Shown piece after piece: positions 1 to 64,000 of a stretch of DNA of 64,000 nt. The DNA is taken from positions 80,267-144,266 of IMG/VR virus record IMGVR_UViG_3300031920_000341. The stretch is one strand, 5' to 3'. The notes below the pieces were generated by a model that did not search any database, was not told the origin of the DNA, and saw only the letters and a list, made by a program, of their open reading frames with translations. Position numbers and translations under genes: made by a program. Every line of letters begins with the position of its first letter. The first letter of the stretch is position 1. The stretch comes from a virus.

Positions 1-705
1 ATTTGTTAATACTATACGTAAATCTTTAGTATCAACATAACCATCTGCGCTAAATATACCATCAATAAAACCTTTAATATATTCATCACCTGAATTAAAT
101 ACTGAATTAGGTAAAATACTTTTATTATCTACACCAAGTGATTTTAAATATGTATCAAATTCTATACTTCTAACTTGAATACTTTTACATTTATCAAAAT
201 CAGTATTTTTCTTTAATTTTAAATAAGACTCATTGGTTTTATATGAATTTATTAATGGTAAAAGTTTTTCTCCAATATAATATTCATGTTGGGAAAATAT
301 AAATGTATATTGATTTATGTTACCAACATTAGATATACACCCATCCCCATATAACCATCCTAACATAAATCCATCTTCTTTATTTCTAATTATATTAGGT
401 TCAAAATCTATTTTATTAAAATGTTTATTAAATGCAAATATATTTGTTTCTTTAAGATTTTTTGTTTCTATTTTACCAAATCCACCTCCTATTAATTCAA
501 CTGGCCACTTATGTTCTTCAGTACTATAATATTCAATACCTGTTGATAATGTAATTTTATATAATTGTTTATTTTTACCACTTAATTTACATATAGCATC
601 TTTCCATTCATTATTAATTGTTTTAACTTTAAATTTTTCACCTTCTAATTGATCAATATCAAATATACCAGTTTTGGTTAAAACCTTTGTTCCTTTACGT
701 AATGA
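1..705 (-). mobile_element. Intein with LAGLIDADG homing endonuclease, inserted in the RNR at ATNP/C
   Basis: Ser324 begins a splicing block A (SLRKGTKVLTKTG). Block B follows at about +86 (GIEYYSTEEHKWPV, with the TxxH motif). Two LAGLIDADG-type helices are visible: LGWLYGDGCIS around intein residue 140 and IKGFIDGIFSADGYVD around residue 212. The acidic residues of both helices (D in YGDG, D in SADG) are present, so the endonuclease may be active. 235 intein residues are visible; the C-terminal splice blocks (the HN/C junction) lie off the left edge. Insertion exactly before the conserved CGE of class II reductases means only precise splicing restores the enzyme, with Cys as the predicted +1 extein residue. 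Confidence 0.9.
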
Positions 706-1674
706 TGGATTTGTTGCACTAATATACTCCTCCCAATATAAATTATTGAGTTTATTAATAGTATCTACAAATAATACACCTGGTTCATTCCTTTTGTATG
801 TAGATTCCATAATAAGATCCCATAATTCATTAGCATCTTTAAATGTTTTGTATACTTTAGTTGGTAATCCTTCCTCTTTCCATGTTTTAATATTCCCATC
901 CCAAATTTCTTTATATACATCCTTAACAGTCTTTGCTTCATTATTAGGATCAAATTTGGAAGATACTTCTTGTGGAAGATATTCCATTTCTATATCAGGA
1001 AACTCTAAATCCCAGGGTAAGTGATTCTTTACAGCATGCATGAATTCATCTGTAATCAAAACCGACATATTAAATTTTGTAAGTCGACCTGGTGTCTGTT
1101 TTGATGTAATAAATTCTTCTACGTCTGGATGCCAACATGACATTGTTACCATTTGTGCACCCTTACGTATTTTTTTCTTTGCATTTTTGTTTTTACTTAC
1201 CTTACCGCTTCCTTCGGTAATGGTTGCAGATTGAGTATCCCACATATTAAGCATTGTAACTGCACCTGGTGTCTCATTTCCTATTCCTGCTACATACGTA
1301 CCTCTTGGTCTCATAACATCAGCACAAAAGCCGTAACCACCTTCAGATTTAAGTATAAGTGCTTGTCTTCTGAGCGCGGCAAGTATTCCTTCCATAGAAT
1401 CTTTATCTTCGCCCATAAACCCATCAACAAAACAATTAATCATTGTTGTGCCATTAATAGAAATCCCAGCATTGGATAGAATCCTTCCGCCAGGTATGAA
1501 TTTTAAAGTAGATGTTAAATCATAAAATTTTTGATACCAATGCTGTTGTTGTAATTCAATACTTGATATTTTTTCTGATATGCGTTCAAACATCCCTTCT
1601 ATTGATTCATTATTTGATCTATAGGTTGAATCGAATACCTCTATACTAAAATCGTTGTTTAAAATATTGGACAT
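1..1674 (-). CDS. nrdJ: Adenosylcobalamin-type (class II) ribonucleotide reductase, large subunit, interrupted by an intein; C-terminus outside window
   Basis: Reduces ribonucleotides to deoxyribonucleotides, supplying DNA precursors for replication. The frame opens at ATG 1672-1674 and stays open to the left edge (558 codons visible). Extein residues 1-323 carry class II signatures: PGGRILSNAG near residue 64, the redox-cysteine motif NCFVDGF near 85, SEGGYGFCADVMRPRG near 110, a region reading SKQTPGRLTKFNMSV, and PGVLFVDTINKLNNLYWEEY followed by ISATNP. In the family the next residues are CGE; here the sequence instead runs into an intein at Ser324. The gene follows a strong terminator, so it should have its own promoter, which I could not identify. 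Class II is favoured over class I because of the ISATNP motif and PGGR loop; the rest of the active site lies outside the window. Confidence 0.85.
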   Translation of the reverse strand, partial: MSNILNNDFSIEVFDSTYRSNNESIEGMFERISEKISSIELQQQHWYQKFYDLTSTLKFIPGGRILSNAGISINGTTMINCFVDGFMGEDKDSMEGILAALRRQALILKSEGGYGFCADVMRPRGTYVAGIGNETPGAVTMLNMWDTQSATITEGSGKVSKNKNAKKKIRKGAQMVTMSCWHPDVEEFITSKQTPGRLTKFNMSVLITDEFMHAVKNHLPWDLEFPDIEMEYLPQEVSSKFDPNNEAKTVKDVYKEIWDGNIKTWKEEGLPTKVYKTFKDANELWDLIMESTYKRNEPGVLFVDTINKLNNLYWEEYISATNPSLRKGTKVLTKTGIFDIDQLEGEKFKVKTINNEWKDAICKLSGKNKQLYKITLSTGIEYYSTEEHKWPVELIGGGFGKIETKNLKETNIFAFNKHFNKIDFEPNIIRNKEDGFMLGWLYGDGCISNVGNINQYTFIFSQHEYYIGEKLLPLINSYKTNESYLKLKKNTDFDKCKSIQVRSIEFDTYLKSLGVDNKSILPNSVFNSGDEYIKGFIDGIFSADGYVDTKDLRIVLTN

Positions 1675-1702
1675 TATTGAATAAGATTATTATTTTGACA
1701 TG

Positions 1703-1734
1703 AAAATGGCAATGTTGTATAACACTGCCATTTT
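1703..1734 (-). terminator. Strong hairpin terminator between the S1-domain gene and the RNR gene
   Basis: Read on the minus strand, AAAATGGCAGTGTT and AACATTGCCATTTT form a 14-bp stem (with G-T wobble) closed by a 4-nt loop, ending in a T run. It lies 46 nt downstream of the S1-domain stop codon and 29 nt before the RNR start. The stem is flanked by T/A runs on both sides, so it could work in either direction. Confidence 0.75.
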
Positions 1735-1780
1735 AAAACATATTTTATTAAGTATTCATAGGTAAATTTATATATCTCTA

Positions 1781-2956
1781 TTAACAGAAATCAAAATTTA
1801 AAATTTTATTAATTACATCAACTTCATTTACCTTTATATTGTTATACTTATAAACTTTTCTTCGTATTGCTTTAAATGGTATTCTTATTTTTACTTCAAC
1901 ACCAGAACTTGGAAGAGTGATAAAGAAATCTTTATTATCATTCATTCTAAAGTTAATTATCTCACCTTCAACCTCATTTTTAAGATCTTGCCATTCTAAC
2001 ATATCTGGATTTATATTATCTTCATCCATTGTAAGAATAACCCGATAACTTCCATTTTTATTTATTGTATCTTTAATATAGAAGTCAATTGAATCACCAG
2101 CACCGAAATGTTGTTCTATTGCTGAATAATCATTAAATTCTGTTTTATGAATTAATCCAGTGAAGAAACCATTGCCAAATTCTACAAATAAACCGAATTT
2201 AGTAGGTTTGTCTGTTAAATGACCGGTATACTTAGTACCAAATTTCAATTCCTTGATTTTGGTTGGCATTGCATGTTTAACATATTTCTTAAATGAAACA
2301 ATATAGAAATTGCTAACATTATCGTAATTATCAATCATTACAGTAACTGTTTTATTAATATAAGTATTGAAATCTTTAATTATATTAGCAGCAGCTTGTC
2401 CGCCAGGTAAGAAACATTCAACACTTTCTTTATATAGCGCTTTATATCCACCTTTGATAAGTTCAACAATACGAACGTCAAATGCAGTATCGTTTTTATA
2501 TGCAATATCAAGTTCATTTTTATAGATAATAGAATTATATGCAATATTTGAACCAAAGAACATACCAGAATGTTCTCTTGTTATAATTATACCAATTCTT
2601 GGATTTTCTTTGATTTCATCAAATGATGGTATACACTCATTTACTGCAACATAAATTTGGGTTTTAGAATTAACCTCTTCGGTAGTATACAACATAGTCT
2701 CAGGACTAAATGATTTGATTATAACCTGATATGGTTCACCAACCATTAAATCTTTTGGCATTACTTTAAAGTCACCAATGAATTTACTTAATCTGTTGTA
2801 TTGTTCTTGTGCATATGGTTCTTTGCATAAAACCCTTACTCGGTTTTTCTTATCTGCTTCGGTAAGAATGATTCTCTCATTATATTTTCCGGTTGGAATA
2901 TCAAAAATTGCAATATCTTCTGGTTTATCGCTTCCATAAATAACTTTACTTTCCAT
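1781..2956 (-). CDS. Phage-encoded S1-domain (ribosomal protein bS1-like) RNA-binding protein
   Basis: 391 aa. Two adjacent S1-like OB-fold repeats are recognisable. One at about 155-230 has VELIKGGYKALYK followed by VECFLPGGQA, matching the bS1 pattern of a G-rich strand and 'FLPaSQ'. A second at about 236-312 has FGTKYTGHLTD, then FGLFVEFGNGFFTGLIH. The N-terminal 150 and C-terminal 70 residues are not recognised. S1 repeats bind single-stranded RNA; in ribosomal protein bS1 they recruit mRNA to the 30S subunit. A role in favouring phage mRNA, whose leaders show no Shine-Dalgarno sequence, is inference. Other S1-type roles (RNA stability, RNA polymerase association) are possible. Monocistronic: a terminator follows, and the gene is divergent from 3033-3584. 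Confidence 0.7.
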   Translation of the reverse strand: MESKVIYGSDKPEDIAIFDIPTGKYNERIILTEADKKNRVRVLCKEPYAQEQYNRLSKFIGDFKVMPKDLMVGEPYQVIIKSFSPETMLYTTEEVNSKTQIYVAVNECIPSFDEIKENPRIGIIITREHSGMFFGSNIAYNSIIYKNELDIAYKNDTAFDVRIVELIKGGYKALYKESVECFLPGGQAAANIIKDFNTYINKTVTVMIDNYDNVSNFYIVSFKKYVKHAMPTKIKELKFGTKYTGHLTDKPTKFGLFVEFGNGFFTGLIHKTEFNDYSAIEQHFGAGDSIDFYIKDTINKNGSYRVILTMDEDNINPDMLEWQDLKNEVEGEIINFRMNDNKDFFITLPSSGVEVKIRIPFKAIRRKVYKYNNIKVNEVDVINKILNFDFC

Positions 2957-3032
2957 ATTAATTTTTATTAGTGAGTAAATATAATTATTATATGATTGAG
3001 AATATGAAAGTTTTATTAAAATAAATAATATT

Positions 3033-3584
3033 ATGATAACACAAATTGCTAAAGATGCTTGTATTATTTTATGGGGCCAGACTTTATATTTAGATTATGA
3101 ATATCTTGAGATAGGAAATGATAATAGTAACCATCCTGATTTATTAGATGGATTTAAAGATGTAGTTGATGCATTTAATAATAAAGATGATAAAGAACTT
3201 GAAGAATTAGTTGATTGGTTTCAAGATGGAGCATCATATGGTGGCGTAAAATTACTTACTAAGAATACCTATGACATAATTATGGAAAGTAATCAAACTA
3301 TATTAATAGATGATTTACGTGTATTTAGAACTGGTGACTTTTATAATATACAAAAAGGATATTGGTTAAGTTTCTCAATGGAAGCTGAAAGATATGGAAG
3401 ACCAGACGATAAAGAACATACATTTATTATCGAAAAGGGTAAACCTATAATATATACAAGAGGACTTGCAGATCATGATGAAGTTATAATTAAATCAGAT
3501 ATTATAGTTGATATAATGAATAATGATACTTATATTAAAGAATGTAATGTTATGGTAAAAAGTTTTCCTGAAATCCGCCTTTAG
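3033..3584 (+). CDS. Conserved-looking hypothetical protein, 183 aa
   Basis: Not recognised. An acidic, soluble alpha/beta protein with no signal peptide or membrane segment. Residues 30-70 are rich in Asp/Glu (NKDDKELEELVDWFQDG) and likely helical, followed by short beta-strands. It is the only plus-strand gene in the first 21 kb, divergent from the S1-domain gene (76-nt intergenic gap) and overlapping the 3' end of the 1157-aa gene by 35 nt in convergent orientation. It ends in TAG, one of only two TAG stops I find in the window. The A/T-rich leader includes AAATAAATAATATT immediately before ATG. Codon use resembles its neighbours, which supports it being real. Confidence 0.65.
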   Translation: MITQIAKDACIILWGQTLYLDYEYLEIGNDNSNHPDLLDGFKDVVDAFNNKDDKELEELVDWFQDGASYGGVKLLTKNTYDIIMESNQTILIDDLRVFRTGDFYNIQKGYWLSFSMEAERYGRPDDKEHTFIIEKGKPIIYTRGLADHDEVIIKSDIIVDIMNNDTYIKECNVMVKSFPEIRL

Positions 3585-6500
3585 TTTTTCCAGTATGACA
3601 AAAGTCATCAAGGAATACTGTAAATAAAATATTATCAAGAGTTAACCTTTCCCATGGTGGTATATCATCACATCGTAAAACCGGGTGTAAATTTCTTATT
3701 ATTTCACTATTGCCAAATGCTGCCAATGCACCAATCACAGGCCAAGGTATTAATTCTAGGTTTTTTAAGAGCATCATTGCTATTGATACCAAATCTGGAC
3801 TACTTAATGGAATATGTTTTCCTAAATCCATATCTTCACCTTGCATTTCTTGAAATTTTGACCACACTGACATAGGATCCATTACAATATCAAGTTGATT
3901 AATTTCGAAACCACGAAATGATGGAATTGACATAAATCCTTGAACAATAGTTAAAATTGGATCAATAATTGGATCAATTTGGGTTCCTATGACGTAATTA
4001 AGTAGCATTTTCATATCTATACTAGTGATTCCAAATAAAAACTCTCTGGAGTCGCCATATGAGCCCGAGGGTAGTATATTGACAAATCTTTCAAGTGTCT
4101 TATCTACAATATTTGTAATTCCGGCCATATACTCATTTAAATTAATATCAATGTGATCTGGTAGTCCAGTCGGCAAAGTAAGTTTAGGTATCATCGTTGC
4201 AATAAGACTAAGTGCAATGCTTTTGAATAGTAAAGTAAAATTAACATCAAAATCAGCAGGTGGCATTGGTATTGGTGGAATAAATTTTGATATCATATTC
4301 AACGCTGCTGAAAATAATTGATTTGGTTCTAATTTAGAAAATCCAAGCATTTGAATTAAGTCGGCTTGTGTAAGATTCTCTAACATGGCTGATGTTACAG
4401 ATGCCATATGTGCTTTAATAACAAGTGCAGGCAAATCAGTTGAATTCGGTACTACAATTGCTTCTTGACATATAAACATATCAAGTTTAAATGAAGCTAT
4501 AAATGCGGCAATACTTGCAATAAAAGTACCTTGTGTTAAAACATCGGTTAATATACCAAAGAATTTAGCAGCAAATGCTTTGAATTTTTCATGTCCCTCA
4601 TTAGTAGTTAAATCAAGTACAGGCATATTATTGGCCATATCATTTAATTCTGGATCTTCATATAAATCAATTGCCTTTAATTTCATTGTTTCCCTTAAAT
4701 CTAATACATCTAAAGCAGGAAGTTTAAATTTTTCAGATGAAAATTGAGTCATAATATCAAGTACTTTAGAAAAATCATCTTTTGGTTTAGTTTTACCATT
4801 ATCTTTTGGTATTCTAATATTAGGTAATGTAACATTACCTAAAAATGCAACAATATCATCTTTAACAGCTCTTGATACTTCACCAAGATCAACATTTCCA
4901 TCATCTCCAACTTGTGTTTTTAATTCATTTACTGAATTTAACTCTGGAGTTCCCCATCCATCAATCTTTTGTAATATGTCATTTATTATCTCAGATTTAT
5001 AATCTTCAATTGATTCTGGAGCTGATAATTCAGCACCTGCTATTTGCATATCAATATCAGCACTAAGTGCTAATGGTTTCAGTAAATTAGATGTTACTCC
5101 ACCAAATTTTGCCGAACAGCCAACTTCACTAGAAGGACCTCTTAATGTAAGTATAAATTTCTTTGAACCTTGATTACCGATATAAAATAACATTGGAGAA
5201 GGAAATATCCCACATACATTTAGAAATAATACCGCTGTACCAAATGGAGAACTTAATACAAATAACGGAAGCCATATCATTGGTAATGGAATCTTAACTA
5301 AACCAGCAGGTGTTGGAATCATTAAACCAACAGGCCAATATCTCATACCTATTCCAGGTGCAGTAGGTAATGGATCAGGAAATGGCAATAACCCATATAA
5401 TGTAGCCAATTCTGCAAATTTATTCCAATAACAATTTTTATTGGGTCCTGGTTTAGTTGGATCTTGTAGATTTGTAATTGTACCGGTATCTTCATCAAAC
5501 TTACCAAATGAATCTGTTAAATTTCCACCATTATCATCGGGTGGTGTTTGATTACCTGGTATAAATTCTACACACTCAACATCATTTTGTAATTTTTCAG
5601 TAACGCTATCTTGACTTAATTGTTCTTTTAATTCATTTTCAAGTTCTGTTAATCTTTGAATTTCTGCATTTAAATTATTATACATTATAACAGCCTCTTC
5701 TGAACGACTTATCATATCTTCCATTTGAAAATTATTAACAAGTGCCTTTGAAACATAATAACGTGCTTCTTTTTCTGCAAGTGCAACATAACGTAAAGAA
5801 ATATCATCAAGCATTGATTGTACAGTATTATCTCTTAACCATTGAATTTTAGCTTCAAGCTTATCTGGAAAATTTGAAAAGAATTCATCGAATATTACTT
5901 TATTATGGATATAATATGTTTGGTCATTATAAACAAACTTAGCCATATCAGATGGATTAATTTCATATCTAGGGCCACTTCCAAAATATGGATCAATTTG
6001 AGATGGACTTGTAGCAAGTCCACGTTCTTCAAGTGTGAATAAATTTTGTATCGGATCAGATAATAAATCATAATATTGAGAATATAAAGTACCGGTTAAT
6101 TCTACTTCTTGTTCTATTGGTTGAAAGTAAAATTCAGCAGATTCGGACGGGATAATAAAGCTTTTGTCGATTATCTCATCATTCTCTATTATATCTTCAG
6201 CATTTTTAATAAGAATAGTCGTACTAAATATGTTTACTTCATTTAACGTATTAAAAACGTTATTAAAGAAATCATTGAATGTAGTTTGTAATGCCGATGA
6301 ATATTCATTGGAATATGTGCTTAATTCTATTGCATAATCTGCAATCGATTGTGATAATACACTAATGCTTGTATTAAGAAGTAAATCTACATCAATTGTT
6401 TCTAAATGATATACTAGGTTTTTTAAATCATCAACATAATTTGTTATGATTATTACCATCTCGTTATTTAATGATGATAAATCCTGATTTAATTGATTGT

Positions 6501-7023
6501 ATGTATTTTGATCAGATTGAGATGGATTAGTTAAATCATTATAATATTCAAGGAATGTATCAAGCTGGGTTTGCTTTGAATCTATTTCAACTTGTTTATC
6601 ATTTCGTTTATTATAATGTTCCGTAAATATTTGTATTAATTCGCTATATTTATCGAATCTCCTTTTATGATACATGAAAGCAGGTGCTGAATTATCTTTT
6701 AATTCAATAAGACGCCATTTTGCTATTCTTACATTAGTATATCTTTCTCTTATTTCATCAATTTCTTTAATTACATCATCTGTCTGATCTTTACATCTAG
6801 TAATCTTGTCTATGAATGCCTGTTGTTTTTCTCTCTCTTCATTTATTTGAGCGTTTTCACTTTCATTAAATCCATTAAATACATCTGGAGCACCAGCTAG
6901 GCCTTCAAATATATCTGGACTAAAATATACAGGTTTACCATCAATTTCAATTTTACAAGAATCAACTTCATTGTTATCAATAGTAATTATTTGATTTTTA
7001 TCAATATTACATAATTCAGCCAA
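3550..7023 (-). CDS. Large virion-type protein with coiled coils and a hydrophobic proline-rich core, 1157 aa; TTG start
   Basis: Function not recognised; size and position in a run of structural genes suggest a virion component. Residues about 50-215 are charged and helical (coiled-coil-like), as are about 430-480. Residues about 545-615 form a striking hydrophobic Pro/Leu-rich stretch (LLPFPDPLPTAPGIG, then PMIWLPLFVLSSPFG), unusual for a soluble protein. More Pro/Ile-rich amphipathic segments follow to the C-terminus. The start appears to be TTG at 7021-7023: an in-frame TAA lies 16 nt upstream, there is no ATG between, and the next in-frame Met is more than 100 codons in. A GATAAATA late-promoter-like box lies 20-27 nt upstream. 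The 3' end overlaps the convergent 3033-3584 gene. Confidence 0.75.
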   Translation of the reverse strand: MAELCNIDKNQIITIDNNEVDSCKIEIDGKPVYFSPDIFEGLAGAPDVFNGFNESENAQINEEREKQQAFIDKITRCKDQTDDVIKEIDEIRERYTNVRIAKWRLIELKDNSAPAFMYHKRRFDKYSELIQIFTEHYNKRNDKQVEIDSKQTQLDTFLEYYNDLTNPSQSDQNTYNQLNQDLSSLNNEMVIIITNYVDDLKNLVYHLETIDVDLLLNTSISVLSQSIADYAIELSTYSNEYSSALQTTFNDFFNNVFNTLNEVNIFSTTILIKNAEDIIENDEIIDKSFIIPSESAEFYFQPIEQEVELTGTLYSQYYDLLSDPIQNLFTLEERGLATSPSQIDPYFGSGPRYEINPSDMAKFVYNDQTYYIHNKVIFDEFFSNFPDKLEAKIQWLRDNTVQSMLDDISLRYVALAEKEARYYVSKALVNNFQMEDMISRSEEAVIMYNNLNAEIQRLTELENELKEQLSQDSVTEKLQNDVECVEFIPGNQTPPDDNGGNLTDSFGKFDEDTGTITNLQDPTKPGPNKNCYWNKFAELATLYGLLPFPDPLPTAPGIGMRYWPVGLMIPTPAGLVKIPLPMIWLPLFVLSSPFGTAVLFLNVCGIFPSPMLFYIGNQGSKKFILTLRGPSSEVGCSAKFGGVTSNLLKPLALSADIDMQIAGAELSAPESIEDYKSEIINDILQKIDGWGTPELNSVNELKTQVGDDGNVDLGEVSRAVKDDIVAFLGNVTLPNIRIPKDNGKTKPKDDFSKVLDIMTQFSSEKFKLPALDVLDLRETMKLKAIDLYEDPELNDMANNMPVLDLTTNEGHEKFKAFAAKFFGILTDVLTQGTFIASIAAFIASFKLDMFICQEAIVVPNSTDLPALVIKAHMASVTSAMLENLTQADLIQMLGFSKLEPNQLFSAALNMISKFIPPIPMPPADFDVNFTLLFKSIALSLIATMIPKLTLPTGLPDHIDINLNEYMAGITNIVDKTLERFVNILPSGSYGDSREFLFGITSIDMKMLLNYVIGTQIDPIIDPILTIVQGFMSIPSFRGFEINQLDIVMDPMSVWSKFQEMQGEDMDLGKHIPLSSPDLVSIAMMLLKNLELIPWPVIGALAAFGNSEIIRNLHPVLRCDDIPPWERLTLDNILFTVFLDDFCHTGKTKGGFQENFLP

Positions 7024-7042
7024 TAAGATTAGATATTTTTAT

Positions 7043-7050
7043 TATTTATC
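7043..7050 (-). promoter_or_regulatory. Late-promoter-like box GATAAATA upstream of the 1157-aa gene
   Basis: On the minus strand GATAAATAATAAAAAT precedes the TTG start by 20-27 nt. It matches the T4 late -10 box (TATAAATA) at 7 of 8 positions, and the extended form AAATAATAAAAA is shared with the sites at 40366 and 11402. Confidence 0.5.
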
Positions 7051-7065
7051 TAGGTTAGTTGGAAG

Positions 7066-7668
7066 TTAAGACTTTCTCATGAATTCAGATAATGATACAA
7101 ATCCTTTACTACCATCAACAGGTTTAGCAATTTGTGTTTTTTCTGTATTTCTAATAGATTTACTAGACGTTTCTTTCATGATAGTCTTTTGTTCTTTAAC
7201 AGGAGCTGGTTTTTTAACCTCTTTCTTAGGTTTATCTTTCTTAACCTCTTTCTTTTTTACTTTAACAGGTTCTGGTTTCTTTTCTTCTTTAATTGGTACT
7301 TGTTTCACTTCAGGTGCTATTGGCGAAACATTAATACTAGGAATAACTTGTTTTAACGCTTGTCCGAACATTTCATTTACTTTAATGGATTTTTTAGTTC
7401 TAACACTAAATTCATCTTCCCATACATTGTAATATGAATCTTCGGCTACTAATTCAAATCTAAGTTTGCCTGCATTTTCATTTTCATATATTTTTAGCTG
7501 AGGTATATCAAAAGTACACACATCATTTTCTATTTCACCAAAAATAATATAGTTAATATTTTCATTTGCGATAAATACAAGTCTAGGTTGAATGCTATTA
7601 ACATCTATACCTTCTGCATTTATTTTAAACTTTAAGCTATCGTTAGTTTCATTATTATAAAATTCCAT
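7066..7668 (-). CDS. Hypothetical phage protein with beta-rich N-domain and Lys/Pro/Glu-rich linker, 200 aa
   Basis: Residues 1-95 form a compact beta-rich domain (LKFKINAEGIDVN, then IPQLKIYENENAGKLRF). Residues about 118-165 are a low-complexity Lys/Pro/Glu/Val linker (repeats such as KKKEVKKDKPKKEVKKPAP), followed by a short C-terminal tail ending LSEFMRKS. The layout of folded domain, charged flexible linker and short terminal motif is common in scaffold or core-associated phage proteins, but I cannot assign a role. It lies directly upstream of the 1157-aa gene with a 42-nt gap containing the putative late promoter of that gene. Confidence 0.65.
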   Translation of the reverse strand: MEFYNNETNDSLKFKINAEGIDVNSIQPRLVFIANENINYIIFGEIENDVCTFDIPQLKIYENENAGKLRFELVAEDSYYNVWEDEFSVRTKKSIKVNEMFGQALKQVIPSINVSPIAPEVKQVPIKEEKKPEPVKVKKKEVKKDKPKKEVKKPAPVKEQKTIMKETSSKSIRNTEKTQIAKPVDGSKGFVSLSEFMRKS

Positions 7669-7708
7669 TCTAATGGTCCCATTTTAATTATATATTTCCA
7701 TCAATGAT

Positions 7709-8077
7709 TTACGTTTTATCGCTATCTTTTAACAACTCTACTGTTACGCCTTTGTTTGACATAAGTTCAAGTTCGAAATCTTCAAAATTGATACCATATT
7801 TTCTTAATAATTCAGCAGTTATACTTTTCTTTAATTGTTTGACAGTAATTTTCTTCTTTTTCTTTCTATAATCAGTACGCCAATCAACCATGACTTTTAT
7901 AGCATCAATATGTTGTACGCCAACACCATAGATATCATCTATAAATTCACCATAACCACCGCCGCCTTTTATAACTTTAGTTGGTGTGATTATTTCATAC
8001 CTTACTACTAAATACTTTAACATCGGCAAAGAATTAATAATACCCTTTGTCAAGTAGTTCCATGCTATATTTGCCAT
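7709..8077 (-). CDS. Hypothetical protein, 122 aa, translationally coupled to the 1033-aa gene
   Basis: Not recognised. It contains a Gly-rich turn (VIKGGGGYGEF) near residue 38, a basic patch (DYRKKKKKITVKQLKK) near 70-85 and an acidic C-terminus. Its start codon overlaps the stop codon of the upstream 1033-aa gene (shared base 8077), so the two are probably co-translated. That suggests a small partner or accessory of the larger virion-type protein. No signal peptide or membrane segment. Confidence 0.65.
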   Translation of the reverse strand: MANIAWNYLTKGIINSLPMLKYLVVRYEIITPTKVIKGGGGYGEFIDDIYGVGVQHIDAIKVMVDWRTDYRKKKKKITVKQLKKSITAELLRKYGINFEDFELELMSNKGVTVELLKDSDKT

Positions 8078-11000
8078 TATGCTTCGATTACTTTATATGA
8101 GGTAATTCTTTCTTCTGAATCATATTCAGCGGTCATTAAATATTCTTTTAATGGATTTACATCATCATTTGTATCTGCTACTGTATCATATACCACAATT
8201 GTAGAAGATGTTATTGAACCAGATGTATTATAGACTTGATCTTTGATTCTAAAGTTATGTTGGGTTAATCCTAATACAAGTCTAATATTTGTATTCATAA
8301 CATTAATCTTATCGCCTATTGTTTCTAATATGAAATCATCTGGATCTGCATCCCAAACAGCTTGTGCAATTAAAGTAGGATCTGCTCCAGCACTTACATT
8401 AGCTAATGAATCACCGGCACTTCCAACATTTGTATGTTCTGATAATTGTGCATTCCAAACTGAATTTGAAATCATATCAGGTTTTATTGTGCCTGTTGGT
8501 AATATTACGTATGCGGAAGTTGAATCAGGAATAACTGGCCAACTACTTCCAACTGTCGCTATTTTAGTTGTTCCATCATATCCAATAATTCTTCTTGCTT
8601 GATCATCACCATACCCAGACCTAATAAATATTACCTGACCAATATATGTGCCATCTGTTGATGAAGCAAGTGGATTTAAAGTTATAGTTGTAGATGTTGC
8701 ATCTTGTGCGAGTCCTTCATTTACATGTTCTCTACCAGGATTACCTACAATTATAAATTTACTCGTATCATCTGGATTTATTTTCCAATTTCTATCAACT
8801 GTTGCCGTTCTAGTTGCACCTTCATATTCTAATATTAGTCTTGATTGACCCATACCAGTACCTTCTGATATCGATACAATAGCAGGATCATATGCTCCAT
8901 CATAATCGGCAGCATCTACATCAAAAATAATTTGATTATTAATTGCACCTAAACTTCTAGAAGTTCCTTCCCAAATAACATGTGCTGATAACTGTCGTAA
9001 TCTTCTACCTGCTGTTGTAGCTATATTATGTGTTGAACCAGTTAACGGTTCATCCCAGACACTTTCAGAAATAGCAATATGGCTTAGTGACCTAATATCG
9101 ACAACACATCCTACTGAACTATTGTCTGTAACTTCAGTAATACCACCAATAAATACTGAACCTGCGGTACATGTTGAATCTACTATTATCGTACCACCTA
9201 CCATATCAATAGCTAAAGTACTAACTGAAGTCTTGTTTGTTATTTTATATCCACCTCTACAACGAATAAGATTTACTAATGTATTATTAACAGATATTTC
9301 TTTCGGTTGAGTTGGGTCAGTAATATATGTATCACATTCTGTAAAATAATTAGCACCTGTTCCTACTATATCAATATTTCCAGTCAATAAACAATTTTTT
9401 GATCCTCCGTCATATTCATTAATATCACCTAAAACACAAGTAGTATACCTAACTGAACCATTCATTGTACCGGATACCGTTAAGTTTTCAAAATATGTAT
9501 TATTAGTTATTGCATCTGTTACGATAACAACATTACCAAAACTACTAGCTGATGTTAAAGTAAAACCACTTATATCTTCACCACCGCTTATAGTTAAAGT
9601 TCCATCAATATAAATATATGGAAATTCATGTATATTTGCAATAATAAGAGAATCAGCTAAGTTATTCGATGGATACTCATGAGTACCGATTGGATAAAGA
9701 GTTCCAGCTGAACCATTTATAACATCTATTACAACTTTATTATCATATGCTTGATGATACATTTCATGTCCGAATGTTTCGTGATCTAAATGATCTTTAA
9801 TAGGTTCGTCCCAAACGGCTTTTGCAATAGTAGATTTATTAATAAGAGCACTTGTTTCAACTGTCATGCCTATTCCTGAATTATCAATTAATGTACCAAC
9901 ACCTGTAATAATGACTTGTCCATCTGTACATGTTGAATCTAATTCAACACCACCTGATGTTAAAAATATTCTAATATCATTATTATCTGTACTGTTAATT
10001 AATGTAATAAATCCAGAATAATTTCTAAGTTGTAAACTACATGCTGTATCATTAAAATTAAAGATTGGTGAAATAGCTACTTCCGGTATTGACCAAGAAT
10101 CAACAATATAAATTGTACCAGTATATGTTGGTGATATTTTAGTTGTACCACCAACTAAACAATTAGTTAATATTATATCTAAGTTAGATGTATTATTTAT
10201 AAAAAAATCATCAAATTTACATTCAACAAATGATGATAGTCCTCTTGCTTCACCGGTAACTGTCGCATATTTAATAGCTGATTCTAAAAAAGTTGAACCA
10301 GTTTCGAATGTAAATATAGATGTATTAAATCCTCTGCCTATTAGTGTATGATGATGATCTATATAATCAGCTGAGGTAAATGTCCAATCTTCTAAAAAAT
10401 TTAATTCAGTAAATCCTCTGTCGTCTGCAATAGTATGTGCATCTACTAAATTGTTAGATGGTGTTTCTGGTGTACCTATTGGATATGCAGTACCTGCAAT
10501 TCCACCAACACTTAACCAAACACCACCATCAAATGAACTGTATTGAATTGCTCCTAATTCTTGAAGGGTTGCAGATGATGAACTTGATCTAACAACCTGT
10601 ACATTTGGAGTTTGAAAAACTGAAGGTAATTCTGCTCCAACATCATCAACGGCAACAAGATTACCACCAGCAATATTACATTGTACGTTGGGATATATAA
10701 AATAACTATCGCCAATTGTCCACGCTGTACTTAATCCGCCACTAAGAGCAAAACTATTAATATTATTTGCATCAGTAACAATACTAACAGCTGCCATTGC
10801 ACCGGTAGTAGCATTAAATACAGTACATCCTTCATATATGCCATCTCCTATAAAATCTGCATCATCTACATATAAATGAACTCCTAATGGATCTGTTAAA
10901 TCACAAGTTTTTCCTATGCCATAATCTAGTGCGGTAGTTCTACCGGTAAACATAATTCTTGCATTTTGGAGAGTTGCGGTAATACCTACGGTAACACCGC

Positions 11001-11178
11001 CACCTAATGCTTCTTTACCGGCAGCATCAATAAGAAATGGGTAATGTTGACCAACATCAGAATCTTCCCAAGCACGTATAGCATTAATTAATTCTTGTAC
11101 TGAAACATCAGTAACAGGAGATAATACTTCTATAATTCTAGGACTTAAATATGGATATACTTCTATATTAACAGCCAT
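8077..11178 (-). CDS. Virion-type protein with an internally duplicated beta-helix module, 1033 aa
   Basis: Probable structural (surface or adhesin-type) protein, inferred from composition and neighbours. Two tandem copies of a roughly 240-residue beta-helix-like module are visible. Copy 1 (about 225-465) begins GTAYPIGTPETPSNNLVDA and ends STCTDGQVIITGVG...KAVWDEPI. Copy 2 (about 487-720) begins GTLYPIGTHEYPSNNLADS and ends STCTAGSVFIGGIT...ESVWDEPL. A third related VWDEPL/VWNAQL/VWDADP motif series continues to the C-terminus, with repeated 'DGTTKIATVGSSWPVIPDSTS'-type strands. The Thr/Ser/Gly/Asn-rich composition with few charged residues fits a secreted or assembled fibrous structure. It shares one base with the downstream 122-aa gene. 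Confidence 0.75.
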   Translation of the reverse strand: MAVNIEVYPYLSPRIIEVLSPVTDVSVQELINAIRAWEDSDVGQHYPFLIDAAGKEALGGGVTVGITATLQNARIMFTGRTTALDYGIGKTCDLTDPLGVHLYVDDADFIGDGIYEGCTVFNATTGAMAAVSIVTDANNINSFALSGGLSTAWTIGDSYFIYPNVQCNIAGGNLVAVDDVGAELPSVFQTPNVQVVRSSSSSATLQELGAIQYSSFDGGVWLSVGGIAGTAYPIGTPETPSNNLVDAHTIADDRGFTELNFLEDWTFTSADYIDHHHTLIGRGFNTSIFTFETGSTFLESAIKYATVTGEARGLSSFVECKFDDFFINNTSNLDIILTNCLVGGTTKISPTYTGTIYIVDSWSIPEVAISPIFNFNDTACSLQLRNYSGFITLINSTDNNDIRIFLTSGGVELDSTCTDGQVIITGVGTLIDNSGIGMTVETSALINKSTIAKAVWDEPIKDHLDHETFGHEMYHQAYDNKVVIDVINGSAGTLYPIGTHEYPSNNLADSLIIANIHEFPYIYIDGTLTISGGEDISGFTLTSASSFGNVVIVTDAITNNTYFENLTVSGTMNGSVRYTTCVLGDINEYDGGSKNCLLTGNIDIVGTGANYFTECDTYITDPTQPKEISVNNTLVNLIRCRGGYKITNKTSVSTLAIDMVGGTIIVDSTCTAGSVFIGGITEVTDNSSVGCVVDIRSLSHIAISESVWDEPLTGSTHNIATTAGRRLRQLSAHVIWEGTSRSLGAINNQIIFDVDAADYDGAYDPAIVSISEGTGMGQSRLILEYEGATRTATVDRNWKINPDDTSKFIIVGNPGREHVNEGLAQDATSTTITLNPLASSTDGTYIGQVIFIRSGYGDDQARRIIGYDGTTKIATVGSSWPVIPDSTSAYVILPTGTIKPDMISNSVWNAQLSEHTNVGSAGDSLANVSAGADPTLIAQAVWDADPDDFILETIGDKINVMNTNIRLVLGLTQHNFRIKDQVYNTSGSITSSTIVVYDTVADTNDDVNPLKEYLMTAEYDSEERITSYKVIEA

Positions 11179-11196
11179 TACTGTATTATGATATTT

Positions 11197-11382
11197 TTAT
11201 CTTTCAGCTTTAATTACAATATTTGAATTTGCGATCAGCTCTTTCTTTTTAATAACTTCAATCATATCATAATACTCAGTAATAGTATTTCTTTCTTTTT
11301 CGATAGCTTTCTCGAAAATTATAATATTCTTTTTACAAGCCTCTATTCCATTTATTAAGGAATCTGTGTTATAATCTGGCAT
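11197..11382 (-). CDS. Small coiled-coil protein, 61 aa
   Basis: A short, highly charged, almost entirely helical sequence (KKNIIIFEKAIEKERNTI, then EVIKKKELIANSN). It lies 18 nt upstream of the 1033-aa gene on the same strand and has a late-promoter-like CATAAATA box 20-27 nt before its ATG, so it probably heads the transcription unit 11382-7709. A small helical leader gene ahead of a large structural gene suggests an assembly helper or chaperone; that is inference. Confidence 0.6.
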   Translation of the reverse strand: MPDYNTDSLINGIEACKKNIIIFEKAIEKERNTITEYYDMIEVIKKKELIANSNIVIKAER

Positions 11383-11401
11383 AATATTAAAATCTTTTTA
11401 T

Positions 11402-11409
11402 TATTTATG
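11402..11409 (-). promoter_or_regulatory. Late-promoter-like box CATAAATA upstream of the 61-aa gene
   Basis: On the minus strand CATAAATAATAAAAAG lies 20-27 nt before ATG at 11382, the same spacing and extended sequence as the boxes at 7043 and 40366. Confidence 0.5.
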
Positions 11410-11442
11410 TAAATTATACGGAAATATAATTGTAAGTTTTAT

Positions 11443-11778
11443 TTAGACAGGATTATAGTTTAAATCTTTTTCCATTACAATTTTTAATTCAAAAACTGGC
11501 GGGAATACAGTATGCTTTGTACTAAAGTTAACATATCGTTCTTTACCTGGAATAGTTTTTCTACATCTTATTTCAATATCAGTACTGCTATCAATTGGTA
11601 AATTAATATTAACCTTTTCATCTTCGGTTATTTTAGAAAATAGTTTAGATTTATCTTCCATTTTATAAATAGCTACTTCTACACCAGATAAATATTCTCC
11701 AACAATATCTCTTATATGTAAAATAATATTACTTGAACTGTGTGTTGGAGCATTCTTTGTATATTTTCTTCTTGACAT
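11443..11778 (-). CDS. Ig/carboxypeptidase-regulatory-like beta domain protein, 111 aa, paralogous to the C-terminus of the adjacent 540-aa protein
   Basis: A basic N-terminus (MSRRKYTKNAP) is followed by a single beta-sandwich-like domain, residues about 18-105. It lines up with the C-terminal 95 residues of the 540-aa protein encoded just upstream. Compare IILHIRDIVGEYLSGVEVAIY with VKIIVKDAAGVVISGALVGIY, both ending in a 'KERYVNFSTKHT' / 'ATKYINYSSNQT' strand and a VxMEK/VTMIV tail. The pattern of a D..G..I.GA.V.IY strand pair is typical of transthyretin-like/CarboxypepD_reg domains. Probably a stand-alone version of the virion domain, arising by duplication. Confidence 0.65.
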   Translation of the reverse strand: MSRRKYTKNAPTHSSSNIILHIRDIVGEYLSGVEVAIYKMEDKSKLFSKITEDEKVNINLPIDSSTDIEIRCRKTIPGKERYVNFSTKHTVFPPVFELKIVMEKDLNYNPV

Positions 11779-11793
11779 AGTAATGTTTTATTT

Positions 11794-13416
11794 TTAATTA
11801 TCTGCATTATTATTTGGATCTACAATCATAGTAACACTTAATGATAATCCTGTGGTTGCTGCAATAGTTTGGTTTGAACTGTAATTTATATATTTTGTTG
11901 CACCCAAAGATGCTTTACGTATCCATACTCTAACTATTCTTGGTGTTGATCCTGTATATGCATAAGTAACTTCTCCATTAATATCAGTATCTTGATTGAC
12001 AAGTTCAGTATCATCGTCATTTGTATATATACCAACTAACGCACCTGATATAACTACACCAGCAGCATCCTTTACAATAATTTTTACTGGTACTGAACCA
12101 GTTATTGTTGTAGTTGCACTTGTTCCATTGTTATATGTTGGTACGGTTCCAGTTCCTACTCCAATTGTTACTGCACCACCACTATTATTGTATATAGCTG
12201 CATTAGTTGTTAAATTTGCACCATATCCAGTAAAAGTACATCCAATTAAAGAGAATGATCCTCCTGCATGTGCTGATGTTAATTCAATTGCATATCCAGT
12301 TCCATCACTAGTAAAATCACAATATGTGATATTATCTAAATCATCAACTAACATAGCAATACCAGTTGGTTCTTCAAATAGACATCCTTCTAAAATAGCA
12401 GATCCTTGTGTAACTAATCCACATCTTCTAAATGTTGTATCAAGTAATTCACTATTAGATTGAAAAATAAATGTACTCATGTCTGTGAATACGCAGGTAT
12501 CTATTGCAAATATAGCGTTATCAATTACTTCTAATTGACCTGCTGACACAGTTCCCAGTGAAGTTATGTTTATATTTGTCCATTCAACATTAGATGAAAC
12601 ATGATGTATTTCTATTCTATTAAAGGCAGATGTAACATTAATAGTATTAGCGAATGTTATATTTCTATTCGCATCTCTAAAATCTACTGATGTTCCAGTC
12701 AGACCTATTGACATTAATCCCATTGCACTATATCCACCTTCTACTGGATCAAGTAAACTCCATTTATTAGTTGACGTAGCATCTACTGCTCCAAACCCTA
12801 AGAATGTTGCATATCCATTTGCTAAATCACCATCTGTATATTGTGCAATACATCTTCCGTATCTTATTGCATTACAAGCATGAGGATTACCCCTCGCTTG
12901 TGCTAATGCTCCAACTGCTCCACCAACTGTTGTATAAGGGCTAGCAGCTCCTGTACCAACGGTATCATCAGCTGTCCCTACTGCTGGATTAAGGGCGTAA
13001 GTAGTCCACCCGCCTTTAGGTGCTGGTTTAAAATCACTACCTGAACAGTTCCATGCACTAAAATCACCAAATCCATTACCTAATAATGTTTTTACGCCAC
13101 CGTTTGCTAAAGTGTTTAATGCTGGCGGAGCTGCCCATAAATGATGTAGTAATACTGCCCCGTCTGTTGGGATAGTCCAAGTTGTACCATGTACATACAT
13201 TATGGTAGCTGGTCCAGTCGTACCAGTACCATTACTATCTTTAGTCATTTGTGCAGATACACATTCTGTATTGTTGTAGTAAAGGTTTTGATCATCTACC
13301 ATTGCACCACCAGTATCCCAGCCAGCATCAGAACTTTCATCCCAAGTGCCAGTATCCACATTTAGATCACCAGTAGCAATTGTTGTTAAATCTGTTGTAT
13401 AACTTGGTGCTGCCAT
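11794..13416 (-). CDS. Virion-type beta-helix protein with C-terminal Ig-like domain, 540 aa
   Basis: Probable structural protein. Residues 1-200 are Thr/Gly/Asp-rich; residues about 215-430 read as short parallel beta-helix rungs (repeated cues such as FRDANRNITFANTINV, VIDNAIFAIDTCVFTDMST, TTFRRCGLVTQGSAILEGCLF); residues about 445-535 are a transthyretin-like domain shared with the neighbouring 111-aa protein. This gene and the 821-aa gene are visibly less A/T-rich than the rest of the window, with more GCT/ACT/GGT codons, compatible with high expression. A hairpin terminator lies just upstream (13450-13479), so it starts a transcription unit together with the 111-aa gene. Confidence 0.75.
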   Translation of the reverse strand: MAAPSYTTDLTTIATGDLNVDTGTWDESSDAGWDTGGAMVDDQNLYYNNTECVSAQMTKDSNGTGTTGPATIMYVHGTTWTIPTDGAVLLHHLWAAPPALNTLANGGVKTLLGNGFGDFSAWNCSGSDFKPAPKGGWTTYALNPAVGTADDTVGTGAASPYTTVGGAVGALAQARGNPHACNAIRYGRCIAQYTDGDLANGYATFLGFGAVDATSTNKWSLLDPVEGGYSAMGLMSIGLTGTSVDFRDANRNITFANTINVTSAFNRIEIHHVSSNVEWTNINITSLGTVSAGQLEVIDNAIFAIDTCVFTDMSTFIFQSNSELLDTTFRRCGLVTQGSAILEGCLFEEPTGIAMLVDDLDNITYCDFTSDGTGYAIELTSAHAGGSFSLIGCTFTGYGANLTTNAAIYNNSGGAVTIGVGTGTVPTYNNGTSATTTITGSVPVKIIVKDAAGVVISGALVGIYTNDDDTELVNQDTDINGEVTYAYTGSTPRIVRVWIRKASLGATKYINYSSNQTIAATTGLSLSVTMIVDPNNNADN

Positions 13417-13449
13417 TTATTCATTTAATTTTTTAATATACCTTTACAT

Positions 13450-13479
13450 TAAAAAAGTGCTCTAATATTAGAACACTTT
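13450..13479 (-). terminator. Hairpin terminator downstream of the 52-aa gene
   Basis: On the minus strand AAAGTG...CACTTT encloses TCTAA/TTAGA with one mismatch, and is followed by a run of six T. It lies between the 52-aa gene (ending 13519) and the 540-aa gene (starting 13416). Confidence 0.7.
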
Positions 13480-13518
13480 CATTATTAATAATTTCAAAAA
13501 TAACATTGTATTCATACA

Positions 13519-13677
13519 TTATTCACCTTTAAATGAGTTAAAGTTATTATTGATATATTTTGCTATGTAAATTTTACCATCTCTAAAAAACACAGTATCA
13601 GATGGACCAAAACCCTTAGGAATTGATCCGATCTTTTTAACTGTTTTTTCATTAATAGCTTTCTTTGATTTTGCCAT
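13519..13677 (-). CDS. Small basic protein, 52 aa
   Basis: Reads from ATG at 13675-13677 to TAA at 13519-13521. The sequence begins MAKSKKAINEKTVKKIGSIP and continues with GFGPSDTVFFRDGKIYIAKY, a basic N-terminus followed by a short beta-hairpin. It sits between the 821-aa virion gene and a hairpin terminator on the same strand, as the last gene of that unit. Codon use and the clean start/stop spacing support it. Function unknown; the basic leader could contact nucleic acid or an acidic capsid surface. Confidence 0.6.
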   Translation of the reverse strand: MAKSKKAINEKTVKKIGSIPKGFGPSDTVFFRDGKIYIAKYINNNFNSFKGE

Positions 13678-13711
13678 ATGAATTTATTATTTTTACCACA
13701 TTAAATATGGA

Positions 13712-16177
13712 TTATTGTATAATAGTATCTGCGGTACGAATTGTTGCAACCGATACGTCAGATCCAGTTGTTGTACCATCCACACTAAATGGTTTTATTT
13801 TAATAGTTGCTCTAGTATTTCTAACCTTTGCTCTATAGTAAATTTGACTAGCATATGTAACAGATACACTTTCTTGATCGGTTGTTGCGATTCTATCAAT
13901 AAACGGAACATAAACTTTATCAGCGGCATCAATTAATATAGGAGATGTGTTAATCTCATATGTATCTAAGTTTGCTACTGCTCCACCTAACGTGCTTTCA
14001 AATGTTAATTGAATATCGCTATCAACAGTTTTAACGTGAACACTTTCTCCATTTACGGTTACAAGGTCACCTCTGAAAACGTTACCATCAAATCCTCCAC
14101 CTGAATCGATTAGAGTTGTAGTTGAACCACCAGTTGCCGTACCAGTAATTTCATCTAATGTAAATACTAAACCAGTCCATGATGAATATCTTAATTTATA
14201 TTCTGCGCCATTATCTGAAATATCAACTAATACTAGTGTTCCACCACCAGATTTACCAACAGTATCTTGTGTAATAGATGCACCAACTGTTATAGAATTT
14301 GCTCCAACTGCTTCACCGCCGTCACATGCATATTCAGTCTTATCAATATCAGCTCCAGCTCCAGTTAATCTAAAGATAGAAACTCTATCATGAAGATTAG
14401 AAGTTTCTAGTCCTCCTACTAAATTAGTAACAGTCATAGTGATTGATGGTGGACGTTCCTTTGTACCACCTTCGATTGGAGTAAGAATGAATGAGTTAGC
14501 GTCAGCTGCTAAATAATTAGTTAAAAGAACTCCACGAGCGCCAAAGAATGTTCCTCCAGCAAATGTTCCTAATGGAGATGCTGTTTTGGGAGCAAACGTT
14601 GATACTGAGGTTGGAGTAAAGTTTCCACCTTGTTCACTGGTTACTAATCCACTTGTATCAAATGTTCCTCTTGTATCTCTAAGTAATATTACTCTAGTAG
14701 CGTCATCTACATCATTAAATGCAATAATAACACCAGTTGCTCCGGTACCTGCTTGTGTAACATCATCGCCTTCTGCAATTGTTCCAGTAACAGCACCAGT
14801 CCATGCTAAATAAACTTCACCACCAATATAATCTTCTCCGTTAATACCGTCGAGATCAGATGTTGTTTCTCCATTACGAGTAGCATACTTAATCCATTCA
14901 TAAACTTCAGTTAATGGGTTATTTAAACAATCAATTGTAATACCGTAATTTTCATTTACACTATTATCATCAATATCAGCAGCTATATATGTAAATGCAG
15001 CAGTTGGTATAGAATTACTGGTAAACCAAGTAGATAAACTTGGGCCTGCAGCACTAGGTGCTCCAATTCCAGTACCTGTTGTAGCACTAGCTGAAATAGC
15101 TTCAGCTGCTGTGAAAGCAATTTGTGGATCATCAATAGAAATATAAGTTAATGATACTCCAGCATCTACAAATGTTACAATACCACGTGCGCCTGATGTA
15201 CCACCTAAGATGATATCACCTACTATAAAAGTTCCTGAACCTGCAGTATAAGTAATATTCCAAATACCAGATGAGTTATCGAGGTCAGCCGCAGTTTGTA
15301 ACGGAATAGGGTTACGTCCACCAGATGTCGTAGAACAAGCTACTTCAAAGGATGCATATAAGTCACCATATTTTCTCGCAAGTACTGTAATGTATCCATC
15401 ATCGATAATATCCCACGTTGACAATGTTATATCTTTTAATGCAACACATATATCAATGTGACCATTATCGTACCAGTCTTGTGTATTATCATTCCATGAG
15501 AATAATCTTACTCTATCACCGTCTGTAGCAACAGGACCTTGATATTGATAAAGGTGAACGTTTGGATCAATGGTACCAAGTGAATATAAATTAGCCCATA
15601 TTTGTTCTCCTGTTGTTGATGCTGCATTTTGAGTTGCTGTGAAAGCACCTCTTGAGGAAGTAATAACTCCAGCAGCTGTATTAAAATCATTTGCTAATGC
15701 ACTTGTTAGTGGTCTAATTACCAAATAATCTGTAGTTCCGCCAGTATCAATAAATTCTACTAATGTACCAACATCGCCATCAGCATGAGTCATAGTTAAA
15801 CCTTCATCATCGGCTGCGGTAATCGTACCACCAGAAGCAACTGGAACTACAAGAACACCTGCATTAGTATCTACTACCCAAGTCCAACCTGATGTTCTAA
15901 GTGCACCACCTGTGATATGTTCCATTAAATCAAATGTAATATACCAAGGTTCAGTATCACCCGTGTCAATTTTTCCGATTGTGTACTCAACTGGTGTTTC
16001 TGCAGAAAAGCAAGTACCATCATCAATAGTAGTTGTCTCATCAAGCAGAGTTGCCATAGCTGAATAAATTTCATTCATTGTGTAGGTTAGATTAGTTCCA
16101 CCTAACCAACTTAATCTCTTTTGTCTGTTATCTGCTAAATAATCGACTTGAATATCCGCATTTAAAATTGTAGCCAT
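13712..16177 (-). CDS. Large virion-type protein, 821 aa, probably abundant
   Basis: Not assignable to a named family by eye. It is almost entirely Thr/Gly/Ala/Asp/Val-rich beta sequence with repeated short modules of the type 'TGTIAEGDDVTQAGTGATGVII', 'GSGTFIVGDIILGGTSGARG' and 'TGTATGGSTTTLIDSGGGF'. These G-[TS]-G turn motifs suggest stacked beta-hairpins. The coding sequence is noticeably less A/T-rich than the flanks and uses more C/G-ending codons, a hint of strong expression. It could be a head decoration, fibre or tail surface protein. The 52-aa gene follows 34 nt downstream. Confidence 0.7.
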   Translation of the reverse strand: MATILNADIQVDYLADNRQKRLSWLGGTNLTYTMNEIYSAMATLLDETTTIDDGTCFSAETPVEYTIGKIDTGDTEPWYITFDLMEHITGGALRTSGWTWVVDTNAGVLVVPVASGGTITAADDEGLTMTHADGDVGTLVEFIDTGGTTDYLVIRPLTSALANDFNTAAGVITSSRGAFTATQNAASTTGEQIWANLYSLGTIDPNVHLYQYQGPVATDGDRVRLFSWNDNTQDWYDNGHIDICVALKDITLSTWDIIDDGYITVLARKYGDLYASFEVACSTTSGGRNPIPLQTAADLDNSSGIWNITYTAGSGTFIVGDIILGGTSGARGIVTFVDAGVSLTYISIDDPQIAFTAAEAISASATTGTGIGAPSAAGPSLSTWFTSNSIPTAAFTYIAADIDDNSVNENYGITIDCLNNPLTEVYEWIKYATRNGETTSDLDGINGEDYIGGEVYLAWTGAVTGTIAEGDDVTQAGTGATGVIIAFNDVDDATRVILLRDTRGTFDTSGLVTSEQGGNFTPTSVSTFAPKTASPLGTFAGGTFFGARGVLLTNYLAADANSFILTPIEGGTKERPPSITMTVTNLVGGLETSNLHDRVSIFRLTGAGADIDKTEYACDGGEAVGANSITVGASITQDTVGKSGGGTLVLVDISDNGAEYKLRYSSWTGLVFTLDEITGTATGGSTTTLIDSGGGFDGNVFRGDLVTVNGESVHVKTVDSDIQLTFESTLGGAVANLDTYEINTSPILIDAADKVYVPFIDRIATTDQESVSVTYASQIYYRAKVRNTRATIKIKPFSVDGTTTGSDVSVATIRTADTIIQ

Positions 16178-16279
16178 TTTTCATTGTTATTTTTTTGTAT
16201 AAGCTAATGTTATAGATTTATTTATTTCTATTTTTTATACAATTTCTTAACAATACATCATTGGCTAAAACTTTTTATA

Positions 16280-16672
16280 TTATAAGAGTAGGTTTTTTGC
16301 GCAAATAGCTGCAATTTTACTATCATACTGACCAGGATAATTTTCGTTTAGGAAGTCCATGACGTCTCTTATGCTTCTAATAGTAGGATTTTCTAACTTT
16401 TCTATAAAATGCTTTATACGGGCATTTAATTCATCATTAGGTATCATTTTAGGAAGGTATAACTCAAGATATTTATTTTCTTCTTCGGTATTCGTTAATT
16501 TATTATTAGCAATCATCTTTTTAATGATTTTAATAATTTCAATATCAGTTGGATCTTTACCAATTTTATTATCAACTTCACCAAGTAGTGTTGATAATAC
16601 TAATCTCATTTCTTTATCACCATTCCGTAATGCAAAAAGTTTATGATCGGTAATCTTTTCTTTTAATGTCAT
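16280..16672 (-). CDS. GatB/YqeY-domain protein, 130 aa
   Basis: Helical protein matching the YqeY family: an N-terminal TLKEKITDHKLFALRNGDKE helix, RLVLSTLLGEVDNKIGK, a 'DPTDIEIIKIIKKMIANNK' helix and the diagnostic 'YLPKMIPNDELNARI' segment (family: yLP..ls.eEl...i). Slightly shorter than cellular YqeY (about 150 aa), with a divergent C-terminal third. The domain is shared with the tail of GatB, the tRNA-dependent amidotransferase subunit, where it contacts tRNA. It lies immediately upstream of phage tRNA genes, which suggests, without proving, a tRNA-related role. Confidence 0.7.
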   Translation of the reverse strand: MTLKEKITDHKLFALRNGDKEMRLVLSTLLGEVDNKIGKDPTDIEIIKIIKKMIANNKLTNTEEENKYLELYLPKMIPNDELNARIKHFIEKLENPTIRSIRDVMDFLNENYPGQYDSKIAAICAKNLLL

Positions 16673-16700
16673 ATTTTATTTTTTTTTTTTAATATTCAAG

Positions 16701-16774
16701 GGTGCCAAAAAAGGCTCGAACTTTTACTTCTAGAACCACAATCTAGTGTGCTAACCAATTACACCAAAGGCACC
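16701..16774 (-). tRNA. tRNA-His (GTG)
   Basis: Minus-strand cloverleaf: D arm GTGT/GCAC, anticodon stem CTAGA/TCTAG around loop TTGTGGT (anticodon GTG), T arm AAAAG/CTTTT around TTCGAGC. The 5' end can be read with the extra G-1 typical of tRNA-His, paired to C73. The last two acceptor pairs (positions 6-67 and 7-66) are T-T mismatches, which is odd. No encoded CCA. Confidence 0.85.
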
Positions 16775-16781
16775 ATATTAA

Positions 16782-17639
16782 TTAATAATAAATATGTTCT
16801 CTATCGCGATGATCAACCCAATACACCATTCCGCCTGTAAATATTCCACTTACACCAGTCATATTATTTACGGTACGACCAGCAAAACCTTCAGAGAACT
16901 CAAACCAACCAACTAGATCATCCATTCTTATTCCATCTGGATTTCCACATGACTTCATTGTTCCACCGCCATATAAGTATTCAATTTCAGTTTTATGTAG
17001 ATTTCTATCATATATTAATACATTATCAATTATTCCTTTAAATGTATATAATTGAACATCATTTTTAGTACCAATCCAAAATGGTTTTATATTACCAAGT
17101 GGTTCAGTATGGCTTTCTATATTTATTGATGCGACAATTTGTCCATCTATCCAAATTGCGGCATATTCTAGTATATTATCACTTTCACGATATATTGTGA
17201 ATCCAATAAAATGATCTTTGCCATCATTTATTGAAAATTCTTCTGGACTAAGGACATTTTCAGTAGAACGCCCATTTAACTTAACCATCAATTTTAATTG
17301 ACCTCTACTATTCATTTGTAATCTAACATTATTATAATAATCAGTATTAAAATCTGATAAAATATATCCATATGGATAATCGCTTACTGTTGAAACCCAA
17401 CAAAACCAAGAAAATGAACCATAATAAGTATTGATTATTGCAGTATTAACATAACCCAAATCAACCAATCCAATACCACTATAATTCATTTCAACATACT
17501 TATCTTCTGATTGAGGCTGTGATTTAATATTAAATGAATCAGGTTCAATAATTATTTGATATTGAGCTGATGTACTATAATTAAATTGTAACATGATTAC
17601 AATTATAATCAGTAAATAATTTCTAAATTTTTTCATCAT
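16782..17639 (-). CDS. Exported LamG/concanavalin A-like lectin-domain protein, 285 aa
   Basis: Residues 1-25 are a clear Sec signal peptide: basic MMKKFRN, a hydrophobic core LLIIIVIMLQF, and a likely cleavage site STSA/Q. No lipobox Cys is present. Residues about 48-225 show the LamG/ConA-like pattern: FSWFCWVSTVSDYPYGYILS, then YAAIWIDGQIVASINIES, then FKGIIDNVLIYDRNLHKTEIEYLYGGG. This domain usually binds glycans or forms an adhesive beta-sandwich. An exported lectin-like protein made during infection could modify the host surface or block superinfection; alternatively it is a virion surface protein, although phage tail proteins rarely carry Sec signals. Its start overlaps the upstream gene by 17 nt. 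Confidence 0.7.
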   Translation of the reverse strand: MMKKFRNYLLIIIVIMLQFNYSTSAQYQIIIEPDSFNIKSQPQSEDKYVEMNYSGIGLVDLGYVNTAIINTYYGSFSWFCWVSTVSDYPYGYILSDFNTDYYNNVRLQMNSRGQLKLMVKLNGRSTENVLSPEEFSINDGKDHFIGFTIYRESDNILEYAAIWIDGQIVASINIESHTEPLGNIKPFWIGTKNDVQLYTFKGIIDNVLIYDRNLHKTEIEYLYGGGTMKSCGNPDGIRMDDLVGWFEFSEGFAGRTVNNMTGVSGIFTGGMVYWVDHRDREHIYY

Positions 17640-17901
17640 TTATAATTTTTGATATTATTTGTTTATTAATGTCAGAAGATAATATTTCTACGTTTTTTCC
17701 TGGAAAATCTAGAGATTTCCATCCATTATTTGGATCACCTAAAATAATTGCACCACGTTCAACAGATTCTTGAAATGTTTTAAAATCTGGATCGCCACAA
17801 CTACATTTATCTGTATGGCCACAATAACATAGCTTACCTTCTTCAGACTTAGTTGTTTTTCTAAGTATAAGCCAATCTTTATAGTCTTGTACTGTTATCA
17901 T
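17623..17901 (-). CDS. Small protein with CxCxH...CxC putative metal-binding motif, 92 aa
   Basis: I place the start at ATG 17899-17901 (MITVQDYKDWLILRKTT). A longer frame reaches 18018, but that extension overlaps the upstream 106-aa gene out of frame and has implausible composition. A Cys/His cluster, CYCGHTDKCSCGDP near residues 24-37, suggests a small zinc- or Fe-S-binding knuckle. The rest (FKTFQESVERGAIILGDPNNGW) is unrecognised. It overlaps the upstream gene by 23 nt and the downstream LamG gene by 17 nt, so the three form an operon. It ends in TAG. Confidence 0.55.
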   Translation of the reverse strand: MITVQDYKDWLILRKTTKSEEGKLCYCGHTDKCSCGDPDFKTFQESVERGAIILGDPNNGWKSLDFPGKNVEILSSDINKQIISKIINDEKI

Positions 17902-18199
17902 AATTAAAATGCGTTTTACCTGGTTTAGGTTCCCATTCAAACCATTGCCAACTTGGTTTAATATAATAACACTTGTTGTTTTCATCAACAATCTTATGTG
18001 CATTATATTTACCAACATGTAACTTTTGTGGATTTGAAATTATTAAATTCTTGCCATTTGGATATACATATTCCCTATAATATTCATCAGAAATATCTGT
18101 AAATTCTAATCCACTCTGATTAATAAATTTAAATTCCTTTGGTGTAATATCATCAAATGCTTTTTCTTTAAGCTGTTTAAAAAATGTTCTTATATTCAT
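17879..18199 (-). CDS. Hypothetical protein, 106 aa
   Basis: Starts MNIRTFFKQLKEKAFDDITP and contains aromatic-rich strands (EYYREYVYPNGKNLIIS, then CYYIKPSWQWFEWEPKPGK). No recognised family, signal peptide or membrane helix. First gene of the small operon running through the Cys-motif protein to the exported LamG protein; tRNA-Trp lies 26 nt upstream on the same strand. The tight overlaps suggest that the three products act together or are at least co-expressed. Confidence 0.6.
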   Translation of the reverse strand: MNIRTFFKQLKEKAFDDITPKEFKFINQSGLEFTDISDEYYREYVYPNGKNLIISNPQKLHVGKYNAHKIVDENNKCYYIKPSWQWFEWEPKPGKTHFNYDNSTRL

Positions 18200-18224
18200 T
18201 ATTTAGTTTATTAGTTTAAAATTG

Positions 18225-18297
18225 CACGTATGACAGGCTTCGATCCCGTGACATCCACTTTTGGAGAGTGGCACTCTACCAGCTGAGTTACATACGT
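18225..18297 (-). tRNA. tRNA-Trp (CCA)
   Basis: Minus-strand cloverleaf: acceptor ACGTATG/CATACGT with G73, D arm ACTC/GAGT, anticodon stem CCACT/AGTGG around loop CTCCAAA (anticodon CCA), T arm ACGGG/CCTGT. All stems are essentially intact. CCA is not encoded. Confidence 0.95.
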
Positions 18298-18300
18298 ATA

Positions 18301-18792
18301 TTATTTTTTAATCCATATCTTCATTTTTTGTGGCGCTCTTGATTTTCCACCAAAATAAGGTCTTAACCAAAATCCCCAATTTTTATCATGTGTTTCAAAT
18401 ACTTCAACACTATTAGGATCCACATTTGTATTTAAGATATAACTTTCGCCATTTATTGTAATATAAATTATAAACCATTTATTAGTTTTAACATCACAAA
18501 GAAATTCTTTTTGATATCCTTCTTGACTTCCATCATACCAATAAGCATATAACTTAATAATATCTTTTTTATCAAAATCAGGTTGCCATCCAACACGTAT
18601 TGAGTTATTATGATGATCAAACCCAAATCCTAATCCACATAATTTATTAATTCCAGTAAATTCAACATTTTCTCTTTCATACCAACAATTTTTATCAAAT
18701 TTAATGTTAAAATGCGCATCAGTTATATTAACGTGTGGTTTTATAAAGAACGGAAAACTGTAATGTAAACCTTTTAATATTGTAAATTTCAT
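18301..18792 (-). CDS. Conserved hypothetical beta-sandwich-like protein, 163 aa
   Basis: Matches, by pattern, a family I associate with Bacteroidota and their phages: MKFTILKGLHYSFPF at the start, GINKLCGLGFGFDHHNNSIR then VGWQPDF, IIKLYAYWYDGSQEGYQ, and a C-terminal LRPYFGGKSRAPQKMKIWI. The function of that family is not known to me; the strand pattern resembles a jelly-roll or lectin-like fold. No signal peptide. It lies between tRNA-Trp and tRNA-Ser(GCT), so it is probably co-transcribed with the tRNAs. Confidence 0.6.
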   Translation of the reverse strand: MKFTILKGLHYSFPFFIKPHVNITDAHFNIKFDKNCWYERENVEFTGINKLCGLGFGFDHHNNSIRVGWQPDFDKKDIIKLYAYWYDGSQEGYQKEFLCDVKTNKWFIIYITINGESYILNTNVDPNSVEVFETHDKNWGFWLRPYFGGKSRAPQKMKIWIKK

Positions 18793-18859
18793 TCATATTG
18801 ATTATTTTTACTGCATTATTAATTATAAATTATACGAACTTTAATATTAAAGTTTTAAG

Positions 18860-18943
18860 TGGAAGGTGAGAGGATCGAACTCTCGCAAGTGTTACCTTGT
18901 CTCAGATTAGCAATCTGGCCCGTTACCACTCCGGCAACCTTCC
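18860..18943 (-). tRNA. tRNA-Ser (GCT)
   Basis: Minus-strand class II tRNA: acceptor GGAAGGT/ACCTTCC, short D stem CCG/CGG, anticodon loop TTGCTAA (anticodon GCT), a long variable arm CAAGG/CTTG typical of Ser, T arm GAGAG/CTCTC around TTCGATC. The discriminator is A rather than the usual G for Ser, and position 27-43 is C-A. CCA is not encoded. Confidence 0.88.
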
Positions 18944-18981
18944 ATATTTAACTGTATTTTTCAAAGAACTTTATTATAAAG

Positions 18982-19064
18982 CGGAAAGTAAACGAATCGA
19001 ACGCTCATCTGTAACGATGGCCTGGATTTCAAGTCCAGTTAGACACCATTGTCTGCTACCTTCC
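18982..19064 (-). tRNA. tRNA-Ser (TGA)
   Basis: Minus-strand class II tRNA: acceptor GGAAGGT/ACTTTCC (one G-T pair) with G73, anticodon stem CTGGA/TCCAG around CTTGAAA (anticodon TGA), long variable arm CATC/GATG, T loop TTCGATT. First tRNA of the cluster in transcription order, immediately downstream of a terminator. CCA is not encoded. Confidence 0.9.
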
Positions 19065-19070
19065 ATAAAT

Positions 19071-19101
19071 AAAAAAACCGAGACTAATAAAGACTCGGTT
19101 T
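19071..19101 (-). terminator. Rho-independent terminator upstream of the tRNA cluster
   Basis: AAACCGAG and CTCGGTTT form an 8-bp stem with an 11-nt loop; on the minus strand it is followed by a run of T. It ends 6 nt before the 5' end of tRNA-Ser(TGA), so it separates the 19343-21161 unit from the tRNA unit. Alternatively, processing or read-through here could set tRNA levels. Confidence 0.75.
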
Positions 19102-19138
19102 GTAAAAAGTATGATTAAAAATAAAAATTAAGCATTAC

Positions 19139-19179
19139 TTGGCCGAGTCGCAAATATGTGACTAGATGAACTGGACCAA
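19139..19179. other. Structured intergenic element, possible small RNA
   Basis: In a 241-nt gene-free stretch (19102-19342), TTGGCC (19139-19144) pairs with GGaCCAA (19173-19179, one bulged A) and encloses a hairpin AGTCGC/GTGACT with loop AAATAT (19146-19163). Two stacked 6-bp stems in otherwise very A/T-rich DNA suggest a folded RNA on either strand. It does not make a complete tRNA. The rest of the stretch is low-complexity A/T sequence with no gene. Confidence 0.3.
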
Positions 19180-19342
19180 CTGTGTATGTATAATATTTTT
19201 CTCATTACTTAATTATGCTTTATTTTGTTAAATTTTATTAAAATATTAATTTTAAATGGATTAAGCACTAACCCTCTATCAAGTAGATTTATAAAAATCA
19301 TTCTTGATTACTTTTAATTATATATTCGAGTTTTAATGTATT

Positions 19343-19666
19343 TTATTTTTCAATAGGAGGTGGCTCAACATATGTCATTTCGTCATAAAGATCTTCTTCT
19401 GAAACATTAACTATTTCAGAAAGACGTTTTGAAAGAATCCTTCCACGTGCACTTTCTTTATTTAGTTCAATTTCTGCTGAATTCAATTGAGCGAGTTCTA
19501 ACGTTTTAGCATTCCTGATTGTACGGATATCTTGTAATTTTATATTAATTACTTTTCCGAGATCTTCAAATTGTTTTAATGCTATATCAAATGCAGATAC
19601 ACAACTTTTACTTTGTTGAGCAATTGATTTAACCATTTTAATTGTACCTGTTTTTACATTTCTCAT
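19343..19666 (-). CDS. Hypothetical helical protein, 107 aa
   Basis: Mostly helical, with heptad-like spacing from about residue 25 to 90 (FDIALKQFEDLGKVINIK, then LELAQLNSAEIELNKESAR) and an acidic, proline-ended tail (YVEPPPIEK). No known family recognised. It follows the 215-aa gene by 17 nt on the same strand and is the last gene before the 241-nt gene-free stretch. A small coiled-coil protein of a replication or middle-class operon is the best description the sequence allows. Confidence 0.6.
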   Translation of the reverse strand: MRNVKTGTIKMVKSIAQQSKSCVSAFDIALKQFEDLGKVINIKLQDIRTIRNAKTLELAQLNSAEIELNKESARGRILSKRLSEIVNVSEEDLYDEMTYVEPPPIEK

Positions 19667-19683
19667 CTTTTTATATATTATTT

Positions 19684-20331
19684 TTATTTAACTCTACTTG
19701 CTTGTACTTGATTTCCTGATATTTTATTAAGTGATGCATATGCTGCACGTACTTGATCACGAGTCCATGTTGGCTCAAAATATAATGAAATTGTATTATT
19801 TTGTTCTGAACCACATTTCCAATAACCCATTGTTCCAGTAGAATATGCATTCATTATTTGGCCAGAACGACGAATATATTTCTGAGGATTATCCATATTA
19901 TTTTTTGGATCATTAATTTCTAATTCATCAATTAGATCGGTAGAAGAACTTATATTATCAAGAGTAGTATTGCTATTGTTATCATCAACAACTACTACTG
20001 GTATACTTAAATCATCATGATCAATACTTGGATAATAAACTCTAAATATAGAACCTTGTTCTATATAAATATCAATTTCTTGTTCATCACACAATTCCTT
20101 CATATCATATGATACAGTATGTTGTTCTGCAATAAAACCCCATATGCGTAATCTGTTTTTAACATCAAGCGTGGTTGTTTTACCAAACCTACGAAATTCA
20201 CATTTTACGGCACTAATAAGATTATCATGCCCATAAGGTAATTTATCTTTAAGTTTTGTTTCTTTACTTTCACCTACTATTCCAAGTGTTAAAACTCCTA
20301 ATGCACAATTATCAAAAATATTGTCTTTCAT
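19684..20331 (-). CDS. Hypothetical protein, 215 aa
   Basis: Not recognised. Residues about 30-90 look like a folded domain with a possible helix-turn-helix character (GHDNLISAVKCEFRRFGKTT, then VKNRLRIWGFIAEQHTVSY). Residues about 115-155 are a low-complexity Asp/Asn/Ser linker (VVVDDNNSNTTLDNISSS). The C-terminal part is RDQVRAAYASLNKISGNQ-like helical. Co-directional with the exonuclease upstream (74-nt gap) and the 107-aa gene downstream, so possibly DNA-related. Confidence 0.55.
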   Translation of the reverse strand: MKDNIFDNCALGVLTLGIVGESKETKLKDKLPYGHDNLISAVKCEFRRFGKTTTLDVKNRLRIWGFIAEQHTVSYDMKELCDEQEIDIYIEQGSIFRVYYPSIDHDDLSIPVVVVDDNNSNTTLDNISSSTDLIDELEINDPKNNMDNPQKYIRRSGQIMNAYSTGTMGYWKCGSEQNNTISLYFEPTWTRDQVRAAYASLNKISGNQVQASRVK

Positions 20332-20405
20332 TTTTTATATTTTAGTTTTAAAAATAATATTGCAAACATACTACTTTATTTTGAAACAGAAAAGTAATTA
20401 TAATT

Positions 20406-21161
20406 TTAACTTGTTGAAATATTAAAATCGCTATATTCTAATATTTCTAAACCACATATCTTCAAAATAACATTAATTGTAGCTATAACATCATAAGAAC
20501 AATATTTAGCAATAAGATCAATATTATCATTCTCCCAATAAAAATATCCAACTTGATCGGCATGCATTACATCTTTCGGTGATGGTATATTTAAATGATG
20601 AGTTAAAATTTCTAAAGATATAAACGATTCTTGCCATGCACCAAATCCCCACATTTCAGATGTATCAATTATTGGACTTTCCCATGGTTTCAATATAGAA
20701 ACATCAATTAAAGGATAAGGAATCTCAATTGCATATTTATATGCACGTTTCATGATATATGGTATATCAAATCGTTTTATATTATGACCAATTATTTTAC
20801 CTTCACCTTGATATGCTTCAAAATATCTTTTTATAAAATTCATAAATTCTTGAAGTAATATTTCTTCATTTGTATTTACAAAAGTACGAATTTGACTTGG
20901 TATTCCTTTTACATTAAAGGTTCCCATTGAAATACATACTATTTTTGAAAACTCAGCATGAAGCGCAGCCTTTTCTGTATAAAGCTGAGCATCTGATACT
21001 TTTTCATTTTCTGGATACCGTCTTCTAAGATACTCACATCTTTTAGACCACATTTTACCCATTAATGAATCAGCTGCTAATAAATCAGTTAAAGTTCGAT
21101 ATTCTGATACTGTTTCAATATCTATAAAAAGATATTTTTCGATTTGTTGTTCTGAATACAT
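20406..21161 (-). CDS. DEDDy 3'-5' exonuclease (RNase H fold, family-B-polymerase exonuclease-like), 251 aa
   Basis: Predicted DNA 3'-5' exonuclease. Exo I is LFIDIETVSE (D14, E16), Exo II is GKIIGHNIKRFDIPYI (D132), and Exo III is KYCSYDVIATINV (Y220xxxD224), so all four acidic ligands and the catalytic Tyr of the DEDDy group are present. The layout matches the stand-alone 'polymerase B-like 3'-5' exonuclease' family (PF10108 type) rather than DnaQ proofreading subunits. No polymerase domain follows. Likely roles are end trimming, recombination or degradation of host DNA. It is divergent from a RuvC-like nuclease across a 314-bp control region, so two nucleic-acid enzymes flank the same promoter area. 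Confidence 0.8.
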   Translation of the reverse strand: MYSEQQIEKYLFIDIETVSEYRTLTDLLAADSLMGKMWSKRCEYLRRRYPENEKVSDAQLYTEKAALHAEFSKIVCISMGTFNVKGIPSQIRTFVNTNEEILLQEFMNFIKRYFEAYQGEGKIIGHNIKRFDIPYIMKRAYKYAIEIPYPLIDVSILKPWESPIIDTSEMWGFGAWQESFISLEILTHHLNIPSPKDVMHADQVGYFYWENDNIDLIAKYCSYDVIATINVILKICGLEILEYSDFNISTS

Positions 21162-21475
21162 TTTTTATTAAATCTTTTATATGAATTATATGAAAAATTA
21201 GAAAAAGGTTTTTATATTTACTAAATCATATAACAAATTTTGTTAAACAAAAAATTTTAGGGAATTCGCGCGATGCGCATGCGGTTACTAAGATACTAAG
21301 ATAATATATATTTATAAAGATAATAAAGATAGTACGATTATAATGATAGTATTGTATTACCTCCCACCCACCCTATTTATACTTTGTTTATTGAAAAAGT
21401 TTTACTTTATTATAAATTATTTTACTGAATAAAACTTTATCATATTGTACTGTATAAACAATAAAGCACTGTTCA
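21162..21475. promoter_or_regulatory. 314-bp divergent intergenic control region
   Basis: Gene-free region between the minus-strand exonuclease and the plus-strand RuvC-like gene, so it should hold both promoters. It contains a perfect inverted repeat TTTTGTT-A-AACAAAA (21238-21252), an exceptional G/C island GCGCGATGCGCATGCGG (21268-21284) with the palindrome ATGCGCAT, direct ACTAAGATACTAAGATA-type repeats just after it, and a C-rich tract CCTCCCACCCACCC (21360-21373). No TATAAATA-type late box is seen, which fits early or middle expression of both genes. An origin or operator function is possible but unproven. Confidence 0.45.
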
Positions 21476-22168
21476 ATGTACATAATTGGAATAGATTTCT
21501 CAATAAAGTTTCCGTCCGCATGTATTACAAATGATTTTAAAAATTTTAAATTTATTTCTTTAGTTAATACTAATAATATATCAATAATACATAAAAAGTT
21601 TTTAATTGATGCTCAAAAAGCTTTACCTGACTTTAATATTAAATTTTCCGAAGGTGTACCTAAGAAAGAAGAATATTATATTACTGAACGTAATAAATTA
21701 TTAAATTATTCTTTATTAAGTAAAAATATGGTTAATCTTATAAAAGAACATATTGGAACAATTGATTCTAATGATATACCATTGTTAGCGATTGAAGGTA
21801 CATCTTTTAATAGTAAAGGTAGTTATGCCTTTGAATTACCAGCTGCTTCTATGCTTTTTAAGAATAATATGTATGAAAATGTACTTCTTAAAAATATTAA
21901 CAATTATTTTGTCTTTCCACCAGCTAATCTTAAACAAGCAATTGGATGTAAAGGCAATGCTAAGAAAGATATTATATTTAAACAATTTCTTGATGATCCA
22001 GGTATAGATGCTATTAAAGATACGAAGTTTTATAAGTTCTTAAAATTGAACAAAGATAATCCAAGAGTTTTCAATAATAAGACAGGATTGGTTGCATCAC
22101 CTTGGAATGATTTAATTGATGCTTATCTTGCTGTTTTAAAATTGTATAATATAACCTTTAAAAAATAA
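21476..22168 (+). CDS. RuvC-like Holliday-junction resolvase (RNase H fold), 230 aa
   Basis: The RNase-H-fold catalytic acids are in order: IIGIDFSIKFPSACI (D7), LLAIEGTSFNS (E107) and SPWNDLIDAYLAVL (D212, D215), the last matching the RuvC DAxDA motif. This family cleaves four-way junctions, and in tailed phages resolves branched replicating DNA before packaging. About 60 aa longer than bacterial RuvC, with an insertion between the first strand and the E motif. First gene of the long plus-strand run; the sigma-like gene starts 9 nt after its stop. Other RNase-H-fold nucleases are possible. Confidence 0.65.
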   Translation: MYIIGIDFSIKFPSACITNDFKNFKFISLVNTNNISIIHKKFLIDAQKALPDFNIKFSEGVPKKEEYYITERNKLLNYSLLSKNMVNLIKEHIGTIDSNDIPLLAIEGTSFNSKGSYAFELPAASMLFKNNMYENVLLKNINNYFVFPPANLKQAIGCKGNAKKDIIFKQFLDDPGIDAIKDTKFYKFLKLNKDNPRVFNNKTGLVASPWNDLIDAYLAVLKLYNITFKK

Positions 22169-22177
22169 TTCATAACA

Positions 22178-22867
22178 ATGGGATACGATGTAGGACCTAA
22201 ACTTAATATAAACAAAAAAGAATTACGTGAAGAAATAGTTAAATCAAAAGAAAATGATAAATTAACACCAAATGCTTTAAAATCATTAATTGAAATAGCT
22301 AATCATGCAATTAATAGATTACCTTATAATAATCCAATCGATAGAGAAGATTGTATACAGTCAGCTTTATATGATTTAATGAAATATTGGAGAAATTATA
22401 ATCCAGAAATTTCTGATAATGCTTTTGCTTTTTATACACAGATGGCCAAAAATGGTTATGCTAAAGTATTTAATGTAATTCATAAGAATAAAAAACTAAA
22501 AAGTCTTAAGGTATTTAAACCGAGTAATTCTTTTTATGATTTAAAATCATTAAAATATTCTTTACTTGATTATTACGATACTAATATAAAAGAACAATTT
22601 CTTGATAACAATACATCTAATTTTAGATATGATGTTCCAGATAATTTGGTTGAAAATTATTTTAGATATTCTGGCAATAAAAAGAAATGGAGTGCCTGGT
22701 CTAAATTTGATATAATGGAAATGGAACCAGATTTCGATGAAATATTCAGCCACGAAGATAATAATACAATAGACGCATACTTTTTTGAATTTAAGTTTGA
22801 ATTTAAGACAAATATTGATTTTGTTTCATTAGATCAGTTAGGTGAAAGCGAAATCTACAGTATTTAA
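22178..22867 (+). CDS. gp55-like late sigma factor with an extra C-terminal 'FRYS-WSxW' module, 229 aa
   Basis: Residues about 28-105 fit sigma region 2 as in T4 gp55: LTPNALKSLIEIANHAINR, then DREDCIQSALYDLMKYWRNY, then DNAFAFYTQMAKNGYAKVFN (gp55-like NaFAYFTqi...). It should direct RNA polymerase to late promoters, and TATAAATA-type boxes precede several structural units here. Residues about 158-212 contain FRYSGNKKKWSAWSKFD and then AYFFEFKFEF. This aligns with residues 56-103 of the 601-aa virion-type protein at 40394 (FRYSKNKDIWSMWYDI...FYVELKYEY) and is not part of T4 gp55 as I know it. The gene sits directly before the structural run. The sigma call is good but not certain. Confidence 0.7.
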   Translation: MGYDVGPKLNINKKELREEIVKSKENDKLTPNALKSLIEIANHAINRLPYNNPIDREDCIQSALYDLMKYWRNYNPEISDNAFAFYTQMAKNGYAKVFNVIHKNKKLKSLKVFKPSNSFYDLKSLKYSLLDYYDTNIKEQFLDNNTSNFRYDVPDNLVENYFRYSGNKKKWSAWSKFDIMEMEPDFDEIFSHEDNNTIDAYFFEFKFEFKTNIDFVSLDQLGESEIYSI

Positions 22868-22902
22868 TATAAAGGGATATATAATTAAAATAGCTGTTTT
22901 AA

Positions 22903-25900
22903 ATGAATGTTTTAAATCTAAACTTCTTTGATAGAGAAGGAAAACCACTTAATTTTGAATATAACATAGATGAAGCAAGATGGGAAGGTGTTATGTACTT
23001 CGATCCGTTATCAATAGGACTTTTTGATAATCAACATATATTCATTACTGAACTTATTGATACAGTTCATGCTCATCCAATTTTAACTGATACATATGAT
23101 ACCAGTCCAGGTCTTGATATACTTACATTTAATATGGAAGAATCAGAAAATAATGAATTTTTTCCATATGAAGTAATTGTAGATGATTCGCTTTCACTTC
23201 CATTTTTATCTAAACTTGATTTAGTTATTATTGATAATATCCCAGATATTGTTAGAATACCGGCACAGGTTAATATAGCATTTAATCCAAGTGCCGAAGA
23301 AGTTACTGAAATGGTATTAATTGGTAAATATGCAGGAATAGAAGTAATACGAATACAATTATATGGTGAAGGAATTGATGAAGATGAAAGAATGTTAATT
23401 TGGGCCAAGAATTTTGGTATAAAATTTAACAAAGAAGATGCATTGATTTTAAAAGATTACGATTTAGTTGAATCATTACCAGATTGGGAAGTTATTAATA
23501 ATAAAAGAAAAGAGCTTGTTTTAACAAAAGAAGAAGTATTTCCATATATAGGAACATATCGTGGCCTTATAAATATGATTGATTTATTTGGTTTTAAAGA
23601 TACGCTCGAAGTAAAAGAATATTGGTTAAATGTTGATAAAACATCACCATATTACAATAAATATTTTTTAACGGATATTGTTAATATGGTTAGTACTGGT
23701 CAGATTCAAACAGTTAAGTTAATGCAAAAAGACCGAGATATTAAATTCAGTAATGCATTTCAAAAGACAGGTTTTTTATCATTAGTTTATAGTTTTACAA
23801 AAGAAACTGGCGAATATGATGATATAGGATTGCCAGTAGTTGAATCTACAACTGAATTTACACAGAAGGATATTTTTTATAAGATGAATCGTTTATCAGA
23901 TAAATTAAAAGATGAATTTTTACCTGTTAATGTAGCTATTAAAGATGTTATAGGACAATATGTTTATTATACTGCATTTATTTTTAATACTTGGAACGAT
24001 ACTGTTATAATTTATAATACAAGTTTAAATGAATATGCCAATATAATTGCACATCAAGAATTTAATTATGGAATACGTGACTTAAGTGTTTTTAATGAAC
24101 AAACAAATATTAATGGCGTATTTTTTCCACAGGAATCAATAAATGATTCAGGAATACTTCCATATCAGGATGCTCAAATGTATCCAATTGAATCATTGCC
24201 TGCAATAATAACAGCTATTGATGCATATTATGATTTATTTACATCAACATCACATTATACAATTGATAATAGTATGAATTGGGAAAATAATTATTTGACT
24301 GAGGCTAAATCAGGTTGTCCTGTTATATTTGAATTAGTTGTACAAGAAATGCAAATTGATGATTTTAGATCAATGCAAATTGATGATTTTGTTGTAAGTA
24401 ATGAATTATTGGCATATTACACTTGGGAAAATATTAAATATAGAGATATTTATGAAATAGAATGGAATGTTCGTAAAGGTGGACCTAATTCATTTGATTT
24501 TAAAAGAAGATTATTAGTAAAAGATTTTTATAAACTTCCGATATTTTTACCATATGCTGGTACATATGATATTAGTGTAGTCTTATATGATTTACTTGGT
24601 GGAACGTCAAGAAAGTTTAAAATGTCATTTACTGTCGTAGATTCAATTGAACCACAAATAATGGCATTAACTAAGGTTCCTGATATATACAGTACAATAA
24701 TTAAAGATTATCAGTTTGTTAAAGTTGAGGATTTAGAAGATTCATATGCATATAATATATTTCCAAATTTTATAAGAGATGAAGATGCATTTACACGACT
24801 TGATCCAATATTAATGGATTGGAATTTTTATCGTAATAGTATGGGATATGCAATGGTATACAATGATGAAATTGATATTCCGGCATATGAATCATTTGCT
24901 ACAACAACATATTCAAAGAAAAAATACTTTGGCGTAAACGATTATGCATATTGTTTTAATATGTATTCAAAATCAACAATATCCGAGCTTGAATTTTTAA
25001 GACCTATCGATACAATGTTTCATGGACAAACATTAGCCGGGTTTATATTTCAAAATCCAAATCCGGGCGATATAATCAGATTTACAAGAACAAACTTATT
25101 AGTAGATGAACATGGTTATACTGATTATGTAATACCAGAGCTTTCTCCATTTACACTTGATAATTTAATAATAGCGTTAAATGCATCAGATCATGCAGCA
25201 ATTAAATTATTCACATATCAAGTAATAAATGGAAAAATTCAAGCAGCTGGAAAAGATTATGGTAATGAAGCATATCAAATAGTTGAATTTATTGATAATA
25301 GCATATATTCTCCTAGTTCACCTAGTTCTCCTAGTGAAGGATTAATATCTGGAAATTTATTTACATTTAATTTTCCATATTGGCTTTATAATGAAGATAC
25401 AATGAATGAGCTTAAAATAGATTACCCTGGGTTTGATATTGAATCAATGTTTTTATTTGCTCCAATGCACGATAGACTAAGGGGTTACACTGATATTGCT
25501 GATTATTGGGTTAGTAATCATAGTATAGAAATTCAAGATGATATACAACGAGGTCATTTACCATCTATTGTAGATGCTAACTTTTTAACCATGGGTAATA
25601 TTAAAGCATTTGATTCAACATTTACTATACCAAAATTTGCATATGTTGTATTTACGGTAAATAATATAGTAAGCAAGAAGAATTTTGTCTGGAAGATCTA
25701 TAAAACAGGAGAAACTATACCATATTTCACAGTAAAAGATGTACCATTTTTAATGTGGGTTTTTTCAGAAATAGGAAGTTTTGATATAGAGGTTTCATTT
25801 ACAGATTTTAACGGTAACTTAAGTATAACAAAGGTTGATAATTATGTAAAAGTTATCACAGCAGAAGATTATAAAAATTATGCAAAAGACTGGTTAGTTA

Positions 25901-25926
25901 CTAGAGCATATAAAAGAAATAAATAA
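22903..25926 (+). CDS. Large virion protein, possibly baseplate wedge, 1007 aa
   Basis: Structural by size and position (first of seven co-directional large genes). Residues about 560-610 resemble a PKD/Ig-like domain (YAGTYDISVVLYDLLGG, then KFKMSFTVVD), and a second such strand pair is at the C-terminus (IGSFDIEVSFTDFNG). Around residue 805 there is a Ser/Pro loop YSPSSPSSPSEG. Residues about 483-494 carry a tandem MQIDDF duplication. The length is close to T4 gp7 (about 1030 aa) and the Ig-like pattern is compatible, but I cannot confirm homology. The leader contains no Shine-Dalgarno sequence. Confidence 0.7.
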   Translation: MNVLNLNFFDREGKPLNFEYNIDEARWEGVMYFDPLSIGLFDNQHIFITELIDTVHAHPILTDTYDTSPGLDILTFNMEESENNEFFPYEVIVDDSLSLPFLSKLDLVIIDNIPDIVRIPAQVNIAFNPSAEEVTEMVLIGKYAGIEVIRIQLYGEGIDEDERMLIWAKNFGIKFNKEDALILKDYDLVESLPDWEVINNKRKELVLTKEEVFPYIGTYRGLINMIDLFGFKDTLEVKEYWLNVDKTSPYYNKYFLTDIVNMVSTGQIQTVKLMQKDRDIKFSNAFQKTGFLSLVYSFTKETGEYDDIGLPVVESTTEFTQKDIFYKMNRLSDKLKDEFLPVNVAIKDVIGQYVYYTAFIFNTWNDTVIIYNTSLNEYANIIAHQEFNYGIRDLSVFNEQTNINGVFFPQESINDSGILPYQDAQMYPIESLPAIITAIDAYYDLFTSTSHYTIDNSMNWENNYLTEAKSGCPVIFELVVQEMQIDDFRSMQIDDFVVSNELLAYYTWENIKYRDIYEIEWNVRKGGPNSFDFKRRLLVKDFYKLPIFLPYAGTYDISVVLYDLLGGTSRKFKMSFTVVDSIEPQIMALTKVPDIYSTIIKDYQFVKVEDLEDSYAYNIFPNFIRDEDAFTRLDPILMDWNFYRNSMGYAMVYNDEIDIPAYESFATTTYSKKKYFGVNDYAYCFNMYSKSTISELEFLRPIDTMFHGQTLAGFIFQNPNPGDIIRFTRTNLLVDEHGYTDYVIPELSPFTLDNLIIALNASDHAAIKLFTYQVINGKIQAAGKDYGNEAYQIVEFIDNSIYSPSSPSSPSEGLISGNLFTFNFPYWLYNEDTMNELKIDYPGFDIESMFLFAPMHDRLRGYTDIADYWVSNHSIEIQDDIQRGHLPSIVDANFLTMGNIKAFDSTFTIPKFAYVVFTVNNIVSKKNFVWKIYKTGETIPYFTVKDVPFLMWVFSEIGSFDIEVSFTDFNGNLSITKVDNYVKVITAEDYKNYAKDWLVTRAYKRNK
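25918..25925 (+). promoter_or_regulatory. Late-promoter-like box AATAAATA overlapping the end of the 1007-aa gene
   Basis: AATAAATAAATAAAATAATC lies 20-27 nt before the ATG of the 318-aa gene, with the spacing seen at other sites. It overlaps the last codons of the preceding gene, so it may only reflect A/T-rich sequence. Confidence 0.35.
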
Positions 25927-25944
25927 ATAAAATAATCATTTAAT

Positions 25945-26901
25945 ATGGCTACGTTTAGCGAATATATTCTACCCATTAAAACTATATTACAGACATCATA
26001 TATCCCAACTGCATTTGAGGATATGAATAGTAACTTTGTATACATCAAAGATTCGTTTGAAGATTTAGTGAACAATTTCGAAATTGATATAACAAATGTT
26101 GAAATTGGAAAAACAACACCTATCAGTTTAATGAACGCACTTAGGGTTCAAATTGTACATGATACCCCTGTTTCAACATATGGATTTCATTTACGAGAAA
26201 GATTAGATTATCCATCATTGGGTTATTTCCGTTTAGCTGAGGTATCACCTAGTGTACTTGGTACAGAATTAATGGTTGATAATATTACATTGAATGGAAC
26301 ATTAACCGGAACAAGTGGAACAATGTCAGTTCAATCAATAACAACATCTGATGCTTTAACAGTGGGTGGAAAAGCATTATTTAATGGACTAGCTGAATTT
26401 GATGCAGGCATGAAAGAATCATATGAATATGATCTTGAGGTTACAGTATCTACAACCGGAACAGTAGCGGCAGGAACATTATCATTAACTAAGAATACTG
26501 CAAAATATTTATATTTAACTATTAAATGTGATGCATCAACATATACCACAGGAACTGGACAGTTTAGTGCAGGTATGACAAGTTTTAGTATTATACTTGA
26601 TGTTGCATCAACATTTCCAAGTGAAGAAGGACAAGTGTTCCATATAATCGTAGCTAATATTATTGATGAAAATGGAGATGATGTTACAGCTGTAATGCCA
26701 GTGCCATTTCGATTAACAATGGGATATCAACAATCTGCATCACCAGCAACAGCATTATATTATACTGATAGTAGAACATATTTAACATTAATGCCAGATG
26801 CTTTAGCACATACAAAATATAAAAGAGTATTTAAAGTACAACAAATACTTGATGGTACAGATACTAAATTCCAGGTAATAGATGAATATATCGCAACTTA
26901 A
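25945..26901 (+). CDS. Fibre/baseplate-associated virion protein, 318 aa
   Basis: Residues 1-60 are a helical 'anchor' type N-terminus (MATFSEYILPIKTILQTSY, then AFEDMNSNFVYIKDSFEDLV). Similar N-termini occur on the 686-aa (37414) and 269-aa (51151) proteins, where 'NxNF..I' is also seen. Residues about 110-160 are Gly/Thr/Ser-rich (LNGTLTGTSGTMSVQSITTS, then GGKALFNGLAEFD), typical of phage fibre shafts. Residues 170-315 form a beta-rich terminal domain. A short fibre or baseplate attachment protein is likely; the receptor or partner is unknown. Confidence 0.65.
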   Translation: MATFSEYILPIKTILQTSYIPTAFEDMNSNFVYIKDSFEDLVNNFEIDITNVEIGKTTPISLMNALRVQIVHDTPVSTYGFHLRERLDYPSLGYFRLAEVSPSVLGTELMVDNITLNGTLTGTSGTMSVQSITTSDALTVGGKALFNGLAEFDAGMKESYEYDLEVTVSTTGTVAAGTLSLTKNTAKYLYLTIKCDASTYTTGTGQFSAGMTSFSIILDVASTFPSEEGQVFHIIVANIIDENGDDVTAVMPVPFRLTMGYQQSASPATALYYTDSRTYLTLMPDALAHTKYKRVFKVQQILDGTDTKFQVIDEYIAT

Positions 26902-26917
26902 AATAAAATTATAATAG

Positions 26918-28969
26918 ATGGCTACAACAGCGTTTATAAAACCAATTCCGAATAATAAGGGTATCTTTTATACATTTAAGAGTGCTGAAGATGATATTAT
27001 GTCAACTTTTAATCATGATCAGAAAAAATTTAAATTTTCTAAATTTGTTTTACTTAATATTCCTCCAATGGGTGTTCCTAATGGAATAGAAAATAAGGTA
27101 CAATTCTTAGCTCCAGGTGAAACTCCTATGATAGATGGTATAAGTTCTACTGACTATAATAAAAATTTAGCAGAAAGTTTTCAGAACTATTGTTTAAACC
27201 TTGAAGCATTGTTAATGTCTAGTACTAACTTTAATCCAGAACTTAGGCGTACAATAGCAGAACGTACATTTTGGAAATGGTTAAAAGAAACAGGCGCTTT
27301 ACGTTTTATTGAAACAGATGGAACAGTATCAGATGAAGAAAAGGATTATTTAATACTTGGTTCAGAAAAACGATTTACCGAAGAAAAGGAAATTGCAAGT
27401 GGTTCACCAGCGGTTACCGAATATTCTAAAGTTGTTCAATATGTTGGTGAGATTGATGTTGTATTAAGTCGTAAAGGAACAAATGCATATTCAATGATTT
27501 ATATTTATGTTCCTACTAATGTCGGTAATACTCCTTATATAATGTTTAGGTCACTTTCTGATGAGAATTATGATGAGGATATGACACTATTAAATAGTGA
27601 AGCAGCATATGAGGATATAGAATACTTATCAGGAAGAAAATATAATGATGTTCATCCATTTAATTTAAACATACATGCTTTTTATGATTTAGATGATGGT
27701 TCAATTGATAGTTATATTTCAGCTGGTAGTTCAACTCCATCATATACAACAGGATATTGGTTTACTGGAACAAACAATAATGCATATTATACTGATGAAG
27801 TTTTTGATATTGCAACTAATCAATGGATTAAAAAAACAGATGGTGTTAAAACCGTTGAATATTTAAGAAGTAAGTTAGATGGTGTTTTAATAGATTTCAC
27901 ATTAGAAAATTATAAATTAGCAAATGAAAATTCTGAAATTAAAACATTTGCTCAATTTAATGAATATACAGGAAGTAAAAATTTCCAATATAATGCAATA
28001 TTAATTTATTACGATATACTTAACGAAGATGATGAAACCGAAACAGTAACTAATATGTTCGGTATACAATTTCTTAATGAAACAATACCGGTAACATATG
28101 AGTATGAAATTCCGGCAATCGATAAGTTTATGCCAGATATGCTTGCTAAAACAAATGGAAATGCATTTGCACATGTTATTAATATTAAATTTGATACATC
28201 TACAAATACAGTTTCAGTTGAAAAATCAATTAATGATTATACTGGATTTGGTTTAGATCTTTTTGTTGATGCACTAAGTAATGTTGCATATCTAAATGAT
28301 GCATTTGAAGAAAACCTTAATTGGATGGTATCATTGAATAATGAACTTGATGCAACAAATAATGTAATGTTGAATACAAAAACAGTACAAGAATTAAATG
28401 ATAGAATTGTAACATTAGAAGATAGTTATAGTGCAGGTACGGCTTTATTTGATAATACAACAGCCGTAATGAATATGATTGATGATTTATATAAGAAGTA
28501 TAGTGATATACTTGACGAAGAATCAGTTGATATTACGTTTAAATATAACAAACGAGAACTGAATAATTTAATTGATAAAAATCAATCATTCAATCTATCA
28601 CAAACATATTATGGAAACATAATTGATAATAGTGAATTGATTTTGGTAAAGTATTCAAATTATTTTAGACATGACTATATTGAAAAAGTGGTCATAACTA
28701 ATGATTTTAACTTGTACATAAATGATAAACAATTTAATTGGGAAGATGGACAGTCATTTGAAATAGTATTTCATTCTGAATTTGATTTAGATGGAAAATA
28801 TTTCAACATATACACTGACTTTAATAACGTTAAAAACATGGGTGCTGGAAAGTATTTAATAAAAAGTTTAGATGAAACATTTTTTGAGAATTCTAATTTT
28901 ATGCCTATACTTAGAATTACTTGTGTTGATTCCAAAAATTTATTGTTTTTTGTAGATAAAATAAGATAA
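26918..28969 (+). CDS. Virion structural protein with C-terminal coiled coil, 683 aa
   Basis: Member of the large structural run (17-nt gap before, 4-nt gap after). Residues 1-160 are mixed alpha/beta with a helical YCLNLEALLMSSTNFNPELR stretch; residues 170-450 are beta-rich; residues about 455-520 are a coiled-coil-like helix (ENLNWMVSLNNELDATNN, then QELNDRIVTLEDSY); the C-terminus is again beta. No family recognised. The mix of beta domains and trimerisation-type coils suits a baseplate or tail-spike support protein. Confidence 0.65.
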   Translation: MATTAFIKPIPNNKGIFYTFKSAEDDIMSTFNHDQKKFKFSKFVLLNIPPMGVPNGIENKVQFLAPGETPMIDGISSTDYNKNLAESFQNYCLNLEALLMSSTNFNPELRRTIAERTFWKWLKETGALRFIETDGTVSDEEKDYLILGSEKRFTEEKEIASGSPAVTEYSKVVQYVGEIDVVLSRKGTNAYSMIYIYVPTNVGNTPYIMFRSLSDENYDEDMTLLNSEAAYEDIEYLSGRKYNDVHPFNLNIHAFYDLDDGSIDSYISAGSSTPSYTTGYWFTGTNNNAYYTDEVFDIATNQWIKKTDGVKTVEYLRSKLDGVLIDFTLENYKLANENSEIKTFAQFNEYTGSKNFQYNAILIYYDILNEDDETETVTNMFGIQFLNETIPVTYEYEIPAIDKFMPDMLAKTNGNAFAHVINIKFDTSTNTVSVEKSINDYTGFGLDLFVDALSNVAYLNDAFEENLNWMVSLNNELDATNNVMLNTKTVQELNDRIVTLEDSYSAGTALFDNTTAVMNMIDDLYKKYSDILDEESVDITFKYNKRELNNLIDKNQSFNLSQTYYGNIIDNSELILVKYSNYFRHDYIEKVVITNDFNLYINDKQFNWEDGQSFEIVFHSEFDLDGKYFNIYTDFNNVKNMGAGKYLIKSLDETFFENSNFMPILRITCVDSKNLLFFVDKIR

Positions 28970-28973
28970 TTAA

Positions 28974-31900
28974 ATGGCAAAAGATGAAATAACAAAAGTA
29001 ACGCCTACACATCTAATTACGAAGCTAACATATCTGTATAGTAATTTACAGGAACTTCTTAATAAATTAGTTGTATCTATGTCTTCATATTCTGAAACTG
29101 TTACAACAACATTACAGGCTACTGATGGTACACCAGAAATATACAATATACCTTCATTAGGATATTTGTTCAACGAAGTTGAAATACTTACTAAGCAGAT
29201 GGAATCACTCATTAATCTTAATAATGATACATTAAGTTTAAAGTATACAGACGGAAGCATAAAGAATTTTGAAATGAAAAAATTATCAGCTTTAATTGAT
29301 GAGCTTGAAGAATTTGCTGAGGTCGATTTGCCTTTACCTGAAGAATTTAGAATAAAGAATAATTGGTTTTTTGAATCATTTTTAAATCCAATGCTTTATG
29401 TTAATGTTAATCTTTCTGATATAATCGGTAATCTTGATATAGATTCATTTGCGGTTAAACGTGTTATTATTGAAAAAGACAATCAAGAAGCAGGAACATA
29501 TTTTGATGAGAGTATCAAAGGTCGTGCCGATATTAATATTACTGAAATATTAAATGAACTAGATAATCAAGGAATTCCATATTATATGGATGATACTATG
29601 GTTGACAGATCAACTTCAATCAATAGATATAATGGTTCATATGCAGTTACACAATTATTAAGTGATACTGCAGTAGTAGATAGTGTTAGTATTGAAAGAA
29701 AATTATATAAACTTGACACACTTAAATATTATGATTTAATCAATACCGAAAAATCAACTAAATTTTTAGCAAAAGGAGATATATTAATAACTAATAATGA
29801 TAGCGAATACGAAATTGTTGATATAAACTATGATAATAAAATAGTTTATTTGGAACGTAGTTTTGGCACAGATTCCATTGGTGTTGGTGCAAATGTACTT
29901 AAAATTAAACCATTGTTATATCGTTCACCTAATATACAGATTGGTATTGGATATAATGAAAGGAATATTATATTTATTAAACCAATATCTAAGCTAAGGA
30001 ATATGTCTGGTCATAATTGGAATAGCGGGGTTGCAATTTATACAAATGAATTACAAATTAAACTTTCTAATGGTGAACTTATAAATCTATCACAATATTA
30101 TGATACTTATGTATCTGATTTTAGTTTAATGTTTAGTAATTTTACTAAAGAATCTAAACTACCAGCTAGTGTTGCTATACAACCAGATTCACCAGTTCTT
30201 AATTTAAATAATTTTAATGTTGAATTAGTAAATGCACATATTAAGAATAGTATTTCAGAAGAAGGCATTGAAAATGATCTTGCAACAAAAGAAAAGCTTG
30301 AAAGTGATATTGCAGAATATAATAAAACCATAAGTGATTTAACAAGTAGAGTAAACAGTACTGAAACACTTAATAAAAGCGAAATTCAAAACCTTGATAA
30401 AGATATTAAAAAATCGACTGAAAGGAAAACAAATGCAACTAAGCAATTAACTTCTCTTATTAGTCAATTAAATTATAATATCAAGAGTAAACCCAATATG
30501 ATTAGTAATCCTAAATATAGGTTACGTGGCTTTTGGGAAATACCAGATCCTAAACAAAGTATGTATGGTGTACAACATGTAGTTAAATTTTTAGTTTCAT
30601 ATAGATACCTTAGTAAAGATGGTGCACCTAATGATACTAAACAAATGTCGTATGTTGATAAGACCGGTAAAAGTAATGTTGCATTCTTTTCAAATTGGAT
30701 TGAAGTAGATACTAAAGCAAGGATTAGAATAAAGAATGAAGATACTGATATATTTGAATGGCAGGATGAGGATACAAAAAATGCCGAAGAAGTAAATATA
30801 AATCAACTTGATATTCCAATTAATAAAGGAGAATCTGTTGAAATTCGTATTAAATCAATTTCAGAAGCTGGATATCCGGATAATCCTGTATTTTCTGATT
30901 TTTCAGATAGTGTTGTAATAACATTTCCTGAGATATTTGAAATGAAAGATAATGGCGAAGTATTAGTTCAAAAATTATTAATTGATGAATCAGTACTTAA
31001 TTTCAGTGAAGAGTTAAATGCTAAGCATCTTGATTTACATTTAATGAGTGGATTTATTCGCGGCGATCGTTATTATACACATAAATTATCTGATATATTC
31101 TCAGGTTCATATGATACAAATGGCGATATACTTGATGCTGAACAGAAAATTAGAAAATTAGAAGATAGAATAGTTGCATTAGAAAATGCTCTAACTGGAG
31201 CACGTGGCGTTATTAAAGTATCCATTGTTGATAACAATGGTAATATTATTAATGTTAACAAAGGAGATACTATTTCATTATTTGCTGGATATTATAGAGA
31301 TATAATTGAAGATAATACTGGTTTAAATGAAGGTGACATATTAACTTCGTCTTATGTAATTTCAATTGAGAATACTTCACAAACCCAACTTGAACTTGTT
31401 TCAAGACTTGCTGGCGGAATTGATGAAGTAGTTGAACCATCTCCAAATGCTGATGATTATGGTATAAATAGAAAATATGATAGAACGCCACTATTGGTAT
31501 CTAGTAATACTATACCAATGTTAGGTGAACTTAAACAACCTTCGCCTTGGCAATCTGGTAATGTTAAAAGTCAATTTATATATTCAAGATATAAAGATAA
31601 TGGTTTAATTAATAATTTATATGAAAATGATAATAAATTAAATGATTTAGCCGCATATGATTCAAATGATGTTATGACAACAGTTTCTAATTATGACTTT
31701 CTAGGCAATACGCCAAATGGAACAGGAGTAAAGGTTCCATTTAATGGTTATAACTATTTACCATATGATCCTACATATAGCGATTTTGGTTTATGGAATA
31801 CAAATACTGATGTTTGGGCAGGAACGCTTTCGAGCTCGCCTGCCGCACCAGATGGTGGTGGATACTTAAGTGATTTCTGTATTCATAAAGATCACCCAGA

Positions 31901-32543
31901 AGTCACCGCATTAACCGGTACGCCATCTGATATAACGTTATTCTATCGTCCAACAATGTTAACAAATCAGGCATACTATCCGTTTGCCCATGGTTTACAT
32001 TTTGAAACAAGTGTACAAGACGATACAAATATATTTGGAACTAAATATTATAAACAAATAATTTATAGAACACCAGATGAACCATCAGTTACTATACGTG
32101 ATAATCATTTTCCAGTTAAGATTGGATATCATGTTAATGATAAATATTTAATTGGTAAGTATACATGTGGTTCTTATTTGTTTATTGCACCAACTAAATA
32201 TGATGATATTTCTATTGATGGTAACCATCCAGATATTGCTAAGAAGACTATAGAATATGGTTCTGAAAATGCAATTAATATTCCATTGGCATTTCAATTT
32301 AGATGTGTTGATACATTAGGATATGTTGGTGGATTTAGTATGGACAGAACTCTTTCTAATGTTGAATATACAAAGAAAATTGGATTTGATATATATGATA
32401 GAGCAAATTCTACAACAAACCAATATGGCGATATATTCTCATTTGACGTAGAAGTTAATTGTAAATATAAACAAAAAACTCCAAATATTACACCAGTATC
32501 GTTTGTAACCAAAGGTGCAATTAATAAAATAAATTACGCATAA
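28974..32543 (+). CDS. Large virion protein with coiled coils and fibronectin-III-like domains, 1189 aa
   Basis: Residues 10-110 are helical (LTYLYSNLQELLNKLVVSM). Residues about 425-500 form a long charged coiled coil (NDLATKEKLESDIAEYNKTI, then KDIKKSTERKTNATKQLTSL). Residues about 510-655 look like Fn3-type domains, with the phage-typical INQLDIPINKGESVEIRIKS followed by ISEAGYPDNPVFSDFSD. A second coil is near 725-740 (AEQKIRKLEDRIVALENAL). The C-terminal 350 residues are aromatic and beta-rich. The Fn3/'SEAGYP' block is known to me from large T4-like phage structural proteins. The stop codon overlaps the next start (TAATG), implying coupled translation with the 1623-aa protein. Confidence 0.7.
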   Translation: MAKDEITKVTPTHLITKLTYLYSNLQELLNKLVVSMSSYSETVTTTLQATDGTPEIYNIPSLGYLFNEVEILTKQMESLINLNNDTLSLKYTDGSIKNFEMKKLSALIDELEEFAEVDLPLPEEFRIKNNWFFESFLNPMLYVNVNLSDIIGNLDIDSFAVKRVIIEKDNQEAGTYFDESIKGRADINITEILNELDNQGIPYYMDDTMVDRSTSINRYNGSYAVTQLLSDTAVVDSVSIERKLYKLDTLKYYDLINTEKSTKFLAKGDILITNNDSEYEIVDINYDNKIVYLERSFGTDSIGVGANVLKIKPLLYRSPNIQIGIGYNERNIIFIKPISKLRNMSGHNWNSGVAIYTNELQIKLSNGELINLSQYYDTYVSDFSLMFSNFTKESKLPASVAIQPDSPVLNLNNFNVELVNAHIKNSISEEGIENDLATKEKLESDIAEYNKTISDLTSRVNSTETLNKSEIQNLDKDIKKSTERKTNATKQLTSLISQLNYNIKSKPNMISNPKYRLRGFWEIPDPKQSMYGVQHVVKFLVSYRYLSKDGAPNDTKQMSYVDKTGKSNVAFFSNWIEVDTKARIRIKNEDTDIFEWQDEDTKNAEEVNINQLDIPINKGESVEIRIKSISEAGYPDNPVFSDFSDSVVITFPEIFEMKDNGEVLVQKLLIDESVLNFSEELNAKHLDLHLMSGFIRGDRYYTHKLSDIFSGSYDTNGDILDAEQKIRKLEDRIVALENALTGARGVIKVSIVDNNGNIINVNKGDTISLFAGYYRDIIEDNTGLNEGDILTSSYVISIENTSQTQLELVSRLAGGIDEVVEPSPNADDYGINRKYDRTPLLVSSNTIPMLGELKQPSPWQSGNVKSQFIYSRYKDNGLINNLYENDNKLNDLAAYDSNDVMTTVSNYDFLGNTPNGTGVKVPFNGYNYLPYDPTYSDFGLWNTNTDVWAGTLSSSPAAPDGGGYLSDFCIHKDHPEVTALTGTPSDITLFYRPTMLTNQAYYPFAHGLHFETSVQDDTNIFGTKYYKQIIYRTPDEPSVTIRDNHFPVKIGYHVNDKYLIGKYTCGSYLFIAPTKYDDISIDGNHPDIAKKTIEYGSENAINIPLAFQFRCVDTLGYVGGFSMDRTLSNVEYTKKIGFDIYDRANSTTNQYGDIFSFDVEVNCKYKQKTPNITPVSFVTKGAINKINYA

Positions 32544-35500
32544 TGTCTTTGAATATTAGCTTTGATAGATTTCAGGAAAGTATTTCATCATTCCAGATGG
32601 TTCGTACTAATCCAAAATTAACAGGTAATGTTAAAATAAGTGTGGATTTCAACGAAGATATCTGGTTTAATTCTATTGATGCTAATGAACAATTAGCTAG
32701 TAGTGAATATAAAAAATTTCCTATATCGCTTACTGATAAACACGGAGTAAATCTTAGAAATTTTTTTAGAGCAGGAAAAACGCCACTTAATATCATTTTT
32801 GATGTTAAAAAGGAGGTTGATGATAAGTCAACCTCTTCTGATTATGCAAATCAATTCGATTTTTCAGGATATACATCTGGTGCAAAGTATCTTAAGAGTA
32901 AATTTTACGATGAACGATTTTCATATTTCGCTCCATTGTATTTAAAAGGAGATATACCACAATATTTTGTAATATTCAGAATAGACGGCCCAATGAATAA
33001 TAGCCAAACATTAAATGAAACAGTTATTAATAACAAAGAATATTTTCTTAAAATATTAAGAGAAGCAAAGGTAATTAAGACATTTGATTTAAGCGAAGAA
33101 ACAAATATTGGAAAATACGTCAAAAGTATTTTTAATGATAGTAAGAATAATAATTCAGACATTGATATTAGATTCAATAAAGATAATTTTACATATTGGA
33201 ATGGTTATTCGATTAAAAGTGGTAGTTATGTTAGCCGTGGCGAATATATGCAAAAAACATTTGAAGATGATTCACCAATTAAGATATTTGAAAAGTATGT
33301 AACAACTGGATATGAAAGACAAGGTATTATTAATCCTCATATTGTTAACTTAGAATTTTTCTTTGAAGATACTTTTGCTGATTATTATGATATGAATAGA
33401 TATATTGGATTTTATGTTAATAGCATAGATATGGTTGACATGGAATTTGATACAGATCGTTTATATGAAATGCAAAATGATTTAGGTAATTTACCTGTTA
33501 TAAAAGTAAAACCAAAGTTTATCGATGAATCAAGAATTATGACAAATACAAATGGTGTTAAACTTCCATTTGTTGGAAATATTACCGATATAGGTCCACT
33601 TGATTTTATGATTAATTCTAACAATATGATTTTACCTTATATTACAGGTAAAGATAAAACATTCTATACACTTGACCCAGATAATCCATTTGAAGTTTAT
33701 CATATAGATGAATTTGATTATGCGTTATTCAATATTAGAAATAAAAGCATGGATGTTGGCAATATGTATGGAACAGATCGTGTATTATTACAACAGAAAG
33801 CAAGTCAATTAGATAAACAAGGAAGATCATTTATTTGGATGGAATTCACAGATGATTTATCTAACTTTGATAGATTTTTAATTTATCACATAAATGGTTC
33901 TAAATTTGATGATACCCTTAATTTAAATTATGATGAGATTCATGTATTTAATGAATTTACACCAACATCTAATCCAGGTGAATATTATGTATATGAAGAT
34001 TATGTTGATCCAATTGATTCTTCAATATATGATTTATATTATATTAATGGTAAAATGTTACACGGTAGACCAGAATCAATAGTTGAAGCTATATCTGGTG
34101 CATTAAATACATTAGAGAAAATGCCATTTAACATTTATACAGAAGATGGTAAAATTTTATTTGTTAACAAAGCCGAAGGTAATCAAGATAGTAAATTTTC
34201 TATAAAATTTATTAGTACTTCATCTAGTTATCCTTATGTTACAATCAATAGATATACCAGTAATGATCTAATTGATACTATTATCTATGCTGAAGGTGGT
34301 TCTGATGATTGCTATAGAGTAAAGGTTGATGCTAAATATTATGAATATCTTACAGATAACCTTGGAAATATTTTATTAAAGACCAATAAATTCTGGGAAT
34401 ATTTACATAAGCTATCATATGATGTTGATGCTATTGATACAGGAAATATATCAGGTATTTTTAATAATATAGTATTATGTATTGATAAAACATATACTGA
34501 TGGTCTTGATATAACCGGTAATTTTATTTTAATAAAACGTGAATTTCATTCTCAATTAGGATTATTTTCATTTTATCCATTAAAAGATTTTGATTTTGGA
34601 TTTACCGATACAACTTATAACAGAATGCCATTATGGGAAATTTACAAATATTTTTTCATTCCGCCAAATACTAATTTAATAAAAGAAGGTATATGGTATA
34701 AAGTAGTAGGTGATGGTATAATTGAATATAATTCTATAGAATATAAAGCAGATGAGATATTCCAAGGTATTGTCAATAAAACCAGCTATACACTAAAGGA
34801 AGGTAATACATACATAATATATTCATCTGAAACATCAAGTGGAACAGATTTATTAGATATACCATTATATGATGGCGATAAAGACATTCAAAGATTTAAT
34901 GGATATTTTGCAATTCGCGATCCATTCCTTGAAAAAGAAAAAACTGATAATTATGATACAAGAGATGTATTCTTTGATAATATGTTAACATCTGAATATC
35001 ATTATTATAGAGAAAATTTTGTACCTGAATTAGCAATGGATTCTAGACTTGTACCTTATATTAGCAAATGGGGTTATGTTGATGGTAAGAATATAAGAGA
35101 TGTTAATTACAGATTGAATAATCATATATCATTTGGTATAAATAACTTTTCTCCGGATCATTTTGAATCTACTCAAAATCCACTTAATATGACACATGAG
35201 TGGTATTATCTTATAAGTGATTATGATTTTATAAATGATATATCAGTAAAGGTAAGTAATTATTCTTACTTTCCAACTGAATTAGATTTATTACAAACAT
35301 CTGCTATATTTACAGTAGAGACTGAATTCGAAGAATTCTTTAATTATACCTATGTAAATCAAGAAACACAACTTTCTAAAACACAGGAACGTTATTCTTA
35401 TATCAAATATAATAAAGTATTCAATAGATATGAAACATTCTTTAGGGGCGTTAAAATGATATTCAATGAACGTGATCTTAGTAATGATGAAGCGCTTCCA

Positions 35501-37414
35501 TCAGGAAAACCGCCAGTTAAGGTTAAATCAAGAAGATTTGATGATTATAGATTTACTGTGGTTTTAATTCCAAAACAAGAAGATATATTAGGGACCGCTC
35601 CACCTATAACATATAATTTTTATGAAAGTAAAGAAAATAAATTTATAATATTTGCGATAGAATTATATATTGGAGACATAACAAATGTTGATACTACTAT
35701 TCCTGAAATTACAGTTGATAATTATAGAGAGATGTTAACTAAAAGTAGTCCTAGTGATTCAACTGCTGATGGCGATTATAGAATATCATTTAATGAACAA
35801 GGTATATCTGATTTAACTTATTTGTACTTATATTCAGTACACAATAAAAAGTTTAGTAATTTACTTAATAATTTTTCAACAATAAAATTAACAGATATTT
35901 ATAGATTTGATTTATTACAAAGTTTAGGCGGAGATAATTATCTTATAAATGCTGAGGCTAATCCTAATTTTACTAATTATAAATTTAATGTTGGTAATGA
36001 AATTCAATCATTTAACGGAGTTTCTGTTATGATGATGGATCATATTGCATTAACCGATTTATTTTTTAATTTAGTTGATCCAATATCTAGTCCAGTACAA
36101 ATAATATCTGATAATCCAATGTTTCAAACAATTGATAGAGGAGTAAAGATTAAGAAAAAAAGCTATCAAGATTTTTATTTAACATATGGAGAAAATAGTT
36201 TATATACATCTATACCTACAACTAGTGTACCAACTAATTTTAGACAAGTAATGGGCGGTAAGAATTATTATAAGAATATATTTAGCATGATTTCATTTGC
36301 TCAAATAAAAGAATATATCAATTCAATTGATCCGGTTATTGAATATAATACATGGAATAGTACTGGGTTTACTAGTAATGAATTTTATGTAACCATTGTT
36401 AATCCTGATAAGGTTAAAAAAATGAATACAATAGTTCCTGTTGTAAATGAATCGCTTAAAATCGAACTTGGTTCAGAATCTGATGTTTCATTTGATTTAT
36501 ATAAACAAAGCATTAAACAAGGTTATGATATATTAAGATATTCTGGTGAATATGAACCAATATTTAAAGATATACTATTTTTTGATCGTGATGTTAATTT
36601 ACCAGAAAATGGAATTTCTAACATATTTATGTCTAATACTAAATTTGCAACTGATGTTGCTGATTTTGCTGTACTTAAAGATTTTACACACTTAAAGATA
36701 TCTGATAAATCTGTATTAAAAACAGAGAGTGATTTAAAATTATATCCTATTTATGAATTGATTGATGAAATAACAATTGGCAATGCTGATTATTATTATT
36801 TCTTATCTAATTGGGAATATGGTTATCATAAAAAATATATTGATAAAATTAATCATATTGATGTTCATGGTTCGTTGAGAATTGAAGAAGATTATAATTT
36901 CGTGGCTAAATTAATAAAACTAAAAGAAGAATTAGAATTGCTTGAATTTGAAGTTACTACACATAATGCACGTAGTAATATTGATAATTTAGATTTTAGT
37001 CAATATGAAATTGTTGTACAAGATGTTGATAATACAATAGTTGGTTATATTAACATAAAGAATATGTTAATCCGTTACTTATATGAAGATGGAATTTATG
37101 ATTTAATAAAAACATATTTAATTTATAATGTAACAACACTTGGAAAATTAACCATGAGAGAATATGTTAATTCATACATAGAAACTAATATAATTGATTT
37201 ATATAATGTTGATACAATTACATTTTTAGGCGAGGATTATAATAATGATGTTGATGCATCTAATCTATTTAGTAGTAGTTTAACAACTAACTCAAAAGAA
37301 TTTAAAGGTGTTGATATAAATAAAAAAGAGAAGTACTTGTATAAATTCACATATACAAAAAAAGATGGTGATAACAAGAAAATCAAATTTAAAACAAAAA
37401 TTAAGCTCATATAA
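32543..37414 (+). CDS. Giant virion structural protein, 1623 aa
   Basis: The largest complete gene in the window. It is beta-rich, aromatic and acidic, with no signal peptide. The N-terminal region has a block AKYLKSKFYDERFSYFAPLY followed by KGDIPQYFVIFRIDGP that I associate with large T4-like phage tail/baseplate proteins of unknown role. Short Ser/Pro loops recur (KSSPSDS near residue 1070). The C-terminal 60 residues are very basic (KKEKYLYKFTYTKKDGDNKK, then IKFKTKIKLI), which could bind nucleic acid or an acidic partner. The start overlaps the stop of the 1189-aa gene and its stop overlaps the start of the 686-aa gene (both TAATG), so these three are translationally coupled and probably form one substructure. 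Confidence 0.7.
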   Translation: MSLNISFDRFQESISSFQMVRTNPKLTGNVKISVDFNEDIWFNSIDANEQLASSEYKKFPISLTDKHGVNLRNFFRAGKTPLNIIFDVKKEVDDKSTSSDYANQFDFSGYTSGAKYLKSKFYDERFSYFAPLYLKGDIPQYFVIFRIDGPMNNSQTLNETVINNKEYFLKILREAKVIKTFDLSEETNIGKYVKSIFNDSKNNNSDIDIRFNKDNFTYWNGYSIKSGSYVSRGEYMQKTFEDDSPIKIFEKYVTTGYERQGIINPHIVNLEFFFEDTFADYYDMNRYIGFYVNSIDMVDMEFDTDRLYEMQNDLGNLPVIKVKPKFIDESRIMTNTNGVKLPFVGNITDIGPLDFMINSNNMILPYITGKDKTFYTLDPDNPFEVYHIDEFDYALFNIRNKSMDVGNMYGTDRVLLQQKASQLDKQGRSFIWMEFTDDLSNFDRFLIYHINGSKFDDTLNLNYDEIHVFNEFTPTSNPGEYYVYEDYVDPIDSSIYDLYYINGKMLHGRPESIVEAISGALNTLEKMPFNIYTEDGKILFVNKAEGNQDSKFSIKFISTSSSYPYVTINRYTSNDLIDTIIYAEGGSDDCYRVKVDAKYYEYLTDNLGNILLKTNKFWEYLHKLSYDVDAIDTGNISGIFNNIVLCIDKTYTDGLDITGNFILIKREFHSQLGLFSFYPLKDFDFGFTDTTYNRMPLWEIYKYFFIPPNTNLIKEGIWYKVVGDGIIEYNSIEYKADEIFQGIVNKTSYTLKEGNTYIIYSSETSSGTDLLDIPLYDGDKDIQRFNGYFAIRDPFLEKEKTDNYDTRDVFFDNMLTSEYHYYRENFVPELAMDSRLVPYISKWGYVDGKNIRDVNYRLNNHISFGINNFSPDHFESTQNPLNMTHEWYYLISDYDFINDISVKVSNYSYFPTELDLLQTSAIFTVETEFEEFFNYTYVNQETQLSKTQERYSYIKYNKVFNRYETFFRGVKMIFNERDLSNDEALPSGKPPVKVKSRRFDDYRFTVVLIPKQEDILGTAPPITYNFYESKENKFIIFAIELYIGDITNVDTTIPEITVDNYREMLTKSSPSDSTADGDYRISFNEQGISDLTYLYLYSVHNKKFSNLLNNFSTIKLTDIYRFDLLQSLGGDNYLINAEANPNFTNYKFNVGNEIQSFNGVSVMMMDHIALTDLFFNLVDPISSPVQIISDNPMFQTIDRGVKIKKKSYQDFYLTYGENSLYTSIPTTSVPTNFRQVMGGKNYYKNIFSMISFAQIKEYINSIDPVIEYNTWNSTGFTSNEFYVTIVNPDKVKKMNTIVPVVNESLKIELGSESDVSFDLYKQSIKQGYDILRYSGEYEPIFKDILFFDRDVNLPENGISNIFMSNTKFATDVADFAVLKDFTHLKISDKSVLKTESDLKLYPIYELIDEITIGNADYYYFLSNWEYGYHKKYIDKINHIDVHGSLRIEEDYNFVAKLIKLKEELELLEFEVTTHNARSNIDNLDFSQYEIVVQDVDNTIVGYINIKNMLIRYLYEDGIYDLIKTYLIYNVTTLGKLTMREYVNSYIETNIIDLYNVDTITFLGEDYNNDVDASNLFSSSLTTNSKEFKGVDINKKEKYLYKFTYTKKDGDNKKIKFKTKIKLI

Positions 37415-39474
37415 TGGCGATATCAATTAATTTAAAGGCACTTAGCATAAATGATTCACAGGAACAGTTCATAGAAAAACTAACGTATAATATGAACAAC
37501 TTGATAGAGCTTGGACTTGGCAAAGACGGTCCAGACGGTATCGGTTTACGTGGATACCCAGGTCCTATCGGAGACACTGGAGTTACTGGAACCAGAGGAA
37601 GTTTATGGTACAATGGTACTGTTCTTCCAACATCAGATCTTATTGCTGGAGATCAATTCTTACATGAATCTGAATATGCAATATATAGTAGAGAAGATGC
37701 TTCTCCTGATATATGGACAAAAACTATTGATTTTTATGAAATCATGAATAGTTTAATTAGTTCAGATGCAAGTAATACATTTGTTAGATTAAACCCAACA
37801 AATGATCCTAACAATACAATAATAGTATTCAAAGATGCAATTGAATCACCGTATCCATCTGCTGCACATCGCGATAGATTACTTATGCTTGATTTTGATT
37901 TTGTATCACTTGATAATAGTGATAATATAACAATAATACGTTCTGCTATTCAAAGCATTTATTCATTTGATAATTGGTCTTTACTAATTGGCGATGGCGA
38001 TTTATTGGTTGGTACCGAATTACCCGCTCTTGCAGATTCTCTTAAAATAAAAACAGATGTTAAAAGTTTATATGTACATTCTTATTTTAATTTATCATAT
38101 GATCAATTAGATACTGAAATTACTAAACATTCAGGATTTAGATTTCATACATCTAATTCAACAATAGATGAAGATGCAAGATTTTATATGAGCGCTGGTG
38201 CATTTCAATCAGATGTTGCCGCTTCATTGCCTGCAACAGGATATGCTGCATTTGCATTGCATTCTACTTATAATGATTATTTCTTTAATATAGCAGTAGA
38301 AGCAAGTTCAACTGATTTTTATACAGATAATAATAATCCAATAAAATTTAATCAAGATATACATCCAGCCACAAACTTAACATATGATATTGGTACAACA
38401 TCTTTACTTTTTAATGTATTATATGTAAATTCATTACGTGAAAGTATTTATATTGGTTCAGGTGGAGAGCTTGGTGTAAATATGACAGTATCAACATCAG
38501 AATCAATACTGGCAAAATTGCAAGTTAATGGTAGTATTTGGTTAGATGGCACAACAGATAGAAGTATAATAATGGGTGATAGTGCATCAACTGGTAATGA
38601 TTTAACAATTAAATCTGGCGATGCGGCATATGGTTTAATTTCTGGTGGTGATTTATATCTATATTCTGGAGATAATGGTGGTGGAACAAGCGGTAGTGTT
38701 AATGGTTCAAATATTTATATTAGACCAGGTGAACATTTGGGAATTGGTGATGTAGGTAAAATAATTATGGCTGAAGCTGGTGGTTCTCCTAATGGTGCTG
38801 TATGTATTGGTATGAGCGATATATATGCAAGAGATTATATATTAAATGTAAATGGACTATCATATTTCGGAAATAATATATTACTTAATGGTGATTCAAA
38901 TAGATCAATTACTGTAGATCAAACTGGTGATATAGAAACAGGTGCTTCATTAACGATACAAGCTGGAACAGGTGGTGTTGGTGATTATGTCGGTGGCGAT
39001 TTATATTTATATGCAGGAAGTAATGACGGTAGTTCTAGTAGGGGTATAAATGGACCTAATGTATACATTAAAGGTGGTGAACCTGCATTAACTTATAGAT
39101 GGGGAGATGTTATTATGGTAGCAGATGGCACAACAGCTGAAGGTAGAGTACTTATTGGAACAGATACAACTTCATCTACTGATACTATACTTACAGTTAA
39201 TGGCGATACTTATATTGATACTAAATTAGGTATTAATATTGTAGCACAACAACACTTACATGTTAAACACATTCTTAGATTAGAACCATATTCTGGTACA
39301 CTTGTAGCATTTGAATCAGCATATAGCAGTAGTTTAGATACTGGTGATATGTTTACAATTATTGATGTAACTATTTGTAAAGTTCAATTATATATGTATG
39401 TAAGTGAAGTAGCTTCACCAGGAAGTCAATTACTTCATGAATGGGATATTGATGGATGTACACCTGTAGGATAA
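37414..39474 (+). CDS. Fibre protein with collagen-like segment, 686 aa
   Basis: Residues 1-34 are a helical anchor (DSQEQFIEKLTYNMNNLIEL). Residues about 36-62 are a collagen-like Gly-X-Y tract (GKDGPDGIGLRGYPGPIGDT, then GVTGTRGS), which would make a trimeric triple helix. Residues 63-330 are mixed; residues 330-600 hold two near-repeats of a beta motif (SGGDLYLYSGDNGGGTSGSV... and VGGDLYLYAGSNDGSSSRGI...), each with a NxYI(R/K)xGE strand. The 40-residue C-terminus (YMYVSEVASPGSQLLHEWDI) may be the tip or a chaperone-like cap. A trimeric tail or whisker fibre is likely. Last gene of the plus-strand run; convergent with 39479-40309 (4-nt gap). Confidence 0.7.
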   Translation: MAISINLKALSINDSQEQFIEKLTYNMNNLIELGLGKDGPDGIGLRGYPGPIGDTGVTGTRGSLWYNGTVLPTSDLIAGDQFLHESEYAIYSREDASPDIWTKTIDFYEIMNSLISSDASNTFVRLNPTNDPNNTIIVFKDAIESPYPSAAHRDRLLMLDFDFVSLDNSDNITIIRSAIQSIYSFDNWSLLIGDGDLLVGTELPALADSLKIKTDVKSLYVHSYFNLSYDQLDTEITKHSGFRFHTSNSTIDEDARFYMSAGAFQSDVAASLPATGYAAFALHSTYNDYFFNIAVEASSTDFYTDNNNPIKFNQDIHPATNLTYDIGTTSLLFNVLYVNSLRESIYIGSGGELGVNMTVSTSESILAKLQVNGSIWLDGTTDRSIIMGDSASTGNDLTIKSGDAAYGLISGGDLYLYSGDNGGGTSGSVNGSNIYIRPGEHLGIGDVGKIIMAEAGGSPNGAVCIGMSDIYARDYILNVNGLSYFGNNILLNGDSNRSITVDQTGDIETGASLTIQAGTGGVGDYVGGDLYLYAGSNDGSSSRGINGPNVYIKGGEPALTYRWGDVIMVADGTTAEGRVLIGTDTTSSTDTILTVNGDTYIDTKLGINIVAQQHLHVKHILRLEPYSGTLVAFESAYSSSLDTGDMFTIIDVTICKVQLYMYVSEVASPGSQLLHEWDIDGCTPVG

Positions 39475-39478
39475 AAAT

Positions 39479-40309
39479 TTAAAATGCAGGGGTAAGATGA
39501 TAAGGAAATTTATTTTCTGTTTCAATTACATTTAACATATTTTTGAATATTGACGGATTAAATTCTTTTGGACCAATAAATACACGGTTCATCATTACTA
39601 TATCTTTGGCTAAATAAATTCCTTTATTTACAGAATTACGTTTATTCATATTAACGTAAAATGAATTAGAAGTTTCAATTGGATCGTTATTATCAAAATT
39701 ATATTCAATAATTTTTTCAAGTAATTCTTCATTATCTTCATCATTAAGAAATTCAACTTCAAAACATTTTGTCATTTCATGTAAATAAGTAAGTTTATTG
39801 CCAAAAGATAATTTCCAAACTTGATGTTTAGATTTAAATCCGTCAGTAATTATAATATAGACAGAATCATCATTTTGATGTAATTTATCATTTTCAAAAT
39901 AGAATGAGCCTTCTGACATGAATTCAATCATTTCTTCAAGATAATTAGTTATGTTTTTATCAAGTATTTCTTTAGTATTCCAAATAACATTTGCAGTATC
40001 ACTAAACTTACTATCTTCTTTGAAATCAGCAAGTAACATATCAAGCATTTTATCATTCTTAATTTTCTTAAGTCTATTGTCATACATTTTATTTTCATCA
40101 ATAAATGTATTAAGATTTAGTGCATGATATATTATTTCATAAAAATGTTTGAAGTTTTTATTTTTTAAAGCATCATTGTATTGTTTATCCGCATTCAGAA
40201 TAGTTAATTCAACCATTTCCGGATCTATTAAATCCTTATTTGGTTTATCTAACGTAATCCAATTATATGGTAATAATTCTTTCGCCTTAATTCTTCTAGC
40301 CATTATCAT
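39479..40309 (-). CDS. Hypothetical protein, 276 aa
   Basis: Not recognised. Largely helical in the N-terminal half (ADKQYNDALKNKNFKHFYEI, then DNRLKKIKNDKMLDMLLADF), with a beta segment at about 150-190 (VYIIITDGFKSKHQVWKLSF). Two candidate starts exist: ATG at 40307-40309, and ATG two codons later at 40301-40303 (MARRIKAKELLPYNW). The second gives better spacing to a TATAAGTA box at 40328-40335. A minority-strand gene inserted between structural genes, with its own promoter-like element; possibly regulatory or an assembly factor. Confidence 0.6.
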   Translation of the reverse strand: MIMARRIKAKELLPYNWITLDKPNKDLIDPEMVELTILNADKQYNDALKNKNFKHFYEIIYHALNLNTFIDENKMYDNRLKKIKNDKMLDMLLADFKEDSKFSDTANVIWNTKEILDKNITNYLEEMIEFMSEGSFYFENDKLHQNDDSVYIIITDGFKSKHQVWKLSFGNKLTYLHEMTKCFEVEFLNDEDNEELLEKIIEYNFDNNDPIETSNSFYVNMNKRNSVNKGIYLAKDIVMMNRVFIGPKEFNPSIFKNMLNVIETENKFPYHLTPAF

Positions 40310-40327
40310 ATGATACTTTTAATTATT

Positions 40328-40335
40328 TACTTATA
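40328..40335 (-). promoter_or_regulatory. Late-promoter-like box TATAAGTA upstream of the 276-aa gene
   Basis: Minus-strand TATAAGTAAATAATT differs from the T4-like late box TATAAATA at one position. It lies 19-26 nt before the first candidate ATG and 25-32 nt before the second. Confidence 0.35.
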
Positions 40336-40365
40336 AGTTTTACCAATAGATTTTGTAAAGTTTTG

Positions 40366-40373
40366 GATAAATA
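40366..40373 (+). promoter_or_regulatory. Late-promoter-like box GATAAATA upstream of the 601-aa gene
   Basis: GATAAATAATAAAAATG precedes the ATG at 40394 by 21-28 nt. The extended sequence is the same as that of the minus-strand box at 7043-7050. Confidence 0.5.
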
Positions 40374-40393
40374 ATAAAAATGTTCGTATTAGT

Positions 40394-42199
40394 ATGGGAA
40401 ATATTGCGTTAAAGATAATACCAAGTACCGAAAAGAATTATATAAGCTATAGTAAAAATTATAGAATATTTGGTACAGTGGAGAAAATTGAGTATGCAAG
40501 TAAAATTGTTAACTTCAAAGACTCAGTTTCTATAGGAAGTAATGATATCCAATTGCTTAATAGATTTTTTAGATATTCTAAAAACAAAGATATTTGGTCA
40601 ATGTGGTATGATATTGATAATGGTAGTTCACCTAATATGAGTGAAATAGCCGCAATTATATTAAATCCAGATGAAGATTTTTACGTTGAACTTAAATATG
40701 AATATGATAATGGAACAAATAATACTTTGCCAGATTCAATAGTTATCAATTTTGCGACCATTTATATTGAACTGGACGGTCCAAAAGTTACCCTAGGTGA
40801 TATTACTCCAAATGTTGCATGTTCAGATGAGAGTTGCCTTAGTGTCGTAATCAATAGGGATCCTTCATTTGATCCTTATGCTGTTGGTGATATGACTAAA
40901 CTTGCACAGAATATGTCGTTTGCCGTGAATCAAATATTTGGTTTAGATTCAGTATATTTTCATACATCACCGGTCGAAGGAGCTGGTGATTATATTTTCA
41001 AAGAATGGAACTTATATGATGTAGATGCAATGAAATGTGTTAAAATAGCATTACCTGGTAATAAATTTCCTGATAATATGCCATACTTTCATGAAGATGG
41101 ATTAGATTATGAAGAACCATTTGAAGTGCATATCGATAAGATTTATTTTGAAAGTATTTTTGGTAAAGAAGCTGAACCACGAAATAAAGATTTTGTATAT
41201 TTTCCATTAGTTAACAGGATTTATAAAATATCCGGCGCATATTTAAAACGTGGGTTTATGATGCAACATATATTTTGGAGATTAATGTTAACTAAATTTA
41301 AACCAAACATTAATTATATATTAAAAGCAGAAGAAACTCAATATTTAGATAACCTACTTCTAAATAGTGAGAATACCCTATCTGAAATTGCAAATAAAGA
41401 GACAGAGGACGCTTTAATGCCAAAACAGTATAAAACCATATCAGAACGATTTGATGAGACCAGACGAGCTCTAAATGAGAATTTGATAATGAAACAACTT
41501 AGCTTATATTATAACTATAATATGTTTATTGAATATTATTATGATCAAAATGAAATGCTTGATGATACATATCCGGTAGTATACAAGGAATCACCTAAAT
41601 TAAATGATGAAGTTCAGAATATTACATATACTTCATTATTTAAAATGAATTCAGATACAACTATGATTGAGTTGTTATATGGCAAAGAAATACCAGGTTC
41701 ACCTAGTTCGCCCAGTGATGATACAAGCGGAATTCATTTATATGGAATGTATGATGCAGCACTTGAATTAATAAACATATTTATTGTAATAAATGATATT
41801 ATAGAAATTGTTACAATAGAAGATGTAGAAATAGATAAATGGTATGGTATTATATTACAAGCATCGGTTGAATTTAACCAATATTCATTATTTGTATATG
41901 ATACAACCGTTGATTCTATTGATGAAGGAAATATTACAGATTTTAATTTAAAGAAAAGACATATTGTTCAAGTTGCATATTCAAGTCCTAATCCTTTAGA
42001 ATTTAATGTTGATGCATATTATACAATTAAGAAAAGCAATATTGACTTAGCTAATATACGAATATTTAAAACAAATATTAAAGAAGAACAACATTCATAT
42101 ATTTTAAGTAGTTTATTTGTTAAAAACGAAAGTGATCTTATTTTAATCGATAATTGTAGACCTAGACTTAATGCACCATTCATAGCAAAATCAAGATAA
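40394..42199 (+). CDS. Virion protein with N-terminal 'FRYS-WSxW' module; possible neck (gp14-like) protein, 601 aa
   Basis: Residues about 53-126 form a beta module (NRFFRYSKNKDIWSMWYDI, FYVELKYEYDNG, VINFATIYIELDG) shared with the C-terminus of the gp55-like sigma protein. Residues about 225-300 contain EVHIDKIYFESIFG, then DFVYFPLVNRIYKISGAYLK, reminiscent of the 'GDLVYFPxxNxLFEI' block of T4-type neck protein gp14; homology is uncertain. Residues 310-370 are helical. A Ser/Pro loop PGSPSSPSDD occurs near residue 440, like that in the 1007-aa protein. The next gene, 13 nt on, is gp15-like, which supports a neck/tail-completion neighbourhood. Confidence 0.6.
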   Translation: MGNIALKIIPSTEKNYISYSKNYRIFGTVEKIEYASKIVNFKDSVSIGSNDIQLLNRFFRYSKNKDIWSMWYDIDNGSSPNMSEIAAIILNPDEDFYVELKYEYDNGTNNTLPDSIVINFATIYIELDGPKVTLGDITPNVACSDESCLSVVINRDPSFDPYAVGDMTKLAQNMSFAVNQIFGLDSVYFHTSPVEGAGDYIFKEWNLYDVDAMKCVKIALPGNKFPDNMPYFHEDGLDYEEPFEVHIDKIYFESIFGKEAEPRNKDFVYFPLVNRIYKISGAYLKRGFMMQHIFWRLMLTKFKPNINYILKAEETQYLDNLLLNSENTLSEIANKETEDALMPKQYKTISERFDETRRALNENLIMKQLSLYYNYNMFIEYYYDQNEMLDDTYPVVYKESPKLNDEVQNITYTSLFKMNSDTTMIELLYGKEIPGSPSSPSDDTSGIHLYGMYDAALELINIFIVINDIIEIVTIEDVEIDKWYGIILQASVEFNQYSLFVYDTTVDSIDEGNITDFNLKKRHIVQVAYSSPNPLEFNVDAYYTIKKSNIDLANIRIFKTNIKEEQHSYILSSLFVKNESDLILIDNCRPRLNAPFIAKSR

Positions 42200-42212
42200 A
42201 AACATAAAAGAA

Positions 42213-43016
42213 ATGATACAAAAGAATAATTTAAAAAATAATGTATTTAGAAATGCAACAATTGCAGCATTGGATCATTTGAATCGTGTAATTATATTAC
42301 AACAACATGAAACAGATGGAATTCATGAATATCCAATAAAATTCTTTTACGATTTTAAAAACGATAAACAGTTTATAAAAGATATGTTTTTAGAATTGCC
42401 GCATGGTTGTGCTATACCTAGTCATGCCGAAGGTAATTTTGATATAAGTCCCAAAGGTACATTAATTCTTAATAATTTTGTTGTAAAAAAAGATGAAATA
42501 ACAAATAGATTTGTTCGTGCCACAAAATCTCAAATAACATATGATGAAAATAATAATCCACAAAAGAAAGCATATTCTGGTTTAATGTTTGTAATGCCTA
42601 TGAAGTTATCATATACGTTAACATTATATTCGGATTCTCAACTTCAAATGTATTTATTGGCACAAGAAGTGTTATCACAAGTATACAAGAATACTATACT
42701 ATATTATGAATACGATGGAATGAGAATGCCAGTACAACTATATATTGGAGAAGATCCAAATGCAACATTACCAACCGAATTTAAATGGGAAAATGATGAT
42801 GAACATAGAATGCAAATTGCAGTATCTGTTGAAACATTTTTACCGGTATTTGATGAAAAATCATTAATATTTAAAGGTAATAGAATACACGAATTTTATA
42901 ACAATATTTATAATGATAATCAAGAGTATTTAATTAGAGCGGATGTTGTTACAAAAGATACTGTACTTAAAGTTAATCCTACTGAATCATCACAGGATGA
43001 TATAAATTTAGGTTAA
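42213..43016 (+). CDS. gp15-like tail sheath stabilizer/completion protein, 267 aa
   Basis: Length and pattern match T4 gp15 (272 aa): an N-terminal VFRNATIAALDHLNRVIILQ (gp15: FRRYATLMGDLFSNIQIKR), then YPIKFFYDFKNDKQFIKDMF, a 'LPHGCAIPSHAEGNFDIS' segment (gp15: LPRINLHLVDF), PMKLSYTLTLYSDSQLQMYL then LAQEVLSQVY (gp15: IYELSIFTRYEDDMFQIVEQ then ILPYF), and HRMQIAVSVETFLPVFDE near the C-terminus (gp15: WSLTFEVNGWMYPP). gp15 caps the tail tube and sheath and joins the head connector. Its 3' end overlaps that of the convergent tube-like gene by 9 nt. Confidence 0.65.
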   Translation: MIQKNNLKNNVFRNATIAALDHLNRVIILQQHETDGIHEYPIKFFYDFKNDKQFIKDMFLELPHGCAIPSHAEGNFDISPKGTLILNNFVVKKDEITNRFVRATKSQITYDENNNPQKKAYSGLMFVMPMKLSYTLTLYSDSQLQMYLLAQEVLSQVYKNTILYYEYDGMRMPVQLYIGEDPNATLPTEFKWENDDEHRMQIAVSVETFLPVFDEKSLIFKGNRIHEFYNNIYNDNQEYLIRADVVTKDTVLKVNPTESSQDDINLG

Positions 43017-43574
43017 CTTTTCTAACTGATCATGATTTAATGTTAAATCCCAATCATTATATGTAAACTTTGCTGTGAATGTATTCATTATAGGTTCGTT
43101 CTTACTATATGCCATTTTAAAATTTGTCATACCAGTAAGAATTACTTTATGTAAATCTAAGAAAATCATAGCATACCCTTCATTATTAAGCAATACTATT
43201 CTGAATCCATCAAAATATTGTTGTTTATTATTGAAATCTAAATACTGTAATGCGTTATCATAAAATATAAAATAATTAATAAATGCATCGCTGAGTTTAA
43301 ACTCAACATTAAATTGTCTTTCAACCAAATCTTTTATAGGCTTAGCATTTTTAAAGTCTTGTTCTGCACCATGCATTCTAGTCTGTCTAACCATTCCCAT
43401 ATCCCAACCAGGAAAATCAATAGAAGATATTGTACTAGACATAAAATCATCTAATCTATCATATGGCAATAGCATTTGCTTATGATAAGCATTATATCGT
43501 TCTTGTATTTCCGAATAAAAAAAAGTATTAGGAAACAACAGTATAAAATTATTTAATCGTTGGTTTAATATCAT
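43008..43574 (-). CDS. Tail-tube-like protein (tube or baseplate tube-cap), 188 aa
   Basis: Size and layout fit the T4 gp19/gp54 tube fold family: an N-terminal helix and loop, SSISSIDFPGWDMGM-type strands (the sequence reads SSTISSIDFPGWDMG), LKLS-type helical VEFKLSDAFINYFIFYDNAL, a beta-hairpin GFRIVLLNNEGYAMIFLDLH, and the C-terminal TFTAKFTYNDWDLTL, comparable with gp19's TFEVTLALDYWE. The resemblance is structural-pattern level only. Neighbouring baseplate-J and gp15-like genes support a tail role. It could be the major tube protein or a minor tube initiator; low residue identity prevents a firm choice. Confidence 0.45.
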   Translation of the reverse strand: MILNQRLNNFILLFPNTFFYSEIQERYNAYHKQMLLPYDRLDDFMSSTISSIDFPGWDMGMVRQTRMHGAEQDFKNAKPIKDLVERQFNVEFKLSDAFINYFIFYDNALQYLDFNNKQQYFDGFRIVLLNNEGYAMIFLDLHKVILTGMTNFKMAYSKNEPIMNTFTAKFTYNDWDLTLNHDQLEKLT

Positions 43575-43975
43575 TATTTCATAAACATGTTTATTATGTA
43601 TACTATTGCAGCAAATGCGCTAGTACCGCCAATTATAATGAGCGATATTCTTAATAATAAGAATTTACTCAAATTTACAATAGAATTTTTAACCGATTCT
43701 AATGTTTGTTCAATTTTATATAACATATCCAATTTCTGTTTCATTGAATCTAATTTGTCATCTAATCCTTCATTGCTTGAATTCACAACTTCAGTTAGTA
43801 ATTTCACAAGACCATCACGATTTTTGAAAAAATCTACTGTGCCTTTCGTATTGCTATTAATTTCAGATAATATATTATTTTGAGCTTCCGTTCTCTTAGC
43901 AAAGAGCTCGAATGTTTTAATCAAAATACTAATGTCATCTTTAATTACACCATCAGGGAATAATGCTTCATCCAT
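43574..43975 (-). CDS. Coiled-coil protein with C-terminal membrane anchor, 133 aa
   Basis: Residues about 15-105 are a continuous helical, heptad-like region (FELFAKRTEAQNNILSEI, then DDKLDSMKQKLDMLYKIEQT). Residues about 109-130 are a single membrane-spanning segment (LLLRISLIIIGGTSAFAAIV), leaving a 3-4 residue tail ending FMK. This is a tail-anchored topology with the coiled coil in the cytoplasm. Its start overlaps the stop of the triple-PAS gene (TAATG), so the two are translationally coupled. A membrane-tethered partner of the PAS protein, or a lysis/membrane-remodelling factor, are both possible; neither is shown by the sequence. Confidence 0.65.
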   Translation of the reverse strand: MDEALFPDGVIKDDISILIKTFELFAKRTEAQNNILSEINSNTKGTVDFFKNRDGLVKLLTEVVNSSNEGLDDKLDSMKQKLDMLYKIEQTLESVKNSIVNLSKFLLLRISLIIIGGTSAFAAIVYIINMFMK

Positions 43976-45675
43976 TACACTTTACCTTTTTTTAAGGAAT
44001 CAGCAAGTTCGCTGTTAGACCGTACTAATTTATCTATGTTGTTATTTAACATTAAAAAAGCTTCAACATTTCTTTTAGTTGTAATGTCATTTATTACATA
44101 GATAGTATGCTCTCCATCTTCAGAGATTGACCTTCTTGCACTTATACTAACAAGAATTATATTTCCGCTATCATCAATAAGTTTAAATTCAGCATTATTT
44201 ATTTTTGGTTTTGAATTTAGCATATTTGATAAATTTCTAAAATCATTTTTATCTAAGAATAATGTACCAATATTTTTATTCAATAATTCTTCAAATGATT
44301 TTAATTTAAATAATTCAATCAATGGATCATTTGCAAATATTATATCATTAGCCTTATTGCATGCAATAACAGGTTCAGGTATCATATTTATTAAGTTTTT
44401 AAACTTCTTTTTTTCATGTTCAATTTTAGTTTGAGCTAATTTTTGTTCAGTAATATTAGTTAATAATTTAAATCTAACTTTACTACCATCAATCCAATCA
44501 ATTGATTTCATTGTTATTAAATAATATAAACCAGATACACTATCAAAATATTCAGTATTTACTACATGTTCATCATCTTCTTCAAGTTTGTAGTTATAAC
44601 AATCATTACAAACTTCATCTCTTGAATGTACCGCATAATGACATGTTTCATTAACAAATGATTTCTCAAAATGATCATTTGAATATTTATTTGAAAATAT
44701 AATTTCATTAGTATCAAATCTACTAACATAAATTGGCGATTCTATGCTATTAAACAATGAATACATTTTATCATGTTCAATCTTAACTATATTTTCAGCT
44801 TTTTTTCGTTCTGTTATGTTTATCATTATTCCACGAGTACCAGATATTTTACCATTTTTAACACGATTTATTCTTAATATAACCGGAAAAATTTCTCCTT
44901 TTGAATTTATTCCATAAATATCTTGTGTCATTGTTTGTTTTTCAGCATGTATACACATATCAAAAATTGCTTTAACCGTATCAACATTTTCTTTAGCAAT
45001 AAAATCAATTAAGTTAACTTTGCTTAAATCTACATCAGAATCTATACCAAATGTTTCATATCCATCATTATTTAAAAATAAAAAATTACCATCCACATCG
45101 GTTTCAAATATAATTTCAGGAAGCATTTCTGCAATTTCTTTATATTTAGTTTGACTTTTAATTAATTCATGTTTTGTTTCTTGTCCAATTATGAAATTTC
45201 TTAGAATATTAATTATACTATTAAATGGTATTTCAACACTTTCTGTTATATCTATACCTGCATCGGTTTCAACAAGAATAAAACCCCAACATCCATTATT
45301 TGATGAAATAGGAAATATTCTAATATTTGAATTTTCGCTTAATGTAAAATCACTTATATCACCTTTTGATATTCCTTTAAGTTCTGTAATCATTTTTGAT
45401 TTACATAAATTATTTGCAAATTCCATAGATATTTCTTTTTTCTCAGGAGTTAAATAATTTGTTAATCTACCATTTTTCGATAAAATGAAAGTTTGGTCAA
45501 TTATTGGTTTATCATGTTTAGATATCTTGTATAATGATACTATTGAATTGGCGCTACAATCATTTATAAAATCCATAAATATATTTTGTAATGCAATAAT
45601 AAAATCTTTTTCATTATCCTGTGCTTCAGTAAGAGCTAATAAGTGTGTATGGAAGTCGACTAAATTTTTTTTCAT
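43975..45675 (-). CDS. GAF-like/PAS/PAS/PAS sensory protein without output domain, 566 aa
   Basis: Residues about 15-165 look GAF-like. PAS1 (about 175-295) reads YKEIAEMLPEIIFETDVDGN and closes with GTRGIMINITERKKAE, a textbook PAS/PAC end. PAS2 (about 300-420) has IESPIYVSRFDTNEIIFSN, a Cys cluster CHYAVHSRDEVCNDC (C345, C356, C359), and closes VRFKLLTNITEQKLAQ. PAS3 (about 424-540) has INMIPEPVIACNKANDIIFA and closes TIYVINDITTKRN. There is no histidine-kinase, GGDEF, EAL, HTH or receiver domain after it, and no membrane segment. PAS domains bind small ligands, haem or flavin, or mediate protein contacts. It is embedded in a tail-gene operon and coupled to a membrane-anchored coiled-coil gene. 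Possible recent acquisition from a bacterial sensor. Confidence 0.85.
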   Translation of the reverse strand: MKKNLVDFHTHLLALTEAQDNEKDFIIALQNIFMDFINDCSANSIVSLYKISKHDKPIIDQTFILSKNGRLTNYLTPEKKEISMEFANNLCKSKMITELKGISKGDISDFTLSENSNIRIFPISSNNGCWGFILVETDAGIDITESVEIPFNSIINILRNFIIGQETKHELIKSQTKYKEIAEMLPEIIFETDVDGNFLFLNNDGYETFGIDSDVDLSKVNLIDFIAKENVDTVKAIFDMCIHAEKQTMTQDIYGINSKGEIFPVILRINRVKNGKISGTRGIMINITERKKAENIVKIEHDKMYSLFNSIESPIYVSRFDTNEIIFSNKYSNDHFEKSFVNETCHYAVHSRDEVCNDCYNYKLEEDDEHVVNTEYFDSVSGLYYLITMKSIDWIDGSKVRFKLLTNITEQKLAQTKIEHEKKKFKNLINMIPEPVIACNKANDIIFANDPLIELFKLKSFEELLNKNIGTLFLDKNDFRNLSNMLNSKPKINNAEFKLIDDSGNIILVSISARRSISEDGEHTIYVINDITTKRNVEAFLMLNNNIDKLVRSNSELADSLKKGKV

Positions 45676-45677
45676 TT

Positions 45678-45923
45678 TTAGTTAAGTCTTTTTTCATTTT
45701 TATGCGTAGCAATATTTGCAAATGTTTTAATTGATTTAACAGATTCAATTAATTGATACATTATATCATTAACATAAGTTAAGAATGTGGTAAATGTTGT
45801 ATTGGAACTATACATTTTAGCTGATAGATTACGTTCCATTACAACATCTTTATAGTCAAACCCTTGGTGTAATAACTTATCATTACGAGTGTTAAGTTTC
45901 CAATATAAACCATCATGTATCAT
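45678..45923 (-). CDS. Hypothetical protein, 81 aa
   Basis: Small, mixed-charge protein (MIHDGLYWKLNTRNDKLLHQ, then FTTFLTYVNDIMYQLIESVK), probably a beta-hairpin followed by two helices. No known family. It overlaps the stop of the Nudix-fusion gene (shared base 45923) and ends 2 nt before the PAS gene, so it is translated as part of the operon 49725-43008. Confidence 0.55.
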   Translation of the reverse strand: MIHDGLYWKLNTRNDKLLHQGFDYKDVVMERNLSAKMYSSNTTFTTFLTYVNDIMYQLIESVKSIKTFANIATHKNEKRLN

Positions 45924-47269
45924 TACACTAAGTATTTTTTTAATTCCTCCATAACATTATCCTTTAATAATTTAACACCATAGTGTAATTTCTTAGGATT
46001 TGCTTCAAAGAGTTCATTCCAACTAAACCATTGATATTTTTCTATTTCCCAATTTGGTTGTGGCATAAATTCGTCACCGACTAAGCCAACATAATTATAG
46101 AAAGTAAATCCATTGGATTGATTAACATAAACTTCATTTAATGTTAATTCGCCCATATATCCGGTCTCATCTGAAAATAGTCTTTCGCTTTCTATTTTCG
46201 CATGCTCATTATTATTTATTTGTTTATTTAAGTTAAATGTTATCAAACCCCAAGTTCCTGCTTCCGCATCCTCTGCTGAACGCTTACCAAGTAGTATTTG
46301 TTTAGTTTTTGTTGAAATAACAAATACACCTGCCGCAGTCTTCTCACCATGTTCGTCTACGATTTCATTTAAGCTCATATATGGAGTTAAAATAGAAATT
46401 ACACGTTCCAATATTTCTTCCTTTTTATCATCGTTTACATTCCACCATGTTTGTCCACCATCATCACTAAAATATGATGGATCACGTAAGTTTTGCCACA
46501 TAACTCCAGATTCTCCACTAATTACTTCAGCTGTATCTTGCCATTCAAATGGATTATTAGTTATTGGAGTTATTGTTTTATATTGAGCAAGTAAATCAAA
46601 TAATTGTGTTGTCATTCCTGCACTAAATCCACTATGTCCTTGTTTTGAAAATTTATCAATAAGTTCTATAACAGATTTTGATACCATATTATTATATTGC
46701 GCAGAAATTTTATCATCAGTTTCACTAGGATTCTCTTCAATCATTCCAGCAAGCATTAGTTCACGTTTAGCGTGTGCAACCAATGCACCTTCAAAGGTAG
46801 GAATAAATTCAGTATAACGCGATTCTTGAATTAAATCTAATCCATTAAGATATTCAAGAAGTTCTTCTGAAGTATCAAAGGTTTTATAAACACTATGCCC
46901 AAATGTATAAATACTACTTGTTCTTCCACCCATTACAAATGAATGATAGGCCTTAGCTAATTCAACATCATCCATATTGTATACACCATACTTTCTAAAA
47001 TTATCTGTTATTTCAGGATATATTGTTTCTTGAAAATCACTTGCTTTATCAAAACCCTTTTCAGGTAATGATACAAGCTCTTCATGACTCATTGGAATTC
47101 TGTATATTTCATTACCAGAATCATTTCTATGTATAAATAGAAATATTTTCTCATCATTTTCTTCAAACGCATAACATTGCACATAATTTGGATCATCATC
47201 ATCAGTAAATATTAAAATACGTAATGGGTCCATTCCAATTATATTTCCTTGTGAATCAATTTCAGCCAT
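45923..47269 (-). CDS. Phage 'GHSGFSA' domain protein fused to a degenerate Nudix domain, 448 aa
   Basis: Residues about 195-280 carry a motif set seen in phage hypothetical proteins: VIELIDKFSKQGHSGFSAGM, QYKTITPITNNPFEW, then NLRDPSYFSDDGGQTWWNV. Residues about 310-430 are Nudix-like: AAGVFVISTKTKQILLGKR, then a box region with ESERLFSDETGY, then IEKYQWFSWNEL. Compared with the consensus GX5EX7REUXEEXGU, the Gly/Pro-Gly-Gly start is replaced (ITFNLNK) and the Glu of RE is Leu, while D366/E367 and G369 remain. The domain may have weak activity or only bind nucleotides. The N-terminal 190 residues are unrecognised. Co-transcribed with the DUF5661-like gene (2-nt gap). Confidence 0.65.
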   Translation of the reverse strand: MAEIDSQGNIIGMDPLRILIFTDDDDPNYVQCYAFEENDEKIFLFIHRNDSGNEIYRIPMSHEELVSLPEKGFDKASDFQETIYPEITDNFRKYGVYNMDDVELAKAYHSFVMGGRTSSIYTFGHSVYKTFDTSEELLEYLNGLDLIQESRYTEFIPTFEGALVAHAKRELMLAGMIEENPSETDDKISAQYNNMVSKSVIELIDKFSKQGHSGFSAGMTTQLFDLLAQYKTITPITNNPFEWQDTAEVISGESGVMWQNLRDPSYFSDDGGQTWWNVNDDKKEEILERVISILTPYMSLNEIVDEHGEKTAAGVFVISTKTKQILLGKRSAEDAEAGTWGLITFNLNKQINNNEHAKIESERLFSDETGYMGELTLNEVYVNQSNGFTFYNYVGLVGDEFMPQPNWEIEKYQWFSWNELFEANPKKLHYGVKLLKDNVMEELKKYLV

Positions 47270-47271
47270 TT

Positions 47272-48084
47272 TTATTGTTGTTTTATTAATTTAATAACAT
47301 CAGATTCGGTTAATTTATATTTGCTAAGTAAACCTTCTAAGTTATCACTTGTTTCAATTACATTAGGTTTTTGATTTGGTTTTATTGACCATATGCCAAA
47401 TCTTGGTATTGTAAATTGTGGTCCATCTGTTTGTTGTACTACTGGCGAAATACCTAAATCAGTTATAAAGATTTCTGTATTAGGACCTTCGCTTTCATTA
47501 ATTAATATTTCATACATATCAGCTTCTTCATCTGTTACAATTCCTAGTTGCTTAGCTAAAGCTATTGCTGTTTTTTCATCAACTAAACCAGATTTAATCA
47601 GTTCAGTATAATATTCTTTATTTTGGTCTAAGTGATCCATTGATATTTCCATGGCAGCATCTTCGTATTTAGTATGTTCTTTTTGAACTTGTACCCCAAC
47701 CGCTAATTGATCTTGAGGATAATCATCAGGATCATGTCCATCGCTGTAGTCGAGACCTTCTTTTTCAAATTCAGGAAAATCTTCAATATCAAGACCATTT
47801 TGTGTAGCAAGATAAGACATGACAGCTTCAGCAAAAAGTAATTTAATTGCTTCCATATCTTCTTCACCTAAGTCATTTAATGTTATTTCGGTTTCATCAC
47901 TTAAATTTTCTATACCTTGTACTTCACCTGGTTCATATCCCCCTTCTGGAAGATTAAAAGAAATTATAAGATCAAGAGGATCATTATTATCAGTAAATTT
48001 TTGATGTAATACATTTATCAATTGAGATTTATTCTCATCTAATACACCGTGTTTAAATTCATTTATTGTTGGGACAGTATACAT
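47272..48084 (-). CDS. DUF5661-like protein, 270 aa
   Basis: Residues about 125-165 match the DUF5661 signature (LxVGxxVExEHT...A.EIA.DHLxE.p.YYT.L): here LAVGVQVQKEHTKYEDAAME, then ISMDHLDQNKEYYTEL. The function of DUF5661 is unknown to me. The N-terminal 120 residues are acidic, with a helix at 76-100; the C-terminal 50 residues end in a helix rich in Ser/Lys. It starts 1 nt after the baseplate-J gene's stop and precedes the Nudix fusion by 2 nt, so it is a tail-operon product. Confidence 0.65.
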   Translation of the reverse strand: MYTVPTINEFKHGVLDENKSQLINVLHQKFTDNNDPLDLIISFNLPEGGYEPGEVQGIENLSDETEITLNDLGEEDMEAIKLLFAEAVMSYLATQNGLDIEDFPEFEKEGLDYSDGHDPDDYPQDQLAVGVQVQKEHTKYEDAAMEISMDHLDQNKEYYTELIKSGLVDEKTAIALAKQLGIVTDEEADMYEILINESEGPNTEIFITDLGISPVVQQTDGPQFTIPRFGIWSIKPNQKPNVIETSDNLEGLLSKYKLTESDVIKLIKQQ

Positions 48085-49725
48085 TTATTCAGATCTTTTT
48101 GTTATATCTTTTATAAGTATGTTCATACTACATAGATTTTCATCAGATAATCCACTTTCATATGTATTGCCATACCTATCACTCCAACCACCACGTATAA
48201 TTGGTAATTCATTCTTAGCAATAATTATGTCATTAAAACTATCAATACTAATATTATCAGAATTAGGATATAGTATTTTATGTTTTTCATTCTTTTCACT
48301 AATTATATTTATTGATACTGAATCAACACCACTAATATCTTCAATGATTTTAATTATATCACTTTTTGGTATTCTATCAGATCTACTAATTGTTAAGAAG
48401 TAATTACTTACGGCATCAATGATATCAATTTTAATAATATCAGTTGGTACATCATCATAAGATACAATTCCTATGTTAAGTACATACCTACTAATTATTG
48501 GATCAACTATTTTTATATCAGTTGCAATAATCTTAGTTCCCATCATTTCTATTGTCTGTAATAATCTTTCTTTTTGAGTTGTGGAAAGTAAGAATCGTTT
48601 TTCTTCAATTGTAAAATAATTTTCATTTCCAGTTAATAATAAATCAACACGTGGAATTAAAAATAAATTTAACATACGTTGATCGTCTGGATCAGGAAAT
48701 ATTCTGATTATTGAGAATGACTGTAACCGTTTTAATAATAATTCATAATTAGGATAACTAACAAGAGGCGTTTCGCTTTTTGATATCATTTGTCTTGTTA
48801 AAGTAATAGGTTCAGCATTTGCTCCATAATAGGGCGCAAGTGTAGTAGTAGGTTTAAGTATACCATTAATATCAAGTTCTTCTCCAAATATTGTGAAACA
48901 ACTATCTTTAAATTCAAATGATACGGCTTCGGGATTACTTACATTTATATTACCTGCTAATCCATCAGATATTAAATATTCAACACGTATTTCGGTTCCT
49001 AATTCAGGAACAGTACCAAAGTGTCCATTACCAAAAAATATATCAATACCAGATGTAACACCAGTTCTGATATAGAATCCTTGATCTTCTCTTGGCATTT
49101 CAAATATTTTTGTATATCTTTTGAATTTTACATCATTAACATATACATTTACATAATGATTATCAATAAGAAAGTTTTTACTAAACTGTAATGAGAAACT
49201 TTGATAATCTGTTCCTTTACCAGTAAAATATTGTGTTTCGATTCTACCTTGTTTTAATACGATTCTTGTACTTGTTGCAAGATCTTCTGTATTTATTTTA
49301 ATTTCATCTTGTGGTAAAATCATTGAATAATCTAGACTATTATTTAAACAAGTTAATATTGAATAATTAGGTATTATAATAGTATGGTTTGGTATTTCAT
49401 CAATAATTGTAGTAAGCGGTGTTACTGAGATTTCAGCCGAAGCGGCAATACCTCTACTTGGTTGATATCCATTCATAGATGATAGTGAATGTACAGAGGT
49501 CATACGTGACGCCTCTTTGATGTTTAATTCGGTTATCGCATCTTCTATATAATAGAAAATTAAGTGTGCCAAGTTTTGAAGCACAAATAATATTTGCCCA
49601 AACGGAGATGCTACTGTAAATATCTTTCTTGATTGCTTAAATCTATCTACAAGATAATCTGTTGCATCAATTAGAAGCTCATGTGTTTTTATTCTGAGTG
49701 TATTGAATATTTTTAACGTGCTCAT
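48085..49725 (-). CDS. Baseplate wedge protein, baseplate J/gp6 family, 546 aa
   Basis: Forms the baseplate wedge ring that triggers sheath contraction. The baseplate-J signature is clear at residues 231-259: FGNGHFGTVPELG, then EIRVEYLISDGLAGN. The N-terminal helical part (KTHELLIDATDYLVDRFKQS) and the C-terminal VDPIISRYVLNIGIVSYDD region followed by KIDIIDAVSNYFLTISRSDR (the 'fl.P' half of the family) are in the right order. T4 gp6 is 660 aa, so this is somewhat shorter. First gene of the minus-strand operon, with a perfect TATAAATA late box 27-34 nt upstream of ATG. Confidence 0.85.
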   Translation of the reverse strand: MSTLKIFNTLRIKTHELLIDATDYLVDRFKQSRKIFTVASPFGQILFVLQNLAHLIFYYIEDAITELNIKEASRMTSVHSLSSMNGYQPSRGIAASAEISVTPLTTIIDEIPNHTIIIPNYSILTCLNNSLDYSMILPQDEIKINTEDLATSTRIVLKQGRIETQYFTGKGTDYQSFSLQFSKNFLIDNHYVNVYVNDVKFKRYTKIFEMPREDQGFYIRTGVTSGIDIFFGNGHFGTVPELGTEIRVEYLISDGLAGNINVSNPEAVSFEFKDSCFTIFGEELDINGILKPTTTLAPYYGANAEPITLTRQMISKSETPLVSYPNYELLLKRLQSFSIIRIFPDPDDQRMLNLFLIPRVDLLLTGNENYFTIEEKRFLLSTTQKERLLQTIEMMGTKIIATDIKIVDPIISRYVLNIGIVSYDDVPTDIIKIDIIDAVSNYFLTISRSDRIPKSDIIKIIEDISGVDSVSINIISEKNEKHKILYPNSDNISIDSFNDIIIAKNELPIIRGGWSDRYGNTYESGLSDENLCSMNILIKDITKRSE

Positions 49726-49751
49726 ATAAATATTGTTTTTACTATTTTATT

Positions 49752-49759
49752 TATTTATA
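49752..49759 (-). promoter_or_regulatory. Late promoter box TATAAATA upstream of the baseplate-J operon
   Basis: Exact match to the T4 late -10 element on the minus strand, within TATAAATAAATAAAATAGT, 27-34 nt before ATG at 49725. The extended sequence matches that of the plus-strand site at 51978. Confidence 0.65.
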
Positions 49760-49780
49760 ATGTTAAGGTTAGATATTTTG

Positions 49781-49788
49781 GATAAATA
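49781..49788 (+). promoter_or_regulatory. Late-promoter-like box GATAAATA upstream of the 438-aa gene
   Basis: GATAAATAAAGATATATT lies 32-39 nt before ATG at 49820. With the divergent box at 49752 it makes a compact two-way late promoter region. Confidence 0.45.
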
Positions 49789-49819
49789 AAGATATATTAT
49801 TATTAAAAAAATTAAGCGA

Positions 49820-51136
49820 ATGTATACAGAACTTAAAGATAGAAATATTTACGAAAATGCAAATGTCAATTTTGTCTTTGATTTTTTTTCACCATATAAA
49901 CGCAGAAAACTTGCATCATTGATGTCTAAGGCTTTATTACGTAAGGTTTCGTTCAGTAATAAGTATGATCTTTTTTCAAGAACAATGGAAAATAAAACCA
50001 AATTATATCCTAATTTTATGGGTGGATATCGTATGCATACACTAGAAAGCGGGTTTATACCATATAATGAAGCAATTAATATATTATTAAGATCACTTTC
50101 ATTTATTGAAGGTAATGGATTTACAACAGATAAATGCAGAATGAAAATGTATATCAATTTTAATTCAAAGGGAACTGATATAAATGAAGCACAGATGTTA
50201 AATAAAATCAAATTTTCTCTTAGAATAAACGAAAGTAAATATTTTGATATATGGTATAGAGATAATTTTGAACGTCCAAGACGTAATTTTATGTCATATG
50301 TATATCCAACACAAATATTTGAAAGAGTAATAAATGAAAACAATATTATTAATTTACCATTAAGCGAATTTAACTATCCTGATTCACAATATTTTGGTAT
50401 AGATTATAATAATTTAAGCAAAGGATATGTCGGATTAAAATATCCAGGCGGTAGAAATTATCATAAACGTAAGAATGAAATATTAGACCTTATGAATAAT
50501 GGAATAAAAATATTCCATACTGTTCTTAGTGAAGGCGGTTCATATAATGATAATGATATGATTAAATTTAGGAAAGTAATAAGTGAACAAAAACAACTTG
50601 TTAATTCAATAAAAACATACGAAGGCTTTAAATTAGGACATAAGAATATCTTACTTACATATGATTTAGATGATAATCCAACAAAAGTTAAATTTAAATA
50701 TAATGAATTTAGACAAGTATTGTTTGAATTACTTGCATATGGCGATGTGGTAAGAGGTGAAGTAAATTATGATTCGGCAAGAAATAAAATGCAAGTACAA
50801 AATACAGTAGTAAGAAATGGTATAGGTATACATGGACTTGAATTTTTTAATTCTAATTTAGATGGCGATTTTACAAATTGTTCATTCTTTGGTTGCTCGA
50901 TTAAAAGAAGTCGTATATTTGATAGTGCATTTTTACATGAAAATAATATTGTTAATAGTATTATGAGAAATGCAAATTATCTTGATGATTCAACAGAAAT
51001 GAATAATACATATATCGATAATGATTCTGAATTTATTATTGATGGTAAACTTATTAATTGTATTGTTAGAAATGGTACAGTATCATTTAATGCAAGTATT
51101 GACAAAGAAACCGAAATAATAAACATTGATGCATAA
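49820..51136 (+). CDS. Amidoligase-like protein with C-terminal pentapeptide/beta-helix repeats, 438 aa
   Basis: Residues about 15-250 follow a phage family that I associate with amidoligase-like folds: FVFDFFSPYKRRKLASLMSK, then HTLESGFIPYNEAINILLRS, then CRMKMYINFN, YPDSQYFGIDYNNLSKGYVG, LKYPGGRNYHKRKNEILDLM. In the relatives I recall, the fourth segment carries a CxxHIN-type His; here it reads CRMKMYIN, so catalysis is doubtful. Residues about 345-430 are short repeats (NSNLDGDFTNCSFFGCSIKR, then SRIFDSAFLHENNIVNSIMR) like pentapeptide or left-handed beta-helix rungs. This suggests an enzyme-derived scaffold turned structural protein. Confidence 0.5.
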   Translation: MYTELKDRNIYENANVNFVFDFFSPYKRRKLASLMSKALLRKVSFSNKYDLFSRTMENKTKLYPNFMGGYRMHTLESGFIPYNEAINILLRSLSFIEGNGFTTDKCRMKMYINFNSKGTDINEAQMLNKIKFSLRINESKYFDIWYRDNFERPRRNFMSYVYPTQIFERVINENNIINLPLSEFNYPDSQYFGIDYNNLSKGYVGLKYPGGRNYHKRKNEILDLMNNGIKIFHTVLSEGGSYNDNDMIKFRKVISEQKQLVNSIKTYEGFKLGHKNILLTYDLDDNPTKVKFKYNEFRQVLFELLAYGDVVRGEVNYDSARNKMQVQNTVVRNGIGIHGLEFFNSNLDGDFTNCSFFGCSIKRSRIFDSAFLHENNIVNSIMRNANYLDDSTEMNNTYIDNDSEFIIDGKLINCIVRNGTVSFNASIDKETEIINIDA

Positions 51137-51150
51137 AAACTAAACACAAA

Positions 51151-51960
51151 ATGGCACAAGATATATTAACAAGGCTAAATGGTGTTAAAGTTATAAATGG
51201 TACAACAGTAAGAACATTTCTAAATATAAGTAATTCTAACTTTGCAAATATAACTTCTGCGCTAAAAGATTTTTTATCCGATATTAATTTTGATGAAACT
51301 TCTAACAGTATTTCCGTAAAATATCTAAACACTGAAAATATAAATTTATCAAAGAAACTTGATTTCATTGTTAATGGAGAAAATGTTTTTAGTATTGATG
51401 CATTAGGTCGTGTTCGTGGAAAGTATGTTACAATATCTGACATTGTTGAAACAAAACGATTAAGATTATTAAGATATCCAAATTATCCAGATGTAGGTAT
51501 AGATGGGGAAGTAATATATAGTGGTTCTGATTTTTATGGTTATATTGATACTATAGGTTGGGTATCATTAACAAGTGGCGAAGGTGGCGGCGGCGGTGCT
51601 GGTGTGGGATACTTTAGAGGTTTAGTTAATGGAATCGCATCAACTAATATAGGTATAGATACTAGTGATAATGATGGTAGACATCTTATTGATTGGAGAG
51701 TTACAGCAACAGATGATTTTGCGGGACATGAAGGTGAAATTGCTATTTATGAAAGCGGGTGGGAATTTACAGCGCCAGGAATTGGATTTGCTGTTGCGGT
51801 TCGTAATGAAAGCAATAGCATTTATGTATGTCAAGAAGAGTCTCCAATTACTTGGATAATCTCAGGATATTTTTATGAAGAAATAGTAGGAGGCGTTCAT
51901 TATGTAAAACATATGCATCCAACTGGTGAAACTGCAATTGTTTCTAGTGTAATCATATAA
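51151..51960 (+). CDS. Fibre/baseplate virion protein with DUF2793-like end, 269 aa
   Basis: Helical N-terminus with the shared anchor pattern NISNSNFANITSALKDFLSD. Residues about 60-110 are beta strands (FIVNGENVFSIDALGRVRGK). A Gly-rich hinge GEGGGGGAGVG follows near residue 145. Residues about 175-235 (GEIAIYESGWEFTAPGIGFA, then VAVRNESNSIYVCQEESPIT) resemble DUF2793, a small domain on phage fibres (pattern 'GW.f..P..G..v.V......y.....WV'). Probably a short tail fibre or adaptor; 15-nt gap after the amidoligase-like gene. Confidence 0.6.
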   Translation: MAQDILTRLNGVKVINGTTVRTFLNISNSNFANITSALKDFLSDINFDETSNSISVKYLNTENINLSKKLDFIVNGENVFSIDALGRVRGKYVTISDIVETKRLRLLRYPNYPDVGIDGEVIYSGSDFYGYIDTIGWVSLTSGEGGGGGAGVGYFRGLVNGIASTNIGIDTSDNDGRHLIDWRVTATDDFAGHEGEIAIYESGWEFTAPGIGFAVAVRNESNSIYVCQEESPITWIISGYFYEEIVGGVHYVKHMHPTGETAIVSSVII

Positions 51961-51977
51961 TTCTCTCAACCTCTTTT

Positions 51978-51985
51978 TATAAATA
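51978..51985 (+). promoter_or_regulatory. Late promoter box TATAAATA upstream of the 514-aa fibre gene
   Basis: Exact TATAAATA within TATAAATAAATAAAATATT, 26-33 nt before ATG at 52011. It mirrors the minus-strand site at 49752 in sequence and spacing. Confidence 0.65.
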
Positions 51986-52010
51986 AATAAATAAAATATT
52001 AGACCGTAAC

Positions 52011-53555
52011 ATGGCTATAAAAAGATACGTTGGAGATAAATATGTTGGACTTTCTACTGATGTTAAACCATTAGATGTTGATGATGGCGCAGATTTCATT
52101 GAAATTGATAGTACTGTACTAGTCGAAGATAATCCAGAAATTGATATATGGATTAAAAAAGATGGAGATTGGATTCCATTGGGAATTCCTTCACTCTGGA
52201 ACGCAATAGATAAATTAACACCAGATCTTCCAGATGGATTATCAGGTAAAGCAATATTAATAAGCGGTTTCTATACCGCACTTGAATCAGGTACAGGTAC
52301 ATCACATAACTATTGTACTAGTGATCGTACACCAACCGGCTCGGTTAGTAATTTTTATGATGGAGATACTGGTATATTATCAGCTAATATTGATAGTGGT
52401 GAAGTTGGTTCAAGAATATTAACTACAACAGATGATACAGGTGTTTATTCATATTTACGTATAACAGATGATTATGATCCATTTGTTGGTATACCTGGAA
52501 AAGAAGGTTTTTATAAAGTGTTAGATTCTAATATTACTCCTAGTGCAAATCTTACATATGCACAACATACATATCAATTATTACATTCGGTTACCGGTAA
52601 TTCTTTAATTAAAACATTATATGTTGATGATCCAGATACGGTTACTATAAGTAGTATAACTTATACATTACCTGGCGCTTCAACTGGATGGACAAGTGGT
52701 GTACCATCATTAGTATCCGGCGATACTATTTCATTTGATTTTAATGTGGTAAATGCAGTAAGAAAGCATTACCATCCAACTAGATTGGCACTTATAAGTT
52801 CTTCATATACAACATCTAATACATGTGCACCTCCTGGTACACCACCAATAGAAGGTGCAACAGTAGCATATACAAATAGAACAATAACGGTTTCAGATGG
52901 AATATATACTGAAAATTTAAATGTTAGCATACGAGGATATAATAGTAAAAATATTGGTGGAACATTAAGTAATCAAAATACTGGTGCTAGAGTTGATACG
53001 GTTTCAGATGAATCATTAAGAAGGATTTCTGGATCTGGCCAGTATCCATCAACTGGATATGGCGGAGCATTTATTTCTACTACATCTTTACTTACAACAT
53101 ATACAGAAGAATTACAAATGTTAAATGGTATATATCAAATTCCATTGGGTGATTATACCGGAAATCTTCCTACTGCTGGACCTGATTATTCTACCGGAAT
53201 GGGTTCAAGTGTAAGATGGGTAACATTTCCTATGGTAACATTAAGCAATGACTTAGCATTTACTTTAACATTTAATAATCCAACTGGAACATGGAGTGGA
53301 ACAGAAACATCTAATATACAAATTTATGCAAAAGTTGAAGGAATTACTGGATGGATAGATGCAAATGCTCCTTATCCTGGTGTAGGTACTCCGGTAAATG
53401 ATGGTGATCCAGCAATGGTATTTGGATCGAGTAGTGTATATGTTAAACGTGTTACACTAGGAATAGTAAGAAGCGGTATTCTATATGTAAGAGTAGGATT
53501 ACCTATTGGAAGCGATAAAAAATTTACTGGTATTACGATATCAGACATAAATTAA
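52011..53555 (+). CDS. Tail fibre-type protein, 514 aa
   Basis: The N-terminus (MAIKRYVGDKYVGLSTDVKP, then TVLVEDNPEIDIWIKKDGDW) is a beta-rich attachment domain of a kind seen at the start of large phage fibre proteins. The rest is Thr/Ser/Gly-rich beta sequence with no charged clusters, ending SDKKFTGITISDIN. A His-containing loop, RKHYHPTRL, near residue 250 may be a metal or ligand site. It lies 15 nt upstream of the giant fibre gene, which suggests that this protein is its partner or proximal segment. Confidence 0.65.
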   Translation: MAIKRYVGDKYVGLSTDVKPLDVDDGADFIEIDSTVLVEDNPEIDIWIKKDGDWIPLGIPSLWNAIDKLTPDLPDGLSGKAILISGFYTALESGTGTSHNYCTSDRTPTGSVSNFYDGDTGILSANIDSGEVGSRILTTTDDTGVYSYLRITDDYDPFVGIPGKEGFYKVLDSNITPSANLTYAQHTYQLLHSVTGNSLIKTLYVDDPDTVTISSITYTLPGASTGWTSGVPSLVSGDTISFDFNVVNAVRKHYHPTRLALISSSYTTSNTCAPPGTPPIEGATVAYTNRTITVSDGIYTENLNVSIRGYNSKNIGGTLSNQNTGARVDTVSDESLRRISGSGQYPSTGYGGAFISTTSLLTTYTEELQMLNGIYQIPLGDYTGNLPTAGPDYSTGMGSSVRWVTFPMVTLSNDLAFTLTFNNPTGTWSGTETSNIQIYAKVEGITGWIDANAPYPGVGTPVNDGDPAMVFGSSSVYVKRVTLGIVRSGILYVRVGLPIGSDKKFTGITISDIN

Positions 53556-53570
53556 AATATAAAAATTTAA

Positions 53571-56500
53571 ATGGCGTTAACTACAGATCAAAAATCAAGC
53601 TTGTTATTTAAGAAGTGGCTAGGTAAAGGAGAAACAAATACACTTAGACAATTTTTTGAAGAACCATATAGTGGCAGATCAGTTGTACTTCAGAATCAAA
53701 TTTGGACAGATTCCGAACTTATTCCTGTTCCTGCTCCAACTTTATTAGATGGACAAGATGATGGTATTGTTAAATATTATGTTGATCTCACATTAACTGC
53801 CGTACCTGGAACAGCTAATTCATTCCAATCAGATAGTCTAATTGATTCTATTTCGTTTAACTATGGTGACGGAAGCTATAATTATGCCATAAAAGACCAT
53901 ATAGGCTCTTCTATACCATTCGGACAAGGAGACTGGATAGTTGACACAGAAGCAGGAACATTAACATTCTATGGTGATTCTGGAGCACCTGATTATCCAG
54001 ATTTATCTGGAGCGCCAACAGTTACATTTTATCAATACATAGGACGTAAAGGTGGTGGATCAGGAGAATCATTGTGGTATAGAGGTGGAGTAGGTTCACC
54101 AACACAAGCAACTATACTTTCAAATAGTGGAGATACTGTTGTAATTGGAGATATTATAGGTTCACCACTTCCAATAGATTATGCTTTAGCATTACAAATA
54201 ACTGGCGATACTCAAATTATTGGTAATTTAACATTAGAATATGGAACAAATGTAAACGAAATAGTAGATTCAGTAACAGGAAGTCCAGTTGGTATAGGAA
54301 GTTGGAGTACAGACGATCAACTAGCAACAGCAGCTGCAACCTATGATTTTATATATGATTTAGGGTTAATATTAACAGATACTTATGTAGCAGTTGGAAC
54401 AGGAACAGGAATAGAAGGCGATGTTAATTTCACATGGGATGGAAGTATATTAGATGTTGGCGGTGAAATACATTTTGGAACATATGGTATTTTAATAAAT
54501 GATTCAAGAGGATTATTATTAGGAACATCTAGTTCACTCGGAACAAATGTAGTAATTTCTACAACTGGTGCATATTCACATGGTATACCAACAGATATTC
54601 AAGGTAATTATAATGTTTATGTTGGGAATGATGGATTAAGTTCTGCAGCAACGGGCGATAATAATGTTATGATTGGACATTGGGCGGGATATAATTTCAC
54701 AACAGCAAGTTATAGTATAGGTATTGGTTACTCAGCATTAGAACATAGTGAAACAGGAACTAATAATATTGGTATAGGATCTAATACATTAGATGGAAAT
54801 AATGGATCTAATAATCTTGGTATGTTAAATAGGGGTGGATATGGTAGTCATGGTGATGATAATATATACATTGGATATTATTCTGGATTTGGTGTAACAG
54901 GTGATAGTAATATTGGATTTGGTCGTTTAAGTTTATATAATGCAACAGGAAGTGATAATATTGCAATTGGAGATACTGCATTACGTGATATAACAGGAAG
55001 TAAAAATATTGCAATTGGATATAATGTAGGAAATTATTATAATAATGGAGCTAGTGTTTCTAATCGTTTATTAATCGATAATGAATATAAAGCAAATGAT
55101 GAATATTTTATAGAAGGTGATATGGCAAGCAATTGGCTTAGATTAAGATCTACTGTTACAATTTATACTGGATTAGTATTGCCATTTAGTCCAACATTAG
55201 GATTTGTATTAACATCAGATGCATCCGGTATTGCAACATGGCAAGATCCTAATTTATTAATAGATACTCATAATCATTATCTAAGTGAATTATTAGATGT
55301 AACAATAACAGGAAGTCCAATAGGAACAGGTGATATTTTAAAATGGAGCGGAACAGCATGGGAGAATGTGGCAGATGAAACCGGTGATAATTATTATCTT
55401 AGTGCAGTTGATGCTATTGATATAAGTGCAGTTGATTTTACAATAACAGGTGGAGCAGATATATTGAACGTTGATTTTAGTCATACAATTGAATCACATA
55501 CTGATGTTACAATAACAGGAAGTCCAATTGGAACCGGCGATATTTTAAAATGGTCAGGTGTAGCATGGGAAAACGTAGCAGATGAAACCGGAGATAATTA
55601 TTATGTTGAAACAGTTTCATTTAATACATTAGATGGTATACTTACATTTGAACGCACTTCACCATTAATTGATCTTACAGTTAATCTTGATGGAAGATAT
55701 GAAGAAGAATTTGTTAAAGGTGATATTTTACCTGGCGATTCAAATCAATTAACAGTAACTGGTGGCACAGGCGTATTATATATTAATGATACTACATTAA
55801 CGATAGTACATGGTATAATAGCATCAGCATCAACTGATTTGGTATTATCTGGAGATATTTTTGATGCATTTAGCGGTAAAGTAGATATTGGATTAAATCC
55901 AGCAGATAATAGTATAGCTGTATGGTCAGATGGAACAACGATAGAAGGTGATACTAACTTTACTTGGGATGGAACATTATTAGATATTTCTGGTGCGATA
56001 CAACTATCGATAGGAACATCTGTAAATGAAATAATAGATTCAGTTACAGGAAGTCCAGTTGGAACAGGAAGTTCAGTTGGAATAGGAAGTTGGAGCACTG
56101 ATAATCAACTTGCAACAGCAGCTGCAATATATGAATTTGTTAATGATGCAATTGGTTCATTACCAAGTGATATTTATGTTACAGGAGCTAGTTTCAATAC
56201 TACTGATGGTATAATAACATTAACAAGAAGCGCAGGAGAATCAGATCTTACATTTGATCTTGATGGTAGATATTCATTAGATACTCATAATCATTATTTA
56301 AGTGAATTATTAGATGTTACTATTACTGGTTCACCTATTCCAACAGGGGATATTTTAAAATATAATGGAACAGCGTGGGAGAATGTAGCAGATGAAACTG
56401 GATTGAATTATTATCTTAGTGATGTTACAATAAATAGTATCAATGATGTTGATTTTATAATGTCAGGTGGAGCATTAAATATCGAAGGAATTGATTTTAG

Positions 56501-59500
56501 TCATACAATAGAATCACATACTGATGTAATAATTACAGGAAGTCCAGGAATATTACTTAATGATATTCTAAAATGGACAGGATCGTCATGGGAAAATGTT
56601 GAAGAATATTCTTATACGCATCCTATTGAATCAGGCGATGATATTAACTTAGATACTACAACATCACAAGTAATTGATACACTGATAGTAACAACGAATA
56701 CATTGGGCCACGTAACTGCAGCATCTGTAACAACCAGAGTTTTAACGCCAGGTGATATAGGTGCGGAAGTTGCATTTACAAAGGGTAATCTTACATCAGG
56801 TACAGCACAATTAACATTATTACCTGGAACAGGAACAGGAGTATTAGTAGATACAAGTGTAGAATTAAGTATAGCGATAGGCACAATAGCAGATACATCA
56901 TTAGTTTTAGTAACATCTGGTGATATTTATACAGCACTTATTGGTAAAGTAGATATTGGAACTACTCCAGTTACTAATTATATTGGAGTATGGGAAGATC
57001 CAACAACAATGCTAGGTGATATTAATTTTACATGGGATGGAAGTATATTAGATGTTAATGGTACTCTTCATATTGGTAAAATAGTTGCTACTGCAAATAA
57101 TGATGTAATTATAGAAGGTTCTTCAGCACTTGGTACTGGCAATGAACCTAATGTTATAATACATGGATTAAAACTTTATACACCAGGTGATGTTGATGCC
57201 ATATATGCAGCTGGAGCAAGAGGTAATGTATTTGTAGGTATCGATATGGCTAAATCTACATTAGTAGGTGATTTTAATGTTGGTGTTGGATTATCGGCTG
57301 GTCATTCAATTACTACTGGTAACAATAATGCTTATTTTGGTTATCAAGCCGGTATAATTAATGCAACAGGAGATGAGAATTCATCATTTGGTTCAGATGC
57401 AGGAGTAAGAAATTTAGGTAATTATAATGTTGACTTTGGTGCATTTGCCGGCAATTCATTTTTGATGTCAGGCATAACTACAAATAGTGCTAATACTAAT
57501 ATTGGATATAAAGCAGGTTATCAATATGAAAATGCAACTCCACCAACTACATTATATGAAAATACTTATATTGGTTATGGTGCAGGAGAATGGAATCAAG
57601 GTGGACAGAAAAATGTATTTATGGGCGTATATGCTGGATATGCTGCTGAATATACCGAACAAAGTATATTTATAGGTAATAGTGTAGGTTTAGGTTGGTC
57701 AGGTGGTAATAATTATCTTTTAATTGATAATGACACAGTCCCTTCTGGTGATTATTTTATTAAAGGTAATATGGATACAAATGAACTTACAATAAATGGT
57801 TCTTTTAAATTAAATACAAGTACTAGCGTAAATGATATTGTCGAATCTATTGCCGGTAGTCCAAATGGAATAGGATTATGGAGTACAGATGATCAATTAG
57901 CAACAGCTGCTGCAATTTATGAATTAGTTAATAATGCAATTGGTACATTACCTAGCGATATTTATGTTACAACTGGTAGTTTCAATACTAGTGATGGTAT
58001 AATAACATTAACAAGAACTGCAGGACAATCAGATATTACAATTGATATAGACGATAGATATTCATTGGATACACATAATCATACATTAGATAGTTTAAGT
58101 AATGTAACTGTAACATCTATACAAATAAATGATATACTAAAATGGAGTGGAACAACATGGGAAAATGTAGCAGATGAAACTGGATTGAATTATTATCTAA
58201 GTGGCATTACAGTAAATAGCATCAGTGATGTAGATTTTACAATGACTGGCATTGCTGATATTACTGGCATTGATTTTGGACATGATTTAGAAACACACGA
58301 TAATGTTACAATAATATCATTAACAACAGATGATATTTTAAAATGGAGCGGAACAGCATGGGAAAACGTTGCTGAATATTCTTATACTCATCCTACTGAA
58401 TCTGGCGATGATATTGATTTAGATACAGTTACGAACCAAGTAATTGATACACTTATAGTAACAACTAATACATTAGGTCATGTAACAGCGGCATCGGTAA
58501 CAACGAGAGTTTTGACACCGGGTGATATAGGAGCAGAGATTGCATTTACAAAATATGATTTAAGTTCAGCTACTACATCACAGTTAACACTAACAAATGG
58601 AACAAGTGCGATAATAGGAGCAGATGTAGCATTAAGTATAGTTCATGGAGCAATAGCATTAGGATCAACTGATTTAGTATTATCTGGTGATATTTATGAT
58701 GCAATAAATGTATTATCTGGTGATAATTTTTATCTAAGCGCAGTTGATGCTTCAGATATAAGCGCAGTTGATTTCACAATAACAGATGGTACAGATGTAT
58801 TGAATGTTAATTTTAGTCATACGTTAGATAGTCATACTGATGTTATAATTACCGGAAGTCCAATAGGAACAGGCGATATATTAAAGTGGAGCGGAACGGC
58901 ATGGGAAAACGTATCAGATGAAACTGGAGATAATTATTATCTAAGTGACGTTACTGTAAATAGTATAAGTGATGTTGATTTTATAATGTCAGGTGGAATA
59001 GGAAATATAGAAGGCATTGATTTTGGGCATGATTTAGAAACGCATGATAATGTTACAATAACATCATTAACAATAGATGATATTTTAAAGTGGAATGGAG
59101 CAGCATGGGAAAATGTAGCTGAATATACACATCCTACTGAATCAGGTGATGATATTAACTTAGAAACTACAACAAACCAAGTAATTCATAGACTTGCTAT
59201 AACAACGAATACATTGGGCCATGTTACAGCAGCATTGACAACAACAAGAGTTTTAACACCAGGTGACATAGGAGCAGAGATTGCATTTACTAAATATGAT
59301 TTAAGTTCAGCAACAACAAATCAATTGACATTAACAAATGGAAAAGGTGCGATAATAGGATCAGATGTAGCATTAAGTATAGTTCATGGCATAATAGCAT
59401 CAGGATCAACTGATTTAGTATTATCTGGTGATATTTACGATGCTATAAGCGGATTATCTGGCGATAATTTTTATCTAAGTGCCGTTGATGCTACTGATAT

Positions 59501-62500
59501 AAGCGCAGTTGATTTTACGATAACAGGTGGAACCGATGTATTGAATGTTAATTTTGGTCATACATTAGATAGTCATACTGATGTTACAATAACAGGAAGT
59601 CCAATAGGAACAGGCGATATACTAAAATGGTCAGGTATTACATGGGAAAACGTAGCAGATGAAACCGGTCTTAATTATTACGTGGAGAATATTTCATTTA
59701 ATACATTAGATGGTATACTTACACTTGAACGTACATCGCCATTGGGAGATCTAACAGTTGATCTTGACGGAAGGTATGAAGAAGAGTTTACAAAGGGAAA
59801 TCTTACATCAGGTACAGCACAATTAACATTAACAGCTGGAACAGGAACAGGAGTATTGGTAGATACAAGTGTAGAATTAAGTATAGCGATAGGCGCAATA
59901 GCAAGTGCATCGACAGACTTAGTAACATCTGGTGATATTTATGATGCTATACAACAAACTGCATTAGGTTATGTAGATTATACCGGAACACCTGTAAATA
60001 ATCAAGTTGCAGTATTTACAGATGAAGATACAATAGAAGGAGATGGTGATTTTCTATGGAATGGTGTAGGTGTTACGATATCAAGCGATACGAATGGTCC
60101 TGCTTTTTTATTGAATTTACATAATGCAAATACAGGAACACAAGCTACAACAGAAATAAGATTTAATGTAGCTAGTAGTAGTAGTTACGCTGGTATTATT
60201 GGAACTGCTGCACCAGCACATAGTACTTATAGTACAGAATTTTTCTTTGTTAATAAACAAACAGGTGGATCATTTACATGGTATAATTATTTAGGTACAC
60301 AATTAGCAAGTATTACTTCAGGTGGTACTGCAACTTTTACAGGAGAACTATTTGTTACAGATGGAACAGGAGATACTTTTTTTGAAATGATACCAGGTAA
60401 TAGTTTTGTAATAGATAGTAATACTAATAGAATTATTGAAATTGTATTAGATGCTGTAGGATATGAAAGTATAGATTTTAATACTAATGCTGGTCATTTT
60501 AATATTGATACAAATTCATTTATTGTAGCACCAGGTGGTTTTCCTATAATAGAAACAACTGGATTAGCATCAAGTGGTAATACATATATACAACTTGGTG
60601 ATATTGATGCAGAAGCTTGGGCAACAATATTAACAATAGATGATGCAAATTTAAAAGTTAATATTACCAATTCATTACAATTAAATACAAGTCAACTTGT
60701 TAATGATATAATAAATTCAACAACAGGATTAAGTGCAGCATCATTAGACACTGATTTAGTAACAGCTAAAGCAGTATGGGATGCTATAAGCGGATTATCT
60801 GGCGATAATTTTTATCTTAGTGCAGTTGATGCTACTGATATTAGTGCAGTTGATTTCACTATAACAGGCGGAACAGATATATTGAACGTTGATTTTAGTC
60901 ATACAATTGAATCACATACTGATGTTACAATTACTGGAAGTCCAATAGGAACAGGTGATATTTTAAAATGGTCTGGAACAGCGTGGGAAAACGTAGCTGA
61001 TGAAACTGGAGATAATTATTATGTTGATAACATTTCATTTAATACATTAGATGGTATTTTAACGTTAGAACGTATATCATTGGGAGATTTAACAGTTGAT
61101 CTTGATGGAAGATATGAAGAAGAGTTTACAAAAGGCGATATTTTACCAGGCGATTCAAATCAATTAACAGTAACAGGTGGAACAGGCGTATTATATATTA
61201 ATGATACTACATTAACGATAGTACATGGCGCAATAGCATCAGCATCGACAGATTTAGTATTATCTGGAGATATTTTTGATGCATTTAGCGGTAAAGTAGA
61301 TATTGGATTAAATCCCGCAGATAACAGTATAGCGATATGGTCAGATGGAACAACGATAGAAGGTGATACTAACTTTACTTGGAATGGAACATTATTGAAT
61401 ATTTCTGGTGCGATGCAGCTATCAATAGGTACGTCCGTGAACGAAATAGTAGATTCAGTTACAGGAAGTCCGGCTGGTATTGGTGTTTGGAGTACAGATG
61501 ATCAGTTAGTAACAGCTAAAGCAATTTATGAATTAAATGCAATATCCGATACTTATGTAGTAGTAGGAACAGGAACAGGCATAGAAGGCGATCCTAATTT
61601 TACATGGGATGGAACAACATTAGAAGTAGTTGGAAATTTATATATTACAGAAGATACTTATATTGGATATATGGATGTTTATTTGGACCCTAGTGATGAT
61701 CCATATGTAGATATATATGTAGCAAATGAGCTTGAGGAAAATACATCTAGTATTTATATGTCTATAAATACTGTTGAAATATTTACAACAGCACTAACAG
61801 GTTCAGGTGCTATTTCTACAGATGCAATAACCACTACAGTAGAGAATTCTAATAGTGTAGATATTCGTGCTAATAATATTAATTTTACTAATAATACTAG
61901 TAGTGCTTTTACTGGAGATGTAATTGATACTTATTTCAGAGCACGAAGAATACAGGGTCAAAATGTAAATTATGCTAGAATACAGGGTTATGTTGAAAGT
62001 CCAGTAAATGATGCACAATATGGATCAATTAGATTTGGTGTATCTGTTAATGGAACTTTACTTGATGATAATATAGTTGATATGTTAAAGTTAGATGAAG
62101 ATGGTATGACATTACAACTTGGAACATCTGTGAACGAAATTGTAAATTCGGTAACAGGAAGTCCAAATGGCATAGGAAGTTGGAGCACAGACGATCAGTT
62201 AGTAACATCTAAAGCAATATATGAATTTGTTAATGATGCTATAGGTACATTACCTAGTGATATTTATGTAACGGGCGCAAGTTTCAATACTACTGATGGT
62301 ATAATAACATTAACAAGAAGTGCAGGAGAATCAGATATAATAGTTGATATAGACAATAGGTATTCATTGGATACACATAATCATACATTAGATAGTTTAA
62401 GTAATGTAACTGTAACATCTATACAACCAAATGATATTTTAAAATATAATGGTTCGGCGTGGGAAAACGTAGCTGACGAAACTGGATTGAATTATTATTT

Positions 62501-64000
62501 AAGTGACGTTACAGTAAATAGTATCAGTGATATAGATTTTATAATGTCGGGCGGAATAGCAAATATAGAAGGAATTGATTTCAGTCATACACATCCAATA
62601 AGTGAAATTGTTAGTTTACAAACTGAGCTTGATGATAAAGTAAACATAGGAACCACTCCTGCTTTTAATTATATTGGCGTATGGGAGAATACTACTGATA
62701 TGATGGGATATTCCACTTTCATATACGATGGTACCGATATGACAGTAACAGCTGGTAGTATTATAACCGATACATCATTTATAATTGATGCACTTCAATT
62801 ATTAACAATAGAAGCAACTACACATGGAGCTAGCGATATTATTCAAATGTCAGATGCAGGATCACGTGATTTTATTGGTATGAATTCAAATCAAGGTGTT
62901 TGGATTGGATCTCCTATAGTAGGCGAACTTCCAGGTTTCGGTGATTTAACTATATATGGACAAAGCGCCAATGATACATTTTTATCTATTACATCAGAAG
63001 ATGGCAATAAACAATATATTGATTTTTATGATTATACTGGATCATCATTTTCTTTTGGTAATAATACAACAAGCAATAAAATGGAACTTTGGACTGATGT
63101 TAGTTTAGGTGGCGGTAGTATATTATTAGCAATTGATGCTGCAGGACTTACATTATTTGATACATATACTTTACCGATAGCCGATGGTTCTGCAGATTAT
63201 ATATTAGCGACAGATGGCGCAGGTACAGTATCATGGCAATCACTATCGGCAGTCGGTAGCGTAATAGGTTCTGGCGTAGCTGGACAAGTTGCATATTGGG
63301 ATGCGACAGATTCCATTACTGGTGATTCTAGTTTTACTTGGGATGGTACTGATTTTATAATAACAACAGGTAGAGCAAGAGCAAATAATATTATAGCATA
63401 TGGTTCTTCTGTAGGTTGGCCATCAGGAATAGGTTTTTATACTGCAACCTATATGTATGGTGATATTGGTAGATTATTTGTTTATAATGGTTCTACTTAT
63501 GGTGATTTAGCAATAGGCGATTATAATAGTGGCAATCCAAATATTATGCTTAAAGTTGGTGGTGATGTTGGTATAAACAAAGGTTTACCTTTATATAAAT
63601 TAGATGTTGATGGAACAATAGCTGGAACAGGATTTGGTTTAACTAATATTACAACAGTTTTAGTTGATGAAATAGTAGATTCAATTACAGGAAGTCCGGT
63701 TGGCATTGGTGATTGGAGTACAGACGATCAATTGGCAACATCTAAATCTATAGTAGAATATGTTGATTCTATAGTATCCGGTATAATAATTGCACCAGCA
63801 GCACCTACTACATTGGTTTTAACTGAAGTTACATCTACTATTGATGTACAATTTGTTGCAGATATAAATAATGATGCATATGAAATATGGTCAAGTCAAA
63901 CTTCTTCATCAGCTGGATTTAAAAAAGTTGCTGATATAAAAAAAGATGATATAACAGCAACTTTAAATATAACAGATGATACATATACAAGAAAAAGTCA
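53571..64000 (+). CDS. Giant modular tail fibre, at least 3476 codons, C-terminus outside window
   Basis: The frame starts at ATG 53571 and was followed to the right edge at several points without a break. The N-terminus (MALTTDQKSSLLFKKWLGKG, then IPFGQGDWIVDTEAGTLTFY) resembles the attachment domain of T4-like phage fibres. The remainder is a patchwork of recurring modules: 'DILKWSGxxWENV(ADETG)' occurs eleven times between about 55330 and 62460; 'LDTHNHYLSELLDVTITGSP', 'GSWSTDDQLATA', 'YVTGASFNTTDGIITLTRSA' and 'STDLVLSGDIYDAI' units recur; two YadA-like beta-roll blocks lie at about residues 347-493 and 1214-1375. 'GQVAYWDATDSITGDSSFTW' near residue 3230 is typical of fibres in Bacteroidota phages. 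It should recognise host surface glycans; the receptor-binding tip is likely off the edge. Confidence 0.85.
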   Translation, partial: MALTTDQKSSLLFKKWLGKGETNTLRQFFEEPYSGRSVVLQNQIWTDSELIPVPAPTLLDGQDDGIVKYYVDLTLTAVPGTANSFQSDSLIDSISFNYGDGSYNYAIKDHIGSSIPFGQGDWIVDTEAGTLTFYGDSGAPDYPDLSGAPTVTFYQYIGRKGGGSGESLWYRGGVGSPTQATILSNSGDTVVIGDIIGSPLPIDYALALQITGDTQIIGNLTLEYGTNVNEIVDSVTGSPVGIGSWSTDDQLATAAATYDFIYDLGLILTDTYVAVGTGTGIEGDVNFTWDGSILDVGGEIHFGTYGILINDSRGLLLGTSSSLGTNVVISTTGAYSHGIPTDIQGNYNVYVGNDGLSSAATGDNNVMIGHWAGYNFTTASYSIGIGYSALEHSETGTNNIGIGSNTLDGNNGSNNLGMLNRGGYGSHGDDNIYIGYYSGFGVTGDSNIGFGRLSLYNATGSDNIAIGDTALRDITGSKNIAIGYNVGNYYNNGASVSNRLLIDNEYKANDEYFIEGDMASNWLRLRSTVTIYTGLVLPFSPTLGFVLTSDASGIATWQDPNLLIDTHNHYLSELLDVTITGSPIGTGDILKWSGTAWENVADETGDNYYLSAVDAIDISAVDFTITGGADILNVDFSHTIESHTDVTITGSPIGTGDILKWSGVAWENVADETGDNYYVETVSFNTLDGILTFERTSPLIDLTVNLDGRYEEEFVKGDILPGDSNQLTVTGGTGVLYINDTTLTIVHGIIASASTDLVLSGDIFDAFSGKVDIGLNPADNSIAVWSDGTTIEGDTNFTWDGTLLDISGAIQLSIGTSVNEIIDSVTGSPVGTGSSVGIGSWSTDNQLATAAAIYEFVNDAIGSLPSDIYVTGASFNTTDGIITLTRSAGESDLTFDLDGRYSLDTHNHYLSELLDVTITGSPIPTGDILKYNGTAWENVADETGLNYYLSDVTINSINDVDFIMSGGALNIEGIDFSHTIESHTDVIITGSPGILLNDILKWTGSSWENVEEYSYTHPIESGDDINLDTTTSQVIDTLIVTTNTLGHVTAASVTTRVLTPGDIGAEVAFTKGNLTSGTAQLTLLPGTGTGVLVDTSVELSIAIGTIADTSLVLVTSGDIYTALIGKVDIGTTPVTNYIGVWEDPTTMLGDINFTWDGSILDVNGTLHIGKIVATANNDVIIEGSSALGTGNEPNVIIHGLKLYTPGDVDAIYAAGARGNVFVGIDMAKSTLVGDFNVGVGLSAGHSITTGNNNAYFGYQAGIINATGDENSSFGSDAGVRNLGNYNVDFGAFAGNSFLMSGITTNSANTNIGYKAGYQYENATPPTTLYENTYIGYGAGEWNQGGQKNVFMGVYAGYAAEYTEQSIFIGNSVGLGWSGGNNYLLIDNDTVPSGDYFIKGNMDTNELTINGSFKLNTSTSVNDIVESIAGSPNGIGLWSTDDQLATAAAIYELVNNAIGTLPSDIYVTTGSFNTSDGIITLTRTAGQSDITIDIDDRYSLDTHNHTLDSLSNVTVTSIQINDILKWSGTTWENVADETGLNYYLSGITVNSISDVDFTMTGIADITGIDFGHDLETHDNVTIISLTTDDILKWSGTAWENVAEYSYTHPTESGDDIDLDTVTNQVIDTLIVTTNTLGHVTAASVTTRVLTPGDIGAEIAFTKYDLSSATTSQLTLTNGTSAIIGADVALSIVHGAIALGSTDLVLSGDIYDAINVLSGDNFYLSAVDASDISAVDFTITDGTDVLNVNFSHTLDSHTDVIITGSPIGTGDILKWSGTAWENVSDETGDNYYLSDVTVNSISDVDFIMSGGIGNIEGIDFGHDLETHDNVTITSLTIDDILKWNGAAWENVAEYTHPTESGDDINLETTTNQVIHRLAITTNTLGHVTAALTTTRVLTPGDIGAEIAFTKYDLSSATTNQLTLTNGKGAIIGSDVALSIVHGIIASGSTDLVLSGDIYDAISGLSGDNFYLSAVDATDISAVDFTITGGTDVLNVNFGHTLDSHTDVTITGSPIGTGDILKWSGITWENVADETGLNYYVENISFNTLDGILTLERTSPLGDLTVDLDGRYEEEFTKGNLTSGTAQLTLTAGTGTGVLVDTSVELSIAIGAIASASTDLVTSGDIYDAIQQTALGYVDYTGTPVNNQVAVFTDEDTIEGDGDFLWNGVGVTISSDTNGPAFLLNLHNANTGTQATTEIRFNVASSSSYAGIIGTAAPAHSTYSTEFFFVNKQTGGSFTWYNYLGTQLASITSGGTATFTGELFVTDGTGDTFFEMIPGNSFVIDSNTNRIIEIVLDAVGYESIDFNTNAGHFNIDTNSFIVAPGGFPIIETTGLASSGNTYIQLGDIDAEAWATILTIDDANLKVNITNSLQLNTSQLVNDIINSTTGLSAASLDTDLVTAKAVWDAISGLSGDNFYLSAVDATDISAVDFTITGGTDILNVDFSHTIESHTDVTITGSPIGTGDILKWSGTAWENVADETGDNYYVDNISFNTLDGILTLERISLGDLTVDLDGRYEEEFTKGDILPGDSNQLTVTGGTGVLYINDTTLTIVHGAIASASTDLVLSGDIFDAFSGKVDIGLNPADNSIAIWSDGTTIEGDTNFTWNGTLLNISGAMQLSIGTSVNEIVDSVTGSPAGIGVWSTDDQLVTAKAIYELNAISDTYVVVGTGTGIEGDPNFTWDGTTLEVVGNLYITEDTYIGYMDVYLDPSDDPYVDIYVANELEENTSSIYMSINTVEIFTTALTGSGAISTDAITTTVENSNSVDIRANNINFTNNTSSAFTGDVIDTYFRARRIQGQNVNYARIQGYVESPVNDAQYGSIRFGVSVNGTLLDDNIVDMLKLDEDGMTLQLGTSVNEIVNSVTGSPNGIGSWSTDDQLVTSKAIYEFVNDAIGTLPSDIYVTGASFNTTDGIITLTRSAGESDIIVDIDNRYSLDTHNHTLDSLSNVTVTSIQPNDILKYNGSAWENVADETGLNYYLSDVTVNSISDIDFIMSGGIANIEGIDFSHTHPISEIVSLQTELDDKVNIGTTPAFNYIGVWENTTDMMGYSTFIYDGTDMTVTAGSIITDTSFIIDALQLLTIEATTHGASDIIQMSDAGSRDFIGMNSNQGVWIGSPIVGELPGFGDLTIYGQSANDTFLSITSEDGNKQYIDFYDYTGSSFSFGNNTTSNKMELWTDVSLGGGSILLAIDAAGLTLFDTYTLPIADGSADYILATDGAGTVSWQSLSAVGSVIGSGVAGQVAYWDATDSITGDSSFTWDGTDFIITTGRARANNIIAYGSSVGWPSGIGFYTATYMYGDIGRLFVYNGSTYGDLAIGDYNSGNPNIMLKVGGDVGINKGLPLYKLDVDGTIAGTGFGLTNITTVLVDEIVDSITGSPVGIGDWSTDDQLATSKSIVEYVDSIVSGIIIAPAAPTTLVLTEVTSTIDVQFVADINNDAYEIWSSQTSSSAGFKKVADIKKDDITATLNITDDTYTRKS
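54610..55050 (+). repeat. YadA/Hep_Hag-like beta-roll block 1 inside the giant fibre
   Basis: Repeats of about 14-16 residues with the cue [GS]xNNxxIGxxAGxxxT (for example TGDNNVMIGHWAGYNF, TGTNNIGIGSNTLDG, TGSDNIAIGDTALRDIT). This is the head repeat of trimeric autotransporter adhesins, used here as a fibre segment. Confidence 0.7.
55623..56062 (+). repeat. Long direct repeat, copy A (giant fibre)
   Basis: About 440 bp nearly identical to 61041-61476. The copies differ mostly at third codon positions and by one in-frame codon. Encodes TLDGIL...LDGRYEEEF..., DILPGDSNQLTVTGGTGV, STDLVLSGDIFDAFSGK, and GTSVNEI(I/V)DSVTGSP. Confidence 0.85.
57213..57695 (+). repeat. YadA/Hep_Hag-like beta-roll block 2 inside the giant fibre
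   Basis: Second set of beta-roll repeats (GNVFVGIDMAKS, GDFNVGVGLSAGHS, GNNNAYFGYQAG, NTNIGYKAGYQ, QKNVFMGVYAGYA), ending at NNYLLIDNDT as block 1 ends at SNRLLIDNEY. The two blocks are therefore related copies at different stages of divergence. Confidence 0.7.
61041..61476 (+). repeat. Long direct repeat, copy B (giant fibre)
   Basis: Partner of 55623-56062, 5.4 kb away and in the same reading frame. Homologous recombination between the copies would delete or duplicate a 5.4-kb in-frame segment of the fibre. Confidence 0.85.

Follow-up and report, generated by a model that had tools for sequence, protein, structure and literature searches.

A huge phage of bacteria carries an intact gene for an array of three PAS domains that ends without a recognizable output domain, followed by a gene for a small coiled-coil membrane protein, tm133. 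Both genes lie in the window, by which we mean the whole 64,000-nt stretch of DNA analysed (positions 80,267 to 144,266 of IMG/VR record IMGVR_UViG_3300031920_000341), which is part of a virus record of 208,266 bp. The PAS module is real and uncommon, and its kind is already present in the isolates Atu_ph07 and Phosso. The PAS protein is probably a sensor that acts by binding in trans. The reading that we prefer, at slightly less than even confidence, is that it is a stand-alone sensory input module signalling in trans, first to tm133 as membrane partner, in a late membrane-linked decision.

The PAS-array gene and its domains

The open reading frame of the PAS-array gene (Table 1) starts with ATG and contains no internal stop codons, and with this base composition a frame of such length would stay open by chance with a probability of ~7e-27. 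In codon usage the gene agrees with the core genes of the phage (GC3 0.118; codon distance 0.149, with 0.08-0.36 for other genes of the window). It is very probably a coding gene, and the gene is intact. Host contamination is excluded because s81 and c188, both conserved in relatives of the phage, flank it on the two sides.

Table 1. Positions in the window of the operon genes and of the domains of the PAS-array protein
Feature	Position	Strand	Basis
Baseplate wedge-like protein	48085..49725	-	phrog_219, 1.5e-31
p270, accessory, same operon	47272..48084	-	Profile search, comparison with relatives
Tad3 (type I Thoeris inhibitor) and NUDIX fusion, accessory, same operon	45923..47269	-	7e-30
s81, conserved, directly after the baseplate gene in relatives	45678..45923	-	Comparison of relatives
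PAS-array gene, 566 aa, without output domain	43975..45675	-	Pfam, AlphaFold2, fold search
GAF-like domain, residues 1-150, probable	45226..45675	-	AlphaFold2 topology, weak Foldseek GAF matches
PAS1 with linker helix, residues 180-290, ends NITERK	44806..45138	-	Pfam/TIGR00229, AlphaFold2
PAS2, residues 308-412, ends NITEQK	44440..44754	-	Bacterial relatives, AlphaFold2
CX10CX2C motif (C345, C356, C359)	44599..44643	-	Sequence; common PAS motif
PAS3, residues 430-533, ends DITTKR	44077..44388	-	Pfam, AlphaFold2
C-terminal helix after PAS3, usual place of an output domain	43978..44082	-	AlphaFold2 helix 532-562
tm133, coiled-coil protein, one C-terminal TM segment	43574..43975	-	ATG overlaps PAS stop
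c188, conserved, downstream; slot before it variable in relatives	43008..43574	-	Comparison of relatives

PAS1 and PAS3 were matched by profiles (Pfam PAS_9, 4e-16; PAS, 2e-14; TIGR00229 sensory_box, 4e-22). PAS2 alone gave no Pfam match, and the region containing it (residues 299-476) has clear bacterial PAS relatives (7e-23). AlphaFold2, run on an alignment of 34 rows with hand-selected bacterial PAS segments, placed PAS folds at residues 188-286, 315-407, and 436-530 with pLDDT mostly above 90, and the best PDB fold matches obtained with Foldseek include PpsR, DosP, FixL, and NifL. The canonical [DN]IT motif closes all three domains. The protein is thus a member of the PAS domain superfamily, and the three PAS units proposed in a sequence-only reading of this DNA were confirmed, PAS1 and PAS3 by profiles and PAS2 by its bacterial relatives and its predicted fold. 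The GAF-like domain proposed in the same reading is probable but not proven. Residues 1-150, modelled from the single sequence, adopt a GAF topology (pLDDT 63), and a GAF domain heads the fold matches of this model, with an E value of only 0.01, but these residues gave no sequence match in Pfam or PDB.

The reading had also stated that the protein lacks an output domain. In Pfam, NCBIfam, PHROGs, and fold searches, no kinase, cyclase, DNA-binding, or other output domain was found in it; these gave PAS domains only, followed by one helix, and a profile search with residues 412-566 likewise gave PAS only. The profile search that the reading had set as a check against itself therefore supports it. 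Since neither HisKA nor HATPase was found in this soluble protein, it cannot be classed as a histidine kinase. VqmA of vibriophage VP882 is likewise a phage-encoded PAS sensor but is a transcription factor with a DNA-binding domain (PMC8284805); no such domain was found in the window protein, which sets it apart from one-component regulators of the VqmA type. Six-frame translation of the 208-kb record contained no HATPase domain, and no receiver domain (PF00072), and hence no two-component system, was found in the record, which may be incomplete. Searches with the whole PAS protein detected no relative in viral contigs, phage records, or genome contigs, and only partial PAS matches on plasmids; a defence library gave no match.

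PAS2 contains a CX10CX2C cluster, which had been suggested to hold haem, Fe-S, or a disulphide. The pattern CY-x5-[RS]DE-x-C-x2-C matched at least 116 stretches in a genome collection, and most of the 80 loci among the matches listed show a PAS-like context. The listed loci belong chiefly to Desulfobacterota, with others in Clostridia, Nitrospirae, archaea, and further groups. With three cysteines at CY-x5-RDE-x-C-x2-C spacing in a PAS core, the phage variant, CHYAVHSRDEVCNDC, falls into this Cys-motif PAS subtype. The cluster is therefore present as described, but as a common bacterial and archaeal PAS motif it does not point specially to haem or Fe-S in this protein. The hallmark of FixL-type haem PAS domains is a conserved haem-ligand histidine in helix F; on comparison by eye, no equivalent is apparent in the PAS protein.

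A variable slot in the tail operon

Between 49725 and 43008 every gene is on the minus strand, and neighbouring genes are separated or overlap by 0-3 nt. This continuity, together with the baseplate gene, bears out the earlier description of a tail operon, with the refinement that the slot occupied by the PAS gene is an accessory-cargo site in relatives. In those phages s81 directly follows the baseplate gene, so p270, Tad3-NUDIX, the PAS gene, and tm133 are extra here; relatives have no Tad3-NUDIX between the baseplate gene and s81. Before c188, the content of the slot differs in relatives and includes large glycosyltransferase-like and adhesin-like genes (assigned by inspection, with no profile search). 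In three loci (L022, L023, and L025) the region upstream of the c188 homologue exemplifies this variable tail-module slot with large glycosyltransferase-like genes, also recognized by inspection. Scanning with c188 added no relatives. In the annotated collection, the nearest relatives of the baseplate gene are in a 462-kb metagenomic phage, Lak phages, phages of 634-735 kb, and Tenacibaculum phages. The Tad3-NUDIX fusion protein has partial matches in 90 phage records, mainly to the Tad3 part, and a sigma-factor-like gene is conserved beside the large terminase gene (L007:15748-16356 in genome G000, and downstream of the terminase in relatives, at L012, L022, and L039).

The PAS stop codon and the tm133 start codon overlap in TAATG. 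The 133-residue tm133 protein has a heptad-rich region at residues 44-85 ahead of its single TM segment. Homologue searches, including the phage collection, found no relative of tm133, and the defence library gave weak matches only.

The PAS gene could also be a relic of a captured sensor kinase that is now functionless, since it is kinase-less and the homologous slot of the relatives has no PAS gene. Such a relic is quite improbable: the frame of 566 codons is intact, codon usage is phage-like, the PAS motifs are preserved, the record contains no kinase remnant, and the gene is tightly coupled to tm133.

PAS arrays and two-component systems of other phages

The best viral match of the PAS protein in a fold library is an Atu_ph07 protein named histidine kinase. 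This protein of Agrobacterium phage Atu_ph07, AUZ94861.1, is a 536-aa PAS-only array. Its public annotation (MF403008, 36599-38209, "multi-sensor signal transduction histidine") is misleading, as HisKA and HATPase matches are absent. It is preceded, with overlapping stop and start codons, by AUZ94860.1, an 81-aa protein with one TM segment and a coiled coil. Sinorhizobium phage Phosso encodes a corresponding pair, the 434-aa PAS-only protein XYS97609.1 and the 81-aa TM/coiled-coil protein XYS97610.1. The two pairs are homologous (37% identity for the 81-aa proteins and 32% for the PAS proteins), and their genes overlap in ATGA or TAATG. Within the phage collection, the 81-aa protein turned up nowhere but next to these PAS genes, and the sole match of the Phosso version was its Atu_ph07 counterpart. 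Cellulophaga phages phi18:3 and phi19:1 and Bacillus phage G, which the fold search had also suggested, gave no PAS profile match.

The Atu_ph07 pair resembles the window pair in combining a kinase-less PAS array with a small one-TM coiled-coil protein through a stop/start overlap. It differs in that the partner gene comes first, the TM segment is N-terminal, no GAF domain was found, and the pair runs opposite to the neighbouring genes. Phosso, with its PAS-only protein and 81-aa TM/coiled-coil gene, shares both the likeness and these differences, and belongs to another host group and another phage lineage. No kinship beyond the PAS fold was detectable between the window and Atu_ph07 PAS proteins (E 0.08). 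The window pair thus has the architecture of the Atu_ph07/Phosso type without sequence homology to it, and as no sequence similarity was found between the pairs, the relationship is a parallel in architecture. The sequence-only reading had known of no phage system of this kind. As to occurrence this did not hold, because Atu_ph07 and Phosso carry PAS-only arrays; as to description it did, since text searches of open-licence literature found no account of such a kinase-less PAS module, those of Atu_ph07 and Phosso included. The main text of a survey of PAS evolution makes no mention of viruses (PMC10468136).

The position of these genes bears on whether the PAS protein is virion cargo, made late with the tail proteins, packaged, and injected for early action in the next host. 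The window gene sits in a structural operon. In Atu_ph07, CDS 31-76 form a virion-protein cluster with 29 proteins identified in virions (PMC6102473). By our own count of protein accessions from CDS 1, AUZ94861.1 is CDS 49 and falls inside this cluster, 29 being a cluster-level count. Against packaging, the slot in relatives of the window phage holds non-structural cargo such as glycosyltransferase-like genes, and the Atu_ph07 and Phosso pairs run opposite to their neighbours. We regard virion carriage as improbable.

PAS profiles were also searched in 48 records, the window's own and 47 that carry relatives of its baseplate gene. Apart from the window phage, PAS domains were found in just two contigs, IMGVR_UViG_3300024346_000014 and 3300009080_000013, whose baseplate genes are ~45% identical to that of the window. 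Both encode a kinase with two TM segments and PAS-PAS-HATPase organization, a single receiver, and a coiled-coil/TM protein. A further version, in 3300020392_000008, has a kinase 80% identical with receiver and coiled-coil/TM genes adjoining. Between the first and third versions, dN/dS was 0.144/1.08 for the kinase, 0.020/2.10 for the receiver, and 0.138/1.68 for the coiled-coil/TM gene, that is, ratios by our own division of ~0.13, 0.01, and 0.08, which are rough because dS is near or above 1. All three genes are under purifying selection. The genes at L064:8222-10935 (+) of IMGVR_UViG_3300024346_000014, with counterparts in 3300009080_000013 and at L224, make up a complete phage-encoded two-component system, and 140 of the 145 receiver residues are identical between two phages. 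The cassette is like the window pair in placing a PAS-PAS sensor before a coiled-coil/TM protein, and unlike it in having a membrane kinase with a catalytic domain and a receiver, and in lying outside the tail operon. A 735-kb phage, LR756501, encodes a 737-aa PAS-HisKA-HATPase-receiver hybrid kinase (L252:796-3009, ~36.1-38.3 kb). It shares with the window phage a PAS array, huge size, and a related baseplate gene, but its protein also carries HisKA, HATPase, and receiver domains. In viral contigs, motif scans picked up PAS only in kinase-like proteins. Short HATPase matches in several phages were not counted as kinases, and a weak PAS match in Lak-C1 was discarded because its ORF had no PAS features.

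These systems raise the question of whether the PAS protein is the input half of a split two-component system, with a kinase or receiver elsewhere in the phage genome. Related phages do have the whole system, and the partner would lie beyond the 208-kb record if that record is incomplete. In those phages, however, kinase and PAS domains form one protein and the receiver gene is adjacent, whereas the genes adjoining the window PAS gene are neither kinase nor receiver. A split system is very improbable.

How the PAS module may act

A PAS array without an enzyme can act by binding only. Among possible partners tm133 is the natural first one, because it is translationally coupled and because such neighbours recur beside unrelated phage PAS arrays and kinase-receiver pairs. 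Binding-only action and a recurring coupled neighbour together favour the stand-alone sensor module, and further points for it are the three confidently predicted PAS folds, each with its [DN]IT motif intact, the TAATG coupling, the absence of a kinase or receiver from the record, and the place of the Atu_ph07 gene in a virion-protein cluster. In such a module, each PAS domain would pass a change of ligand or redox state via its [DN]IT motif to the linker helices. From the last helix (residues 532-562), which is kinase-free, this state would be handed to a partner in trans. The first partner would be tm133, placed at the inner membrane. It would put into effect a late decision linked to the membrane, for example on when to lyse or on control of the envelope. 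For tm133 as the direct partner we judge the chances evenly balanced, and lysis or envelope control is rather unlikely to be the process served.

Judged by gene architecture, the Atu_ph07 and Phosso pairs suggest an independent recurrence of the pairing of PAS with a TM/coiled-coil protein, and we count them for the stand-alone module. No sequence similarity was found between tm133 and the 192-aa coiled-coil/TM protein of the related phages, nor does the PAS protein resemble that of Atu_ph07, so convergence or coincidence may account for the shared architecture. Phages commonly carry small TM genes, which also counts against reading a meaning into the pairing of PAS with tm133.

The main rival to the stand-alone module is an interceptor of host signalling, in which the PAS array pairs with PAS sensor kinases of the host as heterodimers, or attaches to them in another way, and alters host signalling during infection. 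PAS domains commonly dimerise, and the array stops at a helix where kinases continue. The predicted anti-defence gene Tad3-NUDIX in the same operon makes host-takeover cargo plausible. There is also a precedent in PIT4 of phage LSL4, a phage protein acting on host two-component signalling, which binds several host histidine-kinase domains (PMC10714779). PIT4 differs in that its targets are kinase domains, with no PAS role reported in the abstract (PMC10714779), and mixing between PAS domains is unsupported here. No closely matching host kinase was found either: the best matches, in Bacteroidota, are 24-35% identical, are PAS parts of large proteins, and mostly cover part of the array. The C-terminal helix also did not score as a pre-H-box linker. 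That the protein ends exactly at this kinase linker looked good by eye but failed in profile and shuffle tests, in which 1,830 of 2,000 shuffles scored as well. We consider interception unlikely. Less likely are carriage in the virion, a kinase partner that is missing from the record, and a relic without function.

The usual view of lytic phages is that their programme is fixed. If the stand-alone module is real in function, some giant phages would read the metabolic or redox state of the host and respond to it through direct contact between proteins. The recurrence of the gene pair in two lab-grown giant phages hints at little-noticed sensing of host state. A broader proposal, which we put forward tentatively and hold to be doubtful, is that giant phages repeatedly build an enzyme-free sensor of host state. 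In this sensor, a PAS array would contact a small membrane coiled-coil effector and gate a late event (lysis, envelope change, or superinfection response), or would hijack host sensor kinases. As Atu_ph07 and Phosso are in culture, the sensor idea can be tested now.

Signal sensing as part of huge-phage biology was not described in the open-licence literature that we searched by text, and the complete two-component systems of related phages make it a real part of that biology. Their cassette is perhaps more interesting than the PAS array itself. A class III adenylate/guanylate cyclase gene, also under purifying selection, lies near the two-component genes at L064:12605-13312 (-) and L224:8259-8966 (+) (Pfam Guanylate_cyc, 1.4e-21).
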